Made by a program: the position numbers and the translations under genes. Source: Sphingomonadales bacterium (GTDB lineage: Bacteria > Pseudomonadota > Alphaproteobacteria > Sphingomonadales > Sphingomonadaceae). From it: a stretch of 64,000 nucleotides of DNA. The stretch spans positions 62,001 to 126,000 of the forward strand of contig JAIXOE010000053.1 in assembly GCA_027486895.1 (NCBI GenBank), in the 5' to 3' direction. A model generated the notes under the pieces. That model had not been told where the DNA came from, did no database searches, and saw nothing but the letters and a program-made list of their open reading frames with translations. The number at the start of each line of letters is the position of its first letter. The stretch's first letter is position 1. This document shows, one piece after another, positions 1-64,000 of this stretch.

Positions 1-758
1 AATTTGACTTTTTCTGGCGGCATTTGCGACGGGTTAGCGCTGGCTTCGATTTGACCGTATCTGCCAATCGAGGCTTGACAAACCGTCTTGCAAAAGGAGG
101 GATTGCGCGAGTTGCCACCATCCCGATGGGTATCGAGAGAGGCTTGTTTTCCCCCGCCCGCCGGGACCTAGATTTGCGCAGGGCATTGCTTGCCAGGTGC
201 GGTTTACCAGAAACCGCGACGCTGATGTTGGGCGTTGGACGGCACAGCGCCGAAAAAAGATGGCCGCTGGTACTTGATGCCTGTGTGGCAGCATCGCGCG
301 AAACGCCCTTGGGTCTGGTGATTATTGGTGACGGTCGGCAAAGGAGCCAGCTTATCCGGAATGTGGGTGCAAATCCCCACGTACATTTGCTCGCGCCGCT
401 TGAAGACCGCGTCATGCTTGCGCGTGTTTTGGCCAGTGGCGATGCCCTCATCCATGGCTGCGAGACAGAGACTTTTGGTATGGTGGCAGCAGAAGCAGCG
501 GCGTCCGGAATTCCCCTTATTGTGCCTGACGAGGGCGGTTCGTCATGCTTTGTGTCTGACGGGGCGGGTACTAGCTATAAATCGGGCGATCCTGTGGCCG
601 CAGCTGATGCGATCCGCGCGCTGATCATTGGAGGGATCGGCACAGCGCTTGAGCGAGCAAAAGTCGGAGCAAAAACCGTTCCCACGATAGAAGCGCATTT
701 CCGGCAACTCTTTGCACGCTACGAGGCGGCCAGCCATCGCAGCTATCGTGCTGCATGA
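1..758 (+). CDS. Glycosyltransferase family 4, C-terminal part
   Basis: The reading frame is open to the left edge, so the gene is 5' truncated by the window; about 251 residues remain. The visible part is the nucleotide-sugar-binding half of a GT-B fold GT4 enzyme: a P-M-G-I-E-(R)-G-L-F-S-P linker typical of the inter-domain region, a GVGRHSAEKRW stretch, and near the end the acceptor/donor signature E-T-E-T-F-G-M-V-A-A-E-A-A-A-S-G with the conserved Glu pair, then P-L-I-V-P-D-E-G-G. Family knowledge: transfers a sugar from a nucleotide or lipid donor, usually in LPS, capsule or glycolipid assembly at the inner membrane. It precedes a CDP-alcohol phosphatidyltransferase, which suggests a glycolipid or phosphopolymer role. 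Substrate cannot be read from the sequence. Confidence 0.85.
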   Translation, partial: FDFFWRHLRRVSAGFDLTVSANRGLTNRLAKGGIARVATIPMGIERGLFSPARRDLDLRRALLARCGLPETATLMLGVGRHSAEKRWPLVLDACVAASRETPLGLVIIGDGRQRSQLIRNVGANPHVHLLAPLEDRVMLARVLASGDALIHGCETETFGMVAAEAAASGIPLIVPDEGGSSCFVSDGAGTSYKSGDPVAAADAIRALIIGGIGTALERAKVGAKTVPTIEAHFRQLFARYEAASHRSYRAA

Positions 759-1032
759 CTGCGGGCATTGCCGATTAATCTTGCTTCCTCACCTGCTCGA
801 TAATGATGCGGGGTTTGTCCGTTGGCGGCGTCTACCCTGCATGATGAACTTTTCGATTAGTGATCGTGGCATGAAGATATTCCCAATCCCTGCCGCGCAG
901 CCTCTTCTCCGGATTAAGGCAACTAACCGTGGCCTGCCATGGTGGTGGAAGTTTCTGAATTTTGCGTGCCGCAATGTCCGCTGAAGCGCATAGAGGCGTT
1001 GGAACGCCGGGCGCGGGACCGAGAGATTTTCC

Positions 1033-1827
1033 TTGTTAGACGACCGACCCCCTCGAACGTTGAACGAGATTCACTTAGGATCTAGCAAAGTTGCTGGCGG
1101 AGTGGGCGTGCAGTCGGCACGCGCAGAGACGTGCGACAAGGCTGATATCGACGGTCTTGGCAACTCGCCGCCCTTATCGCGCGTTCAGCAAAATCTTCTA
1201 GCAGCCTCTGAACGCAAGGTTTTGGACTGGCTGTGCGCACATATGCCGAAAAGAGTTATGCCCGACCATCTAACGATCGTCGGCTTTCTCGGGACCATCA
1301 TGATTTTCTTGGGCTATTTTGCCAGCGAAGTTGACTCATACTGGTTTCTCGTCGTGATCGCGGGATATGCGATAAACTGGTTTGGAGATTCGTTGGACGG
1401 GAGCCTTGCACGATACCGGCATACCGAGCGCCCAAAATTCGGCTATTTCATAGATCATAGCCTCGATGCGGTTGGAAATCTTCTGACAATGGTAGGATTG
1501 GGCTGTACGGCTTTTGTGCGCATGGATGTCGCGTTGCTGGCGGCGGCATGCTATTTATTGTTGTCAGTCCATACATTTCTGGCAGCTCGGATCCTTGGAA
1601 CTTTCCGGTTATCCTATGGTCTGATGGGACCTACTGAACTTCGGCTAATGCTGATCGGTTTGACGATTGCGATGTTTTTACTCGATCCATACGTTCCCCG
1701 ATTGGGCGGTCATTCGGCGTTTGACCTTTTTGCAACCTTCGTTTCTGCGGCGCTTTTTGTAATTTTTGCAACGCAGACATTCGTCCTTGCTCGCGCGCTT
1801 CGCCAGTCTGAAGGCGGTTTGCTATAG
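1033..1827 (+). CDS. CDP-alcohol phosphatidyltransferase family protein
   Basis: A 264-residue integral membrane enzyme. It carries the complete family signature D-x2-D-G-x2-A-R-x9-G-x3-D-x3-D: the DSLDG, SLAR and G-YFI-D-HSL-D elements lie near residues 118-145, with four catalytic Asp residues all present. Several hydrophobic segments follow (about 155-255). Members transfer a phosphoryl-alcohol from a CDP-alcohol to an alcohol acceptor (phospholipid head groups, phosphoinositol, cardiolipin). The first about 70 residues are polar and not family-like. The start used is TTG at 1033; a later start is possible. The 274 bp between this gene and the glycosyltransferase upstream hold no gene I can support. 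Which alcohol is used is unknown. Confidence 0.88.
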   Translation: MLDDRPPRTLNEIHLGSSKVAGGVGVQSARAETCDKADIDGLGNSPPLSRVQQNLLAASERKVLDWLCAHMPKRVMPDHLTIVGFLGTIMIFLGYFASEVDSYWFLVVIAGYAINWFGDSLDGSLARYRHTERPKFGYFIDHSLDAVGNLLTMVGLGCTAFVRMDVALLAAACYLLLSVHTFLAARILGTFRLSYGLMGPTELRLMLIGLTIAMFLLDPYVPRLGGHSAFDLFATFVSAALFVIFATQTFVLARALRQSEGGLL

Positions 1828-2043
1828 ATTAGGTTCGTTCACGCCCAAGCTTTGCGAATAATCGCGATTAAAGGTGCGGATTAGCCGCTGCTTCGGCGTC
1901 AATGCAGTATGAACGCAGCAGCGATTTCTTGTTTTCGGTCTCCGGCAGTGCCCGCCGGGTCGCAGCAGCCGCCATTCGTGCATGACATTGGATGGCGGCT
2001 GCACTATTACCGTACGCATGACAAATTCATTGGAACAGCTTGT

Positions 2044-2616
2044 TTGAAAGTTGACGGCGGTCTTGAAGCTGTCTTTACATCAAATCGCGCCTTGCTCGGT
2101 CGGTTTGTACGCGCACGATTGCGCGCCGACGATGCAGTTGACGATATTCTCCAAGAATTGTGGGTCAAAGTGCACGGGTTGGAACCCGGTCCGATAGCGG
2201 AACCGTTGGCGTATCTTTACCGGATGGCGGATAACCTCGTCCTCGACAAAAAACGCGCGGCTGCCAGGCAGATGGCCCGCGATCACGCATGGTCAGAGCG
2301 GCGATCAAATGGCGCATTACCAGACTCCGACCCGGCCCCGAATCCGGAGCGCGTCGCCGTAGCGCGGGATTTTCTGAACCGCGTCAATGCTCGCCTGAAA
2401 TTGCTGCCAGCGCGCACTGTTGAAATTTTTCATGCAGTCCGAATTGAGAAGCGTCCACAAAAGGAACTTGCAGTCGAACTCGGGATAAGCATTAGCGCGA
2501 TAGAAAAGCATCTGCAGCGAGCATACCGAGAGGTTATCATCGTCCGCGAAGAGCTGGAATGCGACCCGGCGCCATCCATCCCAACAGTTTTGGAGGGCCT
2601 GGCTCATGATGCCTGA
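2044..2616 (+). CDS. ECF RNA polymerase sigma factor, FecI-like
   Basis: Sigma-70 family extracytoplasmic-function sigma factor, about 190 residues from a TTG start at 2044; an ATG at 1909 gives 235 residues, but its first 45 residues do not look like sigma region 2. Region 2 is seen in L-L-G-R-F-V-R-A-R-L-R-A-D-D-A-V-D-D-I-L-Q-E (core binding and -10 recognition), and region 4 in L-P-A-R-T-V-E-I-F followed by a helix-turn-helix (E-L-A-V-E-L-G-I-S-I-S-A-I-E-K-H-L). The 3' end overlaps the FecR gene by 11 bp, and a TonB receptor follows, so this is a FecI-FecR-receptor cell-surface signalling unit. In such systems the sigma factor drives transcription of the receptor gene when the ligand is bound outside. 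Confidence 0.9.
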   Translation: MKVDGGLEAVFTSNRALLGRFVRARLRADDAVDDILQELWVKVHGLEPGPIAEPLAYLYRMADNLVLDKKRAAARQMARDHAWSERRSNGALPDSDPAPNPERVAVARDFLNRVNARLKLLPARTVEIFHAVRIEKRPQKELAVELGISISAIEKHLQRAYREVIIVREELECDPAPSIPTVLEGLAHDA

Positions 2617-3544
2617 AAGTGATTTACTCGACACCGCCCTTGGCTGGCACGCCAAACTTGCCTCTCCGCAAGCGACTGGAAGCGATTGGGCCGAGTTCAC
2701 CGATTGGCTTGAGGCCGATCCTGCAAATGGCGCGGCATATGATCGGGTCGCGTTGGCTGACCATGCCTATGACGAAGCCATGGTGATCAACACGCCGCCG
2801 CCTGTAATGGCACAGAATGATAATGAGCCAGAAGCTTGGTATCGCCGCAAGACTTTGTTCGCGGTAGCTGCCAGCGTTGCTTTGGCTCTGGTTGCCGGTC
2901 CGCTGATATTGAATAATCGGGACTTGCAGACGATCCAAACGGGACCTGGCGAAAATCGTGAGATCGCGCTTGGCGATGGTTCGCTGGTCGCCCTTAATGG
3001 TTCCAGCAAGATCGAGATTGATATGGAAGGCAAACGTTTTGCAAGGCTTGCGGAAGGTGAGGCGCTGTTTTCGATTAAGCATGATCCGTACCGTCCATTC
3101 ACTGTGGAAGTGGATAACCATACGCTGGTCGACGTGGGGACTGAGTTCAATGTCCGTCAGGACAAAGAAGGTCTGGAAGTTGCCGTTAGTGATGGTGCAG
3201 TTGAATTTAATCCTGATGACGCAGCATTGGTGGTGCGGGCCGGCAATCAGGTAAAGGTGGCCCGCAATTCTGCAAAACCAATATTGAGCAAAACCGAGCT
3301 GTCAAGCGTTGGCAGTTGGCGCAAGGGAAGGCTAGCCTATAGCGCCGCGCCCTTGAGCCGGGTCGCAGCCGACCTATCCAGACTATTGGGTGTACCGGTT
3401 ACAGTCGATTCAGCGGTGAGCAATCGCCGCTTTTCCGGTTTGATTCAAATCGATGGAAATCGAGAACAATCCATGCGACGCTTGCAGGCACTGCTCGGGG
3501 TGACTGTGCGGCAAAACGATAAAGGGTGGGTCTTATCCAATTAA
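2606..3544 (+). CDS. FecR family anti-sigma/transmembrane signal transducer
   Basis: 312 residues. Order: cytoplasmic N-terminal DUF4880-type region (about 8-60, with W-A-E-F-T-D-W-L-E-A-D-P-A-N-G-A-A-Y), one membrane segment (about 83-102), periplasmic FecR domain (about 108-205, beginning I-Q-T-G-P-G-E-N-R-E-I-A-L-G-D-G-S), and a C-terminal secretin/TonB short N-terminal-like domain (about 240-312, A-P-L-S-R-V-A-A-D-L-S-R-L-L-G-V-P-V). Family role: holds or activates the cognate FecI sigma at the membrane and contacts the signalling domain of the TonB receptor in the periplasm. It overlaps the sigma gene by 11 bp and the receptor starts 4 bp after its stop. Two adjacent ATGs (2606, 2609) are equally plausible starts. 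Confidence 0.92.
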   Translation: MMPESDLLDTALGWHAKLASPQATGSDWAEFTDWLEADPANGAAYDRVALADHAYDEAMVINTPPPVMAQNDNEPEAWYRRKTLFAVAASVALALVAGPLILNNRDLQTIQTGPGENREIALGDGSLVALNGSSKIEIDMEGKRFARLAEGEALFSIKHDPYRPFTVEVDNHTLVDVGTEFNVRQDKEGLEVAVSDGAVEFNPDDAALVVRAGNQVKVARNSAKPILSKTELSSVGSWRKGRLAYSAAPLSRVAADLSRLLGVPVTVDSAVSNRRFSGLIQIDGNREQSMRRLQALLGVTVRQNDKGWVLSN

Positions 3545-3548
3545 TTTT

Positions 3549-5918
3549 ATGATCCGCTACCTGTTCGTTCCATCAGTAATTGCAGCAGGCTTCGCTACAC
3601 CGGTTGCGGCCGCAGATACACGCAACTTTGCAATTCCAGCGTTGCCCATGGATCAGGCGTTAATGCGGCTGGGCGAACAGGCCGGGGTTTCGATTGGCGG
3701 GAGCGATCCCCGCATTCAATCAACGCAGTCAAGTCCGGTAAAGGGCAGAATGACACTGGCGAATGCCTTGCGTAAAATGCTCAAGGGAAGCGGCCTTACC
3801 TTCGTCATTGTCGATACTCGAACGGTGCGGATCGTAGCTATGCCTGCTCAGCGCCAGCGGCCAACAAAAGCAATTCCGAAGCCGAAGCCTCGAGCAAATC
3901 CAACCCCTCCAGCCGATCGCCCTCCTGAACCTTTGGCCGAACCCAAGGAAATTGTTGTTACAGCGAGCAAGCAAAGCCAACCGCTTTCGCGTTATCCAGG
4001 AACCGCACGTGTAGAGCAGATCGGCGCTCCGGGTCTTAACGCTGAGCGAGGAACCGCGGCGCTTGTTGGCCGGCTCCCAGAACTATCGTCGACAAATCTC
4101 GGGCCTGGCCGAAACAAGCTGTTCATCAGGGGGATCTCCGACAGCAGCTTTTCGGGGCCGACTCAATCCACGGTTGGCCTTTATCTGGGCGATATGCGGC
4201 TGACCTATAATGCTCCTGATCCTGATCTGCGCTTTTATGATGTCGAGCGGATCGAAATCATAGAGGGGCCCCAAGGGACGCTTTATGGAGCGGGCGTGCT
4301 CGGCGGCATTGTCCGGATTATGCCCAACCGCCCCGATCTTGAAAATTTTGCGGCGCGAGCAAGTCTTGGATCAACACATACCGACCGGGGCGCGCCGGGT
4401 TATGATGTCGAAGGCATGATCAATGTTCCACTGTGGAAGGACCGTGTCGCGCTGCGTGTTGTTGGTTATGAACAGGTTGAAGGTGGTTATATTGACAATC
4501 CGCAACTGGGCCAGCGGAACACCAACCGAACCACCATCGATGGAGCCCGTATCTCGCTCGAGATCGATCCCGGCGATGCCTGGCGGCTTTCGGCGATGGG
4601 CGTCATTCAAAATCTTGACACACGTGATGGGCAATATGCCCAGCGCGGCCTGCCGAAGTTGAGCCATAACGCTGCGATCAGCCAGCCGCACGACAATGAC
4701 TTTCGCGGACTTAATGTCGTCATTGGCAAAAGTTGGCGAGATTTCGAGCTGACCTCAAGCTTCAGCATCATCGATCACATACTCGACGAACGTTTCGATC
4801 CTGCAAGGGTAGCAGGGCCAGGCACTGCATTTGACCGAATGAGCCGTTACAAGATGCTTGTGCATGAAACGCGACTGTCGTCGCGGCCCGGTGCCTGGAT
4901 AAGCTGGGTAGGGGGCATAGGCTATACCGATAGCCGCGACCGGACCGAACAATTTTTGGGTGAATTACCCGATCCGCCGCGCATCAGTTCGGTCCAAAGC
5001 GAGAAGAGCGAGATCGCTTTGTTCGGCGAGGCAACCGTTCCCGTGAGTGGACGATTGTCGATTACCGGCGGCAGCAGGCTCGTTCGCGCCCAAGTGTCAG
5101 GCGAGATCCTTGGCAATGAAGCTGAACCCACGCGCCGGCAGTGGCGCGTGCTACCTACTGCTGCGCTCTCGTGGCGGCCGCATGGCCGGCTTCAGGCATT
5201 TGCCCGCGTTCAGACCGGCTTTCGCAGTGGGGGTCTTGCTATCGATCAGGCGGGTAGCACCAGCCGTTTTCAATCCGACCAAATCTATACAGCTGAGGCC
5301 GGGGTGAGATTTGGCGATGCCTCCCAAATCGCAAGCACGCCGATATCGGGCTCTGCAACTATATTTCACACAGGCTGGAGCGACATTCAGGCGGATTTGC
5401 TGGATGCCAACGGGCTCCCCACAACGCTCAATATCGGAAACGGACATATCGATGGCGTGCAAGCAGCGCTCAATTGGCGCCCGAACCAAGAATTATCGTT
5501 CGAGGGAGCTGCGTTTGTGAACCGAAGCCGTCTCGACAATCCAAGCGCCGAGTTAATGGATCTCGACAATATCCCGCTGCCAAATATCCCACGTTATGGC
5601 AGCAGGCTATCTGTGCGCTGGGCCCGCCAGCTATCGGACGGCCTGACCTTTCAGACCGACGCAATTATACGCTACCGCAGCGGTTCGAATGTCGGAACCT
5701 TACCGCCATTATTGTTAGAGCAGGGCGAATATGCCGAAGCCGATCTGGCAGCAATGTTGCGTTCTGAAAGCTGGCAGCTGACCCTCGACCTCACCAATGT
5801 TTTCAATGCCCGGAAAAACAGCTTCGCTTTTGGAAACCCCTTTACCGCATCGCTCGGTGATCAAATTACTCCGCTCCGCCCGCGATCGCTGCGCGTGGGC
5901 ATGTCATTTGGCTTTTGA
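3549..5918 (+). CDS. TonB-dependent receptor with N-terminal signalling (STN) domain
   Basis: 789 residues with a signal peptide ending near A-A-A-D (about residue 23). The STN domain (about 25-95, beginning N-F-A-I-P-A-L-P-M-D-Q-A-L-M-R-L-G-E-Q-A-G) marks a transducing receptor. A Pro-rich linker follows (P-K-P-K-P-R-A-N-P-T-P-P-A-D-R), then the E-I-V-V-T-A box, plug domain (about 140-250) and a beta-barrel ending in aromatic Phe. The outer membrane receptor imports an unknown ligand, usually a ferric siderophore or haem in FecIR systems, and reports its binding to FecR and so to the sigma factor encoded just upstream. The gene is 4 bp from fecR-like, so co-transcribed. The substrate cannot be assigned from sequence. 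Confidence 0.93.
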   Translation: MIRYLFVPSVIAAGFATPVAAADTRNFAIPALPMDQALMRLGEQAGVSIGGSDPRIQSTQSSPVKGRMTLANALRKMLKGSGLTFVIVDTRTVRIVAMPAQRQRPTKAIPKPKPRANPTPPADRPPEPLAEPKEIVVTASKQSQPLSRYPGTARVEQIGAPGLNAERGTAALVGRLPELSSTNLGPGRNKLFIRGISDSSFSGPTQSTVGLYLGDMRLTYNAPDPDLRFYDVERIEIIEGPQGTLYGAGVLGGIVRIMPNRPDLENFAARASLGSTHTDRGAPGYDVEGMINVPLWKDRVALRVVGYEQVEGGYIDNPQLGQRNTNRTTIDGARISLEIDPGDAWRLSAMGVIQNLDTRDGQYAQRGLPKLSHNAAISQPHDNDFRGLNVVIGKSWRDFELTSSFSIIDHILDERFDPARVAGPGTAFDRMSRYKMLVHETRLSSRPGAWISWVGGIGYTDSRDRTEQFLGELPDPPRISSVQSEKSEIALFGEATVPVSGRLSITGGSRLVRAQVSGEILGNEAEPTRRQWRVLPTAALSWRPHGRLQAFARVQTGFRSGGLAIDQAGSTSRFQSDQIYTAEAGVRFGDASQIASTPISGSATIFHTGWSDIQADLLDANGLPTTLNIGNGHIDGVQAALNWRPNQELSFEGAAFVNRSRLDNPSAELMDLDNIPLPNIPRYGSRLSVRWARQLSDGLTFQTDAIIRYRSGSNVGTLPPLLLEQGEYAEADLAAMLRSESWQLTLDLTNVFNARKNSFAFGNPFTASLGDQITPLRPRSLRVGMSFGF

Positions 5919-6017
5919 CAACGTTTGGACGATCCAACTGATGTGACCAACTTTCTGAACACAAAGGAAAACTTGGCAAAAGGCAAGAAGGTGTACGATC
6001 AAGATTGCGTCAGCTGA
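5919..6017 (+). pseudogene. Cytochrome c-like remnant, truncated at the haem motif
   Basis: Directly after the receptor stop, and in the same frame, the sequence can be read for 32 codons to a TGA at 6015-6017. The last part (from 5955) reads N-T-K-E-N-L-A-K-G-K-K-V-Y-D-Q-D-C-V-S and then stop. This is the usual lead-in to a class I cytochrome c haem site (G-x2-V-Y-x3-C-x2-C-H); the TGA sits exactly where the second Cys of CxxCH would be, followed by AAC where CAC (His) is expected. No continuation is seen downstream. Seen: the match to the pattern. Inferred: a decayed or recombined cytochrome c fragment. The short length leaves room for chance. Confidence 0.45.
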
Positions 6018-6152
6018 AACGAGTTTGCATTTTAAACCTTTGGGCATCTTTTGACTAATTTATCGAAATTTAAAATATTTATTCGACCTCGCAACATTTC
6101 ACGCCTCTTCCGCGTCGCTGACCTTCGAACACTTGTTTCCGTTGTGACCTGT

Positions 6153-7514
6153 TTAACCAGACGCTTCGACTATGATCACCGTGCCGGGAGAATTATCCTG
6201 CACATCAATATTAAAGCCGTGCGCCAGGGCAATTGCGTGCACAAGTGACAGGCCAAGCCCAGTACCTGGTGTCGTTCTGCTTTTCTCGAGCCGATAAAAT
6301 CGGTCAAAGATCCTATCGCGGTCGGCAAAAGCAATGCCCGGGCCATCGTCGGCTACTCTTGCCTGCCACTTTTCAGTCGTGCCCTTGAGGCCCAGAGTGA
6401 TTGAACTGCCGACAGGTGTGTGGGTAAGCGCATTTTCGATAAGATTGGTGAACAATTGCTGCAGCAGTGCGCGATCGCCACTCACCTTCACAGCAGCGCC
6501 GATCGAAGCTGACAGCCGTCTGCCTCCGTCCGCCGCTACGGGTTCGTAGATTTCGGCTAACTCCTGCAACAGAGCAGATAGATCGACAGGAGCGAAGTTG
6601 GACCGCGCGGCACCTGCTTCAATTTGCGAAATGCGCAGAAGCGATGAAAACACCTCAAGCATATTGTCTGCGTCGCGCAGCGATCGGGTCACCAGCGATT
6701 GCCGGGTGAACTCGTCCTTTGCTGAATCGATCTGTTCAAGCCTCTGTTTGAGCCGCGTTAGCGGCGTCCGCAGGTCGTGCGCGATGTCGGACGAAACCTG
6801 CTTCAATGCCTCCATGCTGGCTTCGAGCTGGGTTAGCATGGCGTTGAGTTGGATCGCCAAGCGGTCAAACTCGTCATTGCGCAAACTAAGCGGCATCCGG
6901 CTCGCGATGCGCCCCTGCGCGACATCGTTCGCCACAGCGTTGAATCTGTCCAAACGTCTGAGCACAAGGAACGAAACAAAAGTACCCCCGATGATTGCAA
7001 ATAACATGATGGCCAAAACCGACGCTGCAAGGGTCTGGAGCAGAGCCTCTCGTAACTCGGTTAGCTGCTCGTCTTCCTGTGCAACAAGAATATAGGAACC
7101 ACTGGCAAGCTTGATCCCAAAGCCGATGGCGCCTTCGCCTTCGAATGGACTCGGTCCTATTAAAACTTTTTGCATTTCATCGGCATCGATGGTGATGCTG
7201 CCTATGGGCCGCAGCTTCAGCCCGATCTGGTCGACAATGATCTGGCCCTTTGCGTCGATAACGGTGCGCCGGAATTCGTCATCGGCGGTCTGGCTGCCAG
7301 ACATCTCGAGGATATCATCAATAGCCCCTTCATCCATAAATCGCTCGATGTTTTTAGCATCCATTTCTACAGCGGCGATCATCTGCTCTTCAAGTGTTCG
7401 GGTAGCTGTCTCAAACACCACGATAAGCAGGAGAACCGAGGCGGCAGCAAAGAGCAGGCCGGAAACCATGGCCAGCCGAAAGGTGGTTGACCGGAAAAGC
7501 TTACGCGCCTGCAT
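6153..7514 (-). CDS. Sensor histidine kinase
   Basis: 453 residues from the ATG at 7514, which overlaps the end of the response-regulator gene by 14 bp (translational coupling); an upstream extension to 7568 is unlikely. Two membrane segments (about 12-34 and 158-182) enclose a periplasmic sensor region of about 120 residues. Then come a HAMP domain, the HisKA dimerisation helix with the phospho-acceptor His in S-D-I-A-H-D-L-R-T-P-L-T-R, and the HATPase domain with N-box L-I-E-N-A-L-T-H-T-P and G-boxes D-D-G-P-G-I-A and G-T-G-L-G-L-S. It autophosphorylates and passes phosphate to the adjacent OmpR-family regulator. The PepSY protein encoded first in the operon may be a target or an accessory periplasmic regulator. 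The signal is unknown. Confidence 0.93.
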   Translation of the reverse strand: MQARKLFRSTTFRLAMVSGLLFAAASVLLLIVVFETATRTLEEQMIAAVEMDAKNIERFMDEGAIDDILEMSGSQTADDEFRRTVIDAKGQIIVDQIGLKLRPIGSITIDADEMQKVLIGPSPFEGEGAIGFGIKLASGSYILVAQEDEQLTELREALLQTLAASVLAIMLFAIIGGTFVSFLVLRRLDRFNAVANDVAQGRIASRMPLSLRNDEFDRLAIQLNAMLTQLEASMEALKQVSSDIAHDLRTPLTRLKQRLEQIDSAKDEFTRQSLVTRSLRDADNMLEVFSSLLRISQIEAGAARSNFAPVDLSALLQELAEIYEPVAADGGRRLSASIGAAVKVSGDRALLQQLFTNLIENALTHTPVGSSITLGLKGTTEKWQARVADDGPGIAFADRDRIFDRFYRLEKSRTTPGTGLGLSLVHAIALAHGFNIDVQDNSPGTVIIVEASG

Positions 7515-8178
7515 TGACCATATAGCCAGCGCCGCGGATGGTCTTGATGACGGGCGTCTCACCCTCACGGTCGAGCTTGCTGCGCAGTCGGCTTATATGC
7601 GTTTCGACAACACTGGTTTTGGGATCGAAATGGAACCCCCAGACCCCTTCGAGAAGCATCGTCCTTGTCACAACGCGGTCAGCGTGCCGCATTAAATATT
7701 CAAGCAATCGATATTCCTGAGGCTGCAAGTCAATCTCACGGCTGCTTCGCGTTACCCGTCTGCTGAGCAAATCGATCCGCAGCTGACCGACCACCAGCTC
7801 CGTTTCTACAGGCCCGGTGCGCGGTCGCCGTGCCAATGCGTTGATCCGCGCGGCCAACTCTACAAACTCAAAAGGTTTGACAAGATAATCATCGCCGCCC
7901 GCTTCAAGTCCCGCGACGCGGTCGAGTACGCCGTCAAGTGCGGTAAGAAACAACACGGGTGCAAGATCGCCAGTCGCGCGGATAGCACGAACCATCGAGA
8001 GCCCGTCCATGCCCGGAAGCATACGGTCAACGATTAGAACATCATAAGCTTCGCCCGTGGCGAGCATGAATGCATCGCGGCCATCATGCGCCAGATCGAC
8101 GACATGGCCCAATTCTTCAAGACCGCGCGCAATGTAGCGCGCGGTCTCGATTTCGTCTTCGGCGACCAAAATTTTCAT
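7501..8178 (-). CDS. Two-component response regulator, OmpR/PhoB family
   Basis: 225 residues. Receiver domain (1-115) with the acidic pocket E7-D8, phospho-acceptor D51 in L-I-V-D-R-M-L-P-G-M-D-G, the conserved Thr in F-L-T-A and Lys in V-K-P-F. The C-terminal winged-helix DNA-binding domain (about 130-223) has the OmpR-type L-Q-P-Q-E-Y-R-L-L-E-Y-L-M-R-H and I-S-R-L-R-S-K-L-D-R-E elements and ends with the typical I-R-G-A-G-Y. It is transcribed between a PepSY protein gene (97 bp upstream) and its kinase (14 bp overlap). Phosphorylation is expected to promote dimer binding to direct repeats in target promoters; no target site was firmly identified here. Confidence 0.95.
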   Translation of the reverse strand: MKILVAEDEIETARYIARGLEELGHVVDLAHDGRDAFMLATGEAYDVLIVDRMLPGMDGLSMVRAIRATGDLAPVLFLTALDGVLDRVAGLEAGGDDYLVKPFEFVELAARINALARRPRTGPVETELVVGQLRIDLLSRRVTRSSREIDLQPQEYRLLEYLMRHADRVVTRTMLLEGVWGFHFDPKTSVVETHISRLRSKLDREGETPVIKTIRGAGYMVNAGA

Positions 8179-8275
8179 GCATTCGTCCTGTTGCGTTGGT
8201 AAGTCGTTTCATGCTGGTGCCGGTCGGAACGGGATGAAAAGGGGAGGGGAAACATCCCGCCCGGCCAGCATAAAC

Positions 8276-8698
8276 TTAATCGGCGCCTTCACCTCCTTCG
8301 CCCGCTTCGCCCGCTTCGCTGTCGTAGGCAGCAACCGATTTAACCTGCCCCGACATCGCGTCGACCATCACATTGCGCTCGTTTGCGCCGCTACCGACGC
8401 TCACTTCCCACATCGGCGTTGCCGCTTCGTCATCGATTTCGACTTCGCTAGCCTTGAGACCGGTATGCTGTTCGGCAGCACGGGCGGCGTCACCCGCCGA
8501 AACACGTGCTTGCGCCAGCATTTGTGCTTCGCGAGCATCGTCCGCTCGCTCGTCAGCCATATCCATTTTCCCGGCCATTTGGCCGCGCGGGCTCGGGGTT
8601 TCGCCCGCAAACGCCGCAGCGCCCATTCCGGCGATACCAGTTACCCCAATGGCTGCCGCAGCAATGGCCATTTTTGCAGATCTACTCAATTGTTTCAC
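8276..8698 (-). CDS. PepSY-domain periplasmic protein
   Basis: 140 residues with a signal peptide (about 1-31, hydrophobic A-I-A-A-A-A-I-G-V-T-G-I-A-G, cleavage near A-F-A). After an acidic, Met/Ala/Arg-rich spacer comes one PepSY-like domain (about 65-125: A-R-V-S-A-G-D-A-A-R-A-A-E-Q-H-T-G then W-E-V-S-V and V-D-A-M-S-G-Q-V). The tail is Glu/Gly-rich. PepSY domains are thought to act as inhibitory or regulatory modules in the envelope. It is the first gene of a PepSY-regulator-kinase group; similar neighbourhoods are common in proteobacteria, where the small protein is often controlled by the two-component pair. No known enzymatic role. Confidence 0.82.
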   Translation of the reverse strand: MKQLSRSAKMAIAAAAIGVTGIAGMGAAAFAGETPSPRGQMAGKMDMADERADDAREAQMLAQARVSAGDAARAAEQHTGLKASEVEIDDEAATPMWEVSVGSGANERNVMVDAMSGQVKSVAAYDSEAGEAGEGGEGAD

Positions 8699-9257
8699 GT
8701 CACATCTCCTTCAACGGCGATCCATGGCGGACCGTGGAGACCTTATGCGGCATCGCATCTTCGCAGGATTTTGCCGATACTATACTTATTTGTATTCTTG
8801 TCCGGTTTCGCGGGTCACGGTCCCAGAATATCGATTGCTGCTGAAAGTCGAACCGCAGTTTCATCGAGAAGTGACCTTAACTGTTGTATGTCAGCGATTC
8901 AGGGCCTCGTTTCAAGCTGGTTGTGCTAGTATGATTATATTGACCTTGGCGCTGGCCGCAGCGTTGCCTTTCGCAGTTAGTCCAATCGCTTGGCCCAAGG
9001 TGCGCGTTTCGCTTGCCTCCCTTGGTGGCATCGTCGCTGGCCAAATGTAGCCAAGCCTGCATTATATACCAAGTGGGTCCTATGGCGCAAATTGAGCGAT
9101 CAGAATGTATCGCCGCGTGGCGGGATTACCTACGAGTGGATTGTTACGAAATGGATGGCAAGCTGGTATACGGTGAAACTTGCTTCTTCACATGAGCGGG
9201 GAAAGGCAAGGTTCAACCTGCCTTGCTCGACAGGCTGTTTGCCCTTTTAATTCGAAA
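8699..9257. other. Intergenic region, 559 bp, no supported gene
   Basis: This stretch holds the promoter region of the minus-strand PepSY operon and the 3' end of the efflux operon. Two very short plus-strand frames could be read (8931-9050, 39 codons, hydrophobic; and 9082-9195, 37 codons beginning M-A-Q-I-E-R-S-E-C) but neither has a convincing ribosome-binding site or a recognisable family. A candidate terminator for the minus-strand operon lies at 9199-9226. Confidence 0.5.
9199..9226 (-). terminator. Candidate terminator of the efflux-PAP2 operon
   Basis: Read on the minus strand, 30 bp past the PAP2 stop codon, the sequence forms a near-perfect hairpin with arms AAGGCA(G)GTT and AACCTTGCCTT followed by a short T run (TTTCC). 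Position and polarity fit transcription ending after the last gene. The T tract is short, so efficiency is uncertain. Confidence 0.45.
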
Positions 9258-10034
9258 TCAGTCGGTTGATGGCGACATTCCTTGTTCCTTCGCTTGATCA
9301 TTGAAACCTGTTTTAATCTCGGTTTGAGAAGGGTCTAAAAGTCTTCGTCTTTGTAATACCTGCATGCCTACCGAGCACAAAGCCGCCCAAAATGCTCCCA
9401 CGGCCCAGCCCGCAATGACGTCGCTTGGCCAATGAACGCCTAGATACACCCGGGAGAATCCGATCGTCAATGCCAGCGCTATCGCCATCGAGAGGATGTA
9501 GATCCTGGTTGCATTATCCATACGAGTGCGTGCGAGCAGCGCAGCTAATGTAAGATACACTACCGCCGAATTCATTGCATGCCCACTGGGAAAGCTGGTC
9601 GTATTGACATCGATTAGGTGCGAAACAAGATCTGGACGTGGCCGGTCAAACAGGGATTTCAGCAAAGTGCTGACAAGAGCTCCAGTCGACACAGCTGTGA
9701 CAACAAAAAGTGCCAATTTGCCCTTCCGACTAACCGCCAGAAAACCTGCCACGATGCCAGTGATAAGAGTCAAAACGGCAACGCCGCCAATTGCCGTTAC
9801 ATCCAGCATGGCTGATTGTAACCATCCGGGACCTAAAGGGAGAGAAGGGTTTTCAGATTTTCGCAAAGCCGCCATTGCAAACCTGTCAAAGGCCATGGTG
9901 TCGCCCTCTAAAACCTCTGAAGCCATTTTGACGAAGACAAAAAGGAGAATTGAAAGAATCAAAAACCAAATGAGTAATCCGCCATGGAATAGTCTGGAAC
10001 GCGTGAGGCGCTGAATACAGGCTTTGAGTGTCAT
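9258..10034 (-). CDS. PAP2-family (lipid) phosphatase
   Basis: 258 residues from the ATG at 10034; a GTG at 10109 would add 25 residues. All three phosphatase motifs are present in order: K-S-L-F-D-R-P-R-P-D (KxxxxxxRP), F-P-S-G-H-A-M-N-S-A (PSGH), and S-R-V-Y-L-G-V-H-W-P-S-D-V (SRxxxxxHxxxD). About six membrane segments. Family role: dephosphorylates lipid phosphates such as undecaprenyl diphosphate, phosphatidylglycerol phosphate or lipid A at the periplasmic face. It is the last gene of a minus-strand operon that starts with a tripartite RND pump, so it may remodel the envelope when the pump is expressed; that link is inferred from position only. Confidence 0.9.
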   Translation of the reverse strand: MTLKACIQRLTRSRLFHGGLLIWFLILSILLFVFVKMASEVLEGDTMAFDRFAMAALRKSENPSLPLGPGWLQSAMLDVTAIGGVAVLTLITGIVAGFLAVSRKGKLALFVVTAVSTGALVSTLLKSLFDRPRPDLVSHLIDVNTTSFPSGHAMNSAVVYLTLAALLARTRMDNATRIYILSMAIALALTIGFSRVYLGVHWPSDVIAGWAVGAFWAALCSVGMQVLQRRRLLDPSQTEIKTGFNDQAKEQGMSPSTD

Positions 10035-10098
10035 GAAGGGCAAACCACGTACTTTTTCCAGGTTTTCCTGATGTGCAGAGCAGGCGCAAAGTGCGATT

Positions 10099-10347
10099 TT
10101 ACCACGCACTTATCCCGCGCACCCATTGAAGTGCCGCTTCGTTCCAAATACGCTTGCCGCTATGGATGAGGAAGTTACCTTTAACACGCCACTGAAACTC
10201 AGAACGCGCCCGATCCGCCACCTTTTGCAGAGGAAGGCATAACCGGTTTATCGAAATCAATTTGTGCTTGGGTGGACGCGCCGGGGGAACGTTTTCAGAC
10301 GCTCGTGGCGCCTCCTTTCGGATACCGAGGCTAAAACCCCTGATCAT
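10099..10347 (-). CDS. Small basic protein of unknown function in the RND operon
   Basis: 82 residues, rich in Arg, Lys and Pro. Its ATG overlaps the stop of the cytochrome b-like gene (ATGA at 10344-10347), a hallmark of translational coupling and the main reason to call it real. The C-terminal part (W-R-V-K-G-N-F-L-I-H-S-G-K-R-I-W-N) loosely resembles the K-G-N-I-x-x-S-G-x-(R/K)-I-Y motif of the small secreted 'sunset'-type domain found at the end of some thermonuclease-like proteins, but lacks its Cys residues and PG motif. No signal peptide or membrane segment is clear. It could also be a chance frame. Confidence 0.45.
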   Translation of the reverse strand: MIRGFSLGIRKEAPRASENVPPARPPKHKLISINRLCLPLQKVADRARSEFQWRVKGNFLIHSGKRIWNEAALQWVRGISAW

Positions 10348-10907
10348 TTTTTGGCAAAGATTGACAGCATTGGACCAATGATCCGTTCCCCTCGCAATTC
10401 ATGAATAAACGAGATTGCGACATGCCCGACGAGATAGGCCCACATCAGGGGCGCAATGGTTTCGTGAACCTCCAAAAGCGGTTTTGCTGGTGCGACAAAA
10501 TAGCCCAGCAGACCGCTCAGCGCCATGCTCGTTGCAATGATTAGACCAAGGCCATGTACAGCGCTGGCAAACGGCCGCTCGTTTCGGCCTTTTCCGAGAG
10601 GTGCGAAAATCCTTCTTGCGTCCGTTGCAACCAGACGAAATTGCGATAGCGATAACCAGGGAAAAAACGCGACGAGGCGCGTCTCGCCGGATCGGGCAAT
10701 GCTCCACAGCCAAAAGGAGATAAGTAAGATAGTTGCTGCGATGCCCACTTTTTCGTGAATTTCAAACAGGCTGTCACCGGGGCGGTTTCGGCCCGGGCTT
10801 TGCATCACCAGGCTGAGGCCAAGCTGCGCAATTATGGTCAGCGCTACCAGCCAGTGCAAGAGTTTAGTTGCAAATGATCTTACTTCAAGCTTTTCAGCTT
10901 TGGGCAT
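10344..10907 (-). CDS. Cytochrome b561-like membrane protein
   Basis: 187 residues with four hydrophobic helices. His residues that could bind haem b are placed as in the di-haem cytochrome b561/Ni-Fe hydrogenase cytochrome b group: the first helix begins T-K-L-L-H-W-L-V-A-L-T, the second has E-I-H-E-K-V-G-I-A-A-T, and later helices carry A-V-H-G-L-G-L and V-G-H-V-A-I-S-F-I-H-E. Such proteins pass electrons across the inner membrane. It starts 14 bp after the RND permease stop and is coupled to the small gene downstream. A redox protein at the end of a drug-type RND operon is unusual. The electron donor and acceptor cannot be deduced. Confidence 0.82.
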   Translation of the reverse strand: MPKAEKLEVRSFATKLLHWLVALTIIAQLGLSLVMQSPGRNRPGDSLFEIHEKVGIAATILLISFWLWSIARSGETRLVAFFPWLSLSQFRLVATDARRIFAPLGKGRNERPFASAVHGLGLIIATSMALSGLLGYFVAPAKPLLEVHETIAPLMWAYLVGHVAISFIHELRGERIIGPMLSIFAKK

Positions 10908-10921
10908 GTGAGTATCTTTCT

Positions 10922-13900
10922 TTATTCCGCCGAGTTCTGAATTTTACTTCGGCTTCGGAAGCGGTCGTCGAGCCAATGAACCATGGCCGGCATGAATATG
11001 AGGACGAGTGGCACGGCGGCCGCCAAACCGAAAATAATGGCGGTCGCCAGCGACTTTTGCAGCCCGGCCCCCCTACTTATCCCAAGGGCGAGGGGAGCCA
11101 GAGTCAGAATTGCAATCAGCGCCGACATCAGGATGGGGCGCAGACGGTGGTGACCTGCAAGGCGCAGCGCTTCCGGCGATATCGCCGCTCCGGGTTTGAG
11201 TTCGGCCAAGAGGAAGATGATGAGTTCGGTCACCATTCCGATCACCATAGTGAGGCCCATGAGCGCCGAGATATCAAGTTCGGTGCCGGTCAACCAAAGC
11301 CCGATCATTACCGACGCGGCCGAAAGTGCCAATGTAGTCAGCGCGCTTATCGTAAATACCGGTTTTTCAAATAAATAGGTCAGCAGCAAAGTCACGAGCA
11401 GCACGGCGGCGGCAAAGACCATCGCGAGATCGGCAAAACTTTTTTTCTGCTCGGCATAAAGCCCGCCATAATCAACCCTGATCGTTGGCGGTAATTTCAG
11501 GCTCGCGACCGTCGATTGAACCTCGCGCATGGCGGTGCCAAGATCAGTTCCCTCAAGACGTGCGGTGACGGCCACAAAGGGCGAAAGATCTTCGCGTGAC
11601 AATTGCTTCTGGCCTGGAAGGATTGAGATCGAAGCAATCTCACGAACGGGTATGGCTGCGCCGCTAGCAGAGCGCACTGTCAAATTGCCCAGTTCCGTTA
11701 CGCGCCGCCGCAACTCCTGGGGTGCCCTGACCCGCACTGCAATCAGCTGCTCGCCCGCCCGGATCTGGGTTGCAATCGAACCGGTGACCAACCCTTGAAG
11801 TTGTGCCGCCACACTGCCGGGGTCGAGCCCGACTTGCTGCGCAGCGCCGGGATCGACCTTGATTCCTATCGCGTCTCCGGCCACGCGCTGGCCGTCATTG
11901 ACTTCGACTATTCCGCTGATCTTCCCGATCGCGCCGGCCACTTTCATTGCAGTAGCGTCGAGCTCGGTTCTATCCTCGCCGAACAGTTTGACTTCGACCG
12001 GCTGCGGGACAGCGGTCAGGTCGCCGATCAGATCTTCCATCAACTGCGCGGTCTCGATCGTCATTCCGGGAACCTTGGTTTCGATCTGCCCCCGGATATC
12101 GGTCATGACCGCCTCGATATCCCGCCTGGAGCCAGATTTAAGCCGGATGAAAAAGTCGCCTTCGTCTGGCTCGGATAACCCGCCGCCGAGCTGCAATCCT
12201 GTGCGCCGTGAATAGCTTGCTACCTCCGGGGTTGCGGTGATGATCGCTTCGGCCTGTCTTAAGAGGCGGTCAGTGTCGGCGAGAGCGGCACCCGGTTGCG
12301 CTTTATAGTCAAGAATGAAGCCGCCCTCATCCATCTTGGGCATAAAGCCCGAGGGCACCTGCCTGTACGAATAATATCCTGCGGCTCCAAGAATCGCGAC
12401 AGTAAGCAGAACGACGAGACCCGGACGAGCAAAGCTGCGGTCAAGGGCACGGTGATAATGAGTACTGAGGCGTGCCACCATCTTGTCCCCGCGTTCGGCA
12501 GCCTCCGCATCGCTTTGGCGCAGCCAATAAGCCGCGACAATTGGCACGACATATCGGGCATAGATGAGCGATACGACAAGCGCCGATACCATCGTAATCG
12601 CAAGCGCCTTGAAAAATCCGCCGGTCACGCCGCTGATGAATGCCAGAGGCAAAAAGACCACAACCGTCGCGAGCGTCGAAAAACCGAGCGGTCGTCCCAT
12701 TTCGGCGGCAGACGTCAAAAGCGCCTGCGCAGTATTTGCTTTGCCTTCCTGCATTCGGCGCATGACATGCTCGAGCATCACCACGACATCATCGATCACA
12801 AGGCCAACGGCCGCTGCCATCCCGCCCAACGTCATCATATTGAAGCTCATGCCTGATGCCAGCAAGGCCAAGCTGGTGGCAGCGAGCACCGCTGGCAAAA
12901 CTGCACCCGTCAATATCATCAACCGGGCAGACCTTAGGAACAGGAACAAGATTACACCGGCGAGCACCGCGCCGATCAAGATAGCGTCGCGCACCGCATT
13001 CGCCGCGCCAACGACGAGCTCGGATTGATCGTAAAAGGGCTGAACCGTTATTGATTTTGCCAAGCCCACTGCAGCTACGCGGGCTGTAATGGCGCTCACA
13101 ATTGCGACCGTATCGCCTCCATAGGACTGACGGATATTGACAAGAACCGCATCTCTGCCGTTGGATGTGACCTTGGTAAATATAGGCTCGACCGAGGGTT
13201 CAATGTCGGCAACCTGATCGAGCGTGGTTACGCCAGCTCCTGCCGTCGCTCCCGTCTTGATCGGCGTTCGCTTCAGATCTTCGATCGTCGCAATCTGATT
13301 ATCAACGAGCACGAGGTAGAGCCGGTGCTGGTCTTCAACGCGCCCGACGCCTATAACACTATTCTCACCGGCCAGAGCGTTTGCGACGTCGGTCAGCGTG
13401 ATACCCAGCGCATTTAGCTGCGCCGGCTCGATGGACACTGCAAATTCGCGGGGCGAACTGCCTAATATATCGACGCCAGCGACCCCTGGAATTGTGGTCA
13501 GTGCCGGACGCAGCTTCGTTTCGGCAATTTGCCGGAGCGTTGCAGGGTCAAGATTGTCGGACGTCAGCGCGAGGCCAAGAACAGGGAATATTGTAGGGTC
13601 GGAGCGCCTGATCCCGAAACGTGTTCCCACAGGAAGGTCTTGAGCAAGCGCCGCCACTTCGGTCCGGACGCCCAACTCTGACGTGACCATATTCTCCCCC
13701 CATGGGAAGAATAACGAAATTTCTGCGGAACCCCGGCTCGTCGTCGAACGGATGCGATTGACCCCCGGGACGGAACGCAACGCAATTTCGGCCGGCCTGG
13801 TAATCACTGCCGCCATCTCGGCAGGTGCCCGTTCGCCCGCGTCAATCGACACGACAACGCGCGGATAATCGATTTGCGGAAACAAAGCGACCGGGAGCTT

Positions 13901-13984
13901 CAGCGCTGCCAGCACACCCCCAAGCGTGACCAGCAAAACCGCAAGCGCAATCGACGCCCGGTGACGCTGCAAAAAGTCACTCAC
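10922..13984 (-). CDS. RND efflux transporter permease (AcrB/MMPL superfamily)
   Basis: 1020 residues, the usual length for the inner-membrane pump of a tripartite RND system. N-terminal helix A-S-I-A-L-A-V-L-L-V-T-L followed by the P-V-A-L-F-P-Q-I-D-Y-P-R-V-V-V pattern; a first large periplasmic loop; central helices with G-L-V-I-D-D-V-V-V-M-L-E-H, which supplies the paired Asp of the proton relay; a second periplasmic loop and C-terminal helices. It probably uses the proton gradient to expel hydrophobic compounds through the TolC partner. The GTG start overlaps the adaptor stop (GTGA), so the two are translated together. It lacks the heavy-metal type features of the CzcA encoded at 55.2 kb. 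Confidence 0.95.
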   Translation of the reverse strand: MSDFLQRHRASIALAVLLVTLGGVLAALKLPVALFPQIDYPRVVVSIDAGERAPAEMAAVITRPAEIALRSVPGVNRIRSTTSRGSAEISLFFPWGENMVTSELGVRTEVAALAQDLPVGTRFGIRRSDPTIFPVLGLALTSDNLDPATLRQIAETKLRPALTTIPGVAGVDILGSSPREFAVSIEPAQLNALGITLTDVANALAGENSVIGVGRVEDQHRLYLVLVDNQIATIEDLKRTPIKTGATAGAGVTTLDQVADIEPSVEPIFTKVTSNGRDAVLVNIRQSYGGDTVAIVSAITARVAAVGLAKSITVQPFYDQSELVVGAANAVRDAILIGAVLAGVILFLFLRSARLMILTGAVLPAVLAATSLALLASGMSFNMMTLGGMAAAVGLVIDDVVVMLEHVMRRMQEGKANTAQALLTSAAEMGRPLGFSTLATVVVFLPLAFISGVTGGFFKALAITMVSALVVSLIYARYVVPIVAAYWLRQSDAEAAERGDKMVARLSTHYHRALDRSFARPGLVVLLTVAILGAAGYYSYRQVPSGFMPKMDEGGFILDYKAQPGAALADTDRLLRQAEAIITATPEVASYSRRTGLQLGGGLSEPDEGDFFIRLKSGSRRDIEAVMTDIRGQIETKVPGMTIETAQLMEDLIGDLTAVPQPVEVKLFGEDRTELDATAMKVAGAIGKISGIVEVNDGQRVAGDAIGIKVDPGAAQQVGLDPGSVAAQLQGLVTGSIATQIRAGEQLIAVRVRAPQELRRRVTELGNLTVRSASGAAIPVREIASISILPGQKQLSREDLSPFVAVTARLEGTDLGTAMREVQSTVASLKLPPTIRVDYGGLYAEQKKSFADLAMVFAAAVLLVTLLLTYLFEKPVFTISALTTLALSAASVMIGLWLTGTELDISALMGLTMVIGMVTELIIFLLAELKPGAAISPEALRLAGHHRLRPILMSALIAILTLAPLALGISRGAGLQKSLATAIIFGLAAAVPLVLIFMPAMVHWLDDRFRSRSKIQNSAE

Positions 13985-15039
13985 TTCAAGCGGACCTTCA
14001 TACCATCATCAAGTGCCGTTCCGCCGTCGGTTACAACGCTATCGCCAGCCTTGATGCCGGAAATGACTGCAGCAAATTCCTTGGACGTCGCGCCAAGGAC
14101 GAGGTTGACGCGCTTGGCAACTCCCTTGTTCACGACAAAGGTGTAAGGCTGTCCTGCGTCGGAGAGCACAGCGCTATAAGGGATTGCCGGAAGTGCCGTA
14201 GCCGACTGGATCGTAACTTCACCGATCAGCGCTTCGCCGCTGCCGATGCTGACACCTCCCGGGAGCATTGCATAAATTGCCGCCAATCGCGTTGTTGGAT
14301 CGACACCAGGATCGACCGCCTGAATTGGCACTGCAAATTTCACATTGCCATTGGCATCGAGAACAGAAAGTGTGCCGCCAGCGCGGACGAGCCTCGCCTC
14401 TTCAGGGTCTATCCCGAATTTTGCCCTTGTTGCAGACGCGGGAACCAGCGTTGCCACCGTTGCACCCGCTGCAATAATATCGCCGGGGCTTGCAGATATT
14501 ATGCTTACGATGCCCTCAAACGGGGCTGTCAGAACCAGCGTACCATGACGCATGTTCAGGCTTGATGCCGTCGCCTGAGCACTGTCATAGGCAAGGCGTG
14601 CGCTTTCCACATCGGCGTTGCTCGCTAATCCGTCCCGGCGCAATCTCTGCATTCTAGCCAATTGGTTTTGGGCTGCCGATGCATCGGTTCGTGCGCGCAG
14701 TAGGTCTAACGACGATGCCGGGCTCGGCCGAAGGCGTGCGATTACGGCCCCGCGCCGGACACGTGTTCCAACCGGCGTATCGATTCTGATCAATACGGAT
14801 TCAGCGAGCGGTGCAAGGTCCCGGTTGGCCGCAGTTCCGCCGTCAGCAGCGCCATAAAGCCGCAGTTTTGTCTCGACCGGAGCAACGACAGCTTGCGCAG
14901 TTTTGACCAGCGCAGCCGGTGCCGAACTCTGCTGATCCGGACTGCCTTGCGATGAACAGCCGGCAAGCCCTGCAAAAATCATCATCAACGCAGCAGCTGC
15001 GCCTCGTTTCTTGCTATAAACGCTTTTCTGACCAGTCAT
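13981..15039 (-). CDS. RND efflux periplasmic adaptor (membrane fusion protein), lipoprotein
   Basis: 352 residues with a lipoprotein signal peptide (M-M-I-F-A-G-L-A-G-C-S-S, lipid-modified Cys near residue 28). The order is that of HlyD/AcrA adaptors: first half of the lipoyl/barrel-sandwich domain (V-L-I-R-I-D-T-P-V-G-T-R-V-R-R-G), helical hairpin (about 110-160), second lipoyl half (L-T-A-P-F-E-G-I-V), beta-barrel and membrane-proximal domain. It bridges the permease with the outer membrane channel. One base separates it from the TolC gene upstream and it overlaps the permease start by 4 bp. Confidence 0.94.
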   Translation of the reverse strand: MTGQKSVYSKKRGAAAALMMIFAGLAGCSSQGSPDQQSSAPAALVKTAQAVVAPVETKLRLYGAADGGTAANRDLAPLAESVLIRIDTPVGTRVRRGAVIARLRPSPASSLDLLRARTDASAAQNQLARMQRLRRDGLASNADVESARLAYDSAQATASSLNMRHGTLVLTAPFEGIVSIISASPGDIIAAGATVATLVPASATRAKFGIDPEEARLVRAGGTLSVLDANGNVKFAVPIQAVDPGVDPTTRLAAIYAMLPGGVSIGSGEALIGEVTIQSATALPAIPYSAVLSDAGQPYTFVVNKGVAKRVNLVLGATSKEFAAVISGIKAGDSVVTDGGTALDDGMKVRLK

Positions 15040-15040
15040 T

Positions 15041-16438
15041 CTATTCGAGCCCCGCTTGCCATGTTTCTGCCTTCCGTCCGACCGCCATTTCGAGACCGAT
15101 CATACGTTCAGTCTGCGATTGTACGATCTGCTCGATCTGCAACCGCTTCGACCAGATTGTGAGCATGGCATTGTCCGCCACCACTTGAGCTAAATCACCC
15201 CGTTGCGCCGCCTTGGTCGTGGCCAGCGCAAATCTTTCCAATGTCGGCAGTTCGGCACGCGCATTTTGAATTTGCTCCGCAGCCAGACCGTGAAGCTGGC
15301 ATAAGCTTGCGATGTCGGCACGAGCCTGAAAAAGTCGGGCGTCATATTGCGCCTGGAGAGCTTCACCGGTTGCTTCGGCGACCGCTATTGTGCCTCTACC
15401 ACGATTCCACAGTGGCAAGGATAATCCGATAGCAGGACCGATAAATCTGTTGCTGCTTTCGTTGCGTGATGAATTGATTGTCAGGTTGGGGGCTGGAAAG
15501 GCCGAGAGATTTGCGAGCCGCACCGCTGCATCCTGTGCTTTATACCCTTCTCTCAGCGCCGCGATATCGGTGCGTTCTCCGGCGAGGTTTTCAAGCTGCA
15601 TGCAATCGAACCTAAGGGTTTCAGGCTGGCCTGCAATCAGTTGTACTTCGGTTTGCGGGGGCAGACCCAAAAGCCTTACCAGATTTTGCCGGGATTGAGC
15701 CAATGCCAATTCGGACGAACGAAGCTGCGTTGCGGCATCCAGTTCCCCAAGGCGAGCTGATTGCAACTGGTCACCATTTATATCGCCTCGGCCCGCTGCA
15801 CGCCGTGTCCTGTCAAACAGATCCCGAGACACGCGCTCGATGTCGCGCAGCAAAGCAAGTTGCCGCTCGCCGGCAACAATTTGCCATGCGATGAGGCGCG
15901 CTTGCCCGGCAGTTTGCCACTCTGCCCACGCCAGATCGAGCCGGACCTGCCGCGCCTGTGCATCGGCCTGCGCAAGTGTTGCGCTCCGCGTCCGGACGGC
16001 GGCCAGATCTTGAGATAATGAACCCGCTAAGGCGTTGGCGAGGGTCGTGATAGGCCCTGAAATCACAAAGTCGATGCCGAAACTGAAGCTTGGATCGGGC
16101 AACAATCCTGCCGCAAAAACCTGCGCGTCAGCAACTTTGGTTTGCTTGCGCAATGCCCTCAAATCAGGGTTAGCGATGACCGCTATCTGGGCAATTGCGT
16201 CAGGTGATAGTGGCTGCGTCAAATCTACCGTTTGCGGTTTAATCCATACTGGTAGAAGGTCTGCGGCATCCTCTTCCAAGGCTTTCTGGGTTGCTGCATC
16301 GAACGCCGCATTCGAACTTTGCAACGGCGGAAGGGAATGCCTGCCCGTCGCTGTGCAACCCGTGGCCAGCAAAAGGGCAAAAATCGGCAGAATTGCTCGC
16401 GATTTTATCGGTTCAGTTTTCCGCTCTAGTGCCGTCAC
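15041..16438 (-). CDS. TolC-family outer membrane efflux lipoprotein
   Basis: About 465 residues from a GTG at 16438, chosen because AGGAA lies 6-8 bp upstream and because it places the lipoprotein signal (L-P-I-F-A-L-L-L-A-T-G-C-T-A-T-G) at the normal distance from the N-terminus; the open frame continues to 16495. Two outer-membrane efflux repeats of long amphipathic helices follow (A-D-A-Q-V-F-A-A-G-L-L-P-D-P-S-F-S and the A-P-N-L-T-I-N-S-S-R repeat). It forms the trimeric exit duct for the pump encoded next. First gene of the minus-strand efflux operon. Confidence 0.9.
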   Translation of the reverse strand: MTALERKTEPIKSRAILPIFALLLATGCTATGRHSLPPLQSSNAAFDAATQKALEEDAADLLPVWIKPQTVDLTQPLSPDAIAQIAVIANPDLRALRKQTKVADAQVFAAGLLPDPSFSFGIDFVISGPITTLANALAGSLSQDLAAVRTRSATLAQADAQARQVRLDLAWAEWQTAGQARLIAWQIVAGERQLALLRDIERVSRDLFDRTRRAAGRGDINGDQLQSARLGELDAATQLRSSELALAQSRQNLVRLLGLPPQTEVQLIAGQPETLRFDCMQLENLAGERTDIAALREGYKAQDAAVRLANLSAFPAPNLTINSSRNESSNRFIGPAIGLSLPLWNRGRGTIAVAEATGEALQAQYDARLFQARADIASLCQLHGLAAEQIQNARAELPTLERFALATTKAAQRGDLAQVVADNAMLTIWSKRLQIEQIVQSQTERMIGLEMAVGRKAETWQAGLE

Positions 16439-16519
16439 AGGCGGTTCCTTCGTTTTTCTCGATAATCTTGCTATCATTAGCTGTGCAACCCGCATTGTCA
16501 GTATAAACTTTGGTAAGGT

Positions 16520-17086
16520 CTAAGGTATCTGGCGTTCCTGCCTCTCCAGCAGTCGGTAAACGTCTGCCAGTTTTGTGGCCTGATCATCCAACAGACCTTT
16601 AAGTGTTTCGATCTGGCTTCGGTCCCATTTTTCATGAAGCGCCATGACTTCGAGCTCTGCCTTCAAATTAACTTCATAATCATGTTGCGCCGACACTCTG
16701 TCACGCTTTGCTTGCCTGTTTTGGCTCATCATGATGATTGGGGCTTGAATCGCCGCTATCATCGATAGCATGAGGTTGAGGAAGATGTATGGATAAGGGT
16801 CGAAGGCCAACTTCCACGTGGCCAGAATCTCTGTATTCAACAGCATCCAGCTCAAAAGAACGCCAAAAAATCCGAAGATGAACGCCCATGACCCGCCAAC
16901 AGCGGCAACGCGGTCGGCAAGACCGTCCCAATAGGTCTCATGCAAAGCGTCGTCGCTGAGGTCGCGGCTGACTGGCGTTCGGTTAGCAAACTTTTCGAGT
17001 ACGGCGATTTCATCATTATCGAGAGCGCTCTGTTCTTTTTGTAAAAGCTTTAATGCAAGCGCCTGCATCTGGCCATCAACATTCAT
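16520..17086 (-). CDS. DUF1003 membrane protein
   Basis: 188 residues. Two hydrophobic helices around residues 60-110 with the family core (D-R-V-A-A-V-G-G-S-W-A-F-I-F-G-F-F-G, then D-P-Y-P-Y-I-F-L-N-L-M-L-S-M-I-A-A-I-Q-A-P-I-I-M-M-S-Q-N-R), followed by a charged helical tail (V-N-L-K-A-E-L-E-V-M-A-L-H-E-K-W-D), all typical of DUF1003. Function is not known; the conserved Q-N-R end of the second helix and the cytosolic coiled region suggest a channel- or transport-linked role. It is transcribed toward the TolC gene and away from the frameshifted ion channel gene. Confidence 0.88.
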   Translation of the reverse strand: MNVDGQMQALALKLLQKEQSALDNDEIAVLEKFANRTPVSRDLSDDALHETYWDGLADRVAAVGGSWAFIFGFFGVLLSWMLLNTEILATWKLAFDPYPYIFLNLMLSMIAAIQAPIIMMSQNRQAKRDRVSAQHDYEVNLKAELEVMALHEKWDRSQIETLKGLLDDQATKLADVYRLLERQERQIP

Positions 17087-17343
17087 ATTTTGTCACCTTT
17101 TCCTTTCACTGCGGTGCCGGACCCGTTCTGACCCGAACCTTTTGCCTGCCTTGATGGCATGGCAGGACCAAAATCACACTGCCGGTCCAGAATTTTCAGT
17201 GTAGCGTCTGGTCGCCCTTTCGCTCCAACTTCATGCCTTGCCGATGTGAAAAACTGATCCAATGTAATTTTTGATGGTCAAATACTCCGCTATTCTTAGA
17301 TAAACGTAGCGGAACGACAAAATCCGCATGGAACAAACACAAT

Positions 17344-17812
17344 ATGAACTTTGAAGCCTTCGCTGCTTGGGGTGACTTTACAATTGCGCTGACCATATGC
17401 GCTATTCTGGTGCTGGTTACGACATCCTTCCACTATGAAGCTTTGCGCTGGCTGGCAGCGCGCGCGCATGCGCCAAGCCAATCGTCGGTCGGTCCCCGCG
17501 ACACTGTTTTTGCTGGTTCTTGCGCATGTTGTCGAGATCGGTGCCTATGCGGTGGCTTATTGGGTTGCCGCAGTTCCACTGCACATAGGAAGTTTTGGTG
17601 GCCGCGAAGCGCTCCAAACGCTGGATTATTTTTATTATGCCGCAGAAACCTATTCGTCACTCGGTTATGGCGATATTTTCCCAGTGGGCGAAATGCGATT
17701 GATCGCCAGCATCGGACCGCTGAACGGCATTCTGCTTTTGGCGTGGTCGGGCTCGTTCTTATTTGCGCTAGTTCAACATACCCATCCGCTAACGCTTAAA
17801 GATTTACCGTGA
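17344..17812 (+). pseudogene. Two-TM potassium-type ion channel gene, frameshifted
   Basis: Two overlapping frames together make one channel protein. Frame one (from ATG 17344) gives M-N-F-E-A-F-A-A-W-G-D-F-T-I-A-L-T and a first helix up to R-W-L-A-A-R; frame two (to 17812) gives R-R-S-V-P-A-T-L-F-L-L-V-L-A-H-V-V-E and the pore with Y-S-S-L-G-Y-G-D-I, the K+ selectivity filter T/S-x-G-Y-G-D, then the second helix. The switch falls at a (GC)5 tract at 17458-17467; loss of one GC unit (or gain of one base) would explain it. As given, neither frame makes a full channel. It may be a true pseudogene, a slippage-variable gene, or a sequencing error. Confidence 0.8.
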
Positions 17813-18051
17813 TAAGAGCCGACGGGCATGCACCGACGAGGTCCGCAGTATTCGTTGAGAAGACGCCGGAGCCGCGCTTTCATGCGCGCTAAGCGATGCA
17901 TAAACCGTTTCAACACAGATCGGCCTTTTGCAAACTCGCCGACATCGAGCAGGCGCATGCTGATTTCTGGCGACACCTTCGTATAAATTGAAGGCGATTG
18001 AAATGCAGCAAGCTGCAACGGGCTGCGCGTTTGCGCGTCGATGTCGGCCAA
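17773..18051 (-). CDS. Possible hypothetical protein in intergenic region
   Basis: A 92-codon minus-strand frame beginning M-A-D-I-D-A-Q-T-R-S-P-L-Q-L-A-A-F and containing a basic helical stretch (K-R-F-M-H-R-L-A-R-M-K-A-R-L-R-R-L). I recognise no family. It overlaps the end of the channel gene by 40 bp and has no clear ribosome-binding site. It is listed because the 409-bp interval 17813-18221 otherwise holds no gene; it may be a chance frame. Confidence 0.25.
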   Translation of the reverse strand: MADIDAQTRSPLQLAAFQSPSIYTKVSPEISMRLLDVGEFAKGRSVLKRFMHRLARMKARLRRLLNEYCGPRRCMPVGSYHGKSLSVSGWVC

Positions 18052-18221
18052 CCAGCAAATAAACCGCTGTCATAACACAGTTTGGGTTATCTGAATTTCA
18101 GTCGCAACCGAAACATTGGGAATTTGTATTCTACAGGACATGAGTGTGTAACCTGGTCGCGCTTATTGATGACCCTTAGTAGCCGGGCCGCTTTGGCCTC
18201 GGTCATTGAGGATGACGCGTC

Positions 18222-18968
18222 ATGAGAAGCCGGATATCGAACTTTCTTTGTATTGGAATGCCGCTTGCGGCCATCGCAATGCTGGCCGCTTGTGGATCAA
18301 CCAAGCCAGCTAATACCAATGACCAGAAAAACACTCAGGTCGTGACGGTCCCGCAAAATGAGACCGCTCCCACCTTATCGGGAATGCCTGCGGCAGCTGA
18401 AAATCTGGAGGCGCTAACCGAACAGGCCTTCACTGCAAGCCCTAAGGAACTCGACTCACTCTTTACGAAAGTCCAAGAATCCGTAGCCAGTATCTCCGGT
18501 CAACTTAGCCCGAATGACGCCAAATCATTGGATGGTCATATGCGGGAAGCCAGAACAGCAATTGATGCCGGAAATCCCTCCGACACTGCGTTAGCTGCTG
18601 TTGAAGGTTATAAGCTGATTGTGAGCGCATATCCCCCTGATGCCAAGATACCGGCTGCGGTCAGTTTGCTCGACTATGCCGGATTCAGGATTCAGGCCGA
18701 CCTCAAATCTGAACCAAAGCGTTGGGCGGATGCCCTTGAGGCAGCCAAATTTGCCCACGAACAATGGGATCAGATAAAAGGCAAAGTGACTGATATTGAT
18801 TTGCGAAGCCGGTTCACCGCTTCGCTTTCCAGCCTTGACGAATATCTATCTCGCCAGAACGAGAAAAGTGCCGCGAAAGCTGCTGTCACTGAACTCGAAC
18901 TGGTCGATGAGCTGGAAGGTTTCTTCCAGCCAGCAGGTGCTGCTGCTGTACCCGCCGGCAACAATTAG
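18222..18968 (+). CDS. Hypothetical lipoprotein
   Basis: 248 residues with a lipoprotein signal peptide (L-A-A-I-A-M-L-A-A-C-G-S, lipidated Cys about residue 25). The mature protein is predicted largely helical (N-L-E-A-L-T-E-Q-A-F-T-A-S-P-K-E-L-D-S-L-F, A-R-T-A-I-D-A-G, A-L-E-A-A-K-F-A-H-E-Q-W-D-Q-I-K-G-K) with a flexible Asn/Gln/Thr-rich region after the Cys and an Ala/Pro-rich end. I do not recognise a named family. It is likely an envelope-anchored helical-bundle protein. Standing alone, 190 bp ahead of the MlaA-like gene on the same strand. Confidence 0.75.
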   Translation: MRSRISNFLCIGMPLAAIAMLAACGSTKPANTNDQKNTQVVTVPQNETAPTLSGMPAAAENLEALTEQAFTASPKELDSLFTKVQESVASISGQLSPNDAKSLDGHMREARTAIDAGNPSDTALAAVEGYKLIVSAYPPDAKIPAAVSLLDYAGFRIQADLKSEPKRWADALEAAKFAHEQWDQIKGKVTDIDLRSRFTASLSSLDEYLSRQNEKSAAKAAVTELELVDELEGFFQPAGAAAVPAGNN

Positions 18969-19157
18969 CAAAATTTTCCGTCGTCAAACTGGTCGGCCCT
19001 TCCTGACAATCTCCATCTTCGCATCGACCGCACGCGATCTTGTGCGTGCCGTTGGCAATGAGATTGGATGGGCTGGCAAGGTCAGCGCCACATGACTGAA
19101 TAAATCACTTTTCGCTCATCAAGTAATTGCAATTCATGGAAAGAGGGAGGTTGCAAG

Positions 19158-20207
19158 ATGGTTGTGTCAGAACTTATGACCGCGCTACTGCTTGCCGGCG
19201 CACCGGTGCAAGCTGGGGTAATTCCGCCTTTGCAATTTGCTCCTTCGTCGGTCGCGGCCGCAACTACCCAACTCGATGCGACGCTTGAAAAGGCCGATAT
19301 GGGAGTTGACGTGACTTCAGCGCCATCAGTGTCAGATGATCCAATACGATCAGCTAATCAGGCGGTTTCAATCTTTTCGCCTGAAACGACAGCTGAGATT
19401 CCAACGACTGGGCAGATTGCGAATTCACCCGATACTTCAGCTCAAAGCGAAACTGAAGAACCTCCGCAAGGCGCGAACGAGATTATTGTTACCGCGCGGA
19501 CAAGGTCCCCGATCGATCCGCTGCAAACTATCAACGCTGAATCCTACGCAATTACGCAGGCCATTGACGAGGCCGTGGTTGAACCGTCTGCACATGCTTA
19601 CGCAAAAGTGGTACCAGAACCCGTCCGCAATGGCCTTCGCAACTTTGCCAACAATCTGCACGAGCCTGCTGTATTCGTGAATTTTCTGTTGCAACTCAAA
19701 CCGGGTAAAGCGGCCGAGACTGCTGGCCGCTTTTTGGTAAACTCGACCGTAGGCGTCGCTGGGCTTTTCGATATGGCCAAGCGGAAACCGATCAATTTGC
19801 CCAGACGCCGAAATGGCTTTGCCGACACTTTGGGATGCTATGGTGTAAAATCAGGGCCATTTCTGTTTTTGCCGCTGATTGGGGCAACGACGGTTCGCGA
19901 CTTGATTGGTGGAAGCATTGATGGCTTTGCGATTCCGTTGCCCTTACCCGGCAGTGTCGCTAGATCTCTCAGCCGGCCTCCCGTTGCCATTTCGCGCAGC
20001 GTGGCCCGCGAACTCGATAAGCGCATTGATTTCGACGAAGATCTGCAAAAGATCCGAAATTCAAGCGATCCTTATGTGGCAACACGCGAACATTATTTGC
20101 AAAGGCGCCAAACCCAGATTGACGAAAATTGCGGAAAAAAGAATATTTACGTCGAAACGCGCCTCGATCAAACGGCGACCACGGCCCCATTTTTTACAAA
20201 TCCGTAA
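19158..20207 (+). CDS. MlaA/VacJ-family phospholipid transport protein
   Basis: 349 residues; ATG preceded by AGGGAGG at good distance. The MlaA domain spans about 118-265: S-P-I-D-P-L-Q-T-I-N, P-V-R-N-G-L-R-N-F-A-N-N-L, A-G-R-F-L-V-N-S-T-V-G-V-A-G-L-F-D, and Y-G-V-K-S-G-P-F-L-F-L-P-L-I-G-A-T-T-V-R-D. MlaA sits in the outer membrane and removes mislocalised phospholipids from the outer leaflet for return by the Mla system. Two oddities: the signal region (A-P-V-Q-A-G) shows no lipobox Cys although classical MlaA is a lipoprotein, and a Thr/Ser/Pro-rich spacer of about 80 residues ends in N-E-I-I-V-T-A-R, which resembles the start of TonB receptor plug regions. Confidence 0.85.
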   Translation: MVVSELMTALLLAGAPVQAGVIPPLQFAPSSVAAATTQLDATLEKADMGVDVTSAPSVSDDPIRSANQAVSIFSPETTAEIPTTGQIANSPDTSAQSETEEPPQGANEIIVTARTRSPIDPLQTINAESYAITQAIDEAVVEPSAHAYAKVVPEPVRNGLRNFANNLHEPAVFVNFLLQLKPGKAAETAGRFLVNSTVGVAGLFDMAKRKPINLPRRRNGFADTLGCYGVKSGPFLFLPLIGATTVRDLIGGSIDGFAIPLPLPGSVARSLSRPPVAISRSVARELDKRIDFDEDLQKIRNSSDPYVATREHYLQRRQTQIDENCGKKNIYVETRLDQTATTAPFFTNP

Positions 20208-20586
20208 TCGGACCGACAGCTTACGCGAAGTCTGGATCGCGTAGACAGCTTTTGTCGGCTTGGCTCCCCCCTCCCAGAGCCGGCAATTCGAGAGGGGGCG
20301 GCGTCCAAGGCCAACCTTGATAACGGCGCTGCCCCCAACTTAAAATCAGTAGCGACCACAGTTTTGCGCCCAAGCGGAGATATACACGCTCGGCGCAGCG
20401 CCATTGCGGACCTGGGCGCGCCGTGTCTCCGTGGTAATTCCTGAAGGTAAATAGCGGCTAATTTAAAAATCCTACAAACCGGCGTGCGGATTTCAGCGGT
20501 CGGCGGCGTCAACTTCCAAGAGCGCGGGCAAAAGCGTTCGATCGCTTAGGAAACAGGGTTAGCCGCATTATGCAAATGTCCTTACA
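20208..20586. other. Intergenic region, 379 bp, no supported gene
   Basis: Only overlapping low-quality frames on the minus strand cross this region, and none shows a family pattern or ribosome-binding site. A GC-rich C/G tract with partial dyads (around 20265-20300) is present but without a T run. It probably carries the promoter of the surface-polymer operon that follows. Confidence 0.4.
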
Positions 20587-22296
20587 ATGCTCGACCTGTG
20601 GCGAGCCACGCGACCCGATGGCGGGATCGATATTCCAATCTTCTCGAAATCCGATCTCGGTAACGCTTCGTTGCACGGCAAAGATGACAACGGGTCTTCG
20701 ATAATAATGGATCTCACGGAAGGTTTCCCATTTGAGGACCCCGCGCAGTGCTTGGCTGAGCTCGCATTGCCGTATCCGGCTAGCTCCTTTAACGCGCTCG
20801 GACATCCTGAAAACATAATTTGGAATGTCATTATTCTGGCGGGACAACGCCCTGGACCCGACCCGCTGGCCGAGCTTTTTGGCACTGGCGGCAAGGCGAG
20901 CATCCCGATCAACGGCAAACCGATGTGGACCTTGGTCGTCAAAACAATGCTGGCGACGCCTCAAATTGGTAAGATTGTCATTCTGGCGCAGGACCGCTCG
21001 ATGGTATCCGGATCCGGATCGAGAGAAATCATCGACAGTGAACGGGTCATATTTGCAGAAAGCGTCGGCGGTATTGCCAACAGCATTGCATCGGTAATCG
21101 GCAAATCACCTTTGACTTGGCCGGTCCTAATTACGACCGCTGACCATCCCTTGCTGACGCCTGAAATGGTCAGAGAGTTTATCGAAGGGGTGGGATCGTC
21201 CGATTTGGCTGTGGCGGCGGTAGAACGCCGCACCGTGATGCAATGCTACCCAACGTCCAAACGCACGTGGCTGAAGTTTCGGCACGGTGCATTTTCAGGG
21301 GCAAATCTATTTGCACTGAAAACCCCAGCCACAAACAAGGCTCTGGAACTATGGTCGAAAGCCGAACAAGACCGAAAGCAAGCGCTTAAACTTTTCTGGC
21401 ATTTCGGACCCGTTCTAGCGCTGCGTGCGCTGGCACGGACAATCAGCTTTCCGGCGGCTTTGCATGCGGCTGGACGAAAGCTCGGTGTCAACGCGTCCTT
21501 AGTCTTGTTGCGGCACCCTGAGGCCGCAATCGATGTTGATAAAATAAGCGACCACAGTCAGGTCGAAAGCATCTTGCGCGGTCGAGCGAAAACCGGAAAA
21601 AAAAGTACAGCCCTCATCAATTGCGCGCTGGAACAGGTCTCGATCTTCGATCTGGACAGGACTTTAACAAGGCAACCCACATATACAGCATTGCTGGTCT
21701 ATATTTCGTGGCGTGTCGCGCCGTGGCGGTTGTTAATGGCGCCCTTGGTCATTCTGACCATGGTCGGTTATCTGTGCAAATTCTACTCGCGCAAGCGGGT
21801 AAAAGAAATCGAACAGTGGCTCCTACTGGGGAGCGGTTTGCAGCAATCGGTAATCGACCGTGAAGTCCAACATTTTGCTGACCGGCTAGATAAAACTGGA
21901 TTTTTCAACGACGGCCGCACGGCGATTGCGCGGGAGAGCGCTGCCGGGCACCGCGTGATACTGGCGACCGCAGCCAACGGGTTTTATGCACATGCTCTTG
22001 CCAAACGGCTGGGTATTGAAGACGTTGTCGCCACCCGGTCTCTTTGGAAGAACGGGATGCTCACATCGAAAATTGATGGAGCAAATTGCTATGGTTTGGC
22101 CAAGCGTGAAATGGTCGACCGTCATCTGCGCGAAAAAGGCTTAAGGCGCGAAAATCTTCACATCCGATTCTATTCGGACCACATTTCCGACCTGCCAATG
22201 TTTGACTGGGCCGACGAGCCGATCGCGGTCAATCCGTCCATAAAACTGTTCAAATATGCGCTTGCTCGGAACTGGCGGATAAAGTTTTGGAAGTGA
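20587..22296 (+). CDS. Nucleotidyltransferase-HAD phosphatase fusion protein
   Basis: 569 residues from the first ATG; the first about 75 residues are not family-like, so a start at 20707 or later is possible. N-terminal half is a MobA-like NTP transferase: W-N-V-I-I-L-A-G-Q-R-P-G with K-A-S-I-P-I-N-G-K-P-M, and T-T-A-D-H-P-L-L-T for metal/substrate binding. C-terminal half (about 350-569) is an HAD-IB phosphatase: catalytic F-D-L-D-R-T-L-T, motif II A-T-A-A-N-G-F, and C-terminal acidic motif Y-S-D-H-I-S-D-L-P-M-F. Two membrane-like segments interrupt it near 375-405. Inferred role: makes an activated alcohol or sugar (for example CDP-alcohol) and dephosphorylates a related precursor, for the phosphopolymer genes that follow. 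Confidence 0.82.
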   Translation: MLDLWRATRPDGGIDIPIFSKSDLGNASLHGKDDNGSSIIMDLTEGFPFEDPAQCLAELALPYPASSFNALGHPENIIWNVIILAGQRPGPDPLAELFGTGGKASIPINGKPMWTLVVKTMLATPQIGKIVILAQDRSMVSGSGSREIIDSERVIFAESVGGIANSIASVIGKSPLTWPVLITTADHPLLTPEMVREFIEGVGSSDLAVAAVERRTVMQCYPTSKRTWLKFRHGAFSGANLFALKTPATNKALELWSKAEQDRKQALKLFWHFGPVLALRALARTISFPAALHAAGRKLGVNASLVLLRHPEAAIDVDKISDHSQVESILRGRAKTGKKSTALINCALEQVSIFDLDRTLTRQPTYTALLVYISWRVAPWRLLMAPLVILTMVGYLCKFYSRKRVKEIEQWLLLGSGLQQSVIDREVQHFADRLDKTGFFNDGRTAIARESAAGHRVILATAANGFYAHALAKRLGIEDVVATRSLWKNGMLTSKIDGANCYGLAKREMVDRHLREKGLRRENLHIRFYSDHISDLPMFDWADEPIAVNPSIKLFKYALARNWRIKFWK

Positions 22297-23495
22297 ATAT
22301 TGGTAAATGGCATAAAGCAGAGCCGGCCCCGCTTACGATCGGGTTCTTGTTTAATCACGACCAAATCCACCAGATTGCCCACAGCCTACCGGTGGCACAT
22401 GCGCTAGCCACCAGGCTACCCCATGCGCGAGTCAGCTTGGCCGTTACAAACAATCGTATTGAACATGAGGTGAAACGTCTTCTGGGTTCCAAATTTGCGT
22501 CAAATTTGGAGGTGAAGAAGCTGGGAATTCACACCGCTAGCTCGCGCCTTTTGGCCGGCGCGCTTGGCAGGTTGGTACCTGCTGCGAAGTTGCTGCTGTA
22601 CCGCGATAACATCGCCTATTTCAGCACCTTGGACGCTCTCGTCGTTACCGAACGCACATCTTTGATATTGAAACAGCATTTTGGCCTGACTAGTCTCAAA
22701 ATGATCCTAGTCGACCATGGTGCAGGTGACCGTGCCATCGGCTTTGGCACTTCAACGGCAAGATTTGATCACATCCTCGCATCCGGTGCAAAAATTCGCG
22801 ACCGTTTGATTGCCGATGCGGGCGTGACGCCGGATAAAATAAAAATCGTCGGCTACCCCAAATTTGACGCCGCGAAGGCTGACCGAGAAAAACTTCCATT
22901 TCAGTGCAATGGCAATCCCACCATCATCTACAATCCCCACTTGTCGCCGCATCTCTCGTCCTGGTTTAAACACGGCCGCAAAATACTCGATTGGTTTATT
23001 ACAAATCCCCAATATAATCTGATATTCGCGCCACATGTCATGCTGTTCCAGCGGCGCGTTGTTTTTACCGTGGACAAGTTTCGTGTGGCATTTCCTGGCA
23101 AACTGGACAAAAAATATCTCGAGGCGCCCAATATTCATATCGACTTGGGCAGTGTTGCTTCCACAGATATGACATACACGAATGCCGCCGACATCTATCT
23201 GGGCGACGTGAGTAGCCAGATCTACGAGTTTTTGCGTTGCTCACGCCCTGCCATATTCATTGATAGCCAGGGAACGGATTTCAAGGATGATCCGAATTAC
23301 GCTCATTGGCGGGCAGGGGAAGTCATTCGGACGGTCGATCAGCTGGGACTTGCATTGGATCGGGCCGACGCGCTCCATCGTGCTATGTATATAGCAGCGC
23401 AGAAGACATTGTTCGATTACACGTTTGAACTAACCAGCGAGTCATCGTCGCACCGCGCCGCGCGAGCTATCGCCGAAATCATCGGTCATGGATGA
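22287..23495 (+). CDS. CDP-glycerol glycerophosphotransferase-like protein
   Basis: 402 residues. TTG start at 22287 or GTG at 22293; both overlap the upstream stop. The C-terminal half resembles the GT-B fold of TagF/TagB-type transferases: I-L-A-S-G-A-K-I-R-D-R-L, Y-P-K-F-D, I-I-Y-N-P-H-L-S-P-H-L-S-S-W (the His residues of the active site), then I-F-A-P-H, and A-D-I-Y-L-G-D-V-S-S-Q-I-Y-E-F (the D-x-S-S phosphate-binding motif). Family members move glycerol-phosphate or ribitol-phosphate from CDP-alcohols to polymer or lipid acceptors. Coupled to the nucleotidyltransferase upstream and the flippase downstream (8-bp overlap), it fits a phosphopolyol-containing surface polymer. Confidence 0.8.
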   Translation: MEVNIGKWHKAEPAPLTIGFLFNHDQIHQIAHSLPVAHALATRLPHARVSLAVTNNRIEHEVKRLLGSKFASNLEVKKLGIHTASSRLLAGALGRLVPAAKLLLYRDNIAYFSTLDALVVTERTSLILKQHFGLTSLKMILVDHGAGDRAIGFGTSTARFDHILASGAKIRDRLIADAGVTPDKIKIVGYPKFDAAKADREKLPFQCNGNPTIIYNPHLSPHLSSWFKHGRKILDWFITNPQYNLIFAPHVMLFQRRVVFTVDKFRVAFPGKLDKKYLEAPNIHIDLGSVASTDMTYTNAADIYLGDVSSQIYEFLRCSRPAIFIDSQGTDFKDDPNYAHWRAGEVIRTVDQLGLALDRADALHRAMYIAAQKTLFDYTFELTSESSSHRAARAIAEIIGHG

Positions 23496-24813
23496 GGCCG
23501 CACTCCAGCATCGCGGCATAGTCCGGCGCATTTACGGAAATCTGGGGCTGCTGCTTGGTGGCAAAGCTGCGGCCGGAGTGATCAGTCTTGTCTATATCGC
23601 CATTGCAGCCCGGGTCCTCGGTCCTGAAGGCTACGGCGTACTGGTCCTGATCAATTATTATGCCATGTTCGTAGGAGGCCTCATTGCTTTCCCGGGATGG
23701 CATGCCATCGTTCGCTACGGCGTATTGGCATTGGCAGACGGTGACGAGGCAAAGCTGATCCGGCTCCTTCGCTTTGTCGGTGCCATCGAAATTGCCGTCG
23801 GCGTATTGGCGGTCTGCGTAGCAGCTTTGCTGGCGCCAATTGTCGGTGGCTATCTCGGCTGGACCGCGCAAGCGCAGATGCTAGCCATACCTTACAGTCT
23901 AGCTGTTCTGGCCACGGTGCGCGCAACCCCAGGAGGCTATCTTCAGATATTGCGCCGGTTCGACATATTGGGCGCTCATAATATCATAACACCCATAATG
24001 CGCCTGATCGGTACGCTCGTCGTCGTCGCATTCGGCTGGGGGTTGAACGGGTTTATCATCGCATGGTTGATCGCCGCGCTGACTGAAGGGATTAGCCTTT
24101 GGCTTGTGGGCATATACTTTGCGCGACGCCATTTGGCCGATCAGCCGTTGCTGGGCAAACTAACCGATGTTCGGCATGAACATCCGGGCCTGCTGCGTTT
24201 CACCATCTCCGCCAACGCCGATATCATGCTCAGCGAGCTGGTGAACCGCATCACACCGCTGGTGATGGGATGGGTGCTAGGACCTGCGGCTGCTGGACTA
24301 TACTCGATTGCTCACCGCACGACGGTGGTCATCGCCCAGCCTGCACAGATCCTGGGTCAAGCCGCGTATGCCGAACTTGCAAAGCTCGTTGCAACCGGCG
24401 CGTCGGGCACGAATATCCGTCACGCATTGATGCGATGCGTGGGCATATCTTTTCTCGCGGCGCTGCCAATCATGCTGATTCTTGCGTTCTTCTCCGAACA
24501 GATCAGCATACTGATTGCAGGTCCGGCGTTTGCAGCAGCAGCCAGCGTGATGATCTGGCTTGCCTTGGCCCGGGTCTTGGCGCTCAGCGGACCACCGACA
24601 AGTGCCGCTCTGATCGCGCTGGGGCGACCTGGCTTATCAGTATCGTCCAACATCATCACCAGCCTGGGACTGTTGCCGTTGCTCCCGCTGCTGACAGCGG
24701 CGTGGGGTCTGGAAGGCGCAGGAATGCACGCCGTGATCCAGTCTATTCTCGCGAGCGGGTTGCTTGGCCTGCTTCTTTGGCGATGCACGCGTGAACAGGG
24801 ACATTCGGGGTGA
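23488..24813 (+). CDS. Polysaccharide/lipid-linked oligosaccharide flippase (MATE/Wzx-like)
   Basis: 441 residues with about 12 to 14 hydrophobic helices. The N-terminal pattern G-G-K-A-A-A-G-V-I-S-L-V-Y-I-A-I-A-A-R-V-L-G-P-E-G-Y-G is the hallmark of the oligosaccharide flippase family; a repeat appears around residue 240 (L-G-P-A-A-A-G-L-Y-S-I-A-H-R). It would turn undecaprenyl-linked units across the inner membrane. Its ATG overlaps the end of the glycerophosphotransferase-like gene by 8 bp. Confidence 0.9.
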   Translation: MDEAALQHRGIVRRIYGNLGLLLGGKAAAGVISLVYIAIAARVLGPEGYGVLVLINYYAMFVGGLIAFPGWHAIVRYGVLALADGDEAKLIRLLRFVGAIEIAVGVLAVCVAALLAPIVGGYLGWTAQAQMLAIPYSLAVLATVRATPGGYLQILRRFDILGAHNIITPIMRLIGTLVVVAFGWGLNGFIIAWLIAALTEGISLWLVGIYFARRHLADQPLLGKLTDVRHEHPGLLRFTISANADIMLSELVNRITPLVMGWVLGPAAAGLYSIAHRTTVVIAQPAQILGQAAYAELAKLVATGASGTNIRHALMRCVGISFLAALPIMLILAFFSEQISILIAGPAFAAAASVMIWLALARVLALSGPPTSAALIALGRPGLSVSSNIITSLGLLPLLPLLTAAWGLEGAGMHAVIQSILASGLLGLLLWRCTREQGHSG

Positions 24814-24871
24814 TGCCACTCGGTACGACAATGTCGCGCCGGAAAATAGTTAAACAGGAATTTAAGTCTAG

Positions 24872-25348
24872 ATGAGAAACTCAGCTATTGCAGCCTTAGT
24901 CGCGATTGCGGCACTATCAGCCACCCCTCTGGCCGCTCAGAATGGGGCCTGCACAGCAAGTTCCGGGCCCGCAATTCATGTGGTCATTACTGGCTTGAAA
25001 CACAGGAAAGGAACAGTTCGCGTTCGGCTGTTCGGCGGAGACCCGAAGACCTATTTTGACAAGCGCTTCGCTCTTCAACGCGTTGAATTTGCCACGCCCG
25101 ACAGTGGAAGTGTTGAATATTGTATCATGGTCCCCCGCCCGGGGATTTATGCCGTTGATGTCCGGCACGACACAAACGGCAATGGGAAATCGGACACAGC
25201 CGATGGGGCCGGCGTATCGGGAAACCCGAACATTTCGATGCTCGACGTCATCTTCAAGAAGAAGCCGCCTGCAATAAAAGTGCAGATTAAAGTGGGCGAT
25301 GAAAGCACGTCTACGAATATTGCCATGAAATATTTCACGGCCAGATAA
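24872..25348 (+). CDS. DUF2141 secreted protein
   Basis: 158 residues with a signal peptide (A-A-L-V-A-I-A-A-L-S-A-T-P-L-A-A-Q). The mature domain matches DUF2141: H-V-V-I-T-G-L-K-H-R-K-G-T-V-R-V-R-L, F-A-T-P, Y-A-V-D-V-R-H-D-T-N-G-N-G-K-S-D, G-V-S-G-N-P. The D-x-N-x-N-G-K-x-D loop resembles a calcium-binding turn. Function unknown; in sphingomonads these genes frequently stand near glycosyltransferase and lipid-linked sugar genes, as here. Confidence 0.88.
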   Translation: MRNSAIAALVAIAALSATPLAAQNGACTASSGPAIHVVITGLKHRKGTVRVRLFGGDPKTYFDKRFALQRVEFATPDSGSVEYCIMVPRPGIYAVDVRHDTNGNGKSDTADGAGVSGNPNISMLDVIFKKKPPAIKVQIKVGDESTSTNIAMKYFTAR

Positions 25349-25353
25349 TAATG

Positions 25354-25391
25354 ATGTCTAATTCAGATGCCTAATTCAAATGCCGAATGAT
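25354..25391 (+). repeat. Three imperfect 12-13-bp tandem repeats
   Basis: Just past the DUF2141 stop, ATGTCTAATTCAG, ATGCCTAATTCAA and ATGCCGAATGAT stand head to tail. The first two differ at two positions and the third is degenerate. It lies in the 132-bp gap before the GT2 gene. Purpose unknown; could be slippage products or a protein-binding site. Confidence 0.6.
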
Positions 25392-25492
25392 GTTTTCAGT
25401 TGCGCGAGCGTTTTCCAGCCCGGTCAACGGCTGAGCGGCGCAGCGGACAATTTTAGGGCGCGGGTTATTGGCGCGCTGCCGTGGAAACTCTA

Positions 25493-26554
25493 ATGGGTTC
25501 TGGCAATATCTGGCTCAGCATACTTCTGCCTGTCTATAATGTTGAACCCTATCTCGCCGAGTGCATCCACTCGATTATCCAGCAAACCGGTAGCGATCTC
25601 GGTATTGAAGTTATCATCGTCGATGATTGTTCGACCGACGGTTCGCGTTCTTTGGCGGACGGACTTTGCGAGCAGTTTCCGAAACAGCTACGACTGGTAG
25701 GCCATGATCAAAATACGGGGGTGAGCGCAACGCGCAATCGGCTGATTGATGAAGCGCGGGGCGAGTATATCTGGTTCATCGATCCCGACGATTATGTGCT
25801 CGACGGTGCAATTTCAGAATTGCGGGCTATCGTCATGCGCTGTGATCCCGATCTGATTCTATGCGATTATCGCAAAAACCGGTTCTGGAAACGACGAACA
25901 TTTTATGGCCCGAAGAAACGCCTTTCGAGCGATAAAGGGAAACTGGTTCGAGGTGTTTTCAAGAGCCGGAAAATGTATTGCTGGGTGAAGATCAGCAGGC
26001 GTACATTGTGGTTGAATGATCTCCGTTTTCCTGAAGGGAGGGTGTTCGAGGATGTCGCAACGACGCCGTGGCTGCTTCTTCGTTCGAGCACTTATTATTA
26101 CAATCCAAAAGCGTTGGTCCATTACCGCAAGCGCGCCGGCAGCATCATGGATAGTGTACGCCGACGGCCCGATGTTTTTGACGTAGCGAAACACGAAGAT
26201 TTGGCGCGAGCTCTTCGCGGTTATCAAGACGATCTGCGAAAATGCTTCGGAGCGCGGGCGCCTTCAGTCGATTATTATGTTGCAGACTTTTGTGCCAAGG
26301 AGTTTACCAAAAGCGCCGCCCGGATGATGCGAGCCCGGCGGCTAGATGGATCAGCGACAGCGCTCCCTGCAACGATGACAGAGCTTTACTTGTTATGGGA
26401 AGCATGTTCGCCAATTTCCTTCAAGCAGCTCATGGTGCATTATCTTAAGCGGGGCCGTCTCGTCCGCCACTTTATATTGCGATATTTTCTGTCAAGTATC
26501 TCGATTTCCGCCCGATGGCGTGTTGCTCCAACGCCGTCGCCTCGCTTGCGTTGA
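25493..26554 (+). CDS. Glycosyltransferase family 2
   Basis: 353 residues from the ATG at 25493 (a GTG at 25481 is an alternative). GT-A fold: N-terminal S-I-L-L-P-V-Y-N-V-E-P-Y-L-A-E-C, nucleotide-binding V-I-I-V-D-D-C-S-T-D-G-S, then N-T-G-V-S-A-T-R-N and the metal-binding D-P-D-D motif. The C-terminal part (after about 210) is basic and has no clear membrane helix. Expected to add a sugar from a UDP/GDP-sugar during polysaccharide assembly. It closes the surface-polymer group and is convergent with the MFS gene, 7 bp away. Confidence 0.92.
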   Translation: MGSGNIWLSILLPVYNVEPYLAECIHSIIQQTGSDLGIEVIIVDDCSTDGSRSLADGLCEQFPKQLRLVGHDQNTGVSATRNRLIDEARGEYIWFIDPDDYVLDGAISELRAIVMRCDPDLILCDYRKNRFWKRRTFYGPKKRLSSDKGKLVRGVFKSRKMYCWVKISRRTLWLNDLRFPEGRVFEDVATTPWLLLRSSTYYYNPKALVHYRKRAGSIMDSVRRRPDVFDVAKHEDLARALRGYQDDLRKCFGARAPSVDYYVADFCAKEFTKSAARMMRARRLDGSATALPATMTELYLLWEACSPISFKQLMVHYLKRGRLVRHFILRYFLSSISISARWRVAPTPSPRLR

Positions 26555-26561
26555 GATACTT

Positions 26562-27731
26562 CTAAGCTCGCGACAATGGCGTACACATTAGGCCTGCAAT
26601 AGAGATGACCGCAAACGCTGCGCCCACCCAAAAGGTCGCGGCGGGGCCGGAGACATCCCATATGACCCCGGCGATTACGCTGGCGGCCAGCAGCGCAAGG
26701 CCCGTAACGAGATTAAAGATACCGTAAGCCGAGCCGCGCAGTTCCACAGGCGAGCGATCCGCGACAAGCTTGGCGAACAGACCCTGCGTTGTGGCCATGT
26801 GCACCCCCCATAAAGCGATGCCGACAAACGCTCCAACGATTCCCGGAAGAACCGCCAGCGCAACATCACCGGCGATAAGGACGATAAGGCCGCTTATCAG
26901 CATGGCTTTCGCACTGACCCGATCCGACAGACTGCCTAGCGGATATGCTGCAAGCATGTACACGGCATTCATTGCGACCAGTACGAGCGGCGTGAGCGCG
27001 AGCGGTAAACCTTCGGCGTTAGCTTTCAGGATCAGGAAGGCCTCGCTGAAACGCGCAAGCGTAAACACCGCACCGATTGCAACGAGCAGCCAGAAGGTCT
27101 TTGGAAGCCGCCGCAGATCTGACATTCGGACAGGAACGCGTGCGCTAATCTCGCCAGGTGGTGACTTGGCATCTTCCACCCCCACTAATACGAACAGCAC
27201 TGCAATACCTGCCGGGATGATTGCCAACCAGAAAACTGTGCGCATGTCGTTTGCGAATGCGGCCATTGCCGCAATAGCGATCAGCGGCCCCAGAAATGCT
27301 CCAACTGTATCAATCGACTGTCGCAGCCCGAAGGCCCGTCCGCGTATTTCGGGCGGGGTAACATCGGCGACGAGCGCATCGCGCGGCGCACCTCGAAGAC
27401 CTTTGCCAATACGATCTGCGAAGCGTGCGCTCATGATAACAGGCGCGGTTCCAGCTAACGCAAAGAGCGGTTTGGACAATGCACCAAGGCTATAGCCGAT
27501 CAGGATCAACGGCTTGCGCTTACCCATTCGGTCCGAAAAATAGCCCGAGAAGACTTTAGTGATTGAAGCCGTGGCTTCAGCAATGCCGTCGATCAGTCCG
27601 ACCATTGCGACGCTTACCCCCAGTGTGGCCGTCAGGAACAGCGGCAGCAGCGCGTGGATCATCTCCGACGAGATATCCATGAACATGCTGACAAAACCCA
27701 GTGCCCAAACCGTGCGGGGGATTTTATGCAT
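26562..27731 (-). CDS. Major facilitator superfamily transporter
   Basis: 389 residues with about 12 membrane helices. The loop 2-3 signature is seen in G-Y-F-S-D-R-M-G-K-R-K, and a second related loop in L-G-S-L-S-D-R-V-S-A-K. The D-G-I-A-E-A-T-A-S element in helix 2 and F-A-D-R-I-G-K-G-L-R-G-A-P-R-D-A are typical of a widespread proteobacterial MFS subgroup of unknown substrate. Single gene; upstream on the same strand is the secreted NTF2-like gene, about 100 bp away. Confidence 0.9.
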   Translation of the reverse strand: MHKIPRTVWALGFVSMFMDISSEMIHALLPLFLTATLGVSVAMVGLIDGIAEATASITKVFSGYFSDRMGKRKPLILIGYSLGALSKPLFALAGTAPVIMSARFADRIGKGLRGAPRDALVADVTPPEIRGRAFGLRQSIDTVGAFLGPLIAIAAMAAFANDMRTVFWLAIIPAGIAVLFVLVGVEDAKSPPGEISARVPVRMSDLRRLPKTFWLLVAIGAVFTLARFSEAFLILKANAEGLPLALTPLVLVAMNAVYMLAAYPLGSLSDRVSAKAMLISGLIVLIAGDVALAVLPGIVGAFVGIALWGVHMATTQGLFAKLVADRSPVELRGSAYGIFNLVTGLALLAASVIAGVIWDVSGPAATFWVGAAFAVISIAGLMCTPLSRA

Positions 27732-27829
27732 TGCAATGCATTCCGGTCGATTTCGCTATCTTGTCATAGGCGACCATGCGCTGTCCGCAAAAACCTTTTG
27801 TCTGACCAACTTCGAACACGCTGCGTCCT

Positions 27830-28306
27830 TTAGCTGGCCGGTGTTTTTGGTTTACGAGACGAGCTGTGTGTCGTTACGATTTGCCAAGCCTGTCCGTTCC
27901 ATTTGAGTGCACTGGTCGCGACACCGAGCCGGTCGATGGCTTCGCCGGTTTTCAGAACAATGCGATACGTGTAAGTCTCTGTGGCTATCGCGACTGGGCC
28001 TTCGATTTGGATATTTACCTTATAGTTGTCGAACTTGAATGATGCGAACTCCTTGAGTTCAGGTCCAAGATGATGGTCCCGATATGCGGGGAAATTCCCC
28101 TCCACTTTGCCCGATTCAATAATAACAGCGTCGGGCGTGAACAGTTTATCGACCTCGGTGAGGTCCAAACGTTCGATTGCAGATTTGTATAGTGACAAAG
28201 CTGTGGCCGCGCCTTCACGATCTGGCTGCTGGGCGTTGCTAGCGGTGCTAATTAACAGCAACGTGGCAGCTGCCAATAGTTTTCTGGTAATAACCATTGA
28301 ACGCAT
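27830..28306 (-). CDS. Secreted NTF2-like (DUF4440/SnoaL-type) protein
   Basis: 158 residues from the ATG at 28306, chosen because AGGGAG stands 8 bp upstream; the frame is open to 28387. Signal peptide (L-L-A-A-A-T-L-L-L-I-S-T-A-S-N-A-Q). The mature part fits the cone-shaped NTF2 fold: A-L-S-L-Y-K-S-A-I-E-R-L-D-L, V-D-K-L-F-T-P-D-A-V-I-I-E-S-G, and the final strands W-N-G-Q-A-W-Q-I-V-T-T-H-S-S-S-R. Such proteins range from steroid isomerases to ligand-binding accessory factors; no function can be assigned. It lies next to copCD, but its promoter lacks the ECF motif seen at the copper genes. Confidence 0.82.
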   Translation of the reverse strand: MRSMVITRKLLAAATLLLISTASNAQQPDREGAATALSLYKSAIERLDLTEVDKLFTPDAVIIESGKVEGNFPAYRDHHLGPELKEFASFKFDNYKVNIQIEGPVAIATETYTYRIVLKTGEAIDRLGVATSALKWNGQAWQIVTTHSSSRKPKTPAS

Positions 28307-28506
28307 TTCGAAATCTCCCTTGGGGTGGCATATAATGAGGTTGACTCGTGGTCCTTCTGAATAAATGTCGGCGTTGCTGTGTACCAAATTGGGGATGTGG
28401 GCGATGGAGGACTGTTTGGCGGGTTCTGCTGTACACCTGGCCTATAAAATCGCGCGTAAAAATGAACGCCGGATCAAGCGAAATGTAGAACGGTCTCCTT
28501 GCGCGG

Positions 28507-29442
28507 TCACAACATCGACGCAGGGGGCTCGAGCAGTCCCAGCCAAGCCACGAGGCCAAGAATCAGTAATGCCGCACTGCCTTCTAGCACCATCGATCTG
28601 CGCAACGCCGCGACGGAATCGACAGTACTGCCGTTTTCGAGGTCTATTGCCAGCTGCGGCGTAAGGCGCCAGCGATTTTGGGCGGCGAGTGCAAGCATTA
28701 GCCCTACTAAAACAATCTTTGCGAGCAAAAGCGCGCCATAGGTTGTCGTAAGCAGCAGACGGATTCTGTCGGGGCCGACCAAGATGGAGCTGTTGATCAG
28801 CCCGGTGAAAATGATGAGGGCCACAGCGACCGTACCAACCTTGGAAAAATGATCGAGCGACCGGTGCGTCATAAAAAGCCGGTTGCCCCAATGACCATCG
28901 GTCGGTGCGCGGAGCAACAAAGCAAAGCCGGCAATGCCCCCCAGCCAGAGCGCGGCCGCAATCATATGAACAATATCGCTGACCCGGTGAAGATGCCCGA
29001 TGGCCGCTTCGGTGGCACCAGCGTGCCCCGTCCACACAAGCGATGCCAGCGCGATCGAGGTGAGCAGACCGACGCTAGCGGAGAGGGCGGTCGGAGCCAG
29101 TCTGTTTGTCAAACAGAGCGACAGCGCCAGAATGAGCGCGCAGATCCGCACAATACCGGCAATACCGATGTCGGTTTCCGATATAAGCATCCAGATCATC
29201 TCGCCGCGGACCGACAATATGCCGACACCGTCCATCGCAGCGGCAACCATCAGCATTCCGATGACCGACGCGACGATGCCGAGCGTGCTTAGTACGCGGA
29301 GAGTGCCCCGCGCGTCAAAAGCGGCACCTTCATTGCGTTCGGCCTTATCAAGCGCATATATATTGAACGCAGCGAGGCCGACGGTCACCATCAGAATCGC
29401 AAACAGCGCGAACCTGGTGGCGACAAGGAAGGGGTCGACCAC
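28507..29442 (-). CDS. copD: Copper resistance protein CopD
   Basis: 311 residues with eight hydrophobic helices, the CopD/PcoD topology. Recognisable elements include the His-bearing helices W-T-G-H-A-G-A-T-E, D-I-V-H-M-I-A-A-A-L-W-L-G-G-I-A-G and S-L-D-H-F-S-K-V-G-T-V-A. With CopC it is thought to take copper from the periplasm into or through the inner membrane. GTG start 3 bp after the copC stop, so the two are co-translated. The promoter upstream of copC carries the shared ECF pattern. Confidence 0.9.
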   Translation of the reverse strand: MVDPFLVATRFALFAILMVTVGLAAFNIYALDKAERNEGAAFDARGTLRVLSTLGIVASVIGMLMVAAAMDGVGILSVRGEMIWMLISETDIGIAGIVRICALILALSLCLTNRLAPTALSASVGLLTSIALASLVWTGHAGATEAAIGHLHRVSDIVHMIAAALWLGGIAGFALLLRAPTDGHWGNRLFMTHRSLDHFSKVGTVAVALIIFTGLINSSILVGPDRIRLLLTTTYGALLLAKIVLVGLMLALAAQNRWRLTPQLAIDLENGSTVDSVAALRRSMVLEGSAALLILGLVAWLGLLEPPASML

Positions 29443-29445
29443 GGA

Positions 29446-29835
29446 TTATTTAACGGTGAAAGAAAATTCGCTGCCCATCCGGTGCGTATCCGCACCCGCT
29501 GCCGACCATGTCACTTTATATGTCCCGGGAACCAACGCTTTTTTTGGCATCAGCATCATTGATTTGCCGTCTCTGCCCATCATCGAGCTAAATGCGACCT
29601 TCATCGGTGCATGATCCTTCATTCCGGGCATTCCCGTCATGAGCAGGTCGGCCTTCACCGTCGAAGCGATAAGCTTCTCGTTAAATGTCAGGTTGATCGA
29701 CTTGGCGTTGGCTTTCGCAACGGTAGAATTGGCGGCAGGCGTGGACGATACCAGCTTTGCGTGGGCGAACGCGGCACCGGGCGAGACAGCCAGGGCCAAG
29801 CCAGCAAGGGTGAGGGCAAGAACAGTATTACGCAT
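29446..29835 (-). CDS. copC: Periplasmic copper-binding protein CopC
   Basis: 129 residues from the ATG at 29835, with GGAGAT 6 bp upstream. Signal peptide ends in A-A-F-A, so the mature protein starts at His: H-A-K-L-V-S-S-T-P-A-A-N-S-T. That N-terminal His is the first Cu(II) ligand in CopC proteins. The rest follows the family: L-T-F-N-E-K-L, a Met-rich loop (M-T-G-M-P-G-M-K-D-H), and G-T-Y-K-V-T-W-S-A-A-G-A-D-T-H-R-M, where the Asp/His pair completes the Cu(II) site. Copper carrier of the periplasm, working with CopD downstream. Confidence 0.93.
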   Translation of the reverse strand: MRNTVLALTLAGLALAVSPGAAFAHAKLVSSTPAANSTVAKANAKSINLTFNEKLIASTVKADLLMTGMPGMKDHAPMKVAFSSMMGRDGKSMMLMPKKALVPGTYKVTWSAAGADTHRMGSEFSFTVK

Positions 29836-29867
29836 GATAAATCTCCAAAAAAGTGCGTTCACTGCTA

Positions 29868-29896
29868 CATACGCATGCGGTGGGCTTCCCCCTCAC
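29868..29896 (-). promoter_or_regulatory. ECF-type promoter for copCD
   Basis: On the minus strand GTGAGGG (29896-29890), 16 bp, then CGTATG (29873-29868). The pattern and its spacing are the same as at the regulatory operon and copA promoters. The expected transcription start, about 26 bp before the copC ATG, leaves room for the GGAGAT ribosome site. Confidence 0.72.
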
Positions 29897-29907
29897 GGCG
29901 AAATGGA

Positions 29908-29936
29908 ATGAGGGATATTGCCCGCCGGTGCGTATA
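29908..29936 (+). promoter_or_regulatory. ECF-type promoter for the cnrYXH-like operon
   Basis: ATGAGGG (29908-29914), 16 bp, then CGTATA (29931-29936). Located in front of the anti-sigma, sensor and sigma genes and only 11 bp from the divergent copC promoter, it implies that the sigma factor activates its own operon. Confidence 0.75.
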
Positions 29937-29963
29937 GGAGGAGGATTGAATTTGGATGAGGAC

Positions 29964-30233
29964 ATGATGGACGACCTGTTGAAACAATTGAGACGCGCTC
30001 CGCCTTCGGGCTTGCTCGAAGGCATTGACGATAGGGTGATGGCAACGCTCGCTATGCGTCAGCGCGAGGTTAGCGGTGCGCAGCGCTTTATGGCGCTTGC
30101 GGCGATGGTGTCGCTTGGCGGAGGAGCCTTTGCTGGCATGACTATGGGCGAGCCCGCGCAAGCGGCTCGCCCGTTGTCGCCCTTTGCGCCTGTCACTGCT
30201 TTGGCGCCATCGGTCCTTCTGGATCCACGCTGA
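29964..30233 (+). CDS. CnrY-like membrane anti-sigma protein
   Basis: 89 residues from ATG 29964 (29967 equally good; GAGG lies just upstream). The frame is open to 29853, but the promoter sits at 29908-29936, which rules out starts far upstream. Short cytosolic N-terminus (M-D-D-L-L-K-Q-L-R-R-A-P-P-S-G), predicted amphipathic, then one membrane helix (F-M-A-L-A-A-M-V-S-L-G-G-G-A-F-A-G-M) and a Pro-rich periplasmic tail. Size, layout and gene order (before a CnrX-like sensor and an ECF sigma) match CnrY/NccY, which hold the sigma factor at the membrane through the N-terminal segment. Primary sequence is poorly conserved in this family, so the assignment rests mainly on context. Confidence 0.7.
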   Translation: MMDDLLKQLRRAPPSGLLEGIDDRVMATLAMRQREVSGAQRFMALAAMVSLGGGAFAGMTMGEPAQAARPLSPFAPVTALAPSVLLDPR

Positions 30234-30235
30234 TC

Positions 30236-30673
30236 ATGGGGTCTCGGCGAATCCTGCTTATCGCGCTGGTTGCGTTTGTCTCCGCGATCGCCGGCGTGTT
30301 TATCGGGCGTCTCGTTTCCGACCAGCCAAGAGCAAACGAAACCGAACTTCACGCTGTTCTGCACAAAGAGCTGAAGCTTACTTCGCAGCAACATGGCAAG
30401 ATCGATGCCATCGAAGCACGGTTCTCGGTTAGGCGAAAGGCGCTCGAGTTCGAGATGCGGGCCGTAAACGCGCGACTAGCCGAAGCAATCGAGGACGAAC
30501 ATGGTTACGGTCCTAAGGTCACGGCCGCAATCGACCAAAGTCACATGGTCATGGGAGCTCTTCAAAAGGAGACGCTGGAACATCTTTTTGCCATGCGTGA
30601 GGTATTGAATCCAGAACAGGCGAAAATGTTTGACAGCGTTGTGGTCAAAGCCCTGACCGCCGATGCACGGTGA
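30236..30673 (+). CDS. CnrX-like periplasmic heavy-metal sensor
   Basis: 145 residues: one N-terminal membrane anchor (I-L-L-I-A-L-V-A-F-V-S-A-I-A-G-V-F-I) and a periplasmic four-helix hook domain of the CnrX/ZraP type. The five metal ligands known in Cupriavidus CnrX (H42, H46, E63, H119, M123) all have counterparts at constant offset: H39, H43 (L-H-A-V-L-H), E60 (A-I-E-A-R-F), H116 and M120 (E-H-L-F-A-M). In CnrX, metal binding changes its contact with CnrY and frees the sigma factor CnrH. The gene begins 2 bp after the anti-sigma stop and overlaps the sigma start (GTGA). The Co/Ni-type ligand set beside copper genes is noteworthy. Confidence 0.85.
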   Translation: MGSRRILLIALVAFVSAIAGVFIGRLVSDQPRANETELHAVLHKELKLTSQQHGKIDAIEARFSVRRKALEFEMRAVNARLAEAIEDEHGYGPKVTAAIDQSHMVMGALQKETLEHLFAMREVLNPEQAKMFDSVVVKALTADAR

Positions 30674-31251
30674 CGCTCGACCTTTCGCAATGCGACGACC
30701 ACGAACTGGCGAGCCTTGCCGTCGCCGGACGGGGCCCGGCGTTTCGCGAATTGCTGCGCCGCCACAAGGACCCTCTTTTCCGATTGATCCGGAATAATGT
30801 CGGTGATCCGGAGGAGGCAACCGATTTGCTTCAAGAGAGCTTTGTTTCGGCGTTTGCGGCCATTCACCGTTATGACTCGTCGCGCCCCTTTAGATATTGG
30901 CTGTCGCGCATTGCCTTGAATAAATGTCGTGACTGGGCGCGCAGACGCGCCGTTCGTTCGTTCTTTTCCTTCGCGCGCCCGATCGAAGCCGATGAGGATT
31001 TCGAAAGCGACTCTCCGGGGCCGGGTCGCGAAGCTGAGAGTCGCGCAGAACTTGCGCGGGTTGAGAAGGCCGTTGCCCTGTTGCCGCATACGCTTCGTGA
31101 AGTGCTCACACTTCGCACAATTGAGGAACTGAGCCAGACGGAGACCGCCGCGATTTTGGGGGTCAGCGAGAAAGCGGTTGAAACGAGACTTTACCGCGCA
31201 CGCGCGCAACTAAAGTCGCATATGGGAGCCTTGGAAGTCGGCGATGCTTAA
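30670..31251 (+). CDS. ECF sigma factor, CnrH-like
   Basis: 193 residues, GTG start overlapping the sensor stop. Region 2 is clear (F-R-E-L-L-R-R-H-K-D-P-L-F-R-L-I, then D-P-E-E-A-T-D-L-L-Q-E-S-F-V-S-A-F and F-R-Y-W-L-S-R-I-A-L-N-K-C-R-D), followed by a charged linker and region 4 (L-P-H-T-L-R-E-V-L-T-L-R-T-I-E-E-L-S-Q-T-E-T-A-A-I-L-G-V-S-E-K-A-V-E-T-R-L-Y-R-A-R). Third gene of the anti-sigma/sensor/sigma operon. Predicted to read the RTGAGGG-N16-CGTATR promoters before copC, its own operon and copA. Confidence 0.9.
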   Translation: MTLDLSQCDDHELASLAVAGRGPAFRELLRRHKDPLFRLIRNNVGDPEEATDLLQESFVSAFAAIHRYDSSRPFRYWLSRIALNKCRDWARRRAVRSFFSFARPIEADEDFESDSPGPGREAESRAELARVEKAVALLPHTLREVLTLRTIEELSQTETAAILGVSEKAVETRLYRARAQLKSHMGALEVGDA

Positions 31252-31402
31252 ACGTAAGAGCATTGGGGCAAGTTGGGGTCCTGGAAGCGATTCGTAGGCG
31301 AGCCATCCCATCGCACGAGCTGAGGTACCGCTCTGTGGAGCAAATTCTACCGCGCATCTCGCGTGAGCGTCGTTGCTCCAAATGCAGAAATATCTTTGTG
31401 TC

Positions 31403-31431
31403 ATGAGGGGAGGGCGGCCGCGCTGCGTATA
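31403..31431 (+). promoter_or_regulatory. ECF-type promoter for copAB operon
   Basis: ATGAGGG (31403-31409), 16 bp, then CGTATA (31426-31431), identical in both elements and spacing to the promoter of the cnrYXH-like operon. It ends 36 bp before the copA start codon. The remaining 216-bp gap after the sigma gene has no supported gene. Confidence 0.75.
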
Positions 31432-31467
31432 GCCAGATGACAAGGCTTTCTGCAAACCGGACAGATT

Positions 31468-33336
31468 ATGAACATCGACAGACGAAAATTTATTGGCGTG
31501 GCCACAGCCGGTGGCACAGCCGCTGCACTTACCAGTTGGTTTCCTGCATGGGCGCAACCGGTGTCATCGGGAATTACCGCCCCGCTACCGACCGTGTCAG
31601 GTACCGATATCAGGCTGCGGATCGCACGCCAGACATTGCGCGTCGATGGCAAGGTCAGCCGCGCGATTGGAATCAATGGTACCGTTCCGGCACCATTGAT
31701 CCGGTTACGCGAAGGACAGAATGTGCGATTGTCGGTCGTGAACGATCTCGATGAGGATAGCTCGATCCACTGGCATGGCCTATTGTTGCCGTTTCAGATG
31801 GATGGTGTGCCCGGCGTGAGCTTCCCGGGGATCAAGCCGCGCTCGACCTTCGTCTATGAGTTTCCCGTGATCCAGTCCGGGACCTATTGGTATCATAGCC
31901 ATTCGGGCTTGCAGGAACAGCTCGGGCACTATGGACCGATTGTTATCGATCCCAAAGGTGCCGATCCGATTGCATGCGACCGTGAGCACGTCGTCGTGCT
32001 TTCAGATCATAGTCAGCTCTCGCCAGAAGCGATCTTTCGCAAGCTGAAGGTCAACCCCGGGCACTTCAATATGCAGCGGCAGACGCTTAGCGGGCTTCTC
32101 GCAGGCAAGGATCAGCCGCTCAAGGAGCGCGTCGATTGGGGCAAGATGCGGATGGACCCTACCGACATCGCCGATGTCAACGGATCGACCTATACTTTCC
32201 TCGTCAATGGATACGGGCCAAAGGATAACTGGACCGCGTTGTTCAAGCCCGGTGAGCGTGTGCGGCTGCGCATTATCAATGCGTCAGCGATGACGATTTT
32301 CAACGTCCGTATTCCTGGGCTGCGACTGACTATAGTCCAGGCTGACGGACTAAACGTGCGTCCTGTTGAAGTAGACGAATTCCAGATCGCGGTTGCTGAA
32401 ACCTATGACGTGATCGTTACGCCGATCGACGATCGCGCTTATACGCTGGTTGCCGAAGCGAATGACCGCTCGGGTATGGGCCGTGCGACATTAGCTCCGC
32501 GCGCAGGCATGGCTGCAGAAGTGCCGCCCTTGCGGGATCGCCCGCTAGCGACGATGAAAGACATGGGCATGGGGGGCATGGACATGTCCGGCGGCGCGAT
32601 GGCTGGCATGGACCATAGCGGCATGGCGATGGGCACTGACTCGGGTTCGACGAGTATGCCTGCAGGTAGCGCGACCGCCGAGGCGATGTCCGGGATGGAT
32701 ATGCCCGGCACAACGGTGCCCGCAGCTGGAGCGATGGCGGGTATGGACCATTCGGCGATGGGGGGCATGAACCATGGCAGTATGAAAATGCGCGACTTCT
32801 CGGTTGCACCACAAGTCGACAAAAACGCAGGCGTACAGACAATTTCACCGATGCCGTCTGACCGCATGGCCGAACCCGGGCAAGGACTAGACAATGTTCA
32901 GCACAAGGTCTTGACCTATCACGACCTGATCGCGCTCGATAGAAATCCCGACGTTCGCGCGCCAGATCGCTCGCTCGACCTCCATCTGACCGGCAACATG
33001 GAGCGGTTCATGTGGTCGTTCGACGGAATGAAGATGTCCGACCATCATGAACCGATCCCGTTTCTTGAAGGCGAGCGCGTGCGGATCAACCTCATCAATG
33101 ATTCGATGATGAGCCACCCGATCCACCTGCACGGTCATTTTTTCGAGCTGGTCACCGGCAAGGGGGATCATGCGCCGCGCAAGCATACCGTGTTGGTCCA
33201 ACCAGGCGGCACAGCATCCTTTGACTTTACCGCCGATGCGGTCGGCGACTGGGCGTTTCACTGTCATATGCTCTATCATATGCACGCCGGGATGATGCGC
33301 GTCGTCAGCGTGCGTCCGCGCGGAGAAGCGCCATGA
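31468..33336 (+). CDS. copA: Multicopper oxidase CopA (copper resistance)
   Basis: 622 residues. Twin-arginine signal peptide (D-R-R-K-F-I-G-V-A). Three cupredoxin domains with the four copper-binding stretches: I-H-W-H-G-L and W-Y-H-S-H-S-G in domain 1, and H-P-I-H-L-H-G-H plus H-C-H-M-L-Y-H-M-H-A-G-M-M in domain 3, giving type 1, 2 and 3 copper sites. Between domains 2 and 3 lies a Met/His-rich insert (about 360-445) with repeated G-M-D-H-S-G-M / G-M-D-M-S-G units, typical of CopA/PcoA. It oxidises Cu(I) or sequesters copper in the periplasm. Preceded by the shared ECF promoter; copB overlaps its end by 4 bp. Confidence 0.96.
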   Translation: MNIDRRKFIGVATAGGTAAALTSWFPAWAQPVSSGITAPLPTVSGTDIRLRIARQTLRVDGKVSRAIGINGTVPAPLIRLREGQNVRLSVVNDLDEDSSIHWHGLLLPFQMDGVPGVSFPGIKPRSTFVYEFPVIQSGTYWYHSHSGLQEQLGHYGPIVIDPKGADPIACDREHVVVLSDHSQLSPEAIFRKLKVNPGHFNMQRQTLSGLLAGKDQPLKERVDWGKMRMDPTDIADVNGSTYTFLVNGYGPKDNWTALFKPGERVRLRIINASAMTIFNVRIPGLRLTIVQADGLNVRPVEVDEFQIAVAETYDVIVTPIDDRAYTLVAEANDRSGMGRATLAPRAGMAAEVPPLRDRPLATMKDMGMGGMDMSGGAMAGMDHSGMAMGTDSGSTSMPAGSATAEAMSGMDMPGTTVPAAGAMAGMDHSAMGGMNHGSMKMRDFSVAPQVDKNAGVQTISPMPSDRMAEPGQGLDNVQHKVLTYHDLIALDRNPDVRAPDRSLDLHLTGNMERFMWSFDGMKMSDHHEPIPFLEGERVRINLINDSMMSHPIHLHGHFFELVTGKGDHAPRKHTVLVQPGGTASFDFTADAVGDWAFHCHMLYHMHAGMMRVVSVRPRGEAP

Positions 33337-34589
33337 GCCAAGTCCGTACGATCGTAGTTGGTATCGCTCTGCTCGCGTCGACCGCGCCGCTACAAGCGCA
33401 ATCGATGCAAGGCATGGATCACTCATCCATGCCGGGAATGGCAAAGCCAATGCAAAAAAAGTCGGCGGCGGCGCCGAAGCCACCCGCAGCAAAGAAACCT
33501 GTCGCCAAGCCATCCGTGGATCCGATGCAGGGGATGGATCATTCCAACATGCCGGGAATGGAAAGGCCGAAACCGCAGCCCAGCCCCGTTGCCGATTGTA
33601 CCCCGGAGCATGCCAGGATGGGGCATTGTTCACTGGCGGAAACGACTGTTGAACAAAAGGCTGCTGGGACCGCGAACCCAACTGATCACACTGGCCCTGG
33701 CGCTATGCCAGGCATGCAAATGCCGGAAGCCAGCAAAACCGAGGTTGCGACCGATCCCGACTGCCCAGCAGAACATGCAAAGATGGGCCACTGTACGCCC
33801 AAAACTGCTGCGCAGCCAGAGCAGATCGCAATCGGGACCAATCTTGAGCCTGGAAACGCACCGGCGCCGGCCCCTCCGAGTGACTGGGCAGCCGACCGTT
33901 TTTATTCGCCAGCTGAAATGGCTCGCTCGCGCGACGACATGATGAAGGAAAACGGGGCTCAGACAGTCGCTTTTCTAAGTTTCAACTTGGCGGAATATCA
34001 AGCGCGCGCAGGTGCCGACGGTTTCCGATGGGACGGCGAAGGCTGGTACGGCGGCGATATCAATCGATTGACGGTCAAAACCGAAGGCGAAGGCGTATTT
34101 GGCACTGGCATCGAAACCGCTGAGGTTCAGTTGCTCTACAGCCGCGCCATCGATCCCTATTTCAACCTGCAGGCGGGGGTTCGGCAGGATTGGGGAAAAG
34201 GCCCAAGGCGAACATATGCCACTGTCGGATTCGAAGGACTGGCACCCTATTGGTTTGAAGTCGAGGGGGCGTTGTTTGTTTCAAACAAAGGCGATGTGCT
34301 TGGCCGTGTCTCGGGCTATTATGATCAGCGCATTACCCAGCGTCTTGTGCTCCAGCCTCGCGCCGAGTTCAACTTCGCCGCCCAGACTATCCGTGAAAGC
34401 GACGTTGGATCTGGATTATCGGATGTTGAATTGGGGCTTCGCCTTCGGTACGAAGTCGTGAAAGAGTTTGCGCCCTATATCGGAGTTGAATGGGCAAGAA
34501 AAGCAGGTAACACTGCCCGCTTTGCTCGGGCCAAGGGAGAGGATCCGAACGTGACCAATTTCGTGGCCGGAATCCGTTTCTGGTTTTGA
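33333..34589 (+). CDS. copB: Outer membrane copper resistance protein CopB
   Basis: 418 residues. Signal peptide (V-V-G-I-A-L-L-A-S-T-A-P-L-Q-A-Q) then an N-terminal metal-binding region with repeated M-Q-G-M-D-H-S-x-M-P-G-M units and two C-x-x-E-H-A-x-M-G-H-C motifs, then from about residue 185 the CopB/PcoB domain (D-R-F-Y-S-P-A-E-M-A, a predicted beta-barrel that ends in R-F-W-F). The protein is placed in the outer membrane and works with CopA. Its ATG overlaps the copA stop; the PepSY gene overlaps its own stop. The paired Cys in the repeats go beyond the Met/His motif usual for CopB. Confidence 0.94.
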   Translation: MSQVRTIVVGIALLASTAPLQAQSMQGMDHSSMPGMAKPMQKKSAAAPKPPAAKKPVAKPSVDPMQGMDHSNMPGMERPKPQPSPVADCTPEHARMGHCSLAETTVEQKAAGTANPTDHTGPGAMPGMQMPEASKTEVATDPDCPAEHAKMGHCTPKTAAQPEQIAIGTNLEPGNAPAPAPPSDWAADRFYSPAEMARSRDDMMKENGAQTVAFLSFNLAEYQARAGADGFRWDGEGWYGGDINRLTVKTEGEGVFGTGIETAEVQLLYSRAIDPYFNLQAGVRQDWGKGPRRTYATVGFEGLAPYWFEVEGALFVSNKGDVLGRVSGYYDQRITQRLVLQPRAEFNFAAQTIRESDVGSGLSDVELGLRLRYEVVKEFAPYIGVEWARKAGNTARFARAKGEDPNVTNFVAGIRFWF

Positions 34590-35308
34590 AGCTAACCCGA
34601 ACGCGCTTCCACATTGCCGCCAGCCGTATCCACAAATGGCTGGCTTTGGTGATAGGCGCGCAGCTTCTGATCTGGTTTGCCAGCGGCGTGATTATGAGCT
34701 TTCTGCCTATAGATAAAGTGCGCGGAGAGCATCTGGTCAACCGTGAAACAGTGATGACGATCCCGGCTGACAGCAGCTTTGCCGACCCGGCGCAAATCCG
34801 GGCGAAAGCGGGAGCGCCAGTCCAAGCCATCAACTGGCATATGATGGGCGATCGCGCGGTTGCCGAAGTATCGACAACCAGGGGTATAAAACTGTTTGAT
34901 GCGCAGACGGCAGAGCCAATTCCGCCAGTGGGCGCTGCCGAGGCTACAGCGATAGCGGATGCGGCATGGAAATCAGCATCCAAGCCTGAATCGAAAGCAT
35001 CGCGCATCACGACCGAAAGCCCCGAATATCGCGCTGCATTGCCTGCATGGCGTATCGCCTATTCCGATCCCGATGCCACCAGCATCTTTGTTGCCGCCGA
35101 TACTGGCAAGATTACTGCGGTGCGCACCGGAACATGGCGGCTTTACGATTTCTTCTGGAGCCTCCACATCATGGACTGGAAGAACCATGAGAATTTCAAC
35201 ACTTGGTGGCTGCTGGCTTTCGCCATCGGCGGTTTGGCTCTTGGATTGGCGGGGACCATGCTACTCATAATGCGTTGGCCGATCCGCCGAAGGCGGCGCA
35301 CGGCATGA
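34586..35308 (+). CDS. PepSY-domain membrane protein
   Basis: 240 residues from a TTG that overlaps the copB stop. One N-terminal membrane helix (I-H-K-W-L-A-L-V-I-G-A-Q-L-L-I-W-F-A-S-G), where the H-K-W-L-A-L pattern is that of PepSY-TM proteins, a periplasmic region with a PepSY-like repeat (A-W-R-I-A-Y-S-D-P-D-A-T-S-I-F-V-A-A-D-T-G-K-I) and a C-terminal helix (F-A-I-G-G-L-A-L-G-L-A-G-T-M-L-L-I). The element T-G-T-W-R-L-Y-D-F-F-W-S-L-H-I-M-D is typical of these proteins next to copper or iron genes. Likely reductase-like or accessory in the membrane; exact role unknown. Confidence 0.82.
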   Translation: MKLTRTRFHIAASRIHKWLALVIGAQLLIWFASGVIMSFLPIDKVRGEHLVNRETVMTIPADSSFADPAQIRAKAGAPVQAINWHMMGDRAVAEVSTTRGIKLFDAQTAEPIPPVGAAEATAIADAAWKSASKPESKASRITTESPEYRAALPAWRIAYSDPDATSIFVAADTGKITAVRTGTWRLYDFFWSLHIMDWKNHENFNTWWLLAFAIGGLALGLAGTMLLIMRWPIRRRRRTA

Positions 35309-35622
35309 ACATACTTGCGGCCTGCATATTTGTGATCGCGCTTATGTTGCGTGCCGCCCCGATTTGCGCCGCGCCTGTTCAAACCGCAACCGAAGCAATG
35401 ATGGCCGATTGTGAGGGCGCGCCCGGTCATCATGATGGGCAAAGCGGCCAGAAAGGCGATGAAGCGGCACGGTCTTGTCATGCCTGTGCTTTTCCGCCCG
35501 TGGCATTTCCAGTTCTAATCCAGCCGAAGCGCGTTGTCGCTGTCCAGAATCTTGTTACCAGCGCGCAATTGGCGGGCAGCGCACTCAAGCCGCCAACGCC
35601 GCCTCCGCGCCTTGCACCGTAA
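35305..35622 (+). CDS. Small exported His/Cys protein with proline-rich tail
   Basis: 105 residues from the ATG at 35305, which overlaps the PepSY stop (ATGA). Signal peptide (I-F-V-I-A-L-M-L-R-A-A-P-I-C-A-A). The mature part has a His cluster (G-H-H-D-G-Q-S-G-Q) and C-H-A-C, and ends L-K-P-P-T-P-P-P-R-L-A-P. The P-P-T-x-P-P tail is shared with the two small proteins in front of the czcC genes (52.4 and 62.3 kb). Unnamed family; probably a periplasmic metal-handling peptide or a leader of the downstream gene. No SD-masking stem like those at czcC is seen here. Confidence 0.72.
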   Translation: MNILAACIFVIALMLRAAPICAAPVQTATEAMMADCEGAPGHHDGQSGQKGDEAARSCHACAFPPVAFPVLIQPKRVVAVQNLVTSAQLAGSALKPPTPPPRLAP

Positions 35623-35655
35623 ATTATTTTATCAACGTTCAATTGGAGCTAAATC

Positions 35656-35859
35656 ATGAAAACCAAGTATCTTTTGGGCGCTCTCGCGCTCACCATGTCC
35701 ACCGCTGCCTTTGCCGCCGATCCGGCACCTACCCCTGAAAAGGAGTGCTGCTGCTGCAAAAAGGACGAACATGGCAAGATGGCCTGCTGCAAGGACAAGG
35801 ACGCTAAGTCCGGTGACGAGCATAAAGGCCATGAAATGGGTGGCATGGATCACAAGTAA
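35656..35859 (+). CDS. Secreted Cys4-cluster metal-binding peptide
   Basis: 67 residues with a signal peptide (L-L-G-A-L-A-L-T-M-S-T-A-A-F-A). The mature peptide of about 46 residues carries four Cys in a row (K-E-C-C-C-C-K-K), a further C-C pair (M-A-C-C-K-D), and a His/Met-rich end (H-K-G-H-E-M-G-G-M-D-H-K). The density of soft-metal ligands suggests a periplasmic copper or mercury buffer. It follows the copAB operon by 33 bp and is followed by a strong terminator. Confidence 0.82.
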   Translation: MKTKYLLGALALTMSTAAFAADPAPTPEKECCCCKKDEHGKMACCKDKDAKSGDEHKGHEMGGMDHK

Positions 35860-35868
35860 GTGAGATTG

Positions 35869-35901
35869 CGCGGAGGGCTGGCGACGGTCCTCCGCGTTTT
35901 T
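35869..35901 (+). terminator. Rho-independent terminator
   Basis: Perfect 8-bp stem CGCGGAGG / CCTCCGCG (35869-35876 and 35889-35896) followed at once by five T. Placed 9 bp after the Cys-cluster peptide stop, it likely ends or attenuates the copAB transcript ahead of the DUF411 gene. Confidence 0.85.
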
Positions 35902-35918
35902 GTTTGAGGAGATCGAAC

Positions 35919-36347
35919 ATGAAGAAATTTGCTCTCGCACTGGCCTTGGTTGCCACCCCGGCGCTGGCAGCGACCGAGGCCGTGATGCATCGCGATCCCG
36001 GCTGCGGATGCTGCGAAAAATGGGCTGCACAAGTCCGCAAGGCATTTGGTCGCAGCGTCAAAGTCATCGACGATGGCAATCGACCGGCGCTGCAACGGCG
36101 GGTCGGATTGCCTGCTGGCCTCGCATCATGCCACACTGCGCTTATCGACGGCATGGCCTTTGAAGGTCATGTTCCCGTTGCTGATATGAAGCGGGTATTG
36201 GCGGCGAAACCCAAAGGTGTCCGTGGGCTAGCAGTTGCTGGTATGCCCTTAGGCTCGCCTGGCATGGAAGCGCCGGGATATCCGGCAGACCGCTACAATG
36301 TCATTGCCTTCGGTTCTGGCAAGACGAGCGTATTTGCCAAGCATTAA
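35919..36347 (+). CDS. DUF411 periplasmic metal-binding protein
   Basis: 142 residues from the ATG at 35919 with GAGGAG upstream. Signal peptide (A-L-A-L-V-A-T-P-A-L-A-A). Mature protein begins with the DUF411 signature H-R-D-P-G-C-G-C-C-E-K-W, a Cys cluster, then L-P-A-G-L-A-S-C-H-T-A-L-I-D-G and the conserved G-H-V-P-V-A-D and G-M-P-L-G-S-P-G-M-E. DUF411 proteins occur in copper and other metal resistance loci and resemble a thioredoxin-like fold; biochemical role unproven. It lies after the terminator and so probably has its own promoter. Confidence 0.9.
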   Translation: MKKFALALALVATPALAATEAVMHRDPGCGCCEKWAAQVRKAFGRSVKVIDDGNRPALQRRVGLPAGLASCHTALIDGMAFEGHVPVADMKRVLAAKPKGVRGLAVAGMPLGSPGMEAPGYPADRYNVIAFGSGKTSVFAKH

Positions 36348-36438
36348 ACTTTGTAACCGTTGGCGTTTTTGGGCCGAATATCATTGATAGCGCCGATATT
36401 TTGCGACGCTATTCCCAGCTTCCCAATGGAGAGAGTTT

Positions 36439-36591
36439 ATGACCAAATATCTGGCCGCTGCTGCCGCCCTGCTTTTTGTTACGCCAGCTGCCTTTGCAGC
36501 CCAAGCCTCGACTGTTGCAGATGCGGTCAATGCCTGTTGCGCGGCACTTGACGCGTGTTGCGAGCAGGCGATGGACTGCTGCGAAGACTGA
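36439..36591 (+). CDS. Secreted 50-residue peptide with three CC pairs in heptad register
   Basis: ATG at 36439 preceded by GGAGAG. Fifty residues: signal peptide (A-A-A-A-L-L-F-V-T-P-A-A-F-A) and a mature peptide of about 29-30 residues. Cys pairs sit at 33-34, 40-41 and 47-48, exactly seven apart (N-A-C-C-A-A-L-D-A-C-C-E-Q-A-M-D-C-C-E-D). In an alpha helix these would form one face of paired thiols, suited to metal binding. I know no named family. Flanked by DUF411 upstream and a terminator downstream, so it belongs to the copper island. Confidence 0.78.
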   Translation: MTKYLAAAAALLFVTPAAFAAQASTVADAVNACCAALDACCEQAMDCCED

Positions 36592-36610
36592 ATTACTGCA
36601 CTGAGGAAGC

Positions 36611-36630
36611 GCCCGGCCAAATGGCCGGGC
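36611..36630. terminator. Bidirectional terminator hairpin
   Basis: Perfect 8-bp GC-rich stem GCCCGGCC / GGCCGGGC with an AAAT loop, placed between the convergent Cys-heptad peptide and glutaredoxin-MauE genes. No strong T tract on either side, so it may act as a transcript-end stabiliser. Confidence 0.65.
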
Positions 36631-36662
36631 GATTTCTGCAAAACCATTGGCAGCCCGCGCTA

Positions 36663-37439
36663 TTAGTGTGCAAATAGCATCCAAATTGCCATCGTGACCA
36701 TCATCACATTCTCGGTGAGCGAGACGAAGCCCAACGGCACATTGCTGTCGCCGCCGACGCAGGCACATTTCAGCTCGCGCTTGTCGATATAGACCGCCTT
36801 GAACACAGAGGCCGCGCCAATGCCGCCGATGAACAACGCAACCGGTATGGACAGCCAGTTAAGCGCGCCAGCGGCCATCAGCACGCCTGCCAGCCCTTCG
36901 GCAAATGGATAGATGCGCGAATAAGGCACCCAGCGTTTCGCCAGCAGGTCGTAGTTCAGGAACATCGTTGCGAACTTGTCGACATTCTGGAGCTTGAGCA
37001 TCGCGAGAATACACATGCTGAACGCAACGAACCATTCGCCCGCGCGAACCGTCAAGGGCGTTCCATAAACCGCAAAGCTCGCGGCCAGTGCCATCAGCGC
37101 GGTCATTACGAACAGCGCGATCACCGGCTGGTAGGTCGTTGCCTTGGGATCGGCAACTGAAAGACCGAGATAACGGCGCAGATCGTCATGGCCGCCGATG
37201 CGCTCACCGCCAATGAATATTTGCGGTGTGGTCTGGACGTTGTGCTTGGCCTTGAAGGCGTCAACTTCCTCGCGCGTCGTCAGCCAGCGGTCTTCGACGG
37301 TAAAGCCCTTGCGCTTCAGCAGGTCGAGAGCCTTCAAACCATAAGGGCAGATATGGCCGGGCATCACCATACGGTGGATAATGGCGGTTTTTGCTGGCTC
37401 GCTTGAGTGCGATGGCGTTGCAATGGCAGCTTCGGTCAT
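36663..37439 (-). CDS. Glutaredoxin-MauE/DoxX-like fusion protein
   Basis: 258 residues from the ATG at 37439 (GAGGAA upstream; the frame is open to 37520 but that would run through the promoter). N-terminal glutaredoxin domain (about 25-100): redox motif C-P-Y-G in H-I-C-P-Y-G-L-K-A-L, T-T-P-Q-I-F-I-G-G-E-R-I-G-G-H-D-D-L (the T-x-P and G-G-x-D-D glutathione site). C-terminal half has four membrane helices resembling MauE/DoxX (P-Y-S-R-I-Y-P-F-A-E-G-L-A-G-V-L-M). It probably couples glutathione or thiol reduction to the membrane and may help handle mercury, copper or oxidised periplasmic proteins. Divergent from a MerR regulator with a shared operator. Confidence 0.85.
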   Translation of the reverse strand: MTEAAIATPSHSSEPAKTAIIHRMVMPGHICPYGLKALDLLKRKGFTVEDRWLTTREEVDAFKAKHNVQTTPQIFIGGERIGGHDDLRRYLGLSVADPKATTYQPVIALFVMTALMALAASFAVYGTPLTVRAGEWFVAFSMCILAMLKLQNVDKFATMFLNYDLLAKRWVPYSRIYPFAEGLAGVLMAAGALNWLSIPVALFIGGIGAASVFKAVYIDKRELKCACVGGDSNVPLGFVSLTENVMMVTMAIWMLFAH

Positions 37440-37475
37440 GGGCGATTCCTCGTTGGTAAATAACATCACCCAGCC

Positions 37476-37507
37476 TATATAGGTTCCGTAGCATAGTACG
37501 GAGTCAA
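37476..37507 (-). promoter_or_regulatory. MerR-type promoter/operator
   Basis: On the minus strand: TTGACT (-35, 37507-37502), a 20-bp spacer, then TATATA (-10, 37481-37476). The spacer holds an inverted repeat TCCGTA / TACGGA separated by 6 bp (37485-37502). An over-long 19-20-bp spacer with a central dyad is the hallmark of MerR-activated promoters. It drives the glutaredoxin-MauE gene; the MerR gene begins 13 bp away in the other direction. Confidence 0.85.
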
Positions 37508-37519
37508 GCCTTGAATGCA

Positions 37520-37900
37520 ATGACGATTGGAAAATTTGCGGTAGCGGGCGGCGTAGGCGTTGAAACCATACGCTTCTATCAGCGTCGGGGATTGCTTGCC
37601 GAGCCTGATCGCGGCGGCGGCATCCGTCGCTATGATGCCAATGACCTGAGCCGGCTTTGCTTTATCCGGCAGGCGCAGGCAGCTGGATTTACGTTGGACG
37701 AGATTGGAAATCTGCTCGCCTTGGATGCAACCGATGACCGGGAGAAAGCGCGCATTATGGCTGAGGCGCGGATCGTGGCGCTCGATCGAAAAATTGCGGA
37801 ATTGCAAGGGGCACGCAACGCTCTCGCGCAGCTCGCTACTGATTGCGCCACCGGCAGCAAGGGGCCATGTCCTATCATCCGGGCTTTCGAGTTGAGCTAG
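37520..37900 (+). CDS. MerR-family metal/redox regulator
   Basis: 126 residues from the ATG at 37520 (TTG at 37511 in frame). N-terminal winged HTH (M-T-I-G-K-F-A-V-A-G-G-V-G-V-E-T-I-R-F-Y-Q-R-R-G-L-L) and a long dimerisation helix (A-R-I-V-A-L-D-R-K-I-A-E-L-Q). The C-terminal loop has two Cys with seven residues between (D-C-A-T-G-S-K-G-P-C-P-I-I), the same spacing as the Cu(I) ligands C112 and C120 of CueR. At the position that separates Cu(I) (Ser) from divalent (Cys) sensors there is an Arg, so the inducer cannot be read with certainty. It represses and activates the divergent glutaredoxin-MauE promoter. Confidence 0.9.
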   Translation: MTIGKFAVAGGVGVETIRFYQRRGLLAEPDRGGGIRRYDANDLSRLCFIRQAQAAGFTLDEIGNLLALDATDDREKARIMAEARIVALDRKIAELQGARNALAQLATDCATGSKGPCPIIRAFELS

Positions 37901-38122
37901 GCGCGCTGACAGAAGGAATATCTGAGCCATGCTGATACTGTCGATAGCGGTGCTCAGGGAGCTTCACCTACCCCAAATCATTATACCATTCCTGCATAAC
38001 ATCGACAGAAAACCGTATTTGAAGTTAGGCTTTGTCTGCGTCATTACATTGGTGAGATGAGGAACGCTTGTGGGCAAGAAGACCGCATCGAAAGCCTATC
38101 GTCAATTGAAAGGGGACGGGAC

Positions 38123-40636
38123 ATGGGGAGAAGCGCTTCGGGGAATTTGGGACTATGGCGCGGTTCGGTGTCAGCAATGGCAACTGTGCTGGCAGTGACT
38201 GCCATAGCGCCGCCAGCTTGGTCGCAGGAAGAGCCCGCCGAGGCTGCTGCCGAGAGCGAGCCAGGATCAGAAATTATCGTCACCGGAACCCGCCGTGAAG
38301 GCATTACAGCCATCGAATCGTCGCGGCCGATTGATATTGTCTCGAGCGAGACACTTGATCGGCAGGGTTCGTCGGACCTGAACGATGCTCTCAAGACGGT
38401 AGTACCTTCGCTCAATGTGCAGAAGTTCGTCGCTCAGGATGGTTCTGCCTTCGTTCGGCCGTTCAGCCTTCGCGGGCTGCCGCCAGACCAGACGCTGGTC
38501 CTGGTCAACAATAAACGGCGTCACCGCTCGGCGCTTGTGCAAATCACCAATCAGCCGCTTGCCGCTGGCGCGCAGGGCGCTGATCTTTCAAGCATCCCGT
38601 CGATTGCGATTAAAAACATCGAAGTGCTTCGCGATGGCGCGGCAGCACAATATGGCTCGGACGCAATTGCCGGCGTAATCAATTTTCAGCTCAAGGATGC
38701 CAGTGACGGTCTGACAGTGAGCGGACGTTACGGGCAATATTATGAGGGCGATGGTCAGGATATTACCCTTCAAGCAAATGCAGGGCTCCCCCTGACCGCC
38801 AACGGATTCTTCAATATAAGCGCCGAATATGTCCGGGCAAAACCAACCTCTCGCGGAGCCCAGCGCCCCGATGCACAGGCCTTGATCAACGCCGGTAACA
38901 CTGCTGTCCCGGTGCCAGCGCAACGCTGGGGTAATGTGAACAGCGAAGCTGCCCGTCTGTTTATCAATTCCGAAATCGAAGCGTCGGACGCTGCTACCGT
39001 ATATCTTTTCGGCAACTATGGCTGGAGCAGCGGCGATACCGAGTTTTTCTACCGCAATCCCGTTACCAGGACGGACATATTTCGCAGTGTGCCGCTGACC
39101 ACGACGCCTGGCGGTGCACGTTTTACATTTGCCACACAATTCCCCGGGGGCTTTACCCCAATCTTCGGGACTGAGATCAAGGACCTCAGTCTTGCGGGCG
39201 GACTGAAGGGCGAGACTCGCGGGCTCAGTTACGATTTCAGTGCTATTGTGGCCCAGAACAGCTTGAAGTATCGGCTGTCAAATACGGTGAATCCATCGCT
39301 TGGCCCCAATTCGCCAACGAGCTTCAGGCCCGGCAAAGTCGAGCAGCGCGAAACGCAGTTCCATGCGGACTTTGTCTATCCATGGGAGATCGGTCTTGCC
39401 GAACCCCTCAATATCGCCTTTGGCGGCGAATTCAGGCGCGAGACCTTCGAAATTACAGCAGGTGATGTTGCTTCCTATGTCGCCGGACCCTTTGCCCGGG
39501 TCATCGACCCCGATACCGGCTTGCCTATCGGGCTTGCGGTCGGGTCTTCCGGCTTCCCTGGCTATGATCCGTCGACAGCCGGCGTTTTCTCGCGGTCCAA
39601 CTGGGCGGCCTATGTAGATGTTGAAGGCGACATCGCTCCAGGCTTCACCGTCGGGGTAGCGGGACGTTTCGAGGATTTTTCAGACTTCGGAAGCACTTTT
39701 AACTACAAAGTTTCGGGCCGGTATGAGCTAACCGACTGGATGGCGTTACGTGGTTCTTACAGCACCGGTTTTCGCGCCCCCACGCCAGGGCAATCAAACA
39801 TTTCAGACGTTGCAACGAACATCGATCTGGTCACCGGTGGGCTGTTGCTGACAGCTACCCGGCCGCCTGACGATCCGGTGGCGCAATTCTACGGGGCGCA
39901 GCCGCTCGACCGCGAAAAGTCCAAAAGCATCGCAGCAGGGCTGGTCTTTGATTTTCCTGGCGGCTGGGTGTTCACGGTGGACTATTTTAACATAAAGGTC
40001 GACCAACGGATCGCTCTTACGTCCCGGATTCCGATTACCGCAGCAAACCGCGCAGCTATGCTTGCGCTGGGAATCAACCCGGGAGATGTTCAGTCGGTTC
40101 GTTTCTTCGGCAATTTCTTTGATTCCAAGACCGAAGGTGTCGATGCCGTTTTCTCGAAAAACTGGCGGTTCGACAGCGGGTTTAAAGTCGGCCTTACTGC
40201 ATCGGTGAATTATACCAAAAATGCGGTGACCAGTATCCGCGACGCGCGAGCTGTTGATCGCGAGCGGCGTATCGAGATCGGAGAATTCAACCCCAAATGG
40301 CGTGGTAACGTGTCGCTGAATATTGAAAAGGGACCATTTTCCGGGATCGCCAGGGCCAGTTACTATGGCAAGTGGACCGATGCAGTCGCAAATGCGGTTC
40401 CGACAGCCAACTCTTTCGACCAGACCTTCGGGTCGAAAGTTCTGGTCGATCTTGAAATTGGTTATGATTTGAACGACACATTTCGTCTCGCTGTTGGCGC
40501 CGACAATGTCTTTGATGTCTATCCCGACAAGGATCGCCGCATAGGACAAATTAACAATGGCATCATTTATCCGCAATTCTCGCCTTTCGGCTTCAGCGGC
40601 GGATTCTGGTACGTGCGTGGAACGGCGAAGTTCTAA
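38123..40636 (+). CDS. TonB-dependent receptor
   Basis: About 837 residues from the ATG at 38123 (GGGGACGGGAC upstream; frame open to 38057). Signal peptide ends A-P-P-A-W-S-Q. Then an acidic linker, the E-I-I-V-T-G-T-R box, plug (about 65-190: L-N-D-A-L-K-T-V-V-P-S-L-N-V, N-N-K-R-R-H, V-L-R-D-G-A-A-A-Q-Y-G-S-D-A-I-A-G-V-I-N) and a 22-strand barrel ending W-Y-V-R-G-T-A-K-F. No STN domain, so it does not signal through an anti-sigma factor. Next to amino acid import and breakdown genes; it may bring a peptide or amino acid conjugate across the outer membrane, which is inferred from context. Confidence 0.93.
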   Translation: MGRSASGNLGLWRGSVSAMATVLAVTAIAPPAWSQEEPAEAAAESEPGSEIIVTGTRREGITAIESSRPIDIVSSETLDRQGSSDLNDALKTVVPSLNVQKFVAQDGSAFVRPFSLRGLPPDQTLVLVNNKRRHRSALVQITNQPLAAGAQGADLSSIPSIAIKNIEVLRDGAAAQYGSDAIAGVINFQLKDASDGLTVSGRYGQYYEGDGQDITLQANAGLPLTANGFFNISAEYVRAKPTSRGAQRPDAQALINAGNTAVPVPAQRWGNVNSEAARLFINSEIEASDAATVYLFGNYGWSSGDTEFFYRNPVTRTDIFRSVPLTTTPGGARFTFATQFPGGFTPIFGTEIKDLSLAGGLKGETRGLSYDFSAIVAQNSLKYRLSNTVNPSLGPNSPTSFRPGKVEQRETQFHADFVYPWEIGLAEPLNIAFGGEFRRETFEITAGDVASYVAGPFARVIDPDTGLPIGLAVGSSGFPGYDPSTAGVFSRSNWAAYVDVEGDIAPGFTVGVAGRFEDFSDFGSTFNYKVSGRYELTDWMALRGSYSTGFRAPTPGQSNISDVATNIDLVTGGLLLTATRPPDDPVAQFYGAQPLDREKSKSIAAGLVFDFPGGWVFTVDYFNIKVDQRIALTSRIPITAANRAAMLALGINPGDVQSVRFFGNFFDSKTEGVDAVFSKNWRFDSGFKVGLTASVNYTKNAVTSIRDARAVDRERRIEIGEFNPKWRGNVSLNIEKGPFSGIARASYYGKWTDAVANAVPTANSFDQTFGSKVLVDLEIGYDLNDTFRLAVGADNVFDVYPDKDRRIGQINNGIIYPQFSPFGFSGGFWYVRGTAKF

Positions 40637-40649
40637 CTGGTTGTAAAGT

Positions 40650-40680
40650 TGCCGGCGCCGCTTGGTGGGCGGTGCCGGCA
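40650..40680 (+). terminator. Hairpin after the TonB receptor gene
   Basis: A GC-rich inverted repeat with arms TGCCGGC(G)CCGC and GCGG(T)GCCGGCA begins 14 bp after the receptor stop. No T run follows, so it may be a partial terminator or mRNA 3' stabiliser ahead of the RidA gene. Confidence 0.55.
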
Positions 40681-40699
40681 TTCTCGGAACGATGTGGGA

Positions 40700-41170
40700 A
40701 TGAAGATGACACGTGCAATATCCGACCGACTACAGCAGCTTGGCGTCATTTTGCCCCATGTCCCGCCTCCTGTAGCCAACTATGTCCCTTATACGCGTCA
40801 TGGCGAGTTAGTCACAATTTCGGGACAACTTCCGCGCGGTCCCGACGGCTTGATCACCGGATGTTTGGGAGAAGGGTTGCCAGTTGATCGGGGTGTGGAA
40901 GCGGCCCGTCTATGCGCAATTTCAATACTTGCGGTGCTTGGGGACGCCGTTTCTGGGGATTTCGAACATGTTGTCGGCTGCATCCAGATTACAGGCTTTG
41001 TCAGGTCGTCGTCGAGCTTCAGCGAACATTCGACGGTAATCAATGGCGCATCGGACCTGTTGGTTTCGGTGTTGGGTGATGCTGGAAAACACGCGCGGGC
41101 CGCAATCGGCGTTGCAAGCTTACCGTTCGAAGCCGCGGTCGAAATAAGCGCACAATTTTCGGTGAAATAG
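40700..41170 (+). CDS. RidA family protein (YjgF-like)
   Basis: 156 residues from the ATG at 40700. Pattern of the YjgF/YER057c/UK114 superfamily, long form with an N-terminal extension (I-S-D-R-L-Q-Q-L-G-V-I-L-P): Y-V-P-Y-T-R-H-G-E-L-V-T-I-S-G-Q-L-P, D-F-E-H-V-V-G-C-I-Q-I-T-G-F-V, and near the end H-A-R-A-A-I-G-V-A-S-L-P-F-E-A-A-V-E-I, where the Arg corresponds to the catalytic Arg of RidA. RidA speeds hydrolysis of enamine/imine products made by PLP-dependent lyases. The neighbouring gene at 42.2 kb encodes such a lyase, so a protective role in the same pathway is plausible. Confidence 0.87.
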   Translation: MKMTRAISDRLQQLGVILPHVPPPVANYVPYTRHGELVTISGQLPRGPDGLITGCLGEGLPVDRGVEAARLCAISILAVLGDAVSGDFEHVVGCIQITGFVRSSSSFSEHSTVINGASDLLVSVLGDAGKHARAAIGVASLPFEAAVEISAQFSVK

Positions 41171-41218
41171 ACTCGACGGTTTCACTCAAGGCATACGCGC
41201 TTCTGAAGCTGCCAACAT

Positions 41219-42142
41219 TCAGACAGCACCAAAGCGCGATTCACACACACGCTGCAGGGCATCTCGCTCGGCATATAAAATGTTCAGTAAGTCGTCGAGG
41301 AGCCTCGAACGCGCCCGTTGTGGCGGCTGGACGACGAGTGCTCGGAACGCGATCGCCGGTTCGAACGTTCGGGCTACCAGTCCGCGACCCTCGAATTCGC
41401 TTGCGACAAATGCCATCGCGTTGGTGAGGCCGACCCCGACACCTTCGGACACGAGCTGACAGACGCTGGCAGCAAATTGTGTTTCAACAACAATCTTCGG
41501 TTGCGAACCTGCAGCGCGCAGGGCCGCGTCAAGTTGCTTACGCGCAGTATCATCGGGCGACAGCGAAACGAGCGGAACACCGTCAAGATCAATGGGGGTG
41601 ACGGTATCCAATGCCTCCAATGGGTGGTCAGATCGCATAACGCATATTCCACGGGTCGCGATGAACGGCTCGACCATAACATTTGTTGTGTCGATCTCGT
41701 CGGCGCAAAGCCCGATGTCATGTGTACCACTTGCCACAAGATTACGCACGATGCTTGAATTGGCAATTTCAAAGGTGACCGTCACTCCAGGATGGCGGTC
41801 GGTAAACAGCTTGATAACGCGTGGAACGAGCGAAAGGCCAAGCGCGGCCGACGTAGCGATACGCAGGGATCCGGTGCCAACAGCACGAATGCGAGCGACC
41901 GCCTGCTTCAACCGGTCCATGCCGACATAGGTATCGAGAATTTCCTGATAAAGCAGATTTGCTTCCGGCGTGGGTATAAGCCGTGGGCCAGCGCGCTCGA
42001 ACAATTTGAGTTTCGTGACATCTTCGAGCCGTTTCAAGGATCGGCTGATGGCCGGCTGCGATACACCCATCAATTCAGCACCGCGTGTTGTCGACCCGGT
42101 CCGCATCACTGCATTAAAAGCTTCGATTAAACTCAAATTCAT
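41219..42142 (-). CDS. LysR-family transcriptional regulator
   Basis: 307 residues. N-terminal winged HTH (A-F-N-A-V-M-R-T-G-S-T-T-R-G-A-E-L-M-G-V-S-Q-P-A-I-S-R-S-L-K-R-L-E) and a C-terminal periplasmic-binding-like effector domain (about 90-300: G-S-L-R-I-A-T-S-A-A-L-G-L-S-L-V-P, F-A-S-V-C-Q-L-V-S-E-G-V-G-V-G-L). Divergent from the PLP lyase gene, with an LTTR box in the 92-bp interval. It probably controls the lyase-ABC-aspartase operon in response to an amino acid or derivative, and itself. Confidence 0.93.
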   Translation of the reverse strand: MNLSLIEAFNAVMRTGSTTRGAELMGVSQPAISRSLKRLEDVTKLKLFERAGPRLIPTPEANLLYQEILDTYVGMDRLKQAVARIRAVGTGSLRIATSAALGLSLVPRVIKLFTDRHPGVTVTFEIANSSIVRNLVASGTHDIGLCADEIDTTNVMVEPFIATRGICVMRSDHPLEALDTVTPIDLDGVPLVSLSPDDTARKQLDAALRAAGSQPKIVVETQFAASVCQLVSEGVGVGLTNAMAFVASEFEGRGLVARTFEPAIAFRALVVQPPQRARSRLLDDLLNILYAERDALQRVCESRFGAV

Positions 42143-42163
42143 AGCCCATTATAACACAAACGC

Positions 42164-42178
42164 ATAATGATGCGCTAT
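42164..42178. promoter_or_regulatory. LysR box (T-N11-A) between divergent genes
   Basis: ATAATGATGCGCTAT contains the canonical T-N11-A core inside a partial dyad, and overlaps a perfect palindrome CGCAT-AATG-ATGCG (42161-42174). A TATAAT for the regulator gene lies close by on the minus strand. The position, between the regulator ATG (42142) and the lyase ATG (42235), fits autoregulation and activation of the divergent operon. Confidence 0.65.
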
Positions 42179-42234
42179 AGTTCAATTTGAATAAGGTGTC
42201 CGGAACGCCTAGTCTGCATCCCAAGGAGAGTTGG

Positions 42235-43422
42235 ATGCATGACGACACAAAATGCCTGAAAGTGCCGGTGGCCAATGGTACATTTGCCAGCCTGTCGGTT
42301 CCAGTGCACCGCGCATCGACGATAGTCTTCGACAGCGTTGAAGCGTATCAGAATCGCCGGTCAGCTATTTATGACGGTTATTCCTATGGTCTTTACGGGA
42401 CTCCAACTGCACGGACGCTCGAAAATGCGATAGCGGCGATTGAAGGCGCATCTCGGGCATTGGTATTGCCCTCGGGTTTCGCAGCAATAGCGCTAACGAC
42501 GCTGACTTTTGCGGCGGCGGGGCAGCGGGTTCTGTTTCCGGACAACGCTTATGACACGGTACGTCCCTTCGCCGACCGGTTTTTGGGGAGGCTTGGCATC
42601 AAGCCGTTATTCTATGATCCCCTGATCGGCGGCAATATCGAAAGTCTGCTCGATTCCAGCGTCCAGCTGGTTTGGGTCGAATCGCCTGGTTCGATGACTT
42701 TGGAAGTGCAAGATATCCCTGCTATCACTTCGGCTTGCCGCGCAAAGGGTATATTGACGGCCGCAGACAACACTTATGCAACTCCATTGCGTTGCAAACC
42801 GCTCGCCCTCGGGGTCGATATTTCAGTTTGTGCCGCCTCAAAATATATCTCCGGCCATTCGGATGTTGTCATGGGGTCTATCGCTGTCAACGACGAGGCG
42901 ATTTTCAGGCAGTTGAAGGATCATTCACGTTTCTTGGGGCAGGGCGTGTCCGCTGATGAGGCCAGCCTCGTCTTGCGGGGCATGGAAACCATGGCAGTAA
43001 GGCTTGACCGATGTGAGCAGACAGCACTGTCATTGCTAGACCTACTCGTTTCTCACGAAGCCGTTCGTGAAGTCCGGCACCCGGCGCTTTCAAGCAATCC
43101 TGGCCACGTATTCTGGATGCGCGATTTCACAGGTTCGACCGGCTTGATCACCTTGTTTCTCGAACCCTGGACTGCTCCTGTCCTAGCACCCGCCGTCGAA
43201 GCCATGAAACAGTTTGCGATAGGCGCGAGTTGGGGAGGCACCAAGAGCGTGGTCGCTGTTCTCGACCAACCCCCTCTTCGCACAGCGACCGCCTCGCCGC
43301 ACGATGGACCGGTCGTGCGTTTAAGCATCGGGCTTGAACATTCTGATGATCTCGCGGCAAGTCTGCAGCAAGGTCTCGATATATTGCTGTCTGTCCGCGC
43401 AACCGCAAAAACCGGGAAATGA
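42235..43422 (+). CDS. Cys/Met-metabolism PLP-dependent lyase (cystathionine beta-lyase-like)
   Basis: 395 residues from the ATG at 42235, preceded by AAGGAGAG. Fold-type I PLP enzyme of the cystathionine gamma-synthase family: Y-D-G-Y-S-Y-G-L-Y-G-T-P-T (phosphate/substrate loop), A-L-V-L-P-S-G-F-A-A-I, V-W-V-E-S-P-G-S, A-A-D-N-T-Y-A-T-P (Asp that holds the pyridine N), and the PLP Lys in A-A-S-K-Y-I-S-G-H-S-D-V-V-M-G. It most resembles MetC-type beta-lyases, which split thioether amino acids into ammonia, pyruvate and a thiol, but exact substrate is not clear. The following binding-protein gene starts 16 bp later, forming an operon with the importer. Confidence 0.88.
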   Translation: MHDDTKCLKVPVANGTFASLSVPVHRASTIVFDSVEAYQNRRSAIYDGYSYGLYGTPTARTLENAIAAIEGASRALVLPSGFAAIALTTLTFAAAGQRVLFPDNAYDTVRPFADRFLGRLGIKPLFYDPLIGGNIESLLDSSVQLVWVESPGSMTLEVQDIPAITSACRAKGILTAADNTYATPLRCKPLALGVDISVCAASKYISGHSDVVMGSIAVNDEAIFRQLKDHSRFLGQGVSADEASLVLRGMETMAVRLDRCEQTALSLLDLLVSHEAVREVRHPALSSNPGHVFWMRDFTGSTGLITLFLEPWTAPVLAPAVEAMKQFAIGASWGGTKSVVAVLDQPPLRTATASPHDGPVVRLSIGLEHSDDLAASLQQGLDILLSVRATAKTGK

Positions 43423-43438
43423 AGATGGGAACGGTGTA

Positions 43439-44467
43439 ATGAAAAAATATGTACAATCTGCATCGATTGCGCTCGTTCTGGCCAGCGTCTCTGGCTGTTC
43501 AAGTGGCACCAAGAAAGAGAGTTTGGTCGAAAAGATCAAGGCACGTGATCAGCTCGTTTGCAGCGGCAGCCAAGGAATTCCGGGCCTTTCGCGGCCCGAC
43601 GAAAAAGGTGTATGGCGCGGGTTCGATACCGATATATGCCGTGCGCTTGCGGCTGCGATACTGGGGGATGCGAACAAGGTAAGTTTCGTTCCCCTAAACG
43701 CAGCCCAGCGCCTTCCCGCCGTGCAAACAGGCGAGATCGACGTGCTGTCACGCACTACCACATTGACGTTCACGCGTGACATGGCGATCCGCTTTGTTGC
43801 AACGACCCTCTATGATGGGGATGTCGTCATTACCCGCAAGGCGGATGGAATTGACAATCCGAAGAAACTCGGCGGGCGCACCATCTGCATGCAGGGCGGC
43901 GGCAGCCTTGTCGAAAATGCGCTTGATGAACTGGAAGAAGCGAACAGCTTCAAAATGAAACGGGTTTATTTCGATTCGACGATCACTGCGCGCGACACCT
44001 ATTTTGCAGGGCGCTGCGACGCTTATGTGACCGATGGTCTCGCCGCGCAGGGAAACATTGCAACGGTAGCTGAGAATCCCGACGAGCACACGACAATGTA
44101 TGCCGGCGATGCGATCGAGCCCAATGGGATTGCGATCCGGCGCGGAGATGACAAATTGTTCGATGTGTCGCGCTGGACATTCAACGTCCTAATCTGGGCC
44201 GAGAAAAATGGTATAACACAGGCCAATGTCGACGATAAGGCCAAGAACGGAGATGAAGTTACCAAGCGCGTCCTGGGCGGTGACCCGAGTTTCGGCCGGT
44301 CGATGGGGCTGGACCCGAAATGGGCCTATAATGTCATCAAACAGGTTGGCAATTACGGGGAGATCTGGAATCGGAACCTTGGTGAAGACACGCCCATCAA
44401 GGCAGACCGCCGGTATAACAAACTTTATACAGACGGCGGGCTGATGTTCCCACTGCCCTGGGATTGA
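43439..44467 (+). CDS. aapJ: Amino acid ABC transporter substrate-binding lipoprotein (AapJ-like)
   Basis: 342 residues from the ATG at 43439. Lipoprotein signal (L-V-L-A-S-V-S-G-C-S-S). Type 2 periplasmic binding fold: D-Q-L-V-C-S-G-S-Q-G, G-V-W-R-G-F-D-T-D-I-C-R-A-L-A-A-A-I-L-G-D, A-Q-R-L-P-A-V-Q-T-G-E-I-D-V-L-S-R-T-T-T, all AapJ-like. AapJ-type systems bind a wide range of L-amino acids including Glu and Asp. The large frame begins at 43334 inside the lyase gene, but the signal peptide fixes the start. First of four importer genes. Confidence 0.9.
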   Translation: MKKYVQSASIALVLASVSGCSSGTKKESLVEKIKARDQLVCSGSQGIPGLSRPDEKGVWRGFDTDICRALAAAILGDANKVSFVPLNAAQRLPAVQTGEIDVLSRTTTLTFTRDMAIRFVATTLYDGDVVITRKADGIDNPKKLGGRTICMQGGGSLVENALDELEEANSFKMKRVYFDSTITARDTYFAGRCDAYVTDGLAAQGNIATVAENPDEHTTMYAGDAIEPNGIAIRRGDDKLFDVSRWTFNVLIWAEKNGITQANVDDKAKNGDEVTKRVLGGDPSFGRSMGLDPKWAYNVIKQVGNYGEIWNRNLGEDTPIKADRRYNKLYTDGGLMFPLPWD

Positions 44468-44480
44468 TCAGGGCGTCACC

Positions 44481-45641
44481 ATGGGTGAATTATACCCTAA
44501 GCAATTCTGGACGCGGTCGCGCCGTGATCTAGCCTATCAGACTTTGGCGCTGTTGCTGCTTTTCGGAGCGGTGGCATTGGTCATTGTGACCGCCTCGGCG
44601 AACCTTGCTGATCGTGGAATCGAGACGGGGGCGGAATTTCTGGGCGACCGTGCTGGGTTTACGCTTTCAGAAACCTGGTTGCCCTATTCGCCGAATGACA
44701 GCAATTTATGGGTCGTTGCCGTAGGCATCGGCAATACCCTGGCCATTGCTACTATAGTTGCATTTTTTTCGACGGTCCTGGGGTTATTTGTCGGCATCGC
44801 GCGAATTAGTGACAATCCCCTCGTTTTGGGGTTAGCCCGTGGCTGGGTGGAAATTGCGCGAAATTCGCCCCCTATATTGCTGCTTTTGTTTCTTTACAGC
44901 TTTATTGGCAAGATACTACCGACCACGGATACGGCTCAATTCTTGCCTCATGTGCTGGTCTCGCAGCGCGGCTTTGCCTTCCCGTGGCTGACATTGCCGG
45001 TTTCAGCGGCTTGGCTGGCTTTTGGTCTGACGCTCGGTATCTGTGCAACATTCGCGGCCGGCAAAGCTGCCACACGCCAGCAAAAGCGGACGGGCAGACG
45101 CCCAGCATGGGCCGGATGGACGGCGGCATTTTTTGCGGGGCTCGCCCTGATCGCTCTTGCCATGACGGGCAATGGCATTGTGATCGACCTGCCTGTCGCT
45201 AATGGGCCCGACATTGAAGGCGGCCTGATCTTCTCGCCTGAGTTCTTCTCTCTGGCCGTCGGTCTCATTTTTTATACCACTGGTTTTGTGGCGGAGATAA
45301 TCCGTACAGGCTTGATGTCAGTGCCGCGCGGACAATGGGAGGCAGGTTATTCGCTCGGCCTGTCGCGCTGGCAGATTCTGCGGATGGTGGTGATACCCCA
45401 GATGCTGCGTGTCATCATTCCCCCGATGAACAGCCAGTATATAAATATCGTCAAGAACAGCACGCTGGTGATTGCAATCGGCTATGCCGATTTCATGGTA
45501 GTGATGGGGACGATGATCAACAAGACAAGTCATGCCATCGAAGGAACGCTGATTATCATTGTCACCTATCTCGTGATCAACCTCACATTGTCGGCAGTAA
45601 TGAACCGCTTGAATCGGCTCGTGCAGGTGGTCGAACGATGA
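44481..45641 (+). CDS. aapQ: Amino acid ABC transporter permease (AapQ-like)
   Basis: 386 residues with the long periplasmic insert typical of AapQ. Membrane-spanning permease of the His/Glu/Gln/Arg/opine family: N-terminal N-D-S-N-L-W-V-V-A-V-G-I-G-N-T-L, and the EAA loop that touches the ATPase (R-G-Q-W-E-A-G-Y-S-L-G-L-S-R-W-Q-I-L). Gene starts 14 bp after the binding-protein stop; the next permease gene overlaps its end (ATGA). Confidence 0.92.
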   Translation: MGELYPKQFWTRSRRDLAYQTLALLLLFGAVALVIVTASANLADRGIETGAEFLGDRAGFTLSETWLPYSPNDSNLWVVAVGIGNTLAIATIVAFFSTVLGLFVGIARISDNPLVLGLARGWVEIARNSPPILLLLFLYSFIGKILPTTDTAQFLPHVLVSQRGFAFPWLTLPVSAAWLAFGLTLGICATFAAGKAATRQQKRTGRRPAWAGWTAAFFAGLALIALAMTGNGIVIDLPVANGPDIEGGLIFSPEFFSLAVGLIFYTTGFVAEIIRTGLMSVPRGQWEAGYSLGLSRWQILRMVVIPQMLRVIIPPMNSQYINIVKNSTLVIAIGYADFMVVMGTMINKTSHAIEGTLIIIVTYLVINLTLSAVMNRLNRLVQVVER

Positions 45642-46705
45642 GCGCCATCATTCAAGCTTCGCTGACGCACACTGTCTTCGGATTTGTGCGGCGACTTGTG
45701 GGGTCACCACTGAATTTTGTACTGACCCTGATTTTTGCAGGCCTGCTTGCGGTTGCATTGCCTCCAGTCATTCGATGGGTCATCACCGACGCCGCATTTT
45801 TTCCCGCCGTTCCGGAAAGCTGCAAGGCAATATCGGGTGCCTGCTGGAGCTTTGTTATCGCCAAACACAGCCAGATATTGTTTGGAATCTATCCTAATGA
45901 CGAGCGGTGGCGCCCGCTGATAGTCTGCGTCCTGTTGATCGGCCTGCTCGTGTATTCGGTACGGCCCAGCGCCTGGTCAAAGCGTCTGGCATGGTTCTGG
46001 GGCGGCGCTCTTATCTCGTCATGGTGGCTGATGGGAGGCGGATTTGGTCTCACCGTCGTTGAGTCAGATCTTTGGGGTGGACTGCCCGTCACCCTTATCC
46101 TCACTGTGGTAGCCATTGGTTTTGGCTTTCCGACAGGGATATTGCTCGCGCTTGCCCGCCGTTCGAAGCTTCCGGTCATCAGCCTGTTGGCCACGCTGTT
46201 TATCGAAATGACGCGCGCTTTGCCGCTGCTCAGCATCCTCTTCATCGCATCAATCATGCTGCCGCTGATGCTGCCCGAAGAATTGCTGCCCGACAAATTC
46301 TTCCGTGCACTAATCGCGCTTTATCTGTTTGCGTCGGCCTATCTTTCAGAGGTTATTCGCGGTGGATTGCAAGCCATCCCGAAAGGGCAGTTCGAAGCTG
46401 GGGAAGCGGTTGGCCTTTCCTTCGCGCAACTTAATGCAAAAATTATCCTGCCTCAGGCCATCACTGTCGTGATACCGGCGCTTACCAATACGATCATCGT
46501 CATGATCAAGAATACGAGTCTTGTCCTGGTTGTGGGGCTATTCGACCTGATCAGTTCGGGTAAGGCAGCGCTGGCCGATCCCGCGTGGAGTTCGCCCTCG
46601 GTCGAAACCTACCTCTTCATCACGCTCATCTATTTTCTGCTCTGTTTCGGTTTCAGCCGATTTGCCGACCGGATGGAGCAACGCGCAAAGGCCCCCGCAA
46701 AATGA
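45638..46705 (+). CDS. aapM: Amino acid ABC transporter permease (AapM-like)
   Basis: 355 residues from the ATG that overlaps the upstream stop. Membrane permease with EAA loop [17 protein letters not shown] and the preceding helix [17 protein letters not shown] large periplasmic loop lies between the first helices. Pairs with AapQ to form the channel. Overlaps the ATPase start by 4 bp. Confidence 0.92.
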
Positions 46706-47451
46706 ATGGTGACAATTCCGCTCCCGCTGTCTCGCTTTCGAACGTCGAGAAGCATTTCGGCAATTTCCAGGCGCTGCGTTCCGTCAACCTCGACGTCGCG
46801 CGGGGCGAACGTATTGTCATCTGTGGACCATCGGGATCGGGAAAATCGACGTTGATCCGCTGCATCAACCAGCTCGAACAGCATGAAGCAGGTGAAATCC
46901 GGGTGAACGGGCGAGAGGTGGGGTCAGAGCCAGCGCAGCTTGAAGCAATTCGCCGCGAGGTCGGGATGGTCTTCCAGAGTTTTAACCTGTTTCCGCATCT
47001 CACGATCCTCGAGAATTGTACGCTGGCGCCCATCTGGGTAAAAAAATTGCCTAAAGCCGACGCAGAAGCAAAAGCGATGGCGCTGCTCGAGCGCGTTCGC
47101 ATTCCGGACCAGGCACACAAGCGCCCTGGTCAGTTATCGGGCGGCCAGCAACAGCGCGTCGCCATCGCACGCGCGCTATGCATGGAACCCAGCATCATGC
47201 TGTTCGACGAGCCAACCTCGGCGCTTGACCCCGAAATGGTAAAGGAAGTGCTTGATGTGATGCTCGGCCTTGCAGAGGATGGAATGACCATGCTTGTCGT
47301 CACGCACGAAATGGGATTTGCAAGACAGGCGGCAGATCGTGTGATCTTCATGGATCAGGGGGAAATACTGGAATCCGCGCCGCCCGACCAGTTCTTTGCC
47401 AATCCCCAGCACGAGCGGACCAAGACCTTCCTTGGACAAATATTGCATTGA
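46702..47451 (+). CDS. aapP: Amino acid ABC transporter ATPase (AapP/GlnQ-like)
   Basis: 249 residues from an ATG overlapping the permease stop. Walker [11 protein letters not shown]-loop [10 protein letters not shown], signature [15 protein letters not shown], Walker [15 protein letters not shown]-loop V-V-T-H-E-M. Energises the importer. The next gene starts with TTG overlapping this stop, so the importer and the aspartase are one translational unit. Confidence 0.95.
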
Positions 47452-48815
47452 AACCGGAAGGCACAAGCAACTCCGGCATCAGAATCGAGCAAGATTTGCT
47501 TGGCGAAGTCGCCGTGTCAGCAAACCGGTTGTTCGGTGCGCAAACGCAGCGCGCGACCGAGAATTTCCCGCTTTCCCGTAAGCCGATTTCCGAGCTTACA
47601 TACTTGATAATCGCACTGGCGGAGGTCAAAAAAGCCTGCGCGATCGTCAATTCTGAAAATGGAGAGATAGCTGCAAGCATGGGTGCACATATTGTCCAAT
47701 CCTGCGACGAAGTCATCGGCGGTGAATGGCGCGAAGAGTTTCCCATCGACGTGTTGCAGGGCGGGGCGGGTACATCCACCAACATGAACATGAACGAGGT
47801 GCTTGCAAACCGCGCACTAGTGCTGGCGGGATTTGAGCTTGGGCGCTACGACATCATCCATCCAAACGACCATGTGAACCGTAATCAATCGACCAACGAT
47901 GCCTATGCCACCGCTGTGCGGATTGCGTGCTATCGACTGAACGAAATTCTCATCACCGGGATTGATGCGCTTGCTGCTGCTTTCGAAGACAAGGCGACTG
48001 CGTTTGCAGGGATCCGCAAGCTTGGACGAACACAGCTTCAAGATGCCGTAGCCATAACCCTGGCAGACGAGTTTCGGGCGTTCGCCCATAGTCTGGCCGA
48101 GGATGCGCAACGCGGACAAGAAATTGGCCATCTGTTCACCGAGGTTAATCTCGGCGGCACTGCCGTCGGCACCGGTATTGGAGCTTCGCGTGCCTATTGC
48201 GACCGGATCATCCCGGCACTTGCCAAGGTCACGGGGATCAATGTGTCCCGTTCGACGAACCTGCATGAGGCGAGCTGGGATATGGGGCTGTTTGTCCTTT
48301 ACAGCGGTTTTCTCAAGCGGCTCGCTTCTAAGATATCGAAAATCTGTAACGATTTGCGTTTGCTTGCATCGGGTCCGCGCGGCGGCTTTGGCGAGATCAT
48401 ATTGCCGGGACGTCAGGCCGGCTCCTCGCTTATGCCCGGCAAGGTCAACCCAGTTATTCCCGAAGCGGTCAATCAAGTCGCCTTTCGCGTTTTCGGCCTC
48501 GATATGGCCATTACATTTGCCGCCGAGGCAGGCCAGCTCCAGCTCAACGCGTTCGAACCGCTCATCATCGCTTCGCTTCATGAAGGGGTAGAACTGCTTG
48601 TGGCCGCGATGGAAATGCTTTGCACAAATTGCGTCGTCGGGATCGAAGCCGATCGCGCGCGGTGTGAATCGACGGTCGACAACAGCCTTGCAGGTGCAAC
48701 ACAACTGGTATCAGAGCTCGGCTATGTGGCGGCAGCCGAGATTGCAAAGCTTGCTCAGCATAATCATGGTTCGCTCGATGACGCGGTCCAGACGTGGATG
48801 AATTGCAACCGTTAA
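47448..48815 (+). CDS. aspA: Aspartate ammonia-lyase (aspartase)
   Basis: 455 residues from a TTG that overlaps the ATPase stop. Aspartase/fumarase superfamily: N-terminal [45 protein letters not shown], and the flexible active-site loop [11 protein letters not shown]. The T-S-T-N-M-N and N-D-H-V-N stretches are shared by aspartase and class II fumarase; the pairing with an amino acid importer favours aspartase, which converts L-aspartate to fumarate and ammonia. It would feed imported acidic amino acids into the TCA cycle. Confidence 0.88.
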
Positions 48816-48838
48816 GCGCCCGATTTCGGTCGCGCGTT

Positions 48839-49171
48839 TCAGGCCACCGCGCGGCCTGGTCCATAAAGAATGATTGCGGCTCCCATGACGCAAATCGCCG
48901 CGCCAATCATATCCCAGCGATCTGGCCGCATATCTTCAAACGCCCATAACCACAAAAGCGATGCGAGGATGTAGATGCCGCCATAAGCCGCATAGGTGCG
49001 GCCCGCTGTTTCGGCGCCGCTTAAGGTAAGCAACCATGCAAACAACGCTAGCGACGCCATGCCGGGGATGAGCCAAAGCGCCGACTTGCCCATGCGAATC
49101 CATGCCCCAAATGAAAAGCAGCCCCCGATTTCAGCCAATGCGGCAACACTGTAGATGAGAAGCTGTTTCAT
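48839..49171 (-). CDS. YnfA-family small membrane protein
   Basis: 110 residues from the ATG at 49171, which overlaps the MFS stop. Four membrane helices with the YnfA/UPF0060 pattern: [50 protein letters not shown]. Resembles small multidrug resistance transporters. Third gene of the MerR-MFS-YnfA group. Confidence 0.92.
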
Positions 49172-50502
49172 GCGCCGCGTGGCCACTCGGGATGTAGATC
49201 GTCGATCACATAGGGATGGGCAGCTGCCTTGGATCCGCTGTGCCCTTCACGGATATGGGGGTGATCAGCAGGCAGGTCGGCATGATCATGTGCCAGGGTT
49301 TCCGGGTCGTGCTTTGGCCAAAGCATAAGGGCCGCGATGGTGCCCAAGGCCGCTACCAACGCCAATATGCCAAAGGCATTCGCCTGACCATATATCGCAC
49401 CGATCTGTCCGGCGAGTGGATAGCACAGCAACCATGCCGCATGACTAAGCGCAAATTGTGCCGCGAAAATTGCCGGACGGTCGCTTTCGCCAGCCGACCG
49501 CTTGAGCAACCGTCCAGAGGGCGTAACGCTGATCGAATAGGCGACGCCCAAGGCAGCCCACACTGCCAGCACAACCGGCCAGCTTGCAATTCCGGCCGTC
49601 ATTGCTGCGGCCATGCTGCCGAGGATGACCGAAAGCAATGACGCTGCATAAATCATGACTTTGCGGTCGCTCATCCGGTCGAGAATGCGCGGCAAGATGA
49701 ACGCCGCCAGCATCGAGCCGGCGCCATAAGCCGCAAGCGTAAGCGCGACTTCGTGCTGGCTGAGTCCCAGCATTTCGCGCACGATGACGACGGTATTGAC
49801 GATTACCATCGAGCTTGCCGCCGCTGCCGCGAAGGTAACTGCAAGCAACCCTCGCAGGCGGGGCGTTTTCAGATAGGCGCGGATGCCGCGCGTCGTGCGC
49901 GCATAGATACCGCCGCTTTGTGGCTTGGCCGGTGAAGTCGGCAGCGTCACCGACAGGACAAAAAGCGCAGAGATCGCAAAACCGATAGACGTTCCTGCAA
50001 ACAGCCAGTGGAAACTGATGACTGTTAGCAAGGCTGCGGCAAATATGGGGCTGAGTAAGCTTTCCAGATCATAGGCAAGCCGCGACAGCGAAAGCGCGCG
50101 GGTATAATCCGCTTCGTCAGGTAGGACATCGGGGATGGTCGCCTGAAAGGTTGGGGTGAAGGCGGCAGACGCCGATTGCAGGACAAAAATCAGCACGTAG
50201 ATTTGCCAGATTTGATCGACAAAAGGTAGGCAAAGCGCGACCGCAGCGCGCACCACGTCCATTGACACAAGGAAAGCCCGTCGCGGCAATCGGTCGGCAT
50301 ACGCCCCGACCACCGGCGCAATGCCGATATAGGCCACCATCTTGATTGCGAGCGCCGTTCCCAGCACTGCCCCTGCATTGCTGCCAGCAAGGTCAAAGGC
50401 AAGCAGGCCAAGCGCCACAGTAGCCAGCCCCGTTCCGATCAGCGCGATGATCTGGGCGCTGAGCAAGTGGCGATATGTGCGATTGGCTAAGACAGAAATC
50501 AC
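49168..50502 (-). CDS. MFS transporter in MerR-regulated metal operon
   Basis: 444 residues from a GTG at 50502, chosen because AGGGAC lies just upstream and the protein then starts at the usual [16 protein letters not shown]. Twelve helices; MFS motif [11 protein letters not shown] and a second D-R-M-S-D-R-K. The C-terminal tail has several His ([16 protein letters not shown]) likely to bind metal. The gene begins 4 bp past the MerR stop. Such His-tailed MFS proteins accompany zinc/cadmium/nickel resistance genes; the substrate is not known. Confidence 0.88.
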
Positions 50503-50506
50503 GATG

Positions 50507-50905
50507 TTAGAGTCCCTTTCGCGGCGCGAGCGTTTCGATGATTTTGCAGCTCGCAATCGTGCCGTGGCGGCAGGAGCCGAGAACACGGTCAAGTTCAGTC
50601 CGAAGCGCTGTCAGATCGGCAACCTTTCGGTCGATCTCGGTTAAGTGAACGCGTGCGATGCCGTCTACCGCCTCGCAGGATTGTGCCTTGTCATCGGACA
50701 GTGTGAGCAATTCACGAACGGCTTCGAGGGTGAACCCCAAATCCCGCGCACGGCGAATGAACGACAATCGTGCGAGATGATCGTTGCCATAAGCGCGGTA
50801 GTTGGACGACGTGCGCGCAGGCGGCGAGAGCAGCCCGATCTTCTCATAGTATCGCACGGTTTCAACCTTGGTCGTGGTCGCAGCCGCCAGTTCGCCTATT
50901 TTCAT
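50507..50905 (-). CDS. MerR-family divalent-metal-type regulator
   Basis: 132 residues from the ATG at 50905. N-terminal HTH (M-K-I-G-E-L-A-A-A-T-T-T-K-V-E-T-V-R-Y-Y-E-K-I-G-L-L), long dimer helix (I-D-R-K-V-A-D-L-T-A-L-R), C-terminal loop with two Cys seven residues apart (S-C-R-H-G-T-I-A-S-C-K-I-I). At the start of the dimer helix there is a Cys (Q-S-C-E-A-V-D-G), in the place where divalent sensors (ZntR, CadR, PbrR, MerR) have Cys and CueR has Ser. This supports sensing of Zn, Cd, Pb, Co or Hg. It heads a minus-strand operon and faces the CDF/czc operon through a canonical MerR operator. Confidence 0.92.
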   Translation of the reverse strand: MKIGELAAATTTKVETVRYYEKIGLLSPPARTSSNYRAYGNDHLARLSFIRRARDLGFTLEAVRELLTLSDDKAQSCEAVDGIARVHLTEIDRKVADLTALRTELDRVLGSCRHGTIASCKIIETLAPRKGL

Positions 50906-50921
50906 CACTGAACCTTCGGGC

Positions 50922-50952
50922 TTGACCCTGTAGTTGCTACAGGGTGTAGTTA
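50922..50952 (+). promoter_or_regulatory. MerR-type promoter/operator of the czc operon
   Basis: TTGACC (-35, 50922-50927), 19-bp spacer, TAGTTA (-10, 50947-50952). A perfect inverted repeat with 9-bp arms ACCCTGTAG and CTACAGGGT and a 3-bp centre (50925-50945) fills the spacer. The arrangement is that of promoters twisted into action by metal-bound MerR regulators. It directs transcription toward the CDF gene at 50989. Confidence 0.92.
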
Positions 50953-50988
50953 GATGTCCGACTCGAAAATGTCGAGAAGGATGTGAAC

Positions 50989-51615
50989 ATGCCAGACAGT
51001 TGCTGCGAGAGCGCGTGCGGGAGCGAGACGGCCAAGGCCGACCCGCGCTGGCGGCGCGTTCTGTGGGCGGCACTTATCGTCAATGCGGGCATGTTTTTGG
51101 TCGAAATGGCTGCGGGTGCTGTGGCTGATAGCCGAGCGCTCCAGGCCGATGCACTCGACTTTCTGGACGATGCGGCCAATTATGCCGTCAGCCTTGCCGT
51201 CGTCGGTGCGACCCTGGCATGGCGGGCGCGAACAGCCTTGCTTAAATCGCTTTTCATGCTCGGATTTGCGGGCTGGGTGTTCACCAGCGCGATCCTCGCT
51301 TTTGTGAATGGCACATCGCCGGATCCTGCCATGATGGGCGCCATCGGTGCGCTGGCGCTTACTGCAAACGTCGGCGTCGCTTTGCTACTTTACCGTTACC
51401 GGAAGGGCGATGCCAATATGCGCTCGGTCTGGATATGCTCGCGAAATGACGCCATCGGCAATATCGCGGTGATGCTGGCGGCATTGGGGGTACTGGGCAC
51501 GGGTAGCGCGTGGCCTGACCTGATTGTCGCAACGATCATGGCTTCACTGGCACTTACCGGCGGCATTCAGGTCTTTCGCCAGGCAATATCCGAATTGCGA
51601 ACGGTTGCCGCATGA
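50989..51615 (+). CDS. CDF-like cation transporter
   Basis: 208 residues from the ATG at 50989 with GAGAAGGA upstream. Cys-rich N-terminus (M-P-D-S-C-C-E-S-A-C-G). Six helices of the cation diffusion facilitator fold: helix 2 has A-D-A-L-D-F-L-D-D-A-A-N-Y, where classical CDFs have H/D-x3-D, and helix 5 has C-S-R-N-D-A-I-G-N-I-A. It lacks the C-terminal cytosolic domain of CzcD. Exports divalent metal from the cytoplasm. First gene of the MerR-controlled operon; ends in a 4-bp overlap with the next gene. Confidence 0.88.
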   Translation: MPDSCCESACGSETAKADPRWRRVLWAALIVNAGMFLVEMAAGAVADSRALQADALDFLDDAANYAVSLAVVGATLAWRARTALLKSLFMLGFAGWVFTSAILAFVNGTSPDPAMMGAIGALALTANVGVALLLYRYRKGDANMRSVWICSRNDAIGNIAVMLAALGVLGTGSAWPDLIVATIMASLALTGGIQVFRQAISELRTVAA

Positions 51616-52403
51616 AAGTGTCGCGCTCAACGATAATCGACCTTTCGGCGGAGATCGTTTGGTCACAGGTGCAAGCTGCGCGGCTGCTGGATCATATAGC
51701 GTGGCCGCTGATGCGTTTCATTCCCGTTGGCAGCGAACCGCTTGCACATTTCAAGCAGGGGGGACGGTATCTGGTCAAACTGAGGCTGCTCGGGATGTTG
51801 CCCGTCGGCACGCAATGGATCGCAACCTCTGTTCACCAGCCAGAGCGCGGCGCATGGCCAAAGCGGCTGCGCGACAACGGTTATAGCGCGCTGATCAAAA
51901 AGTGGGACCACTGGATCACAATTTCGCCATTTGGTAAAGACCGCACTCGCTATAGCGATGATATCGAAATATCGGCTGGAATTATGACGCCCTTCATATG
52001 GGCATTTGCGTATGTATTTTATTGGCACCGTCAGCGCCGGTGGCGTGGTCTTGCGCGATCCATGCAAGCGCGCAACGTAATCGCAGAGGAAATGGAAGTT
52101 TTCTCACAGGCCAATGCCTTGGGGGATACGGCCAAAGCATGGCGTGCGCTCGAACGTGCACATATTGTTTCCCAACCCTTTCTCGGGCCGCATCTTTCCA
52201 GTCATTGGGCGATGCTTCGATTTGCGATCAGCCAAAGGGATGCACGCGAAATGGCAGGGCAGATATTCCGCCTGGCCTTGGCACCGCTTGGCGCGATTTC
52301 GGGACGGATACCGGCAGGAAACACCGGCAGGGCCAACGTTAGCGCATTCCAGCCAATGGACATTCCGCCGGACTTGCGGGCCAAGCTGCGGGGAGAAAAC
52401 TGA
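51612..52403 (+). CDS. SRPBCC-like domain fused to DUF3703
   Basis: 263 residues, ATG overlapping the CDF stop. N-terminal about 150 residues resemble a SRPBCC/polyketide-cyclase-like fold (S-R-S-T-I-I-D-L-S-A-E-I-V-W-S-Q-V, then R-T-R-Y-S-D-D-I-E-I-S-A-G, F-Y-W-H-R-Q-R-R-W). From about 160, the DUF3703 domain is clear: A-W-R-A-L-E-R-A-H-I-V-S-Q-P, H-W-A-M-L-R-F-A-I, G-N-T-G-R-A-N-V-S-A-F-Q-P-M-D-I-P. DUF3703 is a small domain normally alone, usually beside metal transporter genes. The fusion and the absence of a signal peptide suggest a cytosolic ligand- or lipid-binding helper. Function unknown. Confidence 0.8.
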   Translation: MKVSRSTIIDLSAEIVWSQVQAARLLDHIAWPLMRFIPVGSEPLAHFKQGGRYLVKLRLLGMLPVGTQWIATSVHQPERGAWPKRLRDNGYSALIKKWDHWITISPFGKDRTRYSDDIEISAGIMTPFIWAFAYVFYWHRQRRWRGLARSMQARNVIAEEMEVFSQANALGDTAKAWRALERAHIVSQPFLGPHLSSHWAMLRFAISQRDAREMAGQIFRLALAPLGAISGRIPAGNTGRANVSAFQPMDIPPDLRAKLRGEN

Positions 52404-52793
52404 ATGATTGTACGATTGCGCATCAACAAAGCTAATGCTACGTGGGGCAATATGCAGGGCAAAATCATTTCCCTATTTCTGGTTTTCGCCTTGTTATTTG
52501 GCACGGTAATCATGCCGACGGTTGCCCACGCCCAGGCTGCGTCCGCTTCACATGCCGAAGAGTTTCTGGACATTCACGAGCTTGACAGTGACGCGGGTCA
52601 GGATACGCGTGACGACGATGACGAAAAACCCTGCCATGCAGTCACCCATCATCATTGCAGTTTTGCCTTAAGGGTTGATGCGCCGTCGGGGACCATGACA
52701 TTGGTCGCGGCGCAAAACAGCTTTATAGCCGGTCTGCATGCCGCGATGGCTTCGCTTTCGCAGGCACCGCCCACAGAACCCCCCGCCGCCTGA
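52404..52793 (+). CDS. Small exported His-rich protein ahead of czcC, copy 1
   Basis: 129 residues (ATG 52404 with GGGGAG 8 bp upstream; ATG 52452 is an alternative giving 113 residues). Signal peptide (I-S-L-F-L-V-F-A-L-L-F-G-T-V-I-M-P-T-V-A-H-A-Q). Mature part is acidic (D-S-D-A-G-Q-D-T-R-D-D-D-D-E) with a His cluster in C-H-A-V-T-H-H-H-C. It ends S-Q-A-P-P-T-E-P-P-A-A. The same ending occurs in the protein before the second czcC gene while the rest differs. Candidate periplasmic metal chaperone and/or a regulatory leader: its stop codon lies inside the stem that hides the czcC ribosome site. Confidence 0.8.
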   Translation: MIVRLRINKANATWGNMQGKIISLFLVFALLFGTVIMPTVAHAQAASASHAEEFLDIHELDSDAGQDTRDDDDEKPCHAVTHHHCSFALRVDAPSGTMTLVAAQNSFIAGLHAAMASLSQAPPTEPPAA

Positions 52794-52851
52794 ACCTGCT
52801 GCTTTGCAGGGGCGCACGAGTGCGCCCTTGCCTGTGACAATGGTTCAGGAG
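52789..52851 (+). promoter_or_regulatory. RNA stem masking the czcC ribosome site, copy 1
   Basis: CCTGAACC (52789-52796) contains the TGA stop of the upstream gene and pairs perfectly with GGTTCAGG (52842-52849), whose AGG is part of the czcC Shine-Dalgarno AGGAG (52847-52851). Between the arms lie two further hairpins, CCTGC/GCAGG and GGGCGCAC/GTGCGCCC. A ribosome at the end of the upstream frame would cover the 5' arm and free the ribosome site. The same outer stem occurs in copy 2 at 62651-62713. Confidence 0.75.
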
Positions 52852-52861
52852 TTTCATCATC

Positions 52862-54070
52862 ATGTTTATATCTTTGCGTGCAGCCTGTTTGGCGGGCGCG
52901 CTTGTGGCAACCGGCTCGACCGTCAATGCCGAACCCATCACGCTATCGGATGCACTTAAATCGGCAGTCGGAAGTTCCCCTCGCGTTACGCAGGCGAAGG
53001 CTCTGGCCGAAGCCGCCGAAGCACGTGCCCGTCAGGCAGGTGTTTCGCCTAATCCCGAACTGAGCTTGGAAGTCGAGAATTTTGCTGGCAGCGGCGTATT
53101 TCAGGGGCTTCGCAGTACCGAAGCTACATTGGCGCTCAGCCAGCGGTTGGAATTAGGCGGCAAGCGAAGTGCGCGGGTGGAAGTTGCTCGCGCCGAGCGG
53201 GATTTTGCATTTCTTTCCTACAAAGCGGCATTAGCTGATCTGGATCGCGAAATCCGTCTGGCGCATGCGGAGCTTCGCGCTGACGAAGACCGGGCGATAT
53301 TGGCCCGCGATAATACGGCATCAGCCGAAGAACTTGCAAGGACGGCCAGAATATTGGTCGACGCGGGACGTGAACCGCCGCTTCGCCAGCTCCGCGCCGA
53401 AGCCGCCTTGGCCGAAGCAAAAGCGGAACAGGCGCGCACGTTCGGCGAGCTGTTGAGTTCGCGTCGCCTGCTCGCGGCGCTAATTTGGAGTGACGACCCG
53501 GAACTCTCGGCTACATTTGCAGAGGAAGCGGCACCTGCCAATGTGCCGGTAGAAGCGCCAACGCTGAACGAGCAGCTTGCGATTGCACAAAAAAATGCTG
53601 CTCTGGCACGAGTGAGACTGGCTCGGGCAAACGCAATTCCGGACATTACGGCAAGCGGTGGCGTCAGACGATTTGCCGAAGGCCGCGAAACCGCAATGGT
53701 CGCCGGGGTTTCGATTTCCCTGCCGTTTCGTGACAGAAATCGCGGCACCATCGAGGCCTCGCAATCGGAAAGCCTAGCAGCTGAGGCAGCGGCGATGCTT
53801 GCCCGGAACGAAGCTAACCGGGCGCGGTATGATGCAAGAATGCTCCTTGGCGCTGCCGAATTGCGTTACGAAGCCTTGGCAGGCCTCGGCATTTCACAAG
53901 CTGAGGAAGCGCTGCGGCTGGCCCAGATTGGATATAACGCTGGCAAATTCTCACTGCTCGAATTGCTCGATGCACGAAATGCGCTGAATGCCGCCAGGCT
54001 CAACCTCATCCAGGCGCGATTTGACCGTGCCGAAGCGCTCGCCGCGCTGATCCGCGCCAACGCGCTGTAA
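52862..54070 (+). CDS. czcC: CzcC-like outer membrane metal-efflux protein
   Basis: 402 residues, signal peptide (C-L-A-G-A-L-V-A-T-G-S-T-V-N-A). TolC-family trimeric duct of heavy-metal RND pumps: E-P-I-T-L-S-D-A-L-K-S-A, G-V-S-P-N-P-E-L-S-L-E-V-E-N-F-A-G-S-G, Q-R-L-E-L-G-G-K-R-S-A-R. Translation probably depends on the upstream gene because of the stem in the leader. Followed by czcB after 11 bp. Confidence 0.93.
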   Translation: MFISLRAACLAGALVATGSTVNAEPITLSDALKSAVGSSPRVTQAKALAEAAEARARQAGVSPNPELSLEVENFAGSGVFQGLRSTEATLALSQRLELGGKRSARVEVARAERDFAFLSYKAALADLDREIRLAHAELRADEDRAILARDNTASAEELARTARILVDAGREPPLRQLRAEAALAEAKAEQARTFGELLSSRRLLAALIWSDDPELSATFAEEAAPANVPVEAPTLNEQLAIAQKNAALARVRLARANAIPDITASGGVRRFAEGRETAMVAGVSISLPFRDRNRGTIEASQSESLAAEAAAMLARNEANRARYDARMLLGAAELRYEALAGLGISQAEEALRLAQIGYNAGKFSLLELLDARNALNAARLNLIQARFDRAEALAALIRANAL

Positions 54071-54081
54071 AGGACAATCTT

Positions 54082-55251
54082 ATGGAAACCGAAACTAACA
54101 AAAACAAAGTGATTGCAGGAGCGGCTGTAGCTGCGCTCGTGCTTGGCGGTGGTGGTGTGATGCTTGGTCGCACGATGTTTGCTCCGGCACCGACGACTGC
54201 CGTTGCTGCTGCACCTGCCAAAGAGGACGGCCATGTAGAAGGCCAGATCCTGATGGACACAGCGCGCGCAAAGGCTGCCGGGATTGTCACCGAAGCGTTG
54301 CAATCCGGCGGGCTGGGAGCGGAAATTCTGGCGCAAGGCGTTGTCGCCTCGACTCCCGAAGGCGAGGCTGTGCTGACCGCACGCGCCGATGGAGCCGTCG
54401 TTCGCATCAACCGTCAACTGGGTGACTTCGTCCGGGCAGGTGAAGCGGTGGCGGTGATGGAAAGCCGTGACGCGGCATCGATCGCCGCAGAACGCAGTTC
54501 GGCGTCGGCCCGGCTAGCGTTGGCGCGTTCAACCTATGCGCGCGAGAAGAAGCTCTTCGATGCCAAGGTTACCGCGCGGCAAGACCTTGAAGGTGCACAA
54601 GCGGTATTGGCAGAAGCTGAAGCCGAGGCACGGCGTTCACAATCTGCGGCCTCAGCTGCCAAAGTGTCTGGCGATGGCCGAACCCTGGGCGTTGTCAGTC
54701 TGATTTCGGGCCGCGTGACTAAGGCCGACGCCAAACTTGGCTCTTATGTGCTTGCTGGCACCGAACTGTTCCGCGTATCCGACCCCAATCGCATCCAGAT
54801 CAACGCGTCGGTGCTCGCTGCCGATGCGCGCAGGATAAAGCCTGGCGATACTGCGGTTATCGAGCTTCTGGGTGGAGAGACCGTTGACGCGGTTGTCCGA
54901 TCAGCCACACCCAGCCTCGATCCGGAAAGCAAAACCGCAACGATAGTGCTTACGCCGCAAGGCATCGGTGGCCTTACGCCTGGCCAAGGCTTGCGCGCGC
55001 GGATCAAACCGCGCGGAGGCGGCGACACTGGTTTGATCGCTTTGCCTGAAGAAGCGGTTCAAACTGTTGAAGGCAAGGAGGTCGTTTTCGTTAAAACTGC
55101 GAAGGGCTTCCAGGCGACAACCGTTGTTACCGGCAAACGCGGCGGGGGTCGCATCGAGATTGTCGATGGTCTGAAACCGGGGGCAATCATCGCGACCAAG
55201 GGCGCGTTCCTGCTCAAAGCCGAACTCGGCAAGGGTGAGGCGGAGCATTGA
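54082..55251 (+). CDS. czcB: CzcB-like periplasmic adaptor
   Basis: 389 residues. N-terminal membrane anchor (V-I-A-G-A-A-V-A-A-L-V-L-G-G-G-G-V-M-L), then the adaptor order: lipoyl half (D-G-A-V-V-R-I-N-R-Q-L-G-D-F-V-R-A-G), helical hairpin (about 135-195), barrel (F-R-V-S-D-P-N-R-I-Q-I-N-A), and membrane-proximal domain (G-L-I-A-L-P-E-E-A-V-Q-T-V-E-G-K-E-V-V-F-V). The short acidic/His stretch K-E-D-G-H-V-E-G at the start of the mature part replaces the His-rich CzcB extension. Links CzcA to CzcC. Confidence 0.93.
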   Translation: METETNKNKVIAGAAVAALVLGGGGVMLGRTMFAPAPTTAVAAAPAKEDGHVEGQILMDTARAKAAGIVTEALQSGGLGAEILAQGVVASTPEGEAVLTARADGAVVRINRQLGDFVRAGEAVAVMESRDAASIAAERSSASARLALARSTYAREKKLFDAKVTARQDLEGAQAVLAEAEAEARRSQSAASAAKVSGDGRTLGVVSLISGRVTKADAKLGSYVLAGTELFRVSDPNRIQINASVLAADARRIKPGDTAVIELLGGETVDAVVRSATPSLDPESKTATIVLTPQGIGGLTPGQGLRARIKPRGGGDTGLIALPEEAVQTVEGKEVVFVKTAKGFQATTVVTGKRGGGRIEIVDGLKPGAIIATKGAFLLKAELGKGEAEH

Positions 55252-55252
55252 T

Positions 55253-58200
55253 ATGATCGACAAACTCTTAGACGCGTCGATCCGCTTCCGCTGGGCGGTG
55301 GTTTTGCTGACGCTAATCATATCCGCTTACGGTCTGTCGGAGCTTTTGAAGCTGCCAATCGATGCTGTGCCCGATATCACCAACAAACAGGTCCAGATCA
55401 ACACCGTCGAGCCAAATCTGGGTCCACTCGACATCGAACGGCTCGTGACTTTTCCGGTTGAAACCGCGATGGCGGGGATACCGGGGCTTGAAACCTCACG
55501 TTCGATCTCGCGCAACGGGTTCAGTCAGGTCACGGTGATATTCGAGGATAACACCGATCTCTATTTTGCCCGCCAGCAGGTAGCAGAACGGCTCAATCAG
55601 GCCAAAGGTACGTTACCTGAGGGCGCTGAGCCGCAAATGGGTCCGGTATCAACGGGGCTTGGCGAAGTGCTGATGTACACCGTTGATTATTCCCGGGCTG
55701 GAACCAAGGAAAATCCAAAGGTTGCAGGCAAGCCGGGTTTTCAGCCCGACGGGTCGTACCTAACGCCGACCGGCGAAACCCTGACCGATGATGTAGCCAA
55801 GCTCGGCTATCTGCGGACCATACAGGATTGGGTTATTCGTCCGCAACTTCGCTCGGTATCGGGTGTTGCCGGAATCGACTCTATCGGCGGCTATGAAAAG
55901 CAATTTGTTGTGCAACCGGATGCCTCCAAACTTGCCACCTACGGCATATCCTTTTCTGAGCTCGCTGAGGCGCTTGAGCGCGCTAATATCTCGGTTGGCG
56001 CGAACTTTGTCGAACGCGGCGGCGAAGCCTTTCTGGTCCGGGCCGATGGCCGCATCCGGACGGTCGATGAAATATCCCGCGCTACCGTCGCAAGCCGTGG
56101 CGGCGTTCCGGTCATGGTTGGAGATGTTGCCACGGTCCAGATTGGCGGCGAATTGCGCACTGGTTCGGCGTCGGAAAATGGCAAGGAACTGGTTGTTGGA
56201 ACCGTCCTGATGCTTGCGAACGGCAATAGCCGGCTCGTGGCCCAGGCAGCGGCCGAACGGCTTACCGAGGTCGCCAAGTCAATGCCGCCGGGGATCGTCG
56301 TTAAGCCGGTGTTGAACCGTTCAGAACTGGTCGACGCCACAATTGGCACCGTCGAGAAGAATTTGGCCGAAGGCGCATTGCTGGTGGCTGCTGTCCTGTT
56401 CTGGCTGCTGGGTAACTTTCGCGCCGCCATCATTGCCACGCTGGTTATTCCAATTTCGTTCCTGATGATGGCGATGGGTATGAACGCGACGGGCACACCA
56501 GGCAATCTGATGAGTCTTGGCGCGCTCGATTTCGGTTTGATCGTCGACGGTTCGATCATCATTATTGAAAACTGTTTGAGACGTCTTGCCGAACGACAGC
56601 ATCATGAAGGCCGAATGTTGACCGTCACGGAGCGATTGCACGAGGTGTTCGAAGCCTCGCGCGAAATGGTCAAACCGACAATTTACGGGCAGGCCATCAT
56701 TTTCCTCGTGTTCGTGCCGCTGCTGACCTTTACCGGCGTCGAGGGCAAAACCTTCTCGCCGATGGCGATTACGGTAATGCTGGCACTGGGCGGCGCGTTT
56801 ATCGCGTCGCTTACTTTCGTGCCAGCAATGGTTGCATTGCTCATCCGCGGCGAGGTCGCCGAGAAAGACGTCAAGGCCATTGCATGGGTCAAGACCCGCT
56901 ATAAGCCAGTGCTGCAACGGGTCATTGCCCGTCCATGGCCATGGATCGGTGCGGGCGGCGGAACCTTTGCCGCAGCAGCACTTGTATTCACCATGCTGGG
57001 CAGCGAGTTCATACCGGTATTGGGTGAAGGCAATCTGGCCATGCAGGCCCTGCGCATTCCATCCACATCGCTGAAAAAGTCTCAGGACATGCAACTTCAG
57101 GTCGAAAAAGCGGTGTCTGTTTTGCCGGAAGTTGCTTTCATCTACTCCAAAACCGGCACCGCAGAAGTTGCCAGTGACCCAATGCCGCCGAACGCGTCGG
57201 ATACTTTCATCATTTTGAAACCGCGCGACGCATGGCCTGACGGGGTCGATACCAAGGACGAGGTAATCGAAAGGGTCGAAAAGGCATTGGCACCACTTGT
57301 TGGCAACGCTTTTGAGATCAGCCAGCCCATTCAGCTGCGTTTTAACGAATTGATCGCCGGTGTTCGCGGCGATGTCGCGATCAAAATCTATGGTGACAAT
57401 CTCGATGAAATGGGCCGGACCGCAAATCAGGTGGCAGCCATTATCGGAACTGTACCCGGTGCTGCAGACGTCAAGGTTGAACAAACCGCGGGTTTTCCGG
57501 TTCTTGACGTCCAGTTCGACCGTAATGCTATCGCGCGCTACGGCCTAACGCTTCAGGATGTCAGCGATACAGTAGCTGCAGCACTCGGTGGGCGCGAGGC
57601 GGGTATCGTGTTCGAAGGGGACCGGCGCTTCGACATTGTGGTCCGGCTCGACGGGGCGACGAGAGATGATCTCGACGCGGTAGGTGCACTTCCTGTGCTG
57701 CTGCCCGGCGAAGGCGGCGCTCGCGCTTCGGTGCCGCTGAGTGAGTTGGCCAAGTTTGGCTTCTCTGAAGGTCTCAACCAGGTCAGCCGCGAAAACGGCC
57801 AGCGCCGTGTCGTGGTGCAAGCCAATGTCCGCGGTAACGATCTGGGATCGTTTGTTGCCGAAGCACAGGAGAAAGTGAACGCGCAAGTGAAACTGCCAAC
57901 TGGCAGCTTCATCGAATGGGGCGGTCAGTTTGAAAATCTGCAAGCGGCCTCAGCGCGCTTGTCGATTGTCATCCCGATCATCTTTGCCGCCATCTTCGGA
58001 ATCCTGTTCATGGCGTTAGGCGGTGTACGGCAAGCGATTGCGGTTTATTCCGCAATTCCCTTGGCGCTGGCAGGCGGTGTCTTCGCACTCCTACTCACGG
58101 GGCTTCCATTCTCGGTCTCGGCAGCGGTTGGCTTCATCGTGCTTTCGGGTGTGACGGTGCTCAATGGCCTTGTTGTGATGTCCAGTATCAATCAGCGGAT

Positions 58201-58534
58201 CGACGAAGGCAAACCGATCGACACGGCGATCAGCGAAGGGACAATGGAGCGTGTTCGTGCGGTCCTGATGACCGGTATTGTTCCCGCGATTGGTTTTGTA
58301 CCGATGGCGATCGCAACCGGAACCGGAGCCGAAGTACAAAAGCCCCTCGCAATCGTCGTGATCGGCGGGTTGATTACATCGACTTTGCTGACGTTGTTCG
58401 TGTTACCCGCCATCAGTCACTTGCTGCTGCGTGGTCGCCACAAGCGGCATATTGCTGGCGATTACAGCGATGTGACAGCGTTGGGCGAGCGCACATTTGA
58501 AAGCAGTGATCCTAAAGGCGCTGAGCCGGCATGA
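55253..58534 (+). CDS. czcA: Heavy-metal RND efflux permease (CzcA-like)
   Basis: 1093 residues from the ATG at 55253, 1 bp after the czcB stop. HME-RND features: P-I-D-A-V-P-D-I-T-N-K-Q-V-Q-I-N-T-V at the N-terminus, and in helix IV G-L-I-V-D-G-S-I-I-I-I-E-N, the D/E proton-relay signature of heavy-metal exporters, which differs from the DD pair of drug-type pumps such as the one at 10.9 kb. An insert of about 40 residues (Y-S-R-A-G-T-K-E-N-P-K) follows the first porter subdomain. Exports divalent cations (Zn, Cd, Co) from periplasm or cytosol by proton antiport. Exact metal not determinable from sequence. Confidence 0.94.
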   Translation: MIDKLLDASIRFRWAVVLLTLIISAYGLSELLKLPIDAVPDITNKQVQINTVEPNLGPLDIERLVTFPVETAMAGIPGLETSRSISRNGFSQVTVIFEDNTDLYFARQQVAERLNQAKGTLPEGAEPQMGPVSTGLGEVLMYTVDYSRAGTKENPKVAGKPGFQPDGSYLTPTGETLTDDVAKLGYLRTIQDWVIRPQLRSVSGVAGIDSIGGYEKQFVVQPDASKLATYGISFSELAEALERANISVGANFVERGGEAFLVRADGRIRTVDEISRATVASRGGVPVMVGDVATVQIGGELRTGSASENGKELVVGTVLMLANGNSRLVAQAAAERLTEVAKSMPPGIVVKPVLNRSELVDATIGTVEKNLAEGALLVAAVLFWLLGNFRAAIIATLVIPISFLMMAMGMNATGTPGNLMSLGALDFGLIVDGSIIIIENCLRRLAERQHHEGRMLTVTERLHEVFEASREMVKPTIYGQAIIFLVFVPLLTFTGVEGKTFSPMAITVMLALGGAFIASLTFVPAMVALLIRGEVAEKDVKAIAWVKTRYKPVLQRVIARPWPWIGAGGGTFAAAALVFTMLGSEFIPVLGEGNLAMQALRIPSTSLKKSQDMQLQVEKAVSVLPEVAFIYSKTGTAEVASDPMPPNASDTFIILKPRDAWPDGVDTKDEVIERVEKALAPLVGNAFEISQPIQLRFNELIAGVRGDVAIKIYGDNLDEMGRTANQVAAIIGTVPGAADVKVEQTAGFPVLDVQFDRNAIARYGLTLQDVSDTVAAALGGREAGIVFEGDRRFDIVVRLDGATRDDLDAVGALPVLLPGEGGARASVPLSELAKFGFSEGLNQVSRENGQRRVVVQANVRGNDLGSFVAEAQEKVNAQVKLPTGSFIEWGGQFENLQAASARLSIVIPIIFAAIFGILFMALGGVRQAIAVYSAIPLALAGGVFALLLTGLPFSVSAAVGFIVLSGVTVLNGLVVMSSINQRIDEGKPIDTAISEGTMERVRAVLMTGIVPAIGFVPMAIATGTGAEVQKPLAIVVIGGLITSTLLTLFVLPAISHLLLRGRHKRHIAGDYSDVTALGERTFESSDPKGAEPA

Positions 58535-58559
58535 GTTCGGAAAACCAATCGTAGCCGTT

Positions 58560-58593
58560 GTGAGGCCGGAACCCAAATTTGGGCCGACCTCAC
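58560..58593 (+). promoter_or_regulatory. Long intercistronic hairpin between czcA and the P-type ATPase gene
   Basis: A 34-bp dyad with outer arms GTGAGG / CCTCAC and inner arms CGG / CCG and CCCAAA / TTTGGG, separated by single mismatches. No T run follows. It is 26 bp past the czcA stop in a 163-bp gap. May limit read-through or protect the czcCBA message from decay. Confidence 0.6.
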
Positions 58594-58697
58594 CAAGCTG
58601 GGGCAGCATGATTGCGATTTCGTTGCAATGAAGACGATTGGCCGAAGTGCCCGCGAGCATCGACAATTAAAGCGAAATTGTCCTGATTTACGAGGAA

Positions 58698-60620
58698 ATG
58701 CATGTGACGGAGACTAAAATCCATACAAAGGAAGACGGGCATGAGCATGGTTCGGAAAATGGACTTCGCGTGTTCATTCTTGCATGTATTTGCGCCGCAT
58801 CTGCCTATTTGGTCGGCATCATTGTCCCGCGCTGGGCTGAATGGGCTTATGCATCAGGTGCGCTGATTGCAGTCTTGCCCTTTGCCAAATCTGCAATGGA
58901 AAAGGCCATGCGTGGTTCACCGTTCAGCATCGAAACGCTCGTGACGATTGCAGTTGTGGGTGCGTTGCCAATTGGTGCAGGCGCCGAGGCTGTTGTGGTT
59001 GTCGCGCTGTTTTCGTTGGGCGAATTGCTCGAAGGCTTTGCTTCGGCGCGCGCGCGGTCGGGACTAACGGCGCTTGCGCAATTACTGCCATCTGAAGCAA
59101 CGATCGAGGTCGATGGTGAACGCAAGACGGTTCCGGTCACATCATTGACAGTCAATATGGTGATGCTTGTTTCACCCGGTGATCGCCTAGCAGCGGACGG
59201 CACGATCCTTGATGGCCGGTCGGATCTGAACGAAGCCGCAATTACCGGAGAATCGTCTGCGGTAGACAAAAGCGTTGGGGCTGCAGTGTTTGCCGGAAGC
59301 ATAAACGGCGATGGGCAACTTAAGGTCACCATTACCAAGGACGCCAGCAACAGTGTCGTCGCCCGCATTGGTGATCTGGTCGCGCAAGCCCAGGCCAGCA
59401 CAGCGCCCACCGCGCGGTTCATTGACAGCTTTAGCGCCTACTACACACCAGCGGCGATATTGATAGCAGCGCTCATCGCAGTTGCGCCGCCGCTGCTTAT
59501 GGGCGGTGAATGGTCAACATGGATATACCGCGCTTTGACAGTTTTGCTGATTGCCTGTCCTTGCGCGCTGGTGCTATCGACACCCGCAGCGATTGCCACC
59601 GGGATCGCGACTGCCGCACGGTACGGGATTCTCATCAAGAGCGGGGCAGCGCTTGAAATGCTTGGTAGAATCAAGATTGCGGCTTTTGACAAGACTGGAA
59701 CGCTCACCATGGGGCATCCGGTTGTGACGGATGTTGAAGGCGATGCAAACCAGGTCCTCAGGCTGGCCGCGGCGGTTGAAACCGGGCTATCCCATCCGGT
59801 CGCACGCGGCATCGTTGCCGAAGCTGCTGCAAAGGGGATTGAAGTTCCAGCTGCCATTGATGTGGTCATCCGGCAAGGCGAAGGCGTCGAAGGGACAGTT
59901 GACGGCGTGAAGATCGCGCTGCTCAGCCCGCGTGCGTCTAAATCACTCGCACCTGAAGTTATGACCCGCATTGATGCGCTCGAACGCGAGGGCAAAACAA
60001 TTGCCGTCCTGTTTGCCGACACCAAATTTATCGGAATCATCGCCAGCCGCGATGAGCCTCGTGCAGATTCAATACCCGCGATTGCGGCGCTTACTGCACT
60101 CGGCATCAAATCTCTTATGCTGAGCGGCGATAACCAGCGGACTGCATCGGCCGTGGCAGCACCTTTGGGCATGGAGGCGGAGGGCGAACTTATGCCTGCT
60201 GACAAGCTTGACCGGATCGCTGCCCTGAAAGCCGAGATGCCGATTTTGATGGTTGGCGACGGGGTCAATGATGCACCCGCTCTCGCGACCGCATCGCTTG
60301 GCCTCGCAATGGGTGGCGGAACCGATGTTGCAATCGAGACTGCCGATGTCGGTCTATTAAGGGATCGACTGTTGGCTGTTCCAGACGCCATCCGCTTGGC
60401 CCGCAAAACTCACAGCACGATCATCGTCAATATTGTGCTCGCGGTTGGATTAAAGCTGGTTTTCCTTGTTCTCGCGGTATTCGGCATAACCAACTTGTGG
60501 ACAGCAATCATCGCAGATACGGGAGCCACAATTCTCGTGACCATCAATGCGCTTATGCTGTTCTGGACCTTCAAGCCCGCAAAAGACGTTAGCGCTTCTG
60601 CTCCAGCAAAGGATATCTGA
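58698..60620 (+). CDS. Heavy-metal P1B-type ATPase (Zn/Cd/Pb type)
   Basis: 640 residues; ATG with GAGGAA upstream. No N-terminal HMA domain; only a short His/acidic start (H-T-K-E-D-G-H-E-H-G-S-E-N-G). Eight membrane helices expected. Actuator T-G-E-S; ion-site C-P-C in L-L-I-A-C-P-C-A-L-V-L-S-T-P; phosphorylation D-K-T-G-T-L-T; H-P locus G-L-S-H-P-V-A-R-G; hinge M-V-G-D-G-V-N-D-A-P-A-L. Near the end K-L-V-F-L-V-L-A-V-F-G, with conserved Lys, and W-x-A-I-I-A-D-T-G-A matching the Asp of Zn/Cd pumps. It exports divalent metal from the cytosol. Followed by czcD after 1 bp. Confidence 0.94.
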   Translation: MHVTETKIHTKEDGHEHGSENGLRVFILACICAASAYLVGIIVPRWAEWAYASGALIAVLPFAKSAMEKAMRGSPFSIETLVTIAVVGALPIGAGAEAVVVVALFSLGELLEGFASARARSGLTALAQLLPSEATIEVDGERKTVPVTSLTVNMVMLVSPGDRLAADGTILDGRSDLNEAAITGESSAVDKSVGAAVFAGSINGDGQLKVTITKDASNSVVARIGDLVAQAQASTAPTARFIDSFSAYYTPAAILIAALIAVAPPLLMGGEWSTWIYRALTVLLIACPCALVLSTPAAIATGIATAARYGILIKSGAALEMLGRIKIAAFDKTGTLTMGHPVVTDVEGDANQVLRLAAAVETGLSHPVARGIVAEAAAKGIEVPAAIDVVIRQGEGVEGTVDGVKIALLSPRASKSLAPEVMTRIDALEREGKTIAVLFADTKFIGIIASRDEPRADSIPAIAALTALGIKSLMLSGDNQRTASAVAAPLGMEAEGELMPADKLDRIAALKAEMPILMVGDGVNDAPALATASLGLAMGGGTDVAIETADVGLLRDRLLAVPDAIRLARKTHSTIIVNIVLAVGLKLVFLVLAVFGITNLWTAIIADTGATILVTINALMLFWTFKPAKDVSASAPAKDI

Positions 60621-60621
60621 C

Positions 60622-61548
60622 ATGGGTGCGGGACATAACCGCGGCGATCAGGGACATGGTTCTCCAGGCCACAGTCATACCAATGGCACCAACACGCGTA
60701 GTCTGGCGATTGCGCTCAGTCTTACCGGCAGCTTTCTCATTGCAGAGCTTGTTGGCGCATATTGGTTCAACAGCCTCGCGCTGCTGTCCGATGCCGCTCA
60801 CATGTTCACTGATGCCGCCGCACTCGCCATTGCGCTAGTCGCTGTGCGAATTGGACAGCGGTCCGCAGATGCACAGCGTACCTATGGCTATCGCCGCTTC
60901 GAGATATTAGCCGCAGCGTTCAACGCGGTGCTGCTGTTCGTGGTCGCGGGCTATGTGCTGTATGAGGGTATCTCTCGTTTCTTCGACCCGCAGCCGGTGG
61001 AATCAATAGGTATGCTGGCGGTTGCCAGCCTCGGACTTGTCGTGAACCTCATCGCCATGCGGGTCTTGGCGGGTGGCAAAGAAACCAGCCTCAACATGAA
61101 AGGTGCCTATCTCGAAGTCTGGGCCGACATGCTTGGATCGCTCGGTGTAATTGCGGCAGCCATTGCAATCTGGCTCACCGGCAAAACTTGGATCGACCCT
61201 ATCGTTGCCATTGCAATAGGGCTGTGGGTGCTTCCTCGCACTTGGACTTTGTTACGCGACACAACGCATATCCTTCTTCAAGGCGTGCCGCGTAATCTCA
61301 ATCTGGCAGAGGTAAGGGCGTCAATCAATGGCGTTTTCGGGGTGGCTAGTGTTCACGATCTGCATATTTGGTCGGTAGCAGGCGACGATGCCAGTTTGAC
61401 AGCGCATGTGGTGCTTCAATCGGAGGCAACTGGCGAAGCGGTTCGGACAGCGGTCGCAGAAATGCTCGAAAAGCAATACCGCATCCATCACGTAACGCTT
61501 CAAACCGAAACCATCCCGTGCAGCGATGCCGAAGCACTCCATGCGTGA
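60622..61548 (+). CDS. czcD: CzcD-like cation diffusion facilitator
   Basis: 308 residues from the ATG at 60622, 1 bp past the ATPase stop. His-rich start (G-A-G-H-N-R-G-D-Q-G-H-G-S-P-G-H-S-H). Six helices with metal sites L-S-D-A-A-H-M-F-T-D (helix 2, H-x3-D) and E-V-W-A-D-M-L-G-S-L-G (helix 5, D-x3); C-terminal cytosolic metal-binding domain (V-H-D-L-H-I-W-S-V-A-G-D-D-A-S-L-T-A-H-V-V-L). Zn/Cd/Co export by proton exchange. Last gene of the first czc operon; a terminator follows. Confidence 0.94.
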   Translation: MGAGHNRGDQGHGSPGHSHTNGTNTRSLAIALSLTGSFLIAELVGAYWFNSLALLSDAAHMFTDAAALAIALVAVRIGQRSADAQRTYGYRRFEILAAAFNAVLLFVVAGYVLYEGISRFFDPQPVESIGMLAVASLGLVVNLIAMRVLAGGKETSLNMKGAYLEVWADMLGSLGVIAAAIAIWLTGKTWIDPIVAIAIGLWVLPRTWTLLRDTTHILLQGVPRNLNLAEVRASINGVFGVASVHDLHIWSVAGDDASLTAHVVLQSEATGEAVRTAVAEMLEKQYRIHHVTLQTETIPCSDAEALHA

Positions 61549-61574
61549 TCAGCCACGTGATCCAACAGCCATGC

Positions 61575-61616
61575 GCTCCACTCTCTTACCGCTTTTAGGG
61601 AGTGCGGAGCATTTTT
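61575..61616 (+). terminator. Terminator of the first czc operon
   Basis: GCTCCACTC and GAGTGCGGAGC form a stem with a 2-nt bulge, followed by ATTTTT. Placed 26 bp after the czcD stop. Confidence 0.7.
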
Positions 61617-61819
61617 CAAATTCAATCGGCCCCCGCTCGACGTGCCGCTCGAGGCTTCCATATGAGAAGAAGTCCTGGTTCGGGGCGGAATGGGCCTTGC
61701 CGTGGGCGCTGGACCCCCCGACCGCGCCCACGGCTAAAACAATTTCGCGGGTTTGCGCGTTAATAACGTGTTTCGCTTCGAAAATATATCCGGAAGATAG
61801 AAATGAACAGGCCAGTGTG

Positions 61820-62101
61820 CGGAGCGCCCTGATCGATTTTCCGCGCCATCGCAGCGGGCATCCACTTGTCGGAATTTTGGAAACGGCTCGCGCACAGGGC
61901 GTACTGGAGCCTGTGATGTCCCCCATCCTTTAAAGCGCAGCCTGCGTGGCATGACGGTAAGTTGCCGATGCGAACATCCTCACGGTAGAGGGAACCTCAA
62001 GGTTTATCGTAAATGGCAAACCCATTGCGGACTTCGGTCCCGAACAATTTCACGCCCAAATTCGCGCCGAGGTTGAAATTCGACGAAGTGCAACGCTATA
62101 A
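61820..62101 (+). pseudogene. Decayed DsbA-family thioredoxin gene
   Basis: Three frame pieces line up with one DsbA-like protein: first H-P-L-V-G-I-L-E-T-A-R-A-Q-G-V-L-E-P-V-M-S-P-I-L (to 61930), then, one base shifted, F-K-A-Q-P-A-W-H-D-G-K-L-P (61929-61966), then back in the first frame D-A-N-I-L-T-V-E-G-T-S-R-F-I-V-N-G-K-P-I-A-D-F-G-P-E-Q (61967-62101, ending TAA). The cis-Pro loop V-x-G-T-P-T-F-F-V-N-G is recognisable as V-E-G-T-S-R-F-I-V-N-G. The C-x-x-C active site is missing and about 35 residues between the W-H-D-G and D-A-N parts appear lost. The remaining interval (61617-61819 and 62102-62322) shows no gene. Confidence 0.75.
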
Positions 62102-62322
62102 TGAAGGCGGACGTTGGCAGGGCGATACCGGGCGTCTCGACATATTCTCTTGATGGCTATTAAATTGGCGAAGTTCACGCTTTTCGACAAAGAGAACAAG
62201 TATTTATCTCCGATTATTGCGGTTCGCACCAATCCTATCTGCGAGACATCCGTCGGACGAATTTTGCATTTGGCCGAATTAGCATTTGCCCTCCATTCAG
62301 CAAACCGATAAGGCGAGACGAT

Positions 62323-62655
62323 ATGCGTTGGGTGATGTCTCTTGTTCTTGGTTTAGCGCTCGTCGCGGGGATGTCTCACGCCCCGGCAATGGCGCATCCC
62401 GAGGATGCACATGCACATTCGTCAGGCGAGATTTCGGCTTTTGAAGCAGCATCGGAAGATCATCTTCGAGACAGCCAGTCTTCACCAGGCAATGCCGAAA
62501 GCAATGCCCACTCTCATCTGCCACCGGTGCTTGCAACGGTTCATGACAGTCTTTTCGGAAGCGCGTTTGTTTCCAATAAGCAATTTCTGTTCGTGAAGAC
62601 CGACGTGCTGACCTCTTTCAGTCAGGCGCCACCCACGGAACCACCCTCGGCCTGA
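62323..62655 (+). CDS. Small exported His-rich protein ahead of czcC, copy 2
   Basis: 110 residues. Signal peptide (V-M-S-L-V-L-G-L-A-L-V-A-G-M-S-H-A-P-A-M-A). Mature part starts with a His-rich run (H-P-E-D-A-H-A-H-S-S-G), is acidic, with N-A-H-S-H-L-P in the middle, and ends F-S-Q-A-P-P-T-E-P-P-S-A. Homology to copy 1 is only clear at the tail. Its TGA lies in the stem before the second czcC gene. Like copy 1 it could buffer metal and report its own translation to the efflux gene. Confidence 0.8.
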   Translation: MRWVMSLVLGLALVAGMSHAPAMAHPEDAHAHSSGEISAFEAASEDHLRDSQSSPGNAESNAHSHLPPVLATVHDSLFGSAFVSNKQFLFVKTDVLTSFSQAPPTEPPSA

Positions 62656-62713
62656 ACCGCGCCATGAGGGCGGGCCGCGCGCCCGGCCCTTGAATGCGTC
62701 CACGGTTCAGGAG
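62651..62713 (+). promoter_or_regulatory. RNA stem masking the czcC ribosome site, copy 2
   Basis: CCTGAACC (62651-62658) with the upstream TGA at 62653-62655 pairs perfectly with GGTTCAGG (62704-62711), overlapping AGGAG (62709-62713) of the second czcC gene. The enclosed GC-rich hairpin (about 62666-62690) differs in sequence from that of copy 1, while arm sequence and total length (63 nt from arm to the end of the ribosome site) are the same. Confidence 0.75.
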
Positions 62714-62720
62714 TTTTAAC

Positions 62721-63959
62721 ATGTTTCCCAAATTGCGCACCGCCTTGCTGGCGGCGGCGCTGGCCTGTCCGGCTACGGCTACGTTCGCGGAGCCGATCAC
62801 GCTGGATGAGGCCATTGCCAAGGCGGTTGACGCCGCCCCATTAATTCGCGCCAGCGAGGCAGCGATCGCCGCTGCGCGTGCCGGTCGCGTTCAAGCTGGC
62901 GTTCGGCCCAATCCAACCGTTACTGTCGAAGGCGAAAACCTTATCGGCAGCGGACCCTATAATGTGTTTGGCCAAGCCGAGGTCACCGGCACTTATAGCC
63001 AGACGATCGAGCGAGGCGGCAAACGCGACGCCCGCGTCGCCTATGCGGAACGTGACATTGGCGTTGCTGAAGCATCTTCACGGGTCGCACGGCTCGAATT
63101 GGTGAGTGCCGTGCAGCGTGCGTTTCTTGATGTTGTGATCGCCGGTTACGTCGTCGAGATTGCAGAAACGCGACTGGGGGTCGAAGTTGAAATGCAGCGC
63201 GAAGCTTTAAGGCGTGTGCGCGGATATAAAGACCCTCTGTTTGTCGAGACGAGCGCATCGGCGCGGGTAACACAAGCGCGGCTCAATCTGACCGAGGCAC
63301 AGGCGCGCCAGCACGGCGCGCGCGCAGCGCTTGCCGCATATTGGCAGGGCAGCGCCGAGGATGTAGAGCCCGTCGGCGAAGTCTTGTCAGGTATCCCGGC
63401 CGCACGGGAACTCAGCATTGCCGATGACGAACTGGCAAAGGCCGAAGCCGCGCGGGCGTCGGCAGCCGTGACGGTCGAACAGACGCGGGCGCGACCTGAC
63501 TACACAGTTAATGGAGGCGCGCGTTTCCTGCGCGGCACCAACGACGTGGCGCTGGTCGCAGGGATCACTATTCCGCTCGGCAGGTTCGACCGCAATCAAG
63601 GCAATATCGCGAAGGCGCAGGCGGAAAAATTGCGGATCGAACTGACAGCAGAAGCCCTGCGGCTCGACCGGCTTCGCCGCCTGGCGAGCCTTGGCGCGGA
63701 GGCCGATGCCGCCCGTGCGCGTGCCGACGCCATTGTCCGCGAGGTGTATCCGCAGACCACCATGGCACTCCGCCAAGTGCGCGATGGTTATGCGCGCGGT
63801 GGCTTCACCTTCCGGGATATGCAGGGTGCCGCCGATGCGATCATCCAGGCGCAGGCCGAATGGCTTAATGCGGTAACGCGCTATCGTGACCTTCAAACCG
63901 AAATCGACCGGCTGACCGGGCGCTTTGACGCCGCAGCGGAAAAGGGGATCAATCCATGA
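62721..63959 (+). CDS. CzcC-like outer membrane metal-efflux protein, second copy
   Basis: 412 residues from the ATG at 62721 with AGGAG 7 bp upstream. Signal peptide (L-L-A-A-A-L-A-C-P-A-T-A-T-F-A). TolC family: E-P-I-T-L-D-E-A-I-A-K-A-V-D-A-A-P, G-V-R-P-N-P-T-V-T-V-E-G-E-N-L-I-G-S-G, Q-T-I-E-R-G-G-K-R-D-A-R. Clearly related to the 52.9-kb copy but diverged, so the second system may serve a different metal. Overlaps the next gene by 4 bp (ATGA). Confidence 0.93.
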   Translation: MFPKLRTALLAAALACPATATFAEPITLDEAIAKAVDAAPLIRASEAAIAAARAGRVQAGVRPNPTVTVEGENLIGSGPYNVFGQAEVTGTYSQTIERGGKRDARVAYAERDIGVAEASSRVARLELVSAVQRAFLDVVIAGYVVEIAETRLGVEVEMQREALRRVRGYKDPLFVETSASARVTQARLNLTEAQARQHGARAALAAYWQGSAEDVEPVGEVLSGIPAARELSIADDELAKAEAARASAAVTVEQTRARPDYTVNGGARFLRGTNDVALVAGITIPLGRFDRNQGNIAKAQAEKLRIELTAEALRLDRLRRLASLGAEADAARARADAIVREVYPQTTMALRQVRDGYARGGFTFRDMQGAADAIIQAQAEWLNAVTRYRDLQTEIDRLTGRFDAAAEKGINP

Positions 63960-64000
63960 AACAGTTTCTGCACATTTCTATGGCTGCGGCCTTAATGTTA
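63956..64000 (+). CDS. Start of next operon gene, probably CzcB-like adaptor (truncated by window)
   Basis: ATG overlapping the czcC stop, 15 codons visible (M-K-Q-F-L-H-I-S-M-A-A-A-L-M-L), which look like the start of a signal peptide. Assignment as adaptor rests only on the usual czcC-czcB-czcA order. Confidence 0.55.
   Translation, partial: MKQFLHISMAAALML

Follow-up and report, generated by a model that had tools for sequence, protein, structure and literature searches.

Organization of the czc Loci

The window, by which we mean the whole stretch of 64,000 nucleotides that was analysed, contains two loci at which a small open reading frame precedes a gene for a czcC-type outer membrane efflux protein (OEP), all on the forward strand. 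At locus 1 the ORF listing and its translation give a protein of 129 aa, here called leader 1 (52404–52793; an alternative in-frame start ATG at 52452 stands nearer the signal-peptide-like stretch). It is followed after 68 nt by the first czcC gene (52862–54070), its proposed target, and then by czcB (54082–55251) and czcA (55235–58534), which together span 54082–58534. Leader 1 carries a His/Cys box, HHHC (residues 82–85, 52647–52658), 41 residues ahead of its last Pro-Pro, and ends in the tail APPTEPPAA (52764–52790; last Pro-Pro at 52779–52784). At locus 2, leader 2 (62323–62655, 110 aa) ends in APPTEPPSA and stands 65 nt before the second czcC-type OEP gene (62721–63959), again the proposed target; the AGGAG found there fits a start at ATG 62721 and not the listed frame start at 62694.

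The initial annotation had reported that one perfect pair of arms, CCTGAACC and GGTTCAGG, encloses 45 nt at each of the two loci, with the TGA of the small ORF inside the 5′ arm and part of the czcC AGGAG inside the 3′ arm, and that the inner sequences are unlike while arms, spacing and position agree. All of this was borne out at both loci, and none of 100 shuffled windows contained such a pair. The 5′ arm of locus 1 (52789–52796) includes the stop TGA at 52791–52793, the inner hairpin (52806–52831) differs in sequence from the other loci, and the 3′ arm (52842–52849) overlaps the ribosome site AGGAG at 52847–52851. The second stem (62651–62711) has its arms at 62651–62658 and 62704–62711, with the TGA at 62653–62655 and AGGAG at 62709–62713. 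The genome contains a third czcC gene with this layout, though its inner sequence differs (stem G000:C17:59345-59406). The observation is therefore real and broader than first described.

The leader 1 ATG directly follows the stop codon of a DUF3703 gene. The gene order CDF-type, DUF3703, leader is common to leader 1 (50983–52862 of the window), the third copy (L001) and a Novosphingobium plasmid (L262, 2942–4410).

Distribution of the Leader in the Family

A profile built from the three CzcC proteins found matches in at least 140 of 298 genomes of the organism's own family. Upstream DNA was examined for 133 of the matches listed (the window loci, L001, L005, 29 search loci and 100 fetched stretches), and in 124 of these 133 czcC-type loci a small PP-tailed ORF precedes the OEP start, ending 51–80 nt short of it (median 63.5). 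Its stop codon is TGA in 121 loci, TAG in two and TAA in one. The tail classes include APPxxPPxA, LKRPPRA, TPPPRx, LIQPPKA, FRPPIA and GPERPPK with further residues. Nine loci have no leader within 260 nt: four (L101, L113, L115, L119) have a PP-tailed frame further upstream, L050 has a box and no tail, and L052, L055, L128 and L135 have neither. The frame of L052 was judged spurious and that of L116 was placed by hand. As shown by comparison of these loci, an ORF that begins with a hydrophobic stretch, carries a His/Cys box and a spacer of nearly constant length but unconserved sequence, and ends in a PPxx-stop tail precedes czcC-type genes across most of the sampled family.

In the class-level scan outside the family a PP-tailed frame was found at six of eight OEP loci (the frame of L265 was judged spurious and L269 has none). 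Among the matches listed in an exact arm-pattern scan of genome contigs, most were chance ones; 10 of 119 loci have a PP-tailed frame that terminates at the stop, and five of these ten (L145, L160, L186, L203, L239) precede a czcC-like start, as judged by eye. For the RNA model R1 specificity requires a score above about 30 bits. The ten listed R1 loci that score at least 31.8 bits, which are mostly training rows or near copies, all have a leader frame, with an OEP gene recognized by script in nine and separately in the tenth (L275); the 28 lower-scoring loci include one genuine case (L292) and one with a spurious frame (L307).

Several variants stood out. A Pro-Pro placed 6–7 residues before the stop was seen in L082, L120, L127, L129, L131, L133, L134, L136, L140 and L142, with an HHHH-type box about 44–45 residues before the Pro-Pro where scored, and L134 and L140 use TAG. 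L270 has an LKRPPRVFA leader ending in TAA, and its GGGCAAAA/TTTTGCCC stem lies a long way from the OEP start, possibly a different architecture. L227, a Dehalococcoidia MAG from an unrelated phylum, has a 205-aa frame ending in PPLDQPPRA at the pattern's stop and an exported-looking protein next; this frame is possibly due to chance. A tblastn search of plasmids with leader 1 matched one record. On Novosphingobium sp. ES2-1 plasmid p3 (L262, 4004–4871) an APPTEPPAA leader and a CCTGAAAT/ATTTCAGG stem stand before another hypothetical gene, with a TolC gene next, so that the module would govern whichever gene stands first.

Structure of the Leader Proteins

Ahead of all counts L014, L004 and L010 were dropped, as they duplicate W2, L015 and L013. 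For quantitative comparison the 124 loci were reduced to 68 non-redundant ones at no more than 80% identity. The three small proteins of the genome have little in common beyond the tail SQAPPTEPP[AS]A. Of the changes between leaders 1 and 2 in the 11 tail codons, five are synonymous and one is a replacement, and this mostly synonymous divergence indicates that it is the protein sequence of the tail that is maintained. The last Pro-Pro is followed by exactly two residues (PPxx-stop) in 57 of the 68 loci.

By the rule that three of five residues be His or Cys, a box is present in 58 of 68 loci and absent in 10, leader 2 among the latter; its degenerate HSH (about 62509–62517, by arithmetic on the translation) stands 42 residues before the last Pro-Pro. 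The distance from box to last Pro-Pro is 39–42 residues in 49 of the 58 boxed loci and in 48 of the 50 that also have PPxx-stop. The only invariant positions of an 18-row alignment are a single His of the box and three prolines of the tail, and identity averages 0.67 over the box, 0.30 over the spacer and 0.82 over the tail. A crude hydrophobicity rule recognizes a hydrophobic N-terminus in 55 of 68 loci.

The structure model of leader 1 has a mean pLDDT of 61.6. Its confident part is a signal-peptide-like N-terminal helix; values rise to 78 in the tail block and stay near 50 over residues 41–120, so that the mature part is predicted to be largely without confident structure. A near-fixed distance kept over an unconserved spacer fits a ruler within a nascent chain better than it fits a folded periplasmic protein.

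Covariation of the RNA Stem

A fold with an outer stem round a GC-rich inner hairpin was obtained at both loci of the window. Compared with shuffled sequences its stability is moderate at locus 1 (z −2.28; 8 of 200 shuffles equally good) but not notable at locus 2 (z −1.04; 30 of 200). The third copy (z −3.74) and six further relatives (z −2.03 to −5.00) fold in the same way.

Across relatives the arms are kept as pairs and not as letters, and the outcome that would have refuted the initial annotation, arms that are not conserved in related loci, was not observed. Over the 68 non-redundant loci, arms paired with their own partner have a mean energy of −14.53 kcal/mol, against −10.85 (sd 0.28) when partners are swapped between loci; swapping thus costs 3.7 kcal/mol, and none of 2000 permutations reached the own-partner value. 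When the 5′ segment was shifted as a control, the energies were −8.91 vs −8.45 swapped at −15 (51 of 2000) and −9.72 vs −9.49 at −30 (420 of 2000); at +15, which falls in the inner hairpin, the swap test was significant too.

In an anchored count the registers were set by TGA and TCAGGA, with complementarity not used. In the 36 loci of this count, positions +1, +2, +3 and +4 past the stop are paired in 29, 31, 27 and 20, with shuffled means of 40, 43, 38 and 33%; the observed numbers were reached in 0, 0, 0 and 1 of 1000 shuffles, and compensatory changes occur at all four pairs. The 12 TCAG-only loci, in which the ribosome site mostly lies outside the stem, gave no significant covariation in this count, and 20 of the 68 loci were not countable. 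Alignment A3 (33 loci; L042, L109 and L130 excluded as out of register) has a covariation score of 0.272, against 0.059 (sd 0.017) when shuffled (0 of 500) and at most 0.061 with slid partners. Its first pair past the stop is A-U in 11 loci, C-G in 11, U-A in seven and other in four, the five outer pairs are invariant and hence uninformative on covariation, and RNAalifold predicts the same helix. Alignment A4 was made with L092 and L114 excluded.

In 67 of 68 loci the final sense codon has C as its third base, although the residue varies (A, V, T, I, S, G, D or R); the same base is found in 37, 21 and 14 loci at codons −2, −6 and −8. A C that is kept whatever the residue points to a constraint on the RNA within the reading frame. 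Comparison shows the leader stop codon paired within a covarying stem whose other arm is, or adjoins, the czcC ribosome site. In view of the covariation over the family the stem is more than a product of chance, and there is good support for it as well as for the leader family. The downstream ribosome site is shielded by the stem, as in the CutF–cutO mechanism, most clearly where TCAGGA carries that site; at some loci the ribosome site stands outside the stem.

Several other explanations of the arms were rejected. Chance origin is ruled out by the window shuffles, the arm swaps, the anchored count and the covariation score. Neither stem has a terminator-like site, as an intrinsic terminator would, and no Rfam family matches in the window at gathering threshold. 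A riboswitch aptamer appears unlikely, because what is kept is the pairing of the arms, and the inner sequences vary from one locus to the next.

Ribosome Position and Access to the czcC Ribosome Site

A ribosome covers about 15–16 nt of mRNA ahead of its P-site. With this footprint, a ribosome on the last Pro-Pro covers the stop codon and most of the 5′ arm, and one on the upstream Pro-Pro does not reach the stem. Mean computed access of the ribosome site over 67 loci is 0.19 in free RNA (0.25 with the middle shuffled) and 0.21 with the P-site at −27, and rises to 0.36, 0.35 and 0.37 at −12, −9 and −3. Over 33 loci it is 0.25 free, 0.26 at −27, 0.30 at −18, 0.46 at −15 and 0.35–0.37 from −12 to −3. 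With a ribosome on the last Pro-Pro of leader 1 access increases from 0.29 to 0.55–0.59; at leader 2 it falls from 0.37 to 0.24 when the 5′ arm is covered.

The initial annotation had supposed that translation of an exported small protein through its stop opens the czcC stem, and the arm covariation, the C of the last codon and the PPxx-stop geometry support this. Such opening need not involve more than plain translational coupling, in which ribosomes finishing the small gene would open the stem in passing, with neither arrest nor metal sensing, and the small protein would have a separate periplasmic task. A stop codon inside the stem is sufficient for it, and the mean gain in access, which is moderate only, is equal for a terminating ribosome (0.36) and one on the last Pro-Pro (0.35–0.37; 33 loci), so that the calculation cannot tell a stalled ribosome from a terminating one. 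Coupling of this kind leaves unexplained, however, why Pro-Pro stands two residues before the stop, why the box keeps a near-fixed distance over an unconserved spacer, and why CutF has a matching layout; we regard it as rather unlikely.

Comparison With Known Leaders

The layout is closest to that of CutF–cutO in Rhodobacter capsulatus, in which a small leader, exported by the Sec route, carries a metal box about 42 residues ahead of its last Pro-Pro and ends in PPxx-stop, and a stem in the short intergenic region hides the ribosome site of the next gene. The present leaders share these features, their own Sec export being putative. CutF has the box C69xxHC73 and the end P109EPEGPPPRL118 (PMC8456105); by our own count on that sequence 42 residues separate C73 from the last Pro-Pro, and two residues follow. 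It is described as acting in cis, as needing translation and export, and as required only while the stem over the cutO ribosome site is intact (PMC9973294). The same source reports that the CutF tail by itself does not stall a reporter, and arrest by CutF or CruR was undemonstrated as of PMC10987492. A survey in PMC9973294 lists 5,334 CutF-like proteins with OEP genes as their commonest neighbours, and CutF-like leaders before OEP genes are therefore already known as a class; that study and a review (PMC10502375) already suggest that such leaders may sense other metals, the review speaking of potentially other heavy metals. Leaders 1 and 2 both fall within its CutF-like filter (<150 aa, PP within the last 15 residues). 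Unlike CutF with its CxxxC Cys motif, leader 1 has HHHC, leader 2 HSH and the family mostly HHHC or HGHCHH, though the survey itself admits Cys/His variants (PMC9973294). Here, moreover, the target is a czcC-type OEP gene of a divalent-type pump, and the placement of the stop codon itself within the stem is stated for the present loci only.

The likeness to SecM–secA seen in the initial annotation holds formally: in SecM and RAPP-type arrest leaders, too, a ribosome stalled on an exported leader holds a stem off the next ribosome site, but their arrest sequence is different, secretion is the signal and sec genes are the targets (PMC10987492). The SecM motif FxxxxWIxxxxGIRAGP (PMC10987492) is absent from the translations and no secA lies downstream. 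The initial annotation had left secretion and metal state side by side as signals; with CutF–cutO, which it did not name, as the closer precedent (PMC9973294), metal is the likelier and secretion the less likely. We conclude that the leader is neither a SecM nor a new kind, and that the earlier interpretation as a whole is partly supported. No description of the mechanism or RNA stem of a czc or czr leader was found in the open-licence literature searched, supplements aside.

A protein acting in trans on the pump, with the stem setting dosage only, is quite improbable. CzcI of Cupriavidus metallidurans, a small periplasmic protein, is encoded in the equal position immediately upstream of czcC and is reported to quench CzcCBA, as a proposed pump quencher acting as a protein (PMC10127602). 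It is reported to be without a C-terminal proline motif or Pro-Pro tail (PMC9973294), and the mature part of the present leaders has little sequence conservation and no confident fold. Control of Rho-dependent termination between leader and czcC by stalling on the tail, in place of access to the ribosome site, is very improbable: CruR–bfrG of Bordetella pertussis, a DUF2946 leader with a CXXC metal box, about 45 residues and a PP-type tail (RAPP) near the C-terminus, does work through Rho (PMC9426467), and leader 1 weakly matches DUF2946 (PF11162; 17.6 bits, below the cut-off of 23.7; leader 2 unmatched), but the CruR gap is long (162 nt vs 51–80 nt here), copper there represses import genes, which would be the wrong sense for an efflux pump, and in the present loci the stop-codon arm pairs with the ribosome site. 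The signal peptide of CruR is dispensable.

Proposed Mechanism and Metal

In our view the small gene is likely to encode a cis-acting regulatory leader of the CutF type. In the absence of metal the ribosome would finish the leader and depart, and the stem would shut over the czcC ribosome site. If a divalent metal is present in the periplasm, probably Zn, Cd or Co, the box would bind it while emerging from the Sec channel. The ribosome would then linger on the Pro-Pro tail and cover the 5′ arm, and the open stem would allow CzcC to be translated. Both the arrest and the metal response are what we infer, and the direction, in which metal turns czcC on, is taken from CutF. Locus 2 speaks against a CutF-type leader: its fold is like that of shuffles, its box is degenerate and its access falls when the arm is covered.

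The signal of the leader is probably a divalent metal. CzcA matches ZneA more closely (633.8 bits) than CusA (565.9 bits), and at the positions that we take to be those of the CusA methionine triad it has Q, A and E, by eye on the alignment. The genes next along are nearest to ZntA-type ATPases and ZitB-type CDF proteins, with scores below the cut-offs of those models, and a gene for a MerR-type regulator lies upstream. In Caulobacter crescentus czrCBA is required for growth with added zinc or cadmium and is activated by Zur with zinc; CC2720, annotated as DUF2946, is the first gene of this zinc/cadmium RND operon, with zntA downstream (PMC4176598). The likeness of CC2720 comes from annotation, and the account in PMC4176598 is of Zur/zinc transcriptional activation only. 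The nearness of CzcA to ZneA, the neighbouring genes and Caulobacter czrCBA together make a divalent metal likelier than copper.

Somewhat more tentatively, the leaders may form a family-wide nascent-chain sensor of periplasmic Zn, Cd or Co, whose box, 39–42 residues from the terminal Pro-Pro, would read the metal at the Sec channel while the ribosome stands on the stop-codon arm, efflux thus being set at translation; we hold this possible, at a little under an even chance. If this is true, such a sensor would for the first time be shown for a transition metal besides copper, the CutF-like leaders studied so far being those on copper genes (PMC9973294, PMC8456105). The family offers a widespread group of leaders in front of divalent-metal pumps, with an RNA partner backed by covariation, and as box, spacing, PPxx-stop and stem can be altered separately, the reading of periplasmic metal by a nascent chain becomes directly testable. 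It may also mean a translational layer in czc/czr efflux, which the literature consulted describes as transcriptionally controlled.
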